Virus record (IMG/VR): IMGVR_UViG_3300021074_000193
Span: 1-23,907 of that record
From: a virus
DNA: 23,907 bases
Strand: one strand, 5' to 3'
Positions 1 through 23,907 of the stretch are shown here, piece after piece. The first letter of the stretch is position 1. Each line of letters opens with the position of its first letter. The translations under genes were made by a program, and so were the position numbers. The notes under the pieces are model-generated. The model was not told the DNA's origin, did no database searches, and worked only from the letters and a program-made list of their open reading frames with translations.

Positions 1-2
1 TT

Positions 3-374
3 GATGATTTTTTTAATGCTTTTGAAACACGCCATGCAAATCAGCTAAACACTAACTATCCTCCATATAATGTAATTAAATTTGGCGAAAATGACTACAT
101 TATTGAAATGGCAGTAGCTGGTTTTAAACGCGATGAAATTACTATTGAACTAGAAAATGATGTACTTAGTATTCGTGGTATTAAACGTGAAGACAAAACA
201 AACACTACTCAGTATATCTATCATGGACTAGGCAGTCGTGGATTTCAGCGACAATTTACGCTGCACAATGATTTAGTAATAAAAGATGCTAATTTAGAAG
301 ATGGTATTCTTAAAGTACTAATTCTACAAGTAATTCCAGAAAACAAAAAACCAAAACTAATCAAGATTAACTAA
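3..374 (+). CDS. Small heat-shock protein, Hsp20/IbpA family (5' end outside window)
   Basis: The reading frame is open from the left edge (first full codon at base 3) to a TAA at 372-374, so the true start is probably outside the window. An internal ATG at 108 would cut into the alpha-crystallin domain and is unlikely to be the start. The sequence has the IbpA-like opening YPPYNV, then VAGFKRDEI, the core DVLSIRGIKRED, the stretch YIYHGLGSRGFQRQF and the ending VIPENKKPKLIKIN, close to the IbpA consensus order. Hsp20 proteins form oligomers that hold unfolding proteins for refolding by other chaperones; no ATP is used. The likely job is protecting phage or host proteins during infection. It is followed directly by a strong promoter, so this is the last gene of its transcript. 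Family call is firm; the phage role is inferred. Confidence 0.93.
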   Translation, partial: DDFFNAFETRHANQLNTNYPPYNVIKFGENDYIIEMAVAGFKRDEITIELENDVLSIRGIKREDKTNTTQYIYHGLGSRGFQRQFTLHNDLVIKDANLEDGILKVLILQVIPENKKPKLIKIN

Positions 375-382
375 ATTTAATC

Positions 383-411
383 TTGACACAGCGGGTATAA
401 TTTGCTATAAT
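383..411 (+). promoter_or_regulatory. sigma70-type promoter (TTGACA-17-TATAAT)
   Basis: TTGACA at 383-388 and TATAAT at 406-411 are both perfect consensus with a 17-base spacer and a GC before the -10. It lies between the Hsp20 stop and the GGAG ribosome site of the gene at 434. A second TATAAT at 396 lacks a partner -35. Confidence 0.85.
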
Positions 412-433
412 ATTCATTCAATTGGAGAATCTT

Positions 434-625
434 ATGGCAGGTTATACCCGCGATTTTTTGCTCAACGCATATACAAGCCGCTATGAACCACTAGGTTTAG
501 AAGCAGTAGAGTCACTATATAAACTAGCTGCAAAGTGCTATGATGAACATGGCAAAGATAAATTTCGTGCCTATGCAAGTCTAGATGCTGATGCAATTCG
601 TGAATACAAGAGAAAAGTAAAATGA
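434..625 (+). CDS. Small conserved-type phage protein, unknown function (63 aa)
   Basis: The ATG at 434 is preceded by GGAG at 424-427, a good Shine-Dalgarno spacing; an upstream in-frame TTG at 422 would overlap that site and is rejected. The product is a 63-residue, mixed-charge, probably helical protein beginning MAGYTRDFLLNAY with no recognisable domain, signal or membrane segment. It is first in the operon behind the 383-411 promoter, and its TGA overlaps the next start (ATGA at 622), implying translational coupling. I do not recognise a function. Confidence 0.7.
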   Translation: MAGYTRDFLLNAYTSRYEPLGLEAVESLYKLAAKCYDEHGKDKFRAYASLDADAIREYKRKVK

Positions 626-918
626 CATACACACCTCAAGGCTGGATTGTTGTTGAAATTACAAGTGCCGCAGGCGAAAAAATTGAAAAAGTTTTGGCTA
701 CCTGGGGCATTAGTCAATGGAAACTAAACAGCGGCAATCAATACACAGAAGAGTTCACAGACCGTTGGGAATTTTCTGGTTATAGTGGCAGTCTTTATGT
801 TTGCTATAAAGACTGCTATGGTACGTCAGCGTTTATAGAAGATATTTACGACGACTTTGAACGTCAACTAAAGTTGTCTGGCGGCAGCATTAAAATAATG
901 GATACTTATAGTGTTTGA
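622..918 (+). CDS. Hypothetical phage protein (98 aa)
   Basis: This 98-residue product begins MTYTPQGWIVVEI. It overlaps the previous stop by four bases and the following GTG start by eight, so it sits inside a coupled three-gene operon ending in the UV endonuclease. It is rich in aromatic and acidic residues and predicted by eye to be a compact alternating-strand protein; there is no cysteine pair, P-loop or membrane span. The stretch TDRWEFSGYSGSLYVCYKDCYG suggests beta strands with tight turns. I do not recognise the family, and being next to the uvdE-like gene is not enough to assign a repair role. Confidence 0.7.
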   Translation: MTYTPQGWIVVEITSAAGEKIEKVLATWGISQWKLNSGNQYTEEFTDRWEFSGYSGSLYVCYKDCYGTSAFIEDIYDDFERQLKLSGGSIKIMDTYSV

Positions 919-1915
919 TCAAACAATACGACGCGTAGGTTTTGCTTGCAAAATTCAAGAATCACATGGCAAAGCTAATCCTAGCCTAAATACTAAAACT
1001 ACTACACTTACTTGGCTTAACAAGCAAACTAAAGATGTGGCTATTGCTAGACTGTATGAAATTGCTGAACAAAATATTCAAGCACTACAACGTCAGCTTG
1101 TGTGGGTTGCCGCCAGTCCTAAACACTTGCGTATGTTTAGATTAAGCAGTGATCTGCTACCAGCATATACTCACCCAGACTGGATGTGGGCATATTTTGA
1201 TCAAGACATGGTTAACCTACTCAGCACTGGGTTTGCTAAAGTAGGTGACTTAGCACGCAAACACGATATTAAGATTTCATTTCATCCAGGTCAATTTTGT
1301 GTGCTGGCTAGTGAAAATCCTGGTGTAGTGGAGAATTCAATTCAAGAGTTTGAGTATCACTGTGACATAATCCGTTACATGGGATACGGCCAACAATTTC
1401 AAGACTTTAAATGCAATGTGCATATTGGCGGCAAACTAGGCCCTGCTGGAATTAAACAAACTGTGCGCAAACTTAGTCGTGAAGCGCGCAATACATTAAC
1501 TATTGAAAATGCAGAATTTACGTGGGGCCTTGATGCCAGTCTTGAGCTTGTGGATACTTGTGCTCTTGTTGTGGACATTCATCATCACTGGATTAACACT
1601 GGTGAGTATTTGGATTGCAATGACCCTAAGCTAGAGCAAGTTTTAGAAAGCTGGCGCGGAGTCAGGCCTACCTTACACTACAGCGTTAGTCGTGAAGATG
1701 TGTTAGTAGACCACGACCCAAACACATTACCTGATCTTAAAGAACTAAAACTACAAGGATTTACCAGTGCCAAGTTACGGGCTCATAGCGACTATTATTG
1801 GAATAAAGCTGTTAGTGCTTGGGCCAGCAGTTTTTTACCACGTTTTGACATTATGTGCGAGTCTAAGGAAAAGAACTTAGCCAGCCACGAATTTGCACTT
1901 GATTTTGCTTGCTAA
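911..1915 (+). CDS. uvdE: UV damage endonuclease, UvdE family
   Basis: UvdE enzymes are TIM-barrel metalloenzymes that nick DNA 5' to UV photoproducts and some other lesions, starting excision repair without UvrABC. The 334-residue product shows the family order: RVGFACKIQ near residues 8-16, ISFHPGQFCVLASENPG at 122-138 (H125, Q128), NVHIGGK at 169-175 (H171), LTIEN with E199, VDIHHHW at 221-227 (D222 and His cluster), LHYSVS with H256, and LRAHSDYYW with H292. These match the expected metal-binding His, Asp and Glu positions, and the length suits a full enzyme. The start is a GTG overlapping the upstream stop by eight bases; no ATG with a better site is present, so initiation is probably coupled. 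A promoter for the next block lies in its last codons. Likely role: repair of sunlight-damaged phage genomes. Confidence 0.92.
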   Translation: MFDQTIRRVGFACKIQESHGKANPSLNTKTTTLTWLNKQTKDVAIARLYEIAEQNIQALQRQLVWVAASPKHLRMFRLSSDLLPAYTHPDWMWAYFDQDMVNLLSTGFAKVGDLARKHDIKISFHPGQFCVLASENPGVVENSIQEFEYHCDIIRYMGYGQQFQDFKCNVHIGGKLGPAGIKQTVRKLSREARNTLTIENAEFTWGLDASLELVDTCALVVDIHHHWINTGEYLDCNDPKLEQVLESWRGVRPTLHYSVSREDVLVDHDPNTLPDLKELKLQGFTSAKLRAHSDYYWNKAVSAWASSFLPRFDIMCESKEKNLASHEFALDFAC

Positions 1916-1927
1916 TTGTAGTATAAT
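1899..1927 (+). promoter_or_regulatory. sigma70-type promoter (TTGATT-17-TATAAT)
   Basis: TTGATT at 1899-1904 lies inside the end of the UV endonuclease gene and TATAAT at 1922-1927 just after its stop, with the same 17-base spacer and CTTGA context as the other promoters here. A start near 1934 would give a leader of roughly 100 bases before the ATG at 2032. Confidence 0.72.
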
Positions 1928-1933
1928 TTAAAT

Positions 1934-2031
1934 ATGCCCCTTGATCAAGGGAAAATCTGGTCGAACAATTAGTTCGCGGCACATCCAGACACGGCGGTTA
2001 AACCCTTAGGCCGCTACTAATAAAGCATTTT
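1934..2031 (+). promoter_or_regulatory. Structured 5' leader, candidate cis-acting RNA
   Basis: About 100 non-coding bases separate the promoter from the ATG at 2032. Three stems can be drawn: the palindrome CCCTTGATCAAGGG at 1938-1951; TCTGG 1956-1960 with CCAGA 1985-1989, enclosing CGAAC 1962-1966 with GTTCG 1972-1976; and GCGG 1994-1997 with CCGC 2011-2014. The loop of the third contains CCCTT (2003-2007), complementary to AAGGG at 1947-1951, so a pseudoknot competing with the first stem is possible. The downstream gene lacks a strong ribosome site (AATAAAG only). I could not match it to a riboswitch class I know. Confidence 0.55.
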
Positions 2032-2631
2032 ATGGAACTAATTAACGACAGTGATGTTTGGACTAGTTGTCCTGTAGAGCATTTATGGATTTATGATAAA
2101 CTAATCCTAGCAAAAAAGTTAGGGTATAGTGCAGGTCCTGCAGGAGTCTGTGTGTCTAAAGCAAATTGGTACGTAGTACGACCAATTACTAATTGTCGAA
2201 TGATGGGCATAGGAGCATATAAAACCTGGTTAGTGCCAGAGCTAGATAATATTCCTGATGGATATTTTTGGTGTGAATGGTTTAATGGCAGACATATTAC
2301 TATTGACTATAGTTTTGGTCAACAAGGTTTAACTGCAGAAGGCATAAAATTTGCTGGTTCCTTAAATAAATTTTATAGTTGGCAAAAGATTAAATACCCT
2401 TATAAGTTACCAGAATGCCTACAACAAATAGCCAACGCTAGCAAGTGGTTAAATATTGAGTTAATTGACAACAAGATTATTGAAGCACACTTAAGATATA
2501 ATGATGACTTTTCTGGTCATAGTGGTAACACAATTTGGCCAGTATGGAAAGATAAACAAACTAATCAACCCGCAGGCACTAAATTTATAAAAAATGCCTG
2601 CGGCACTAGACTTGGATTTTGGTATAAATAA
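2032..2631 (+). CDS. Hypothetical protein, weakly ATP-grasp-like (199 aa)
   Basis: This 199-residue cytoplasmic-looking protein opens the sugar/surface block and is the first gene after the structured leader. It has no signal peptide or clear membrane span. Features seen: a Gly-rich turn GYSAGPAGVCVS, the segment WYVVRPITNCRMMGIGA, the acidic/aromatic strand YFWCEWFNGRHITIDY, and a late IIEAHLRYNDDF. The last two segments are reminiscent of the end of ATP-grasp folds, where a strand with E/N ligands follows a substrate-binding strand, but no complete ATP-grasp signature can be claimed. Given the two glycosyltransferase-like genes that follow, a part in sugar or small-molecule activation is possible. 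This is inference with low certainty. Confidence 0.65.
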   Translation: MELINDSDVWTSCPVEHLWIYDKLILAKKLGYSAGPAGVCVSKANWYVVRPITNCRMMGIGAYKTWLVPELDNIPDGYFWCEWFNGRHITIDYSFGQQGLTAEGIKFAGSLNKFYSWQKIKYPYKLPECLQQIANASKWLNIELIDNKIIEAHLRYNDDFSGHSGNTIWPVWKDKQTNQPAGTKFIKNACGTRLGFWYK

Positions 2632-2642
2632 AAATTATAAAC

Positions 2643-3323
2643 ATGAATACATTACTGTTTTGTACTGGATATTCTCCAGACTTAGAAACTTGGAATAAAA
2701 AATACGGTATATGGGTATACAGTATTAAAACTGGTAAAGTTTACTATGAACACCTATTAATTATTGATGATGCTAGCCCAGTTATTCCAGATTGGAAAGA
2801 TGTAGCTATAGTAAAAGAAGGGCCGCTACCTACAATTTGTAGTAATAAACCAACAATTTATACGTTTGATAAACGTTTAGGGCGTCAAAGTATTAGTTGT
2901 TATCCTGGATGGTTTAGAAGTTTTATGTATTCAGCAACTTATGCTGAAACATACGGATTTAATAAAATTGTTCATATTGAATCAGACAGTTTTGTTATTA
3001 GTGATCGTATGAGTGAATACATAAATGGTTTAACTGAAGGCTGGACTACCTTTTGGTGTCCTAGATATAACTTTCCAGAACCTTGCATTCAAGTTATTGC
3101 AGGAGATAGTCTTAAAGAATTTTTTAAGTGGAATAATAAAAAAATTCCTTACTTAGGAAATTACCACAACAAACTAGCAGAAAATTATTTGCCTTTTACT
3201 AGTATAGTAAAAGATTTTTACGGCGATCGTTGGGGCGAGTCTGATACAGAACCTCCCAAAGAAGCAGACTATGCAACACAAATGAGAAATCTTAGTCATT
3301 ATTGGTGGTTAACAAAACAATAA
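2643..3323 (+). CDS. Putative glycosyltransferase-like protein, GT-A type (226 aa)
   Basis: The 226-residue product has the layout of small phage GT-A-like sugar transferases: an N-terminal strand MNTLLFCTGYS, the motif YPGWFRSFMYSATYAE around residues 87-102, and a strand ending in a short acidic motif, KIVHIESDSFV at 108-118, in the place where GT-A enzymes carry their DxD-type nucleotide-sugar/metal site. The later part is rich in Trp and Tyr. No membrane span is seen. It begins 12 bases after the previous gene without a clear ribosome site and precedes a Trp-rich small gene and a TibC-like transferase, which supports a sugar-related role. Substrate is unknown; modification of phage proteins, phage DNA or host surface are all open. 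Confidence 0.6.
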   Translation: MNTLLFCTGYSPDLETWNKKYGIWVYSIKTGKVYYEHLLIIDDASPVIPDWKDVAIVKEGPLPTICSNKPTIYTFDKRLGRQSISCYPGWFRSFMYSATYAETYGFNKIVHIESDSFVISDRMSEYINGLTEGWTTFWCPRYNFPEPCIQVIAGDSLKEFFKWNNKKIPYLGNYHNKLAENYLPFTSIVKDFYGDRWGESDTEPPKEADYATQMRNLSHYWWLTKQ

Positions 3324-3338
3324 TAGGAATGTATTTAA

Positions 3339-3662
3339 ATGAGTAGGACATTAAAAGACAGACACTGGAAACTTAAGTTTCCTGAAACATGCTGGGACTT
3401 TGACTCATTAAAAATTACTAGTGATAACAGTTACAGTATTCGTTATATTAAACTTCCAGGCGTAAAAACTAAAAAGAAACGAGAAATTGATTGCGAATGG
3501 CATTGGTATAGCGCATCACCAAGTTGGTGGACTAGACTAACCATGAATCGTCCACAACGTCGTGCTGGCAGAGTGTGGGAACACGAAGTACTTAAACAAG
3601 CAGATTTAGAAGAATGTGACCCACCCGGAGTAGGGCACAAACCTCATATATATTATTGGTAA
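3339..3662 (+). CDS. Conserved-type phage protein, Trp/Arg-rich, unknown function (107 aa)
   Basis: The ATG at 3339 follows AGGA at a suitable distance. The product begins MSRTLKDRHWKLKFPE and is basic and Trp/His-rich (EWHWYSASPSWWTRL), ending with GHKPHIYYW. The motif with TMNRPQRRAGRVWEHEVLK looks like a nucleic-acid or phosphate-binding surface, but I know no function. I have a general impression of similar small proteins in other tailed phages, which a search should test. It lies four bases before the next gene, in the same operon as the two sugar transferase-like genes. The antisense frame over it is a shadow. Confidence 0.7.
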   Translation: MSRTLKDRHWKLKFPETCWDFDSLKITSDNSYSIRYIKLPGVKTKKKREIDCEWHWYSASPSWWTRLTMNRPQRRAGRVWEHEVLKQADLEECDPPGVGHKPHIYYW

Positions 3663-3665
3663 AAA

Positions 3666-4814
3666 ATGCAATATGAAACTGTAGAAGACGTATTAATTAG
3701 CTATAATTTTATTAGCGGTGCATTTGTTAAATTAGAAAGTTTAACAAATGCTGAATATACTGTTAATTTTGATGATGCTGATACTGGCGAAACTTATTAT
3801 ACAACAACTATTGATGGCAATAGTTGGTGTAAATGTAGTGTACAATACTTTGTAAATTGGCATATTACTATACATAAAGCTGGAATATTATTCTGGGAAT
3901 ATAAGCTTAATCTTGAAAATAAAAATGTAGTAATTGAAATAGATAGCGGATCATTAGGCGATAATTTAGGCTGGTTTCCTTATATGGAAGAGTTTAGAAA
4001 AAAGCACAATTGTATAGTATATGCTGGAAGTTATGGCGCAGTTTATAGCGACAATTTGTTTAAAAAAGAATATTATCCTAATTTACATATCACCGACTCA
4101 GGAGCAGTACAAGAAGGTCCTGCTGTATTTGCTAAATATAAAATAGGCGTTTACTATAATAAAACCAGCACCGGATTTAATCCAGACTATCACAGGGATA
4201 CTTTTTTAGGTGTGCCACATCAACAAATTGCTAGTGATATACTAGGACTGCCTTTTAAAGAAATACGGCCTCTAATAGACGAACGACCCAGACCACAGCC
4301 TAAAAAACAGGTTTGTATTAGTATATTTAGTACTGCTCAAGCCAAATTTTGGAATAACTCTACAGGCTGGCAAGAAGTTGTTGATTGGTTAAATAAACAA
4401 GGGTATGAGGTTAAATTATTAGGCAAAGAACAAAACGGATTTATGGGTAATTATATACCCAAAGGCATTATTCCAGTAGAGTCTAATGGTAACATTGAAA
4501 TAGCTATAGAGGAACTTAGACATTCAGCAGCATTTATTGGAATTGGTAGTGGGTTGAGCTGGTTAGCTTGGGCAACAAATACACCTATGATTTTAATTAG
4601 TGGATTTAGTAATCCTATAACTGAAATGCAAAGTAATTGCAAACGAATTAAAGCTCCTAAAAATACTTGCACTGGATGTTATAACAGACACATATTTGAT
4701 CGTGGAGATTGGTTATGGTGTCCAGAGCATAAAGATACACCTAGACATTTTGAATGCAGTAAAAAAATAACTAGTAGAATGGTTATTGTTAGACTACAAG
4801 ACCTATTAAAATAG
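3666..4814 (+). CDS. TibC-like autotransporter-heptosyltransferase-family glycosyltransferase (382 aa)
   Basis: The 382-residue product matches the bacterial autotransporter heptosyltransferase family (TibC/AAH-like, GT-B). After about 90 residues of beta-rich sequence comes SGSLGDNLGWFPYMEEFRKKH (about 94-114), the family's first donor/acceptor signature. A second Rossmann-like half follows with GNIEIAIEELRHSAAFIGIGSGLSWLAWA, the usual nucleotide-sugar region. The C-terminal iron-finger is intact: C335, C338, C352 and C364 in the context CTGCYN, GDWLWCPEHKDTP and FECSKKIT. In TibC this finger binds iron and helps the enzyme assemble as a dodecamer on the autotransporter. No autotransporter is encoded here, so the acceptor is unknown: a virion protein or a host surface protein are candidates. 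The stop codon overlaps the first two bases of tRNA-Ser. Confidence 0.82.
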   Translation: MQYETVEDVLISYNFISGAFVKLESLTNAEYTVNFDDADTGETYYTTTIDGNSWCKCSVQYFVNWHITIHKAGILFWEYKLNLENKNVVIEIDSGSLGDNLGWFPYMEEFRKKHNCIVYAGSYGAVYSDNLFKKEYYPNLHITDSGAVQEGPAVFAKYKIGVYYNKTSTGFNPDYHRDTFLGVPHQQIASDILGLPFKEIRPLIDERPRPQPKKQVCISIFSTAQAKFWNNSTGWQEVVDWLNKQGYEVKLLGKEQNGFMGNYIPKGIIPVESNGNIEIAIEELRHSAAFIGIGSGLSWLAWATNTPMILISGFSNPITEMQSNCKRIKAPKNTCTGCYNRHIFDRGDWLWCPEHKDTPRHFECSKKITSRMVIVRLQDLLK

Positions 4815-4904
4815 AGAGTTGGCTGAGTGGCCGAAGGCAGCGGTTTGCTAAACCGTCGTATGCAGAGATGTGTACCGTGGGTTCGAATCCCACACTCTCT
4901 GCCA
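4813..4904 (+). tRNA. tRNA-Ser (anticodon GCT)
   Basis: A complete class II tRNA folds here: acceptor AGAGAGT 4813-4819 with ACTCTCT 4894-4900, discriminator G, encoded CCA at 4902-4904, T-loop TTCGAAT, a long variable arm and the anticodon loop TTGCTAA with GCT at 4847-4849. It reads AGC/AGT codons. Its first two bases overlap the stop of the upstream transferase gene, so the tRNA must be cut out of the mRNA. Confidence 0.95.
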
Positions 4905-4915
4905 CTAAAAAGACT

Positions 4916-5227
4916 ATGAGCAGTAAACGACAACAAGTAACAGCCGTTATATACGACAAACGTGGGCGCGTGCTTAGTATTGGACAGAATAGCTACATAA
5001 AGTCGCATCCTGTTCAAGCTCGGCACGCTAAACGCGTTGGCAAAGAACACCATATTTACCTACACGCAGAAATTGCAGCCATTACTCGTTGTCAAGACAT
5101 TGCACGTGCACACCGTATATTTGTTACTAGATATGATGCTAGTGGCAATCCTACCCTAGCCAAGCCCTGTGAAATATGTTGCAGTGCTATTAGTGCTACA
5201 CCAATTAAAATTATAGATCACACTTAA
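4916..5227 (+). CDS. Cytidine/deoxycytidylate deaminase-family protein (103 aa)
   Basis: The zinc-dependent deaminase motifs are present: H50-A-E52 (LHAEIAAI) for one zinc ligand and the catalytic glutamate, and P84-C85-E-I-C88 for the two cysteine ligands. The N-terminal strand QVTAVIYDKRGRVLSIGQNSY is the usual first beta strand of the fold. At 103 residues it is shorter than typical dCMP deaminases (about 150-190), so it is a minimal domain. The likely reaction is hydrolytic deamination of a cytosine-type base or nucleotide; the exact substrate is open (dCMP to dUMP for nucleotide supply, or another base). The ATG at 4916 is chosen because the frame upstream runs through the tRNA. AAGGA follows its stop and serves the next gene. 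Confidence 0.75.
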   Translation: MSSKRQQVTAVIYDKRGRVLSIGQNSYIKSHPVQARHAKRVGKEHHIYLHAEIAAITRCQDIARAHRIFVTRYDASGNPTLAKPCEICCSAISATPIKIIDHT

Positions 5228-5238
5228 GGACAGCAACT

Positions 5239-5496
5239 ATGCCTTGTATAAAATGTAGTAATGGTAAGTACAAGTACGGTGAGCATGGCGACTGCGTGTT
5301 TGATACACTAGCTAAATGCAAAGCAGGTGCAATTGCTATTAATATTAGTGAACCAGGGCCTCATGGTCCAATACCAGAAGGAAAAAATATGACACCAGTA
5401 CAACCAGTTAAACCGGTACAACCTACAAACCCCTATCACGATGCAACTTGTCAGTGTGCTGCTTGTAAAGGTATGTATCCTAAATATCCAAGGTGA
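5239..5496 (+). CDS. Small Cys-rich phage protein (85 aa)
   Basis: Eighty-five residues with a good AAGGA ribosome site. The N-terminus MPCIKCSNGKYKYGEHGDC carries a CxxC and further cysteines; a Pro/Val/Thr-rich linker (TPVQPVKPVQPTNPY) leads to a second cluster, CQCAACKG. The two clusters could bind one or two metal ions. The N-terminal block resembles short proteins I have seen in other tailed phages, always without a known function. It is the second gene after tRNA-Ser and its stop overlaps a possible GTG of the next gene. Confidence 0.75.
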   Translation: MPCIKCSNGKYKYGEHGDCVFDTLAKCKAGAIAINISEPGPHGPIPEGKNMTPVQPVKPVQPTNPYHDATCQCAACKGMYPKYPR

Positions 5497-5504
5497 TAAG
5501 TACT

Positions 5505-5819
5505 ATGGATTTATATACACAAAAATTACATGAGTATATTGTTGCACTAGATAGATTTATTGAAAAAGCCAGCAAGTTAAAACGCGGCGATAGCGTAAGT
5601 TGGAACAGCAGTGGCGGTACAGCACGCGGTAAAATTACTAAAGTAATTACTAGTGGAAGTGAGCCGGTACCTAATAGTAGTTTTAAAATTACTGGTACTC
5701 CAGAAGATCCTGGCGCACTTATCAGAGTTTATGCTAAAGATGGCACTGGTTATAAGCCTACTGATACCATTGTAGGCCATAAATTAAGTACACTAACTAA
5801 AATTTCTAATTTAGACTAA
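5505..5819 (+). CDS. HVA1/DUF2945-type Tudor-like domain protein (104 aa)
   Basis: After an N-terminal helix, residues 26-104 show the pattern of the hypervirulence-associated HVA1 (DUF2945) family: LKRGDSVSWNSSGGTARGKI, where KGDxVxWxSSGGxxxGxV is typical, then a strand with ITGTPEDPGALIRVYAKDGTG and the K..L end of the beta barrel. Members fold as small SH3/Tudor-like barrels; molecular function is not established. I chose the ATG at 5505 because AGGTG at 5491-5495 is correctly spaced; a GTG at 5493 overlapping the upstream stop would add four residues. It forms part of the small-gene operon after tRNA-Ser. Confidence 0.72.
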   Translation: MDLYTQKLHEYIVALDRFIEKASKLKRGDSVSWNSSGGTARGKITKVITSGSEPVPNSSFKITGTPEDPGALIRVYAKDGTGYKPTDTIVGHKLSTLTKISNLD

Positions 5820-5830
5820 TAGGAAATAAA

Positions 5831-6019
5831 ATGAAAGTAGTTCAACAAGTAGAGGCATATGCAGAAGATATGCCAGAAATGCCGCCTGACCCTAAAACAG
5901 GGCGAGACTCCAGTGATGTTACACCTGGCGGTGCAGAAACTATGCAGGTCAACATTGTTGATCGTAACCAACACGTTCAACACGACGGCGACATGGGTCG
6001 CCTAGGCAAAAGCGAATAA
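5831..6019 (+). CDS. Small acidic hypothetical protein (62 aa)
   Basis: An AGGAAATAAAATG start gives a 62-residue, Asp/Glu/Pro-rich and probably disordered protein (MPEMPPDPKTGRDSSDVTPGG, then MQVNIVDRNQHVQHDGD). It has no cysteine pair, helix repeat or membrane segment. Position and ribosome site support it as real. I do not recognise it. Confidence 0.65.
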   Translation: MKVVQQVEAYAEDMPEMPPDPKTGRDSSDVTPGGAETMQVNIVDRNQHVQHDGDMGRLGKSE

Positions 6020-6057
6020 GCCTTAATTATTTGCACACACAACACACGGAGATTTTT

Positions 6058-6285
6058 ATGAATCCATTTGAATTACGTACAAAATTGCTGGAGATGGCCA
6101 CAGATCATCTAAAGCGTCAACATGAAATCAACTGCGACTTTGCTAAAGAAAGTTTTTCACAACTGATTAAAACAGGCCAAGCTATTCAACAAGATTACCA
6201 AAAGTACATGCCTAAAATGTATACTTTTGAAGATGTAGTCAGCGAGGCACAAAAACTATATGGGTTTGTCAACAATGCTAAGTGA
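6058..6285 (+). CDS. Small helical hypothetical protein (75 aa)
   Basis: The ATG at 6058 has CGGAG at 6047-6051 at a good distance; an upstream in-frame TTG at 6031 lacks one and is rejected. The 75-residue product (MNPFELRTKLLEMATDHLKRQHEIN...) is predicted to be mostly helical, with heptad-like Leu/Ile spacing that could make a coiled coil. It overlaps the next small gene by 11 bases. The look is that of a small phage scaffold-like or regulatory protein, but nothing identifies it. Confidence 0.7.
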   Translation: MNPFELRTKLLEMATDHLKRQHEINCDFAKESFSQLIKTGQAIQQDYQKYMPKMYTFEDVVSEAQKLYGFVNNAK

Positions 6286-6436
6286 ATTGTGGCGTAACCT
6301 ACAGCAACTATTTAAACCTTATGATCTTGACGATTATATCCGTGATTGTGACCCTAAAGACATTATGGAACTAGAGTCTCGTATGCGTAACTGGGAACGT
6401 TACCAGCGCGGCATGGATTTTCGTAACAGCTATTGA
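6275..6436 (+). CDS. Small protein resembling DUF3563-like peptides (53 aa)
   Basis: A short gene of 53 residues starting at ATG 6275, overlapping the upstream gene by 11 bases. The product begins MLSELWRNLQQLF, and its second half, YIRDCDPKDIMELESRMRNWER, resembles the conserved end of DUF3563-type proteins of beta/gammaproteobacteria and their phages, where an acidic 'xxLxxLExRMRxL' helix is typical. Function unknown in that family. Coupled translation and the conserved-looking helix argue that it is real despite its length. Confidence 0.6.
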   Translation: MLSELWRNLQQLFKPYDLDDYIRDCDPKDIMELESRMRNWERYQRGMDFRNSY

Positions 6437-6445
6437 GAACACACA

Positions 6446-6580
6446 ATGAATAAATATGAATGTGAAGTTTGTGGCAATGTGCATGACGAAGCAGTAGACG
6501 GCAAGTGGGACGAGTTACCACAGTTTTATTTGTGTCCTGAATGTGGGTGCCATAAAGACGAATACTTTTTAGTAGAGTAA
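6446..6580 (+). CDS. Rubredoxin-like metal-binding protein (44 aa)
   Basis: Forty-four residues with two rubredoxin knuckles: YECEVCGN (C6, C9) and LCPECGCHKDEYF (C30, C33). The second keeps the usual CPxCGxxKDxF ending of rubredoxins. Typical rubredoxins have 52-54 residues; here the middle is shortened by about ten. The four cysteines could hold an iron for one-electron transfer, or the protein could be a zinc ribbon; the KDEYF tail favours the rubredoxin family. It is the last gene before a terminator. The start lies nine bases after the previous stop and has no strong ribosome site. Confidence 0.72.
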   Translation: MNKYECEVCGNVHDEAVDGKWDELPQFYLCPECGCHKDEYFLVE

Positions 6581-6585
6581 TATAG

Positions 6586-6618
6586 AGCGGCAAGCTAACC
6601 CCTTGCCGCTTTTATTTT
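6586..6618 (+). terminator. Rho-independent terminator
   Basis: AGCGGCAAG 6586-6594 pairs with CTTGCCGCT 6602-6610 (9 bp, 7-base loop), followed by TTTATTTT. It ends the 4813-6580 run of small genes. The following ~85 bases before the next promoter contain nothing I can identify. Confidence 0.9.
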
Positions 6619-6702
6619 GTCCGTTCAAATTGCACACTAGTAATGTGACAAGTTTTGTAGCATAGAAATAAAACTGTAATTTTTGCTGCAAAAACTACTA
6701 CA

Positions 6703-6731
6703 TTGACTTTTAGTGCTTGGTAACGTATAAT
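6703..6731 (+). promoter_or_regulatory. sigma70-type promoter (TTGACT-17-TATAAT)
   Basis: TTGACT 6703-6708 and TATAAT 6726-6731 with a 17-base spacer, in the gap after a terminator. Transcription from about 6738 gives a leader of about 108 bases for the Gly-rich protein gene at 6846. Confidence 0.82.
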
Positions 6732-6781
6732 ATTAAAAGTTATAAAAATAAAGTTGACTAAAAAAGTTAGCTAACAGGCGG

Positions 6782-6801
6782 GTAATACTTGCCAGTATTA
6801 C
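6782..6801 (+). promoter_or_regulatory. Leader hairpin upstream of the Gly-rich protein gene
   Basis: GTAATACT 6782-6789 and AGTATTAC 6794-6801 form a perfect 8-bp stem with a 4-base loop (TGCC) in the 5' leader. No T-run follows, so it is not a terminator. The strong ribosome site AAGGGGA is 30 bases further on. A role in mRNA stability is plausible; not proven. Confidence 0.5.
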
Positions 6802-6845
6802 TTGCTATTTTAAACCCTAAAAATAATAATAACAAGGGGAATATT

Positions 6846-7619
6846 ATGGCAGAAATTCTAAATCCAAGTGGCATGATGATGGCCGGCGGCGGCGATGGCG
6901 GACTAGGTTTTGGCAGTGGTGGTGGACTTATTGGTGGTCTTATTTTAGGCACACTATTGCGTAATGGCAATGGCGGATTATTTGGCAACGGCGGTGATGG
7001 TGGCGCAGGAGGTGCAGTTCTTCGTAGTCCTCCAGAACAAGTAGCTGCAAATATGTCATTAATGCAAAGCATTGGCCAAGTTGATAAAGCAGTAGCTGTT
7101 AGTACCGCTGCAATGGAAGCTAGTCAAGCTCAACAAACTATTGGTCTTACCAATCAGTTTAATGCTACAACAGGCTCATTAGTAAATCGTATTGATGGTG
7201 TTAGAGACGCTGTTAATGCTAATTCAGTTGCGCTAATGCAACAACTTAACACAGTTAACACAAACTTGTTACAAGGTTTTAATCAGACCCAACAAGTTGT
7301 TCAAAATGACGGCGATAAAACACGCGCACTAATTACTGCACAATACGAAGCCACACTTAATCGTCAACTTACAGACGCTAATGCAGAAATTATTGAACTG
7401 CGCGGCGATAACCGTTTACAATCAGCTACAGCAGGTATTACACTTAATAATACCAATAACATTAACCAGATGCAGCAACAGCAACAACAACAACAACAGT
7501 ACAATCACTTGGCAAGCTTGATTTATGGGCTTGGTCAAAACATTACAAATGGCGCAATTAACGTTGGTAGCGGAACACTTACCGCCAGCCCAGTTAACAC
7601 AAATACAAGTATTCGGTAA
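6846..7619 (+). CDS. Gly-rich, Gln-tract protein, possible virion or membrane-active protein (257 aa)
   Basis: The ATG at 6846 follows AAGGGGA at ideal spacing. The N-terminal 60 residues are very Gly-rich (MMMAGGGDGGLGFGSGGG) and contain a short hydrophobic run GGLIGGLILGTLL at about 29-38. Residues 62-190 look like a long helix/coiled coil rich in Ala, Gln, Asn and Val. A nine-Gln tract lies near 210-218. The C-terminus is Thr/Asn/Ser-rich. It has its own promoter, leader hairpin and terminator, the layout of an abundantly expressed product, so a virion component or a membrane-associated protein is plausible. I recognise no known family. The antisense Pro-rich frame over it is only the complement of the Gly codons. 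Confidence 0.75.
   Translation: MAEILNPSGMMMAGGGDGGLGFGSGGGLIGGLILGTLLRNGNGGLFGNGGDGGAGGAVLRSPPEQVAANMSLMQSIGQVDKAVAVSTAAMEASQAQQTIGLTNQFNATTGSLVNRIDGVRDAVNANSVALMQQLNTVNTNLLQGFNQTQQVVQNDGDKTRALITAQYEATLNRQLTDANAEIIELRGDNRLQSATAGITLNNTNNINQMQQQQQQQQQYNHLASLIYGLGQNITNGAINVGSGTLTASPVNTNTSIR
7473..7499 (+). repeat. CAA/CAG microsatellite encoding nine glutamines
   Basis: Nine consecutive CAA or CAG codons inside the Gly-rich protein gene. Slippage here would change the tract length in steps of one residue without a frameshift. The next gene also starts with a Gln run. Confidence 0.9.
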
Positions 7620-7636
7620 TCCTGAATTAGGTATAC

Positions 7637-7671
7637 AGCCCCCAAAGCCAAAAGCTGTGGGGGCTTTTTTA
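7637..7671 (+). terminator. Rho-independent terminator
   Basis: AGCCCCC 7637-7643 pairs with GGGGGCT 7659-7665, followed by T6. It ends the Gly-rich protein unit; the next gene starts only 14 bases later without a visible promoter, so some read-through is expected. Confidence 0.9.
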
Positions 7672-7684
7672 TAGGGATTACAGA

Positions 7685-8191
7685 ATGGCTCAACAGCAAC
7701 AACAACGACAAGGAATGCCTTTTGGTTTTCCTATGGTTCCCTACATAGCCCCGCCACCTTCAATAGTTCCGGGTTGGTGTCCGCCGCCTTTTCCCGACCA
7801 TGATTTATTTATTAGGTATAGTCCACCAGGCTCGCCAGGACCACCTGGACCTGCTGGACCCGAAGGCCCGCCAGGCCCGCCTGGACCACAGGGTCCCCCT
7901 GGGTCGTTGGCAAACTTGCCGGTTACCTTAGTAGATAGTGCAACTTATCTGGCTACTAATACTGACTACTTTATTGGAGTAATCTTTAATGGCGCAACTA
8001 CAATTACACTACCGGCGGGTACACTAGGCAAAATATTTATTATCAAGGATAGTGTGGGCGATGCACTGACAAACCCAATTACTGTAGTGGCAACTGCTAG
8101 TACCATTGATGGTGCAGCAAATTATATAATTGATTCGCCTTGGGGCTCCATTGGCCTTATATACAATGGAATTGAATGGAATGTAACATGA
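7685..8191 (+). CDS. Collagen-like virion protein with C-terminal beta domain (168 aa)
   Basis: Residues 1-9 are Gln-rich, 10-40 Pro-rich, and 49-72 make eight uninterrupted Gly-X-Y triplets, mostly GPP, as in phage collagen-like fibre proteins that trimerise. The C-terminal ~95 residues (TYLATNTDYFIGV..., GKIFIIKDSVGDA, ITVVATASTIDG, GSIGLIYNGIEWNV) follow the repeating-strand pattern seen in phage tail-fibre, decoration and collagen-fused domains. This suggests a trimeric fibre or head decoration exposed on the virion, outside the cell. It has no signal peptide. It sits directly behind a terminator with AGGGATTACAG before the ATG. Family assignment is firm for the collagen part; virion location is inferred. 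Confidence 0.85.
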   Translation: MAQQQQQRQGMPFGFPMVPYIAPPPSIVPGWCPPPFPDHDLFIRYSPPGSPGPPGPAGPEGPPGPPGPQGPPGSLANLPVTLVDSATYLATNTDYFIGVIFNGATTITLPAGTLGKIFIIKDSVGDALTNPITVVATASTIDGAANYIIDSPWGSIGLIYNGIEWNVT

Positions 8192-8260
8192 GTTACAACA
8201 AGCCACTGCCCATTTAGTAGGCACAATTAATTACGTTACTCAACCTTAATCTTTACCAAA

Positions 8261-8452
8261 ATGTTTAATCACGATATTTCTGCTTTAAATCCTACACAAA
8301 CTACTGCAATTGCAAGTGCAGTAGAATCCGTAGACGACTTAATTGAATCTGCAACTAGTTTTGTTAAAAATGGCGGTCAAAGTTACCGCGCATTTTTAGC
8401 GGATCGTAGTCACCTAATTACAAAAATCTGCGAATTACCAAACTGCAAATAG
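8261..8452 (+). CDS. Small hypothetical protein (63 aa)
   Basis: Sixty-three residues (MFNHDISALNPTQTTAIAS...), with probable helices DDLIESATSFVKN and YRAFLADRSHLITKI. There is no ribosome-binding site at the ATG; 69 non-coding bases precede it. Codon use looks like that of the neighbours and the frame ends just before a promoter, which gives some support. Function unknown; moderate doubt that it is translated. Confidence 0.5.
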   Translation: MFNHDISALNPTQTTAIASAVESVDDLIESATSFVKNGGQSYRAFLADRSHLITKICELPNCK

Positions 8453-8467
8453 ACAAAAATTTTCAAC

Positions 8468-8496
8468 TTGAAATTTGCTAATGATTAGGGTATAAT
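8468..8496 (+). promoter_or_regulatory. sigma70-type promoter (TTGAAA-17-TATAAT)
   Basis: TTGAAA 8468-8473 and TATAAT 8491-8496, 17-base spacer, preceded by AACTTGA as in the other promoters. It would transcribe the 71-residue gene at 8532 and, if not stopped at the 8785-8825 hairpin, the permuted tmRNA gene. Confidence 0.8.
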
Positions 8497-8531
8497 ACTT
8501 ATTCTATGGGAAATTTCAACAAAACACAAAT

Positions 8532-8747
8532 ATGCAAAAAACAAACCGCTTTGATTTTGAGCAACAAATGATGGATTGCTGGGGTGTAGTAGATGATATT
8601 AAAACCATCTACTATCTCCAAGACTTGCGTGATACAACCGAAGACGAAATGCAGAATTTACTGCTAGGCTTGTTTACTATGTATCAAGTTAAGTTTGAAG
8701 TTTTGCAAAAAATGTTTGAAGATTTGGTTTACAGCAAACAGTTGTAA
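8532..8747 (+). CDS. Small acidic hypothetical protein (71 aa)
   Basis: A 71-residue acidic, probably all-helical protein (MQKTNRFDFEQQMMDCWGVV...). Its residues 20-71, with many Asp/Glu and Leu (DIKTIYYLQDLRDTTEDEMQ), suggest two or three amphipathic helices. It has no clear ribosome site (AAACACAAAT before the ATG). It is the only protein gene between the 8468-8496 promoter and the tmRNA gene. I recall phage proteins of this look but no function; a search is required to support any name. Confidence 0.65.
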   Translation: MQKTNRFDFEQQMMDCWGVVDDIKTIYYLQDLRDTTEDEMQNLLLGLFTMYQVKFEVLQKMFEDLVYSKQL

Positions 8748-8755
8748 ACGGGTAG

Positions 8756-8789
8756 CTCCTTGGCAGTTCAATCCTGCCAAGGGGAACCA
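8756..8789 (+). other. T-arm-like minihelix ending in ACCA
   Basis: 8756-8766 pairs with 8774-8784 (11 bp, one G-U) around the seven-base loop TTCAATC, which fits the TTCRANY consensus of tRNA T-loops. The 3' strand runs into A-ACCA at 8785-8789. No matching D or anticodon arm is present. It could be a tRNA remnant, a tRNA-like element, or part of the tmRNA precursor. It overlaps the inverted repeat beginning at 8785. Confidence 0.6.
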
Positions 8790-8825
8790 TACAAAAGCCT
8801 AGTTTATCTAGGCTTTTGTATGGTT
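8785..8825 (+). repeat. Perfect 18-bp inverted repeat with 5-base loop
   Basis: AACCATACAAAAGCCTAG at 8785-8802 and its exact complement at 8808-8825, loop TTTAT. The RNA stem is long enough to be an RNase III substrate. It lies just before the acceptor piece of the permuted tmRNA and may define that piece's 5' end. It lacks a 3' T-run outside the stem, so it is not a classic terminator. Confidence 0.85.
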
Positions 8826-8881
8826 GTATGAAGCAAGCCGAAAGGCGCGCTGGACGTGGGTTCGACTCCCACCTGGTCCAC

Positions 8882-8953
8882 CAGAAGCACATATAGTTGT
8901 CCTAGATGAAAGAAACCTCTGAGGGCTCTAGCGGGGATTATTGTGTGCTTCTG
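8882..8953 (+). other. Intervening-segment stem of the tmRNA precursor
   Basis: CAGAAGCACA 8882-8891 pairs perfectly with TGTGCTTCTG 8944-8953, adjoining the acceptor helix (8873-8879 with 8956-8962). The precursor therefore forms a nearly continuous rod whose loop, with a CTAGA/TCTAG inner stem (8902-8906, 8927-8931), must be removed to expose CCA and the 5' end. This is what permuted tmRNA maturation requires. Confidence 0.85.
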
Positions 8954-9042
8954 ATGGGCCAGTCATGGTTTCGACAGTGTGATAAGTATGTGAGTGGACA
9001 ACTCGGTAGGCGATCTCCGCAAAAGAAGCAAACTATATAAAT

Positions 9043-9075
9043 GCCAACGATGAGGTATTTGCACTAGCCGCTTAA
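9043..9075 (+). other. tmRNA tag reading frame (ANDEVFALAA, stop TAA)
   Basis: The resume codon GCC at 9043 is followed by AAC GAT GAG GTA TTT GCA CTA GCC GCT TAA, giving ANDEVFALAA. With the alanine from charged tmRNA the added tag would be AANDEVFALAA; E. coli uses AANDENYALAA. The ALAA end is the ClpX recognition signal and AND the SspB-type site. The end of the tag is in an 8-bp hairpin (GCACTAGC 9061-9068 with GCTAGTGC 9076-9083). Confidence 0.95.
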
Positions 9076-9091
9076 GCTAGTGCCAAGGTAT

Positions 9092-9124
9092 GCCCCCGCC
9101 TTGTAACCAAGGGGGGCTTTTTTA
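9092..9124 (+). terminator. Rho-independent terminator of the tmRNA gene
   Basis: CCTTG 9099-9103 with CAAGG 9108-9112 extended by GCCCC 9092-9096 with GGGGC 9113-9117 (small bulge), followed by T7. It is 12 bases before the clpP start. Confidence 0.88.
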
Positions 9125-9136
9125 TACAATACTCCT

Positions 9137-9748
9137 ATGACTAAAAACGCAACAGATGATGACTTTATCCTTGATACAGGTATTAGTCGTGGGTTTCGTA
9201 AATGTACTAGTGCACTTTACGAATTTTACCTAAGTGGTTTAATTACTGGTCCTGAAGACTACATTGAGTGGTTTAATACTATTCGCAACGCTAGTGATCA
9301 AGACGTAGTAAAAATTTATATTAATAGCAGTGGTGGCGATCTAAACACTGCACTACAATTTATGCGTGTGTTAAGTGAATCACCGGCTACTATTGTGTGT
9401 AGTGTTGAAGGCAGTTGCATGAGTGCAGCTACTATGATCTTCTTATGTGCTGATGTATTTGAAGTGACTCCACATAGTTTATTTATGTTTCACAACTACA
9501 GCGGCGGAATCTTTGGCAAAGGCGGAGAAATTTACGATCAGGCTGTGTTTGAGCGTGAATGGTCTAAACAATTTTTACAGTATATCTACAAAGATTTTCT
9601 TACTAGTAAGGAGATTGATAGTTTGCTGGAAAACAAAGATTTGTGGTTACATAGTGAAGAAGTAAGTAATCGTGTAGAAGCACTTTGTGAAGCTAAAGCT
9701 AAGGAAGCAAAAAGTGTCAACAAAGAAGACGATACTATCATTATTTGA
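9137..9748 (+). CDS. clpP: ClpP-family serine protease (203 aa)
   Basis: ClpP is the peptidase chamber of ClpXP/ClpAP, which degrades tmRNA-tagged proteins. The fold markers are present: VKIYINSSGGDLNTALQF at 58-75 (the usual IxxxxNSPGG strand-turn, with Ser for Pro), nucleophile S96 in EGSCMSAA, H119 in LFMFHNYSGG and D168 in ENKDLWLHSEE, where bacterial ClpP has ERDRFLS. The triad is therefore intact and the length is normal for ClpP. The last ~20 residues are charged and unlike host ClpP. No Clp ATPase lies in this window, so it would use host ClpX/ClpA or work otherwise. No ribosome site precedes the ATG and a terminator ends 12 bases before, so expression probably depends on read-through. 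A ClpP-like prohead protease is an alternative, but no capsid gene is nearby. Confidence 0.88.
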   Translation: MTKNATDDDFILDTGISRGFRKCTSALYEFYLSGLITGPEDYIEWFNTIRNASDQDVVKIYINSSGGDLNTALQFMRVLSESPATIVCSVEGSCMSAATMIFLCADVFEVTPHSLFMFHNYSGGIFGKGGEIYDQAVFEREWSKQFLQYIYKDFLTSKEIDSLLENKDLWLHSEEVSNRVEALCEAKAKEAKSVNKEDDTIII

Positions 9749-10286
9749 TTATAGCGGTAATTGGCCTAAATATTATCGTGAATCAGGTTATAATGTACTA
9801 CAAGTAGATATTAAACATGATATTGATATATTAACACTACAACCTGAAGATTTGCCTAAAGAAATACACGGTATTTTAGCTGCTCCGCCTTGTACAGACT
9901 TTGCTGGTAGTGGCGCACAATACTGGAAACAAAAAGATTTAGACGGCAGAACTGATCAAAGCCTAAAGCTAGTAGACAAAGTTTTGCGAATGGTAGACTA
10001 CTATAACCCAGAATTTTGGGCATTAGAAAATCCAGTTGGCAGACTGCAAAAACTGCGTCCTGAATTAGGCGAACCTTGGTATTTTCAGCCATACTGGTTT
10101 GGTGATCCATACACCAAGAAAACTGGATTGTGGGGCAAGTTTAACCGCGACTTGCCTAAGTCTCCGGTTGAGCCTGACCCTAATTCGTGGATAATGAAAC
10201 TAGGCGGCAAATCGGAACGGACTAAAGAATTACGATCAATGACACCGCTGGGATTTGCTTTTGCATTTTTCCTAGCTAATCCATAG
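9714..10286 (+). CDS. Putative phage cytosine-C5-methyltransferase-like protein (190 aa)
   Basis: The product resembles short phage proteins related to DNA cytosine methyltransferases: motif I-like ILSLFDYSGNW (7-17), an acidic strand end VLQVDIKHD (28-36), the catalytic-type loop AAPPCTDFAGSG at 56-67 with C60, and WALENPVGRL at 103-112, equivalent to the ENV motif. At 190 residues it lacks room for a target-recognition domain, so it may modify DNA without high specificity, act on a free nucleotide, or have lost DNA binding. I chose GTG 9714, which has AAGGA nine bases upstream; a longer GTG at 9687 has no such site. It overlaps clpP by 35 bases. The function is inferred from motifs only. 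Confidence 0.7.
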   Translation: MSTKKTILSLFDYSGNWPKYYRESGYNVLQVDIKHDIDILTLQPEDLPKEIHGILAAPPCTDFAGSGAQYWKQKDLDGRTDQSLKLVDKVLRMVDYYNPEFWALENPVGRLQKLRPELGEPWYFQPYWFGDPYTKKTGLWGKFNRDLPKSPVEPDPNSWIMKLGGKSERTKELRSMTPLGFAFAFFLANP

Positions 10287-10294
10287 AGGTTACA

Positions 10295-10888
10295 ATGGCA
10301 GAAACTTATACACCCACCAGCGGCATGGCTAGTGCTGCTAAACGTGCACTTGCTTGGCATGAAGAAGGCAAACCAGGAGGCACACTAGTAGGCCTAGCCC
10401 GTGCTAATCAACTTAAAAACCGCGAGCCACTAAGCGCTAGTGTTGTGTTACGAATGCACAGCTTTTTTAGCAGACACGAAGTAGATAAACAGGCAACTGG
10501 ATTTAACAGTGGTGAAGAAGGTTTTCCTAGTAAGGGCAGAGTAGCCTGGGATATGTGGGGCGGCGACGGCGGCCAAACTTGGGCAGAAGCTAAGCGCAAT
10601 CAAATTATGCGAGATCGTGAAGGCAAAGCACTAAAACTGGTTAGAATTGCTAGCAAGTCCTCAATGCCAGAGCCTATGCTAGAAATGGTTGCACAAGCTA
10701 TTGAAGATTATGCCAATCAAAACATTAATCAAGACTTAGAAGCATACGGTCAATTTATGTACCATGCTCAATTACTACGCAACTGTCACTTAGACACATA
10801 CTTACTAGACTTACACATGGTTGTGCAACCATACCGCGATATTCTAGTAGATGTATTTGTAGAGCTAGACGACGGCAACGACGATTAA
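10295..10888 (+). CDS. Conserved phage protein with RHEVDK/WGGD motif (197 aa)
   Basis: The ATG at 10295 follows GAGGTTACA. Residues 5-110 match a domain common in tailed phages and in some fused prohead-protease proteins: an N-terminal SGMASAAKRALAWHEEGKPGG, then LVGLARANQLKNREPLSASVVLRMHSFFSRHEVDK, the GEEGFPSKGRVAWDMWGGDGG block and a basic helix. The rest is helical and acidic at the end (DDGNDD). The domain's molecular function is not established to my knowledge; neighbours elsewhere suggest a capsid or genome-ejection context, but that is not visible here. It is the last protein gene before a terminator and the tRNA cluster. Confidence 0.78.
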   Translation: MAETYTPTSGMASAAKRALAWHEEGKPGGTLVGLARANQLKNREPLSASVVLRMHSFFSRHEVDKQATGFNSGEEGFPSKGRVAWDMWGGDGGQTWAEAKRNQIMRDREGKALKLVRIASKSSMPEPMLEMVAQAIEDYANQNINQDLEAYGQFMYHAQLLRNCHLDTYLLDLHMVVQPYRDILVDVFVELDDGNDD

Positions 10889-10894
10889 GTTTGT

Positions 10895-10938
10895 GTCCCT
10901 GGATGTGTGCTTTTGAGCACTGCCAGGGACTTTTTATT
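10895..10938 (+). terminator. Rho-independent terminator
   Basis: GTCCCTGG 10895-10902 pairs with CCAGGGAC 10923-10930, with an inner GTGC/GCAC stem (10907-10910, 10917-10920), followed by TTTTTATT. The first tRNA begins two bases after the T-run, so the tRNAs probably rely on read-through or on processing of a longer transcript. Confidence 0.9.
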
Positions 10939-10940
10939 CT

Positions 10941-11014
10941 GGGCCTATAGCTCAGTTGGTCAGAGCAGTCGACTCATAATCGATTGGTCACAGGTTCAAG
11001 TCCTGTTGGGCCCA
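10941..11014 (+). tRNA. tRNA with anticodon CAT, probably tRNA-Ile2
   Basis: Acceptor GGGCCTA 10941-10947 with TGGGCCC 11007-11013, discriminator A, no encoded CCA. The anticodon loop CTCATAA gives CAT (10975-10977). The anticodon arm GTCGA/TCGAT and the segment around TTGGTC resemble E. coli tRNA-Ile2 (lysidine-modified, reads ATA) more than elongator Met; the paired first base and weak anticodon stem exclude an initiator. ATA codons are frequent in this phage. Confidence 0.9.
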
Positions 11015-11021
11015 TCAAAAT

Positions 11022-11096
11022 TCCCTAGTAGCTCAGCGGTAGAGCAGCAGACTGTTAATCTGTTGGTCCGTGGTTCGATCCCACGCTGGGGAGCCA
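11022..11096 (+). tRNA. tRNA-Asn (anticodon GTT)
   Basis: Acceptor TCCCTAG 11022-11028 with CTGGGGA 11086-11092, discriminator G and encoded CCA at 11094-11096. Anticodon loop CTGTTAA, anticodon GTT at 11054-11056, T-loop TTCGATC. It follows the CAT tRNA by seven bases. Confidence 0.95.
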
Positions 11097-11102
11097 AGTA
11101 GT

Positions 11103-11176
11103 TGGGATATAGTGTAATGGTAACACCACGGATTTTGATTCCGTTATTCTAGGTTCGAATCCTAGTATCCCTGCCA
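11103..11176 (+). tRNA. tRNA-Gln (anticodon TTG)
   Basis: Acceptor TGGGATA 11103-11109 with TATCCCT 11166-11172 (first pair T-T, as loosely paired first positions are usual in tRNA-Gln), discriminator G, CCA at 11174-11176. Anticodon loop TTTTGAT gives TTG at 11135-11137 (reads CAA/CAG). T arm CTAGG-TTCGAAT-CCTAG. Gln codons are heavily used by the Gln-tract genes here. Confidence 0.95.
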
Positions 11177-11193
11177 CCACAAAAATTATTTTC

Positions 11194-11222
11194 TTGAAAA
11201 TTATCATTGAATTTGCTATAAT
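11194..11222 (+). promoter_or_regulatory. sigma70-type promoter (TTGAAA-17-TATAAT)
   Basis: TTGAAA 11194-11199 and TATAAT 11217-11222, 17-base spacer, GC before the -10, just after the tRNA cluster. It precedes the gene at 11262, which has an AAAAAGGAT ribosome site. Confidence 0.85.
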
Positions 11223-11261
11223 ATTTGTTCTCGGAAATTATTTTTAAAAAGGATCACATAC

Positions 11262-11573
11262 ATGAAGATTTATTTTGGATCACAAGACAGGGACACAGTA
11301 CTAGATGATGACGGTATGTTTAGCACCGATAGTGAACCAGATTTTTGCTTTTATTATGGCGTAGAATTTGGTAGCAATCCTGGCGGTATTAATGAAGTAG
11401 TAATTTTTGATGGTTGTGAACGCAGTGTTCCTATTGATACCGAATCAATTCCAGCATTAATTGATGCACTTCAGCGTTGCTATGACATTAATCAGCAAAT
11501 TGAAGAAGCCGAAGAATTAAAAGTTAATGCAGAAGATGACAACTACGAAGAATCTATTGTATTCAACGATTGA
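11262..11573 (+). CDS. Acidic hypothetical protein (103 aa)
   Basis: A 103-residue, very acidic protein with a good AAGGA site and its own promoter. The first 70 residues look like alternating strands (MKIYFGSQDRDTVLDDDG..., FCFYYGVEFGSNPGGINEVVIFDG), the rest is a Glu-rich helix (IDALQRCYDINQQIEEAEEL) and an acidic tail. The acidity could mean DNA mimicry or simply solubility; nothing more can be said. It overlaps the next gene. Confidence 0.72.
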   Translation: MKIYFGSQDRDTVLDDDGMFSTDSEPDFCFYYGVEFGSNPGGINEVVIFDGCERSVPIDTESIPALIDALQRCYDINQQIEEAEELKVNAEDDNYEESIVFND

Positions 11574-11811
11574 TAATCCTATTAAGGAATTATTGTTTGA
11601 ACTAGGTACAAGTAGTCAAAATATAACTCTTGACTACTTACACAAAGTTAATAAGTTGTTATCAAAATATGGTATTAATTTAAATACTTATACTAACGCA
11701 TTTAACTTTTTAGAGTATCTAGAAAAAGCTGGTTGTGTTAAAATTACAAAACAAACCAGCGGCGACTATTACATAATAACTGGATTATACAAATATGGCG
11801 AAATCGTCTAG
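11527..11811 (+). CDS. Hypothetical protein, start uncertain (up to 94 aa)
   Basis: The frame is open from ATG 11527 and overlaps the acidic gene by 47 bases. Downstream choices are ATG 11536 and TTG 11557 with GAAG before it; I keep the longest because no site decides. The core NPIKELLFELGTSSQNITLDYLHKVNKLLSKYGIN, then YTNAFNFLEYLEKAGCVKITKQTSGDYYIITGL has the helix-helix-wing look of a winged-helix protein: two helices followed by a short beta hairpin. A DNA-binding role is a guess. The last 17 bases overlap the following gene. Confidence 0.62.
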   Translation: MQKMTTTKNLLYSTIDNPIKELLFELGTSSQNITLDYLHKVNKLLSKYGINLNTYTNAFNFLEYLEKAGCVKITKQTSGDYYIITGLYKYGEIV

Positions 11812-12175
11812 TAAAGGCAAACAAACGCAATACGATCTTTACAAAAGTAAACAAACTTGGAAAGCTAATCGTGAACGCAAATTGTTGCGTGCATTACAAA
11901 AAAATCCTGGCAATGCAAAACAAATTGAGTTGGCAATAAAAAACATTACTTATCGCCGAAAAACTCCTAAAGCTACTATATGGAATAAAACTAAAATTAA
12001 AACTGCTCAGTTGATTAAACAGGTGTGCGGTAGCTGTCCACACGACATTTTTAGTTCAAATCAAAAAATAGCTGATCAAACTCTAGCAAGTTTACGTTCT
12101 AATTTTGACCCTAAAACTTTAGGCGACTTAAAAGTCAGCTTTAAGTTAGGAGACAGACTGCATGGGGGCATTTGA
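11795..12175 (+). CDS. Basic conserved-type phage protein (126 aa)
   Basis: A strongly basic 126-residue protein (MAKSSSKGKQTQYDLYKSKQTWKANRERKLLRALQKNPGN). The N-terminus with many Lys/Ser, a helix AKQIELAIKNITYRRKTP and a middle segment with CGSCPHDIF suggest a nucleic-acid-binding protein with possible redox or metal cysteines (only two). I have seen similar N-termini in other phage proteins, all unannotated. It overlaps both neighbours, in a run of coupled genes from 11262 to 12419. Confidence 0.72.
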   Translation: MAKSSSKGKQTQYDLYKSKQTWKANRERKLLRALQKNPGNAKQIELAIKNITYRRKTPKATIWNKTKIKTAQLIKQVCGSCPHDIFSSNQKIADQTLASLRSNFDPKTLGDLKVSFKLGDRLHGGI

Positions 12176-12419
12176 GCTATACTTAATATTTTGCCTAGCA
12201 ACATCCCTAACACTTATCTACGAACTTTTTTGGCCTATTATTGCACACGCTAGAAAAGATGGCATAGATAATGATTTTACTAGATCGCCGCTATTAAGTT
12301 TATTTATTTTCTTTATAGTAAACACAGTACTAGCCCCGCTAGTAATTTGGATACTGGTATTTCCGCCGCTTTTTGCAGGTGCATTCTTAGGCATTACTAA
12401 AGCGGTCAGAGAAAAATAA
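12162..12419 (+). CDS. Small inner-membrane protein (85 aa)
   Basis: An AGGAGA site lies before ATG 12162, within the end of the previous gene. The 85-residue product has a hydrophobic N-terminal segment (FELYLIFCLATSLTLIYELFW, about 4-24), a polar loop (ARKDGIDNDFTRSP) and a long hydrophobic region of about 36 residues (LLSLFIFFIVNTVLAPLVIW onward), which could be one or two spans, ending in a basic tail (KAVREK). It is thus a two- to three-span membrane protein. A superinfection-exclusion or lysis-related role is possible but no motif supports either. Confidence 0.78.
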   Translation: MGAFELYLIFCLATSLTLIYELFWPIIAHARKDGIDNDFTRSPLLSLFIFFIVNTVLAPLVIWILVFPPLFAGAFLGITKAVREK

Positions 12420-12421
12420 AC

Positions 12422-12450
12422 TTGAACTTTGCGTTGATTGTTGCTATAAT
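12422..12450 (+). promoter_or_regulatory. sigma70-type promoter (TTGAAC-17-TATAAT)
   Basis: TTGAAC 12422-12427 starts two bases after the membrane protein stop; TATAAT 12445-12450, 17-base spacer, GC before the -10. It drives the gene at 12480, which has AAAGGAA. Confidence 0.85.
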
Positions 12451-12479
12451 ATTATTTCTATCGCAATAAAGGAATATAA

Positions 12480-12752
12480 ATGAAATTTATGCAATTTATG
12501 TACACAAAAGCCAATGGTGATACTAGCGAACGTGCACTAGTAGTTACACAGGAACCAACACAACTTGTGGCTGGTATTGATGTTAGTGAGTTGCCTGAAG
12601 TGGAATTTGAACAGTTTACTCGTGAAATGCGCGAATTAAAAAATCGCCATCACGAAGAGCTGATGCAACTTGTTGCAAAACATGATTTAAAACATAACTA
12701 TCGTCAGTTTACTCCTAGTAAAATGACTAATGTAATTGCCGAACTTATTTAA
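12480..12752 (+). CDS. Hypothetical protein (90 aa)
   Basis: Ninety residues with a good AAAGGAATATAA site. The N-terminus MKFMQFMYTKANGDTSERALVV is strand-rich and the second half is a charged helix (FTREMRELKNRHHEELMQLVAKH) followed by YRQFTPSKM. The pattern strand-strand-helix with His/Arg/Lys-rich surface could be a nucleic-acid binder, but no known family is seen. First gene behind the 12422-12450 promoter; the next start follows its stop by nine bases. Confidence 0.72.
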   Translation: MKFMQFMYTKANGDTSERALVVTQEPTQLVAGIDVSELPEVEFEQFTREMRELKNRHHEELMQLVAKHDLKHNYRQFTPSKMTNVIAELI

Positions 12753-12761
12753 GGAAATATA

Positions 12762-13124
12762 ATGACACAATGGAATGACGAGCTTAAAGCTAACGTAATT
12801 AAAATGTATCAGGACGCAGAACCAACGCCTGAGTCTAGTACTGAAATTATCAAAGACATTGCCGAAGAAATCGAAGCTTCACCTAACGGTGTTCGTATGG
12901 TTTTGGTTCAAGCAGGCGTTTATGTTAAAAAAGATGCTACAGCCACTAAACCTAGTGGTGATAAAAAAGCTGCTGGTGATGCACCTAAGCGTGTATCAAA
13001 AGAGTCCTCAATTGCTGACCTTAAAGCCGCAATTGAAGCTAAAGGCGGTCCAGTAGATGAGGACATTTTAAGCAAACTGACTGGTAAAGCAGCAGTCTAC
13101 TTTTTGAGTGTACTCAAGGTATAA
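12762..13124 (+). CDS. Conserved-type phage protein with Lys/Ala linker (120 aa)
   Basis: Residues 1-54 form a helical domain (MTQWNDELKANVIKMYQDAE..., EEIEASPNGVRMVLVQAGVYVKK) that reads like an HTH module: 'helix-SPNGVRMVL-helix'. A Lys/Ala/Asp linker leads to a C-terminal helix pair (SIADLKAAIEAKGGPVDEDILSKLTGKAAVYFLSVLKV) resembling small protein-binding domains. A structural DNA-binding protein is possible. Good AAGGAAATATA site. A terminator follows. Another frame inside it with a high Leu/Lys content is a shadow. Function unknown. Confidence 0.72.
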   Translation: MTQWNDELKANVIKMYQDAEPTPESSTEIIKDIAEEIEASPNGVRMVLVQAGVYVKKDATATKPSGDKKAAGDAPKRVSKESSIADLKAAIEAKGGPVDEDILSKLTGKAAVYFLSVLKV

Positions 13125-13128
13125 AAAT

Positions 13129-13153
13129 AGGCGGCCTAGTGCTGCCTTTTCTT
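13129..13153 (+). terminator. Short rho-independent terminator
   Basis: AGGCGGC 13129-13135 pairs with GCTGCCT 13141-13147 (one G-U), loop CTAGT, then TTTCTT. The next gene starts 16 bases later without a visible promoter. Confidence 0.72.
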
Positions 13154-13168
13154 ATTTGTGGAGTAATT

Positions 13169-13792
13169 ATGGCTCGTAAACGTACTGAACTTGAACAAGA
13201 ACGCATGACTGACGTCAATATTGAGCGTGTTATTAGCTTGCTTGAACCCAAAGAGCAGGGCGTTAAAGCTATTACAAAAAAAGATGCTTGTCAAATCTTG
13301 GGCATGAGCTATAATACTACCAGGCTTGATCAGATCATTCAAACGCACAAAGACCGTAAGGAAAAAACTGCTAAACGCAGAGCTGAAAAGCGCGGTAAAC
13401 CAGTTACCCTAGATGAAGTACAGTTTATAATTCAAAGCTATCTTAGCGGTGAGCCTGTAAGTGAAATTAGCACAAACACTTACCGCGGTACGCAGCTTAT
13501 TAAGCAAGTCCTAGAGCGGTATAGTGTACCTGTTCGTAAAAGTTCACCAGATTACTTTAAGCCAGAGCTAATTCCTGAAGGTGCAATGCAGGATAAATTT
13601 GCTGTAGGCGAAGTGGTATATAGTGCTAGATACGATTCTATGTGTAAAATACAAGCAGAACAAACACATCCAGAGTATGGTTGGATTTACAGAGTATGGT
13701 TGCTGAGTGAACGTTGGTTACAAAGTGCGTATCAACCTGCTTGTGAATTAGCTAGTCTTAATCACCTGCGTGAACTAGGAATTAAAGTTTAA
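13169..13792 (+). CDS. Putative HTH DNA-binding protein (207 aa)
   Basis: The ATG at 13169 follows TGGAGTAATT. Residues 36-55 (TKKDACQILGMSYNTTRLDQ) form a first helix-turn-helix; 77-118 (LDEVQFIIQSYLSGEPVSEIS...QLIKQVLERYSVPVR) a second, of the resolvase/sigma-like type. The C-terminal part (FAVGEVVYSARYDSMCKIQ onward) has the strand pattern of a small SH3/Tudor-like barrel. A transcription or genome-organising role is likely. It overlaps the start of the next gene by one base and lies behind a weak terminator. The family is not named by me; the HTH call rests on residue patterns. Confidence 0.7.
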   Translation: MARKRTELEQERMTDVNIERVISLLEPKEQGVKAITKKDACQILGMSYNTTRLDQIIQTHKDRKEKTAKRRAEKRGKPVTLDEVQFIIQSYLSGEPVSEISTNTYRGTQLIKQVLERYSVPVRKSSPDYFKPELIPEGAMQDKFAVGEVVYSARYDSMCKIQAEQTHPEYGWIYRVWLLSERWLQSAYQPACELASLNHLRELGIKV

Positions 13793-14079
13793 TGGATTCA
13801 AATATACTATACGAAAAATTAATTGAAGAAAATCTAGATAAAGGTTTTCAGATTAAACTAGTAGTTAATGATTTCAAGGATGTTACTTACTTACAACTAA
13901 GAAAATACTTTTTAAGCTATGAAGGTGACTGGATTCCTAGCCGAGAAGGAGTAAGTATTCCTGCTTCACTACAAAATATCTATAGTTTGCTAGACGGATT
14001 ATTTGATATTTGTAGTACCGCCGAAGGACATGAAATTATTGAAAGTTATGCTCGTCAGTTACTAGAAAAATCTACTTGA
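13792..14079 (+). CDS. Possible PC4-like ssDNA-binding protein (95 aa)
   Basis: Residues 18-70 follow the PC4/YdbC order: a basic strand IKLVVNDF, a strand with KDVTYLQLRKYF (PC4: GKxYVDIREYY), a turn with EGDWIPSREGVSIP (PC4: GxxxPxxKGISL) and a helix LQNIYSLLDGLFDI. PC4-type proteins bind ssDNA as dimers and occur in phages as transcription or replication factors. Size (95 residues) fits. Against: the family is short and divergent, so this is a moderate call. The start overlaps the previous stop (TAATG). Its TGA stop is part of the -35 box of the next promoter. Confidence 0.6.
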   Translation: MDSNILYEKLIEENLDKGFQIKLVVNDFKDVTYLQLRKYFLSYEGDWIPSREGVSIPASLQNIYSLLDGLFDICSTAEGHEIIESYARQLLEKST

Positions 14080-14104
14080 TTTTATTAGTTTAAACTGCTA
14101 TAAT
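14076..14104 (+). promoter_or_regulatory. sigma70-type promoter (TTGATT-17-TATAAT)
   Basis: TTGATT 14076-14081 includes the stop codon of the upstream gene; TATAAT 14099-14104, 17-base spacer, GC before the -10. It precedes the amidotransferase/ligase operon, first start 14130 with GAGGAAG. Confidence 0.83.
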
Positions 14105-14129
14105 ATATTATATTTACTGAGGAAGTATT

Positions 14130-14765
14130 ATGATGAAAGAAATCCTTGCTATTTTTGTTCATGATCCTGTGTGCGAAGTTGAGTGTGCACTAGCTATGGA
14201 AGCTGCACTAGAACATAAGTTTGAGGTAAAATTATTTGGCATTGAAGACCTTAACCCTAAATTTTTGTCAAACATAGACATCTTAGCTTTTCCTGGTGGC
14301 ATTGGCGATAGTGACCAATTTGACGAGATCTTTGATACAGATCACGTTGATGCAGTTAGAAACTTTGTTAGTGATGGTGGCAGATATTTAGGCATTTGTA
14401 TGGGCGCATACTGGGCCGGTAGTTACTACTTTGACATTCTTCATGGTATTGAGCCAGTACAGTACATTTCACAACTAGATGCAGATGTAACTACTGATGG
14501 ACCTACCGTTGCTCGTGTAAACTGGAACAGTCAAGAAGAAGATATGTATTTCTATGATGGTTGTGCTTTTGTTGGCAATTTATCATTTACTGATATTGTT
14601 GCCACCTACGGCAATGGCGATCCAATGGCAATTTATCAAAATCGAATAGGTTTAATTGGTTGTCATCCAGAAAGCGAAGAATGGTGGTATGAACTAGATG
14701 AAATTGAGGGCTGGCATGATGGTCGTCACAACGAACTTTTATGTGAATTTGTAGAGGCACTATGA
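14130..14765 (+). CDS. Class I glutamine-amidotransferase-like protein (BPL_N type, 211 aa)
   Basis: The fold markers of class I amidotransferase/DJ-1-like proteins of the BPL_N kind are seen: FPGG at 54-57, the nucleophile elbow GGRYLGICMGAYWAG with C90, and the late GLIGCHPESEEWWYE with H179 and E181. The Cys-His-Glu triad is therefore intact. Similar N-terminal domains are found in fungal biotin-protein ligases; their substrate is unclear and stand-alone phage copies are uncharacterised. No synthase partner is next to it, so it may hydrolyse an amide bond alone. It is first in the operon with the ligase and overlaps ligase start by four bases. The ATG at 14130 has GAGGAAG nearby. Confidence 0.78.
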   Translation: MMKEILAIFVHDPVCEVECALAMEAALEHKFEVKLFGIEDLNPKFLSNIDILAFPGGIGDSDQFDEIFDTDHVDAVRNFVSDGGRYLGICMGAYWAGSYYFDILHGIEPVQYISQLDADVTTDGPTVARVNWNSQEEDMYFYDGCAFVGNLSFTDIVATYGNGDPMAIYQNRIGLIGCHPESEEWWYELDEIEGWHDGRHNELLCEFVEAL

Positions 14766-15715
14766 GCATTAAACAGTACTTAGATTTAGCAAGTCAAGCC
14801 TACTATGCTGGCACACCAATTATTAGTGATAATCAATTTGATCGCCTAGCCGAAACTGCAAAGTATTCAGCTGTAGGCGCACAAGTTGCAGGCGTTAAAG
14901 GCAAACACTACTATCCTATGTACTCACTACAAAAACACTATGAGGATGAGGGCAAGCCTAATCCTATAGCTGGTATGGGTGACGTTACCATGAGTGTTAA
15001 ACTTGATGGTGCCGCTATTAGCCTGCTTTATGTAGACGGCCAACTAGTGCAAGCACTTACTCGCGGTGATGGAGTAGAAGGTCAACTTATTACTGATAAG
15101 TTATTAAGCAGTACTAGTCTAGTTCCACATACTATTTTATCTAAAAAAGTAATTCAAGTTACTGGTGAAATTGTTGCTCCAAATCATATTGCTAATGCTA
15201 GAAACTATGCAGCAGGTAGTCTTAATCTTAAAGATATTACTGAATTTAGCACTAGAGCTATTAGTTTTTTTGCATACAGCGTATATCCTAGTTTTCATGA
15301 TACCTATGATAAAGATATGGTTCACCTAAAATTACTAGGATTTAACACTGTACAAGAAACTGACTTAGAAAAAATTTATCCTACAGATGGCGTAGTTTTC
15401 AGGGTAAATAATAATCAAAAATTTGAAGAACTTGGCTATACTAGTAAACATCCTCGTGGTGCTTATGCTCGCAAAGAACGTGCGGAGCATGTAGAAACTA
15501 AATTATTGGATGTTGAATGGCAAGTAGGCAAAAGTGGAAAAGTAACCCCAGTGGCAATCCTTGAGCCTGTACTAGTAGGTGATGCAATGGTAAGCCGAGC
15601 TACACTAAATAATCCAGGATTTATTGAAGCACTAGGCTTGGAAATTGGTGATACTGTAGCCATTATCAGAGCAGGAGAAATTATTCCATGCGTATTGCAC
15701 AAAGTAGAGGCATAG
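14762..15715 (+). CDS. ligA: NAD-dependent DNA ligase, N-terminal half (adenylation and OB domains)
   Basis: This 317-residue protein is the first half of a split LigA. A short domain Ia (YYAGTPIISDNQFDRLA, 14-30) for NMN binding precedes the nucleotidyltransferase domain with K80 in SVKLDGAA (motif I; the AMP-lysine), TGEIV (motif III), DGVVFRV (motif IV) and HPRGAYARKE (motif V). The OB fold follows: VEWQVGKSGKVTPVAILEPV, then SRATLNN and the GDTVAIIRAGEIIPCV end. Zinc finger, HhH and BRCT are absent and are encoded by the next gene. It should be able to form the AMP-enzyme; nick sealing probably needs the second protein. Start overlaps the upstream stop (ATGAGC at 14762). Split ligases are known in T5-like phages. 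Confidence 0.93.
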   Translation: MSIKQYLDLASQAYYAGTPIISDNQFDRLAETAKYSAVGAQVAGVKGKHYYPMYSLQKHYEDEGKPNPIAGMGDVTMSVKLDGAAISLLYVDGQLVQALTRGDGVEGQLITDKLLSSTSLVPHTILSKKVIQVTGEIVAPNHIANARNYAAGSLNLKDITEFSTRAISFFAYSVYPSFHDTYDKDMVHLKLLGFNTVQETDLEKIYPTDGVVFRVNNNQKFEELGYTSKHPRGAYARKERAEHVETKLLDVEWQVGKSGKVTPVAILEPVLVGDAMVSRATLNNPGFIEALGLEIGDTVAIIRAGEIIPCVLHKVEA

Positions 15716-15726
15716 AAAATTTTGAC

Positions 15727-15755
15727 TTGCAAAACACTATCTAATACTGTATAAT
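15727..15755 (+). promoter_or_regulatory. sigma70-type promoter (TTGCAA-17-TATAAT) between ligase halves
   Basis: TTGCAA 15727-15732 and TATAAT 15750-15755 with 17 bases between. A TTGACT at 15722-15727 is nearer consensus but 22 bases away, so it is less likely. It gives the second ligase gene its own promoter. Confidence 0.72.
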
Positions 15756-15781
15756 ACATTATTAAATTTGAAAAACGCCTA

Positions 15782-16543
15782 ATGAAGATAAAAATTCCCA
15801 CTAATTGTCCATGTTGCAACTATACCCTAGAGCTTGTTAACGATCAACTTTTTTGTCGTAATCAAGCCTGTAGTGCACAGCTAGATAAAAAATTAGAGCA
15901 TTTTTGTAAAACATTAGGCATCAAGGGCATGGGTGCTAAAACACTAGAGAAACTTCAGCTAACTGATATTACTGAAATCTACTATCTTGAACTAGATGAA
16001 ATTATTGAGTCCTTAGGTAGTGAAAAAATTGCAGTAAAATTATTAGATGAAATTAATAAGTCTCGCAATAGTGATTTAGCAACTATCTTGCCTGCTTTTA
16101 GTATTCCGCTTGTGGGTAATACAGCAGCACAAAAAATTAGCAAATTAGTGCAAAGCATTGATGAAATTACCACAGAACGGTGTCGCCAAGCAGGTCTAGG
16201 AGAAAAAGTTACTAATAATCTAATCTCTTGGCTAGAGACAGATTTTCAAGAAATGAGGGAGTTCTTGCCATTCTCTTTCACAGTAGATAATAAACCAGTA
16301 GCCAATGTAACAGGTAAAAGCGTTTGCATAACTGGTAAACTAACTTCATTTAAAACCAAGTCGGAAGCTACTAAGGCACTAGAATTAGCTGGATTTAAAG
16401 TTACTGAATCAGTAACAAAAACAACTGATTATTTAGTTGATGAAGATAACAAAGGCAGTTCAAAACGTACTAAAGCCGATCAACTCGGTATTACAATTAT
16501 CCAAAACTTATTACACTTTTTAAACGAGAAAAAATATGACTGA
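15782..16543 (+). CDS. NAD-dependent DNA ligase, C-terminal half (Zn finger, HhH, BRCT)
   Basis: The 253-residue product has the remaining LigA domains in order: a four-cysteine zinc finger (CPCC at 9-12, C25, C30; with the family ending CRNQACSAQ), helix-hairpin-helix repeats (around GIKGMGAKTLEKL, 47-59, and IPLVGNTAAQKISKL) and a C-terminal BRCT (NVTGKSVCITGKLTSFKTKSEATKAL, then DYLVDEDN and SSKRTKADQ, to the end). It cannot adenylate by itself and should join the N-terminal half to clamp DNA. Its ATG follows no strong ribosome site (AAACGCCTA), but a promoter lies just upstream. The last eight bases overlap the next gene. Confidence 0.92.
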   Translation: MKIKIPTNCPCCNYTLELVNDQLFCRNQACSAQLDKKLEHFCKTLGIKGMGAKTLEKLQLTDITEIYYLELDEIIESLGSEKIAVKLLDEINKSRNSDLATILPAFSIPLVGNTAAQKISKLVQSIDEITTERCRQAGLGEKVTNNLISWLETDFQEMREFLPFSFTVDNKPVANVTGKSVCITGKLTSFKTKSEATKALELAGFKVTESVTKTTDYLVDEDNKGSSKRTKADQLGITIIQNLLHFLNEKKYD

Positions 16544-17282
16544 AAAAATTAAGAAATGGTCTGACGAAGCAGTTGCCCAACTACTACAAATTGTAGGACA
16601 CGAGTCCCCTGTATCAGTTGCAAAAGTAGAAGCTGCTGCCGAAGCACTAGAAGTTTCTACCCGTAGTGTAGCAGCTAAGCTGCGTCAACTAGATCACGAC
16701 GTTTCTAGTATGGCTAAAGAAAAAGTCAGCGCATTTAGCGAAGATGAAAGCCACGCACTATTTAACTTTGTTACCAGCAATCCTGGTTCTTTTACCTATA
16801 AGCAAATTGCTGAAACATTTGCTGCTGGAAAATTTACTGCTAAACAAATTCAAGGCAAACTTCTAGCTCTTGAGCTAACTGGTTCAGTAAAGCCTGCTGA
16901 AAAAGTAGAAGTTGCTCGTACTTACACAGAAGCAGAAGAAGTAAAGTTTGTGCAAATGGCTGAGCGCGGTCAATATATCGAAGATATTGCTCAAGCACTT
17001 GGTAAAACTGTTGCCTCAGTTCGTGGTAAAGCACTTAGTCTTACCCGCAAAGGTCAAATTGCAAAAATTCCTGCACAACGTGAATCCCATGCTAAAGATC
17101 AGGTTGATCCTATTGTAGCACTTGGCGAGCGTATTGCTAGCATGACTGTTGCTGAGATTGCATCTGCAGTTGATAAAACAGAGCGCGGTCTTCGTACCCT
17201 GCTTACCCGTCGCGGCATCAATGTTGCTGACTATAAAGGCGCCGATAAAAAAGCCAAAGCAGAAGCTAAAGCTGCTGCTTAA
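16536..17282 (+). CDS. Protein with four HTH/SANT-like repeats (248 aa)
   Basis: Four degenerate repeats of about 45 residues can be aligned by eye: 8-52 (WSDEAVAQLL...VSTRSVAAKLRQL), 67-115 (FSEDESHALF...FTAKQIQGKLLAL), 130-173 (YTEAEEVKFVQ...KTVASVRGKALSLTRKG) and 190-233 (DPIVALGERIASM...KTERGLRTLLTRRG). Each has an aromatic-S/T-x-E start, a helix, and a recognition-type helix ending in a basic stretch, as in Myb/SANT or GcrA-like HTH domains. The basic C-terminal tail (KKAKAEAKAAA) fits nucleic-acid binding. It is cotranscribed with the ligase halves (8-base overlap), so a replication, packaging or transcription role is likely. A terminator follows. Family not identified. Confidence 0.75.
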   Translation: MTEKIKKWSDEAVAQLLQIVGHESPVSVAKVEAAAEALEVSTRSVAAKLRQLDHDVSSMAKEKVSAFSEDESHALFNFVTSNPGSFTYKQIAETFAAGKFTAKQIQGKLLALELTGSVKPAEKVEVARTYTEAEEVKFVQMAERGQYIEDIAQALGKTVASVRGKALSLTRKGQIAKIPAQRESHAKDQVDPIVALGERIASMTVAEIASAVDKTERGLRTLLTRRGINVADYKGADKKAKAEAKAAA

Positions 17283-17297
17283 TAGTTATCAAGCAAT

Positions 17298-17333
17298 AAG
17301 GCTGGGAGTTTTTATAGGCTCCCAGCCTTTTTT
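17298..17333 (+). terminator. Rho-independent terminator
   Basis: AAGGCTGGGAG 17298-17308 pairs perfectly with CTCCCAGCCTT 17319-17329, loop of ten bases, then TTTT. The next gene starts 18 bases later and no promoter is visible in between. Confidence 0.92.
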
Positions 17334-17350
17334 ACTTTGGAAACCAGTAA

Positions 17351-17650
17351 ATGAAAGTTACAATTACCTATCACGACTCTGAGTCGTTTACTGTTGAAGA
17401 AGTAGTAAAGCAAGCAGTTCATAACTATGGTCGTTTAGCTCAAGTAGAAGTAATGCCTGAGTCTACAATGGCCTATGATCATATTTATTTTGGTTTACAA
17501 CAGCTTATTACACATGAGCAGTTAAGTTTATTATTTGATCGTGGCAGTACATATCAGCAAGATATTAAACGCTTGCGTGATCAAATTATTTACAAAGTAA
17601 CAGAAATTGTAGACCAGGTATTTATAGATAATGAATCTAAGGTAGGTTAA
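17351..17650 (+). CDS. Hypothetical protein preceding the helicase (99 aa)
   Basis: A 99-residue protein starting MKVTITYHDSESFTVEEVVK with TTGGAAA upstream; one non-coding base separates it from the helicase gene. It is likely mixed alpha/beta with an acidic middle (ESTMAYDHIYFGLQQLITHEQL) and a charged helix (QDIKRLRDQIIYKVTEIVDQVF). Position next to a DnaB-type helicase suggests a helicase loader or regulator, but no loader motif such as a P-loop is seen. Confidence 0.72.
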   Translation: MKVTITYHDSESFTVEEVVKQAVHNYGRLAQVEVMPESTMAYDHIYFGLQQLITHEQLSLLFDRGSTYQQDIKRLRDQIIYKVTEIVDQVFIDNESKVG

Positions 17651-17651
17651 C

Positions 17652-19034
17652 ATGGATGTTTCAGCCGTAGTCTTAAACAAATTGCTTCAAGAGCAAAGCC
17701 TAGATATTTGGGCTAAATTGAAGCTAGTGTTTTTAGATCCGGCTTACTCGTCCTTGTATAGTGTTATCAACAAGCATTATGAAAAATACAATGCTATACC
17801 AAATTTTGATGACTTAGAACTTACACTGCGAGAAGGTCCGGCAGCAAAAACTCTAGCAACGCTAAAGCTAACTGAAATTCCAGATGTAAGTGCAGAAATA
17901 GCACTTGATGCACTTATTGATAGCTATACACAAAATGAAACAGTAAAACTACTGGATAAATTTGTGGATAAACTGCCGCTTTACGACTCCAATGAAATAA
18001 AAGAAAATTTAGCTACAATTGCACTTACAATTGAAGAAAAAACACATACCAGCGAAAAAGTGTTTACAATGGCTGATATGTTAATGTTTCAACATCCAGA
18101 AGATTTGGAAAAAGAACGTGTATATCTTGGACTTAATAATACTTTTGATGCTGTGCTTGGCGGTGTGGCTAGGCAAGAACTTATCCTTATCGGGGGTAAA
18201 AGAGGTAGTGGCAAAAGTATTACTAGTAGCAATATTTTTGTTAATCAGTATCAGGCTGGAAATAGCAGTCTTTACTTTTCTATTGAAATGACTGCTTACG
18301 AGACTATGCAACGAAATCTGGCAATCTTAGCCAATGTAAATTTACAAAATCTAAAGCAAAATAGACTAACAGATCAAGAACTGCTACAAGTAGTCAAAGT
18401 TAGATCACAAATGTTTGACGGTGCAGAGTGCTTAGTTGATGAATTTTTGCGACACCGTGACAGATTTAAATTTGAAGAAAACTTAGTCAGAAACTTTAAG
18501 CTAAAACCAGATAATCAAATGATTATTGTAGATGACAGAGACTTGACCCTAGGGGCTATTGATCTGCATATTGGTAAAACTAAAGCAAAATTTGGTGATA
18601 AACTAGCCGTCGTTGTAGTAGACTATATTAATCAGATTGTTATAGAAGGCAATAGTCAGTATGACTGGCAACCTCAAACTGAGGTTTCAAAGAAACTAAA
18701 GAATTTAGCTAGAAAGTATGAAGTAGTAATAGTAAGCCCTTATCAAATTGACGCTAGCGGTGAGGCAAGATTTGCTAAAGGTATCCTAGACGCAGCAGAT
18801 ATAGCACTGGTAATGGAAGCACATGAAAAAGACGCACAAGCAATTAGTTTTGAAACAACAAAGATTCGTGGGGGAAAAGAGATGGCATTTACTTGCCCTA
18901 TTGATTGGGATACACTCAGAATATCCCCCCAAAGTATTGATCAACCATCTAAAAAAGAACCTGTTAAGAAAACAGGGGGCAAAAAAGATAATCAAACACA
19001 AGAACTCGCAACTGATTTACCTTGGAATGCATAG
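17652..19034 (+). CDS. Replicative DNA helicase, DnaB/gp4-like (460 aa)
   Basis: The product is a RecA-fold hexameric helicase that unwinds DNA at the phage fork using NTP. The N-terminal ~150 residues are helical (the primase-binding region in DnaB); the core contains the P-loop ILIGGKRGSGKS at 178-189, the DnaB-like strand LYFSIEMTAYETMQRNLA, the Walker B strand LAVVVVDYINQI (aspartate in VVDY) and a late motif around VIVSPYQIDASGEARFAKGI with a glutamine like the sensor of this family. It is about the length of DnaB (470). The C-terminus ends with Lys-rich linker and ATDLPWNA, acidic/aromatic, possibly an SSB-tail-like interaction end. It follows a small gene by one base and the primase starts two bases later. 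Confidence 0.9.
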   Translation: MDVSAVVLNKLLQEQSLDIWAKLKLVFLDPAYSSLYSVINKHYEKYNAIPNFDDLELTLREGPAAKTLATLKLTEIPDVSAEIALDALIDSYTQNETVKLLDKFVDKLPLYDSNEIKENLATIALTIEEKTHTSEKVFTMADMLMFQHPEDLEKERVYLGLNNTFDAVLGGVARQELILIGGKRGSGKSITSSNIFVNQYQAGNSSLYFSIEMTAYETMQRNLAILANVNLQNLKQNRLTDQELLQVVKVRSQMFDGAECLVDEFLRHRDRFKFEENLVRNFKLKPDNQMIIVDDRDLTLGAIDLHIGKTKAKFGDKLAVVVVDYINQIVIEGNSQYDWQPQTEVSKKLKNLARKYEVVIVSPYQIDASGEARFAKGILDAADIALVMEAHEKDAQAISFETTKIRGGKEMAFTCPIDWDTLRISPQSIDQPSKKEPVKKTGGKKDNQTQELATDLPWNA

Positions 19035-19036
19035 AG

Positions 19037-19888
19037 ATGGATCCCGTTTTAGACTTGATTCAAAAAAACGGATTGCAATTCCAGGTGTCCGGTCGCGATT
19101 ACTTAATCAAATGTTTAAATCCAGAGCATCCGGACACAAATCCTAGTTTTCGCGTAGATCGCATAAATGGAATAGCACATTGTTTTAGTTGTGGATTTAA
19201 AACCAATATATTTAAATATTATGGGGTTTTTACCAATCCTATACCTATAAAAATAGCTCGACTAAAAGAAAAACTGCAAGATTTAAAAACTCAGGCATTT
19301 GGACTAGAACTTCCTGCAGGTGCTACTCCTTATACTAAAACTTTTCGTGGAATTAGTCAGCAAACACTAAAGCATTTTGAAGCGTTTTATACGCATCAAG
19401 TGGAAAAGCTACAAGATAGAATTATATTTCCTATAAAAGATATAACTGGTAAAACTGTAGTATATGTAGCTAGGCATACCTTAAGCAATGGTAATCCTAG
19501 ATATATTAATTATCCTAGTAAAGTGCAAATTCCACTATTTCCTCCACAAGTACCTAGCGGACATAAAAGCTTAGTGTTAGTAGAGGGAATATTTGATATG
19601 TTAAATTTATACGACAAAGGTTTAAAAAATGTTGCCTGTACTTTTGGTACAAATACACTACAAGCCGACACAAAACTAAAACTATTTCCTTATAAAGTAC
19701 AAGGTGTTACACATATATACATATTATTTGATGGAGATAGTGCTGGAGAAAAAGCAGCACAAACTTTAAAAACAACGCTTGAAGAACTAGAATTTATAGT
19801 AGAAATTGTTAAATTGCCTGACGGAACAGATCCTGGTGATTTAGATCAGCTTGATGTACAAAGCATTGCGGAATATATTAAAAAATAA
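19037..19888 (+). CDS. DNA primase, DnaG/CHC2-TOPRIM type (283 aa)
   Basis: Primases lay RNA primers on the lagging strand. The N-terminal zinc motif is C26, H31, C49, C52 (CLNPEHP ... HCFSCGF), the CHC2-type finger for template recognition. The TOPRIM part has LVLVEGIFDMLNLYDKG with the catalytic glutamate and YILFDGDSAGEKAA with the DxD. The stretch QDRIIFPIKDITGKTVVYVAR is the DnaG core strand region. At 283 residues it lacks the helicase-binding C-terminal domain of full DnaG (about 580), so it resembles short phage primases. ATG 19037 is chosen over an upstream TTG because it lies two bases after the helicase stop. Confidence 0.9.
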   Translation: MDPVLDLIQKNGLQFQVSGRDYLIKCLNPEHPDTNPSFRVDRINGIAHCFSCGFKTNIFKYYGVFTNPIPIKIARLKEKLQDLKTQAFGLELPAGATPYTKTFRGISQQTLKHFEAFYTHQVEKLQDRIIFPIKDITGKTVVYVARHTLSNGNPRYINYPSKVQIPLFPPQVPSGHKSLVLVEGIFDMLNLYDKGLKNVACTFGTNTLQADTKLKLFPYKVQGVTHIYILFDGDSAGEKAAQTLKTTLEELEFIVEIVKLPDGTDPGDLDQLDVQSIAEYIKK

Positions 19889-19889
19889 C

Positions 19890-19918
19890 TTGACTTTACT
19901 AGCCAAATACGCTATAAT
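19890..19918 (+). promoter_or_regulatory. sigma70-type promoter (TTGACT-17-TATAAT)
   Basis: TTGACT 19890-19895 begins one base after the primase stop, TATAAT 19913-19918, 17-base spacer, GC before the -10. It drives the DNA polymerase gene at 19939 (CTGGAG ribosome site). Confidence 0.86.
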
Positions 19919-19938
19919 AAAGTATTACTGGAGAATTA

Positions 19939-22221
19939 ATGAAACGAGTTGCCCTAATTGATAAAGCACCAAATCGTACAAACTATAGGGAATACTTTCC
20001 TTTTGAGTTTGAACATTTTCACATGAGTCAGGTGCCGATTACAAAATTATTGAAAAAAGACGTTACACTAGAATTCGACCCTAAACCGTATGATCTTGTT
20101 ATCTTAGTAGGTGCTGAGGCGGCTAAAGAGTATGCTAAAGTTACTAGCGTAACAAACTACGCTGGTCAGCTGGTCAACGAAAAATTTATACCAATTACAA
20201 ACCCAGCTATGCTGGCGTTTAAACCCGAGGGCAAACCTGACTTTCAACGAGCTGTAGATAAGATTCTTAAGTATTATAATGATAGTGTTGCTGCACCTAC
20301 TACTGGTGATTTTGCTGGTATTGATGACACAAACCAAGCCAAAGCCTACCTACAAGAAATCTTGGCAAATGCTCAAGGTTATGTAGCCTGGGACACAGAA
20401 ACAACTGCACTGTATCCACGTGATGGATATGTGCTTGGAGTCTCGTTAACCTACAAAGCTAAACAGGGGCGATACATTACCACAGACTGCATGGATGAGG
20501 AGTGTATTGAATTGCTGCAACGGATTGCTAATGAATTTTATACCATTTTTCATAATATGAAATTTGACTATAAAATGATTCAATATCATCTTGACATTAC
20601 ATTTCCTAGGGACAAGGTACATGATACTATGGTCATGCATTATGCTTTAGACGAAACTGACAGCCATGGTCTAAAGCAATTAGCATTAAAGTACACAGAC
20701 TATGGTGACTATGATAGCGCGCTAGACGAATTTAAACGTGACTATTGCACACAACACGGATTATTGCAAGAACAATTTAGCTATGATTTAATTCCATTTG
20801 ATATTATCAGCGAATACGCCTCAATTGACACAGCAGTAACTTTTGAGTTATTTCACAAGTTTTGGCCTATTGTTCAAGCTAATAATAAAATTAACTGGGT
20901 TTATAAAAACTTGTTAATAGATGGCACACTATTCTTAATGGATATGGAAGAAGTAGGCATTCCTATTTGCAAAGACCGAATGGCTAGAGCTAACATATAC
21001 TTAGATGAACAAATTCAAAATGCCAAAGAAGTAGTATTTGGTTTTGATGCAGTTAAACAATTTGAACAAGCTAGTGGTAAAATATTTAATCCTAATAGTG
21101 TAATGCAGTTGCGAGAAGTGCTGTTTGACTACTTGGGCTTAGAACCAACTGGCAAGAAAACTGGCACTGGTGCAATTTCAACTGATGCTGAAGTTTTAGC
21201 ACAACTTGCTGAAGAACACGAACTGCCAGGTGCAATTCTTAAGGTTAGGCAGCTTAGCAAAATTCAAAATACTTATATTCAAAAAATCCTACCGGAGTTG
21301 GACAAAGATGGGCGAATTCGTACAAATTTTAATCTTATTTTTACCACTAGTGGCAGGTTGTCTAGTAGTGGCAAATTTAACGCTCAGCAGATTCCACGCG
21401 ACAATTCAATCATTAAAGGATGTATCCGTGCACCAGCTGGATACAAAATAGTTTCACAAGACTTAGCTACTGCAGAAATGTATTATGCTGCGGTACTCAG
21501 TGGTGATAAAAATCTACAACAAGTATTTTCAAGCGGCGGAGACTTTCACTCAACAATTGCTAAAATGGTATTTAATTTGCCGTGTCCTGTGGAAGCAGTT
21601 AAAAAAGAGTACGGCAGTATGCGTCAAAGTGCAAAGGCAATTAGTTTTGGTATTCTATATGGTAGCGGTGCTAATAAAGTTTCGCAAACTGTGAGTAAAG
21701 CAACTGGTGAGTTATACCCAGTAGAACAAGCTCGTGAAGATATTAAAGCCTACTTTGGCAAATTTAACAGACTAAAACACTGGCTAGATGAGCGCAAGAG
21801 TTTTATTGAACAAAATGGCTTTACTTACAGCTTTTTTGGTAGAAAGCGCAGGCTGCCTAATGTGTTTAGCAGTGATAAAGGTATTGCTGCACATGAGGTA
21901 CGTAGCGGTATTAATGCTGAAGTACAGTCACTAGCTAGTGATGTTAATTTGCTTGGTGCTATGCGAACTGCTAGACATATTGTACAAGAAGGCTTGGATG
22001 CAAAAATCTTTATGCTTGTGCACGACTCTATTGTAGCTGTAGTAAAAGCCGAACACGTTAATGATTATTGCCAAATACTTAAACTAAATACTCAGCACGA
22101 TCACGGTTGTAGTATTCAGGGCACACCTATTGGTGTTGACCAAGACATAGGCGATGACTATAGTTTTGGAGATTTTGAGGTGCAGTATGAACTTACTGGA
22201 GATAAGCTGGCCCGTGTTTAG
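19939..22221 (+). CDS. DNA polymerase, family A with 3'-5' exonuclease (760 aa)
   Basis: The phage replicase. The exonuclease domain has DTET (D152, E154 in VAWDTETTAL), FHNMKFDY and YASIDTAV with its aspartate, so proofreading should be active. The polymerase motifs are: A, SQDLATAEMYYAA (D508, E513; consensus DYSQIELR is altered), B, RQSAKAISFGILYG (R562, K566, F570, Y574) and C, LVHDSIVAVV (H695, D696, S697; usual HDE). F570 equals Phe762 of E. coli Pol I. No 5' nuclease domain; the first ~115 residues (YDLVILVGAEA, KFIPITNPAMLAFKPEGK) resemble a degenerate family-4 uracil-DNA-glycosylase-like fold, as in some phage PolA proteins. Phe762-type phage PolA is usually linked with virulent phages. 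Own promoter; overlaps next gene by 35 bases. Confidence 0.95.
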   Translation: MKRVALIDKAPNRTNYREYFPFEFEHFHMSQVPITKLLKKDVTLEFDPKPYDLVILVGAEAAKEYAKVTSVTNYAGQLVNEKFIPITNPAMLAFKPEGKPDFQRAVDKILKYYNDSVAAPTTGDFAGIDDTNQAKAYLQEILANAQGYVAWDTETTALYPRDGYVLGVSLTYKAKQGRYITTDCMDEECIELLQRIANEFYTIFHNMKFDYKMIQYHLDITFPRDKVHDTMVMHYALDETDSHGLKQLALKYTDYGDYDSALDEFKRDYCTQHGLLQEQFSYDLIPFDIISEYASIDTAVTFELFHKFWPIVQANNKINWVYKNLLIDGTLFLMDMEEVGIPICKDRMARANIYLDEQIQNAKEVVFGFDAVKQFEQASGKIFNPNSVMQLREVLFDYLGLEPTGKKTGTGAISTDAEVLAQLAEEHELPGAILKVRQLSKIQNTYIQKILPELDKDGRIRTNFNLIFTTSGRLSSSGKFNAQQIPRDNSIIKGCIRAPAGYKIVSQDLATAEMYYAAVLSGDKNLQQVFSSGGDFHSTIAKMVFNLPCPVEAVKKEYGSMRQSAKAISFGILYGSGANKVSQTVSKATGELYPVEQAREDIKAYFGKFNRLKHWLDERKSFIEQNGFTYSFFGRKRRLPNVFSSDKGIAAHEVRSGINAEVQSLASDVNLLGAMRTARHIVQEGLDAKIFMLVHDSIVAVVKAEHVNDYCQILKLNTQHDHGCSIQGTPIGVDQDIGDDYSFGDFEVQYELTGDKLARV

Positions 22222-22714
22222 ATTAGGCGAACATAAGCCTACTATAGAAAACAACCTTGTCTACTACTCAAAAGAGTATGTAGACAAGGAGTCACTAGAA
22301 ACTAAAATAGGCCTACGCATTGTAGACGATAAATCTGTGCAAGGAGCAACCTTAGGTTTGCGCAGATTAGCAATAGTAGGTGCTAGGCTTTTTCCTATAC
22401 GTCAAGCACTCTACTTTTTAGGTGATTTAATTAAAATAGCCAAACAAACTACGTGGTTTATTGATAACACTGGCAAGGTGTTTCAGTACAGAAAATCTAG
22501 TCGCGCCAAGCTGGCTGCGCACAAGATCACAAAAGTTTTGCCGCTTGATGGTATGGGCGCGGTCATAGAAGTGCAAGGTCTACCGCAGCGGTTTAAGTGT
22601 ATGTATGCACCTAAACCAGATCAATACTACGCTGGTATACTACGTTGGGGATTGGGTTATGTATTATATGGATTTTACAATGAAGCATTTAAAACAACGC
22701 ATAGGTTAGTATAG
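22187..22714 (+). CDS. Hypothetical replication-module protein (175 aa)
   Basis: The ATG at 22187 follows GAGGTG at a good distance; it overlaps the polymerase gene by 35 bases and its TAG overlaps the next GTG. The product (MNLLEISWPVFRLGEHKPT...) is basic in the middle (KSVQGATLGLRRLAI, KSSRAKLAAHKITKVLPL) and ends with aromatic segments (YYAGILRWGLGYVLYGFYNEAFKTTHRLV). It has no membrane span or known motif. A fixed place between polymerase and SF2 helicase suggests a DNA-processing partner, possibly structure-specific binding. I do not recognise the family. Confidence 0.75.
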   Translation: MNLLEISWPVFRLGEHKPTIENNLVYYSKEYVDKESLETKIGLRIVDDKSVQGATLGLRRLAIVGARLFPIRQALYFLGDLIKIAKQTTWFIDNTGKVFQYRKSSRAKLAAHKITKVLPLDGMGAVIEVQGLPQRFKCMYAPKPDQYYAGILRWGLGYVLYGFYNEAFKTTHRLV

Positions 22715-23907
22715 TGGCTAAAGCAATTATCTCTAACAGAATCTACTTAGATAATCCTGGTGTAGAAGAAACCAAGCAGATTATAAAAACGCTTACTTAT
22801 AAAATTCATAAGGACACAGGCAGCAAGCAGTTTAGTACAGTAGAAACTATAAAAAACTACAAAATATTGCCTAAAAATATCCTAAGTTTACCACAAGGCA
22901 GATTAGACTTAATACCTAGTGGTTATGAAATTGTAGATAAACGTACACAAGTATCAGTACCTTTTCCTGACCCTAAATTTGCGCTGCGCGACACACAGCA
23001 GGTAGTTTATGACGAAATTCAGGATACTTGCTTTATTAACGCACTAGTAGGTTGGGGCAAAACTTTTACTGCACTACACGTAGCTAAAAAACTAGGACAA
23101 AAAACACTAGTAGTTACACATACTACTGCCCTACGAGATCAGTGGCGTGAAGAAGTACAAACACTATTTGGTATGCCAGCAGGTGTTATTGGCGGCGGCA
23201 GCATGGCCTGGGAAGATCATGCTATTACAGTAGCTAATGTTCAAACACTAGTAAAATATAGTGCAAAATTGGCTAAAGAATTTGGTACTATTATTTTAGA
23301 TGAAGCACATCACTGCCCTGCTAGTACGTTTTCACAATTAATAGATGATTTTCATGCTCGTTATAGAATAGCACTTAGTGGCACTATGATCAGAAAAGAC
23401 GGCAAGCACATAATGTTTGCTGATTTTTTTGGCAGTAAAATATATAAGCCTCCACAATCTCATACACTAAATCCTGAAGTTAAACTAATACAAACAGGCA
23501 TTACCTTAAAACCTGGAGCAACTTGGGTAGAAAAAATCAATCATCTTACAGAAGATGAAGACTATCAAGCATTTATTGCTGAATTAGCAAAAATTCAAGT
23601 TGCACTTGGATACCAGGTTTTAGTTATTGCAGATAGAGTTGGATTCTTACAAAAGGTAAAAGAATATGTTGGAGAAACGTGCGTGTTGGTTACTGGTGAA
23701 ACCAATTTTGAACAACGTCAACAAATCAAACAGCAATTACTCACAAAAGAAAAAATGTGCATTGCTGGCAGCAGGCAGATTTTTAGTGAAGGCATCTCAA
23801 TAAATTCACTTAGTTGCGTTATCTTGGCAGTTCCTATTGCAAATGATAGTTTACTAGAACAAATTGTTGGCAGAATTCAACGCGAACATGAGGATAAACT
23901 AGTTCCA
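22714..23907 (+). CDS. SF2 helicase (DEAD/DEAH, UvsW/XPB-like), 3' end outside window
   Basis: A GTG start overlaps the previous TAG. The 398 codons run open to the window edge, so the C-terminus is cut. SF2 motifs occur in order: LRDTQQ (91-96, Q-like), ALVGWGKTFTA (110-120; GWGKT at 113-117 in place of GxGKT), LVVTHTTALRDQW (132-144, Ia), LDEAHH (195-200; DEAH), LSGT (221-224; motif III), and QIVGRIQRE (383-391; motif VI). These helicases unwind or anneal branched DNA in repair and recombination-dependent replication, as UvsW does in T4. Placement with polA, primase and DnaB supports that. Function is inferred from family. Confidence 0.92.
   Translation, partial: MAKAIISNRIYLDNPGVEETKQIIKTLTYKIHKDTGSKQFSTVETIKNYKILPKNILSLPQGRLDLIPSGYEIVDKRTQVSVPFPDPKFALRDTQQVVYDEIQDTCFINALVGWGKTFTALHVAKKLGQKTLVVTHTTALRDQWREEVQTLFGMPAGVIGGGSMAWEDHAITVANVQTLVKYSAKLAKEFGTIILDEAHHCPASTFSQLIDDFHARYRIALSGTMIRKDGKHIMFADFFGSKIYKPPQSHTLNPEVKLIQTGITLKPGATWVEKINHLTEDEDYQAFIAELAKIQVALGYQVLVIADRVGFLQKVKEYVGETCVLVTGETNFEQRQQIKQQLLTKEKMCIAGSRQIFSEGISINSLSCVILAVPIANDSLLEQIVGRIQREHEDKLVP

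Follow-up and report, generated by a model that had tools for sequence, protein, structure and literature searches.

A predicted permuted tmRNA of betaproteobacterial type beside a ClpP-family peptidase gene on a contig assigned to a T5-like phage

The window, i.e., the whole 23,907-nt stretch of viral DNA that was analyzed, contains a circularly permuted (two-piece) tmRNA gene at positions 8822-9117 on the plus strand, on which the Rfam covariance models and ARAGORN agree. A first-pass annotation, made from the letters alone, had proposed such a gene and a covariance-model search as its check. Both two-piece models match above their cut-off and over their full length: beta_tmRNA (RF01850) with 134.0 bits (E 4.2e-41, gathering score 84) and tmRNA_permuted (RF04321) with 132.8 bits (E 3.2e-26, cut-off 47). 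These scores are far beyond chance expectation. ARAGORN, which is independent of Rfam, calls a permuted tmRNA with a tag identical to the one read in the first pass. The beta model outscores the rest of the clan on this gene, including the alpha and cyano models, and the tmRNA is assigned by sequence to the betaproteobacterial type (RF01850). It is very probable that a T5-like phage has here a complete, predicted functional permuted tmRNA, which would add rescue capacity via host factors. The gene is composed as follows, with helices and short motifs read base by base.

8822-8883, plus strand: acceptor piece (RF04321 and RF01850 alignments; compensatory changes in relatives)
8846-8851, plus strand: 3' strand of P2, CGCGCT
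8852-8855, plus strand: GGAC
8856-8872, plus strand: T-arm, GTGGG-TTCGACT-CCCAC
8873-8879, plus strand: 3' strand of the acceptor stem, CTGGTCC
8880-8883, plus strand: discriminator A8880, then the encoded CCA (8881-8883)
8884-8955, plus strand: intervening spacer (ITS), 72 nt (sequence; fold -30.1 kcal/mol, z -5.0)
8956-9117, plus strand: coding piece with 5' acceptor strand, TTTCGAC, P2 5' strand, tag and 3' hairpin (Rfam, ARAGORN)
8956-8962, plus strand: 5' strand of the acceptor stem, GGGCCAG
8969-8975, plus strand: TTTCGAC
8976-8981, plus strand: 5' strand of P2, AGTGTG
9043-9072, plus strand: tag frame ANDEVFALAA with resume codon GCC, followed by TAA at 9073-9075 (ARAGORN)
9092-9123, plus strand: GCCCCCgCCTTGTAACCAAGGGGGGC hairpin, then TTTTTT (beta_tmRNA alignment, terminator scan)

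All seven pairs of the acceptor stem form (8873-8879 with 8956-8962), and the third of these, G8958.U8877, is G3.U70, the mark of alanine acceptance. P2 (8846-8851 with 8976-8981) comprises 6 bp, two of which are G.U. The features by which a two-piece tmRNA is recognized are thus present: an acceptor half preceding the tag-coding half, G3.U70, CCA, a T-arm, P2 and a tag frame. The coordinates and pairings given in the first pass (7-bp acceptor stem, 6-bp P2, GGAC, CCA, TTTCGAC and tag) were right to the base. Its end at 9091 was slightly short, as the conserved 3' hairpin runs to about 9117. This GCCCCCgCCTTGTAACCAAGGGGGGC hairpin corresponds to the one that the beta tmRNA model conserves at its 3' end (CCTTGTAACCA), and its region is near-identical in 12 loci of the window's clade. 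Together with TTTTTT, it looks like it doubles as an intrinsic terminator.

Relatives were fetched with the neighboring ClpP-family protein as bait, which yielded 80 phage loci; 50 of them, picked partly on a prior ARAGORN flag, were searched as whole records. A permuted tmRNA scores above the covariance-model cut-off in 33 of these 50 chosen ClpP-bearing phage records. The counts rest on the covariance model and not on ARAGORN because some ARAGORN tags (e.g., L027, L036, L040) do not resemble tmRNA tags; these were rejected as miscalled frames or false positives. Thirty distinct phage tRNA-like domains, taken from the ClpP-bearing records and from a separate RNA-pattern scan, align without gaps. 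In their acceptor stem, T-stem and P2, 99.4% of 540 pair cells are paired, where the extraction rule partly required pairing of the acceptor stem and T-stem and P2 lay outside the rule. None of 500 shuffles reached as high a value, and slid structures gave 42-56%. Thirteen of the 18 pairs are altered on both sides, including four out of five in the T-stem and all six in P2. G3.U70 is present in each of the 54 distinct phage sequences extracted. By these comparisons, the tmRNA gene is under strong structural selection. Such selection bears on the view that the gene just rides along in a phage tRNA island, without any function selected for in this phage. While tRNA genes do lie near the tmRNA in many relatives and the adjacent tRNA in the window has already decayed, the helices, CCA, G3.U70 and tag are preserved across divergent phages by compensatory change, and a passenger role is accordingly rated as very unlikely. 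One close relative (L016, around 5000-5060) has a GGGCAGT-like T-arm loop instead of TTCGACT and GTTCGAC instead of TTTCGAC, a likeness to the alphaproteobacterial T-loop.

The tag consists of a short frame with an Ala-rich hydrophobic end and a stop, as is demanded of a tmRNA. ANDEVFALAA is invariant in all nine distinct clade sequences, the mature RNA of which differs by up to 9%. The first-pass annotation described it as a beta/gamma-type tag, and the resemblance to the beta type is only a loose one. In 399 Burkholderiales genomes, screened with a fully sensitive pattern, ANDEVF gives two matches, neither of which is called a tmRNA by ARAGORN, compared with 69 genomes for ANDERF. Absent from the tmRNAs of these 399 genomes, the ANDEVF tag seems to be new. 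A wider claim of absence from all bacteria was dropped; its basis was 0 matches in a scan of 84,980 species that was nearly blind because its AAATGC context suits only three out of 23 bacterial ANDExF tags. Elsewhere, two loci (L130 and L141) encode phage tags that are unusually long, at 28-31 residues (ANADTFDFTALNFTGNTVANDSRFALAA and a relative), and that end normally, in ANDSRFALAA or ANESRFALAA. The phage RNA could alternatively be a decoy that dampens host trans-translation by competing with the host tmRNA for SmpB, AlaRS or ribosomes. A tag-less tmRNA of phage DS6A, expressed in E. coli, inhibits the endogenous tmRNA, as cited in PMC11915505. Yet the gene here has an intact, conserved tag frame, resume codon and stop, all of which would be superfluous for a decoy, and we regard this role as very improbable.

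The spacer at 8884-8955 is expected to be removed during maturation. A 10-bp stem closes it (8882-8891 with 8944-8953), and a closing stem of 7 bp or more is kept in 49 out of 50 distinct phage spacers, compared with 29% for mismatched 5' and 3' ends. Members of the window's clade have a mature RNA that shares 91-99% identity with that of the window. Spacer identity to the window's is 97-99% in two members and drops to 11-47% in six, at lengths of 55-153 nt. Near-identical mature tmRNAs with unlike spacers imply that the spacer is a freely exchanged region within an otherwise fixed RNA. Phage spacers are also long: the median is 76 nt in the ClpP-selected phages (n = 25, a selection blind to spacer length), against 30 nt in 31 Burkholderiales and 26 nt in 23 Alphaproteobacteria (Mann-Whitney p 6e-10 and 1e-8, respectively, both indicative only given the relatedness of the sequences). 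Long phage spacers and their wholesale replacement seem to be new, and the swaps provide natural variants for the study of permuted-tmRNA processing. The spacers of two phage relatives, L018 (1711 onward) and L023, measure 153 and 194 nt, and each contains an ORF that runs into the coding piece, preceded by AAGGAG in L018. Neither ORF has a PHROG match better than E 0.06 or a family match. By eye, the L042 spacer seems to enclose a tRNA-like stretch, but a nested tRNA was dropped there for want of an Rfam match.

Two further elements precede the gene.

8750-8789, plus strand: decayed tRNA, 3' part with CCA, from which an internal stretch of 39 nt is lost (aligned with L007, L011, L012 and L019)
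8785-8825, plus strand: leader hairpin of 18 bp (fold -28.8 kcal/mol, z -7.3), directly before the acceptor piece

The same tRNA is whole, and called, in close relatives (L007, 6345-6415; L011, 7531-7601). At 8750-8789 of the window, no tRNA is called by the Rfam search or ARAGORN. A 67-aa minus-strand ORF at window positions 8689-8892 (WTRWESNPRPARL, GRIELPRSYP) is a mere antisense of this remnant and the tmRNA T-arm; ORFs antisense to tRNA or tmRNA genes are a frequent false gene call. As read by eye from the alignment, the stem of the leader hairpin is maintained through paired changes both in L017 and in L007, there around an insert. Its 3' arm shares GGTTG, the first paired bases of the acceptor piece. 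The hairpin could hence compete with tmRNA pairing, which counts against a functional tmRNA. The same applies to the promoter: no convincing sigma-70 promoter lies directly 5' of the tmRNA, the nearest strong match being at 8468-8496.

Downstream, the window encodes a putative peptidase.

9137-9748, plus strand: ClpP-family serine peptidase, 203 aa, triad S96/H119/D168 (PF00574, phrog_1827, triad, fold)

This gene begins 62 nt past the tag stop. It matches PF00574 with 36.7 bits (cut-off 20.2) and phrog_1827, annotated as 'ATP-dependent protease'. Ser96, His119 and Asp168 are invariant in 16 homologues, with the triad assigned by eye against E. coli ClpP, and the AlphaFold model (mean pLDDT 81) matches ClpP structures (Foldseek E 3e-9, TM about 0.6). 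In all 33 records with both genes, the tmRNA and the clpP-like gene share a strand; the tmRNA lies 5' of the clpP-like gene within 2.4 kb in 28 of them and at 60-90 nt in 12. These records are related by descent, and the linkage seems to be new for this branch. A general linkage of tmRNA and ClpP was rejected, as contigs found by RNA pattern alone mostly have no nearby ClpP gene: of about 31 such phage contigs outside the ClpP set, one has a ClpP match in its flank.

The arrangement suggests a phage-encoded tag-and-degrade pair, in which the tmRNA would tag stalled products and the adjoining peptidase would degrade them with host ClpX or ClpA. Such a pair would supplement a functional rescue tmRNA rather than exclude it. 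The shared strand and proximity, the retained Ser-His-Asp and ClpP fold, and a separate Peptidase_S78 head protease (an ORF of 647-667 aa) in three clade records speak for it. Due to the latter, the ClpP-family gene is not the sole candidate protease there. That same ORF argues against another candidate role, namely that the ClpP-family protein itself acts as the head protease, for which the closest NCBIfam model, a ClpP-related head maturation protease scoring below its cut-off, can be cited. This model match in turn weighs against the tag-and-degrade pair, as do the terminator-like hairpin between both genes and the single ClpP flank among the contigs found by RNA pattern. The linkage may also be explained by position and common descent because both genes sit among tRNA genes. 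Moreover, no Clp ATPase (ClpB_D2-small domain) was found in 14 related records, which are fragments. An SmpB gene is present in none of the 50 related phage records, compared with 10 of 14 control genomes; the phage presumably relies on host SmpB, although this absence is no proof because these records are fragments as well. With neither SmpB nor a Clp ATPase in the respective records, host partners would be needed. On balance, we consider the tag-and-degrade pair unlikely. A broader proposal is unlikely as well: that some T5-like and related phages have a self-made quality-control pair of tmRNA and ClpP-family peptidase, plus a spacer that serves as a slot for swapping or filling while the mature RNA stays untouched.

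From 14762 to 23907, the genes are arranged as in T5: two halves of a NAD ligase, a DNA-binding protein, a helicase, a primase, a polymerase and a helicase. The split NAD ligase comprises the phrog_3359 and phrog_3498 halves; these, the helicase, the primase and the polymerase are in the order of pVp-1, and the polymerase is 48% identical to those of T5-like Vibrio phages. By gene content, the contig is assigned to a T5-like phage, in keeping with the earlier description of the tmRNA as phage-encoded. The tmRNA type hints at a betaproteobacterium as a possible host. The contig also encodes an Hsp20/alpha-crystallin small heat-shock protein at its start (3-374; PF00011, 58.6 bits), a further protein-quality gene, as well as a UvdE-type UV endonuclease (911-1915; PF03851, 149 bits) and, upstream of the tmRNA region, a collagen-like GPPGPPGP repeat protein (7685-8191; below the Pfam cut-off).

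In a maximum-likelihood tree of mature RNAs, the window gene groups with phage copies, at 0.38 substitutions per site from the nearest phage and 1.15 from the nearest sampled bacterium; the tree is built on a short alignment and a partial sampling of bacteria, and has many moderate supports. The first-pass annotation had expected the gene to tell about gene flow from the host. A recent capture from the host is not supported by this tree, in which the gene lies far from every sampled bacterium. Host sequence misjoined to the phage contig, or a recent pick-up, is extremely improbable: the structure is of betaproteobacterial type, but a dozen independent phage contigs have this gene in this position, and both its grouping and the above distances favor a phage source. 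The grouping of phage copies argues for a long circulation of permuted tmRNAs among phages, not for repeated uptake from present hosts. Cupriavidus pinatubonensis has several permuted tmRNA copies, on a plasmid and both chromosomes (L118, L124, L164, L166-L168). The extra copies have the tag ANDEKFALAA, unlike its ANDERFALAA copy, and nest inside the phage group of the tree, as if spread by mobile elements.

In the reading that we favor, a functional tmRNA relying on host factors, folding of the transcript would pair both halves of an alanine tRNA-like domain. Host RNase P would cut 5' of G8956 and host 3'-end nucleases would trim to the encoded CCA at 8883. Leader and 72-nt spacer would be lost, leaving a two-piece tmRNA whose parts the acceptor stem and P2 would keep together. 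It would be charged by host AlaRS via G3.U70, and host SmpB would bring it to ribosomes that, during infection, have stalled on cleaved or decaying mRNAs. ANDEVFALAA would be added and the product degraded by Clp-type proteases. The phage might thereby gain extra rescue while mRNA is cleaved, with ribosomes freed and amino acids recycled; Buchholz et al. proposed a similar ribosome and amino-acid benefit for phage Melnitz (PMC9004378). Why phages carry tmRNAs becomes a testable question in this branch: its gene is intact and conserved, and usually neighbors a member of the protease family by which tagged proteins are degraded.

The possible novelty suggested for a phage-borne permuted copy does not stand, as two-piece tmRNAs of phages are an already known kind of gene. 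Of the 133 unique phage tmRNAs counted by Buchholz et al. (2022), 53 are two-piece, 50 of these coming from marine or aquatic phages, and phage copies span the alpha, cyanobacterial and gamma/beta lineages (PMC9004378). A 2025 tmRNA database includes 79 phage tmRNAs, and one narrow DNA pattern retrieves 34 stretches with permuted tmRNA genes in IMG/VR. For the T5-like setting, the ClpP neighbor and the spacer replacement, no description was found in the open-access papers searched. The phages Melnitz (of Methylophilales), Mosig (of Pelagibacter) and relatives resemble the present case in having a permuted ssrA with a complete tag in a lytic aquatic phage (PMC9004378). Yet they are T4-like myophages with an alphaproteobacterial-type gene and a glutamine riboswitch, whereas the window combines the beta type, a T5-like background and a ClpP-family neighbor. 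In the Mosig gene, the tag is GEDNFALAA and the spacer measures 44 nt, compared with ANDEVFALAA and 72 nt here. The Menderavirus phages of Stenotrophomonas (Marzo, Moby and others) likewise have a permuted gene (by ARAGORN, for Marzo) and an acceptor with G3.U70, but represent another phage group with the tag VAANDDSYTVRIAA, and just 72 nt can be aligned with the window at the DNA level. T5-like phages (Demerecviridae) such as Vibrio phage pVp-1 share the split NAD ligase, the D5-type protein and the order of helicase, primase and polymerase. As a tmRNA carrier, pVp-1 was rejected: its bases 1-100000 contain 22 tRNAs and no tmRNA. The betaproteobacterial RF01850 genes of Cupriavidus and other Burkholderiales differ in their spacer (median of 30 nt), in their tags (ANDERF, ANDESY and similar rather than ANDEVF), and in a promoter region and last GC-rich hairpin that were not found in the window gene. 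With these bacterial genes the window gene shares the gene order, the G3.U70 acceptor, P2, a tag ending in ALAA and the conserved 3' hairpin.
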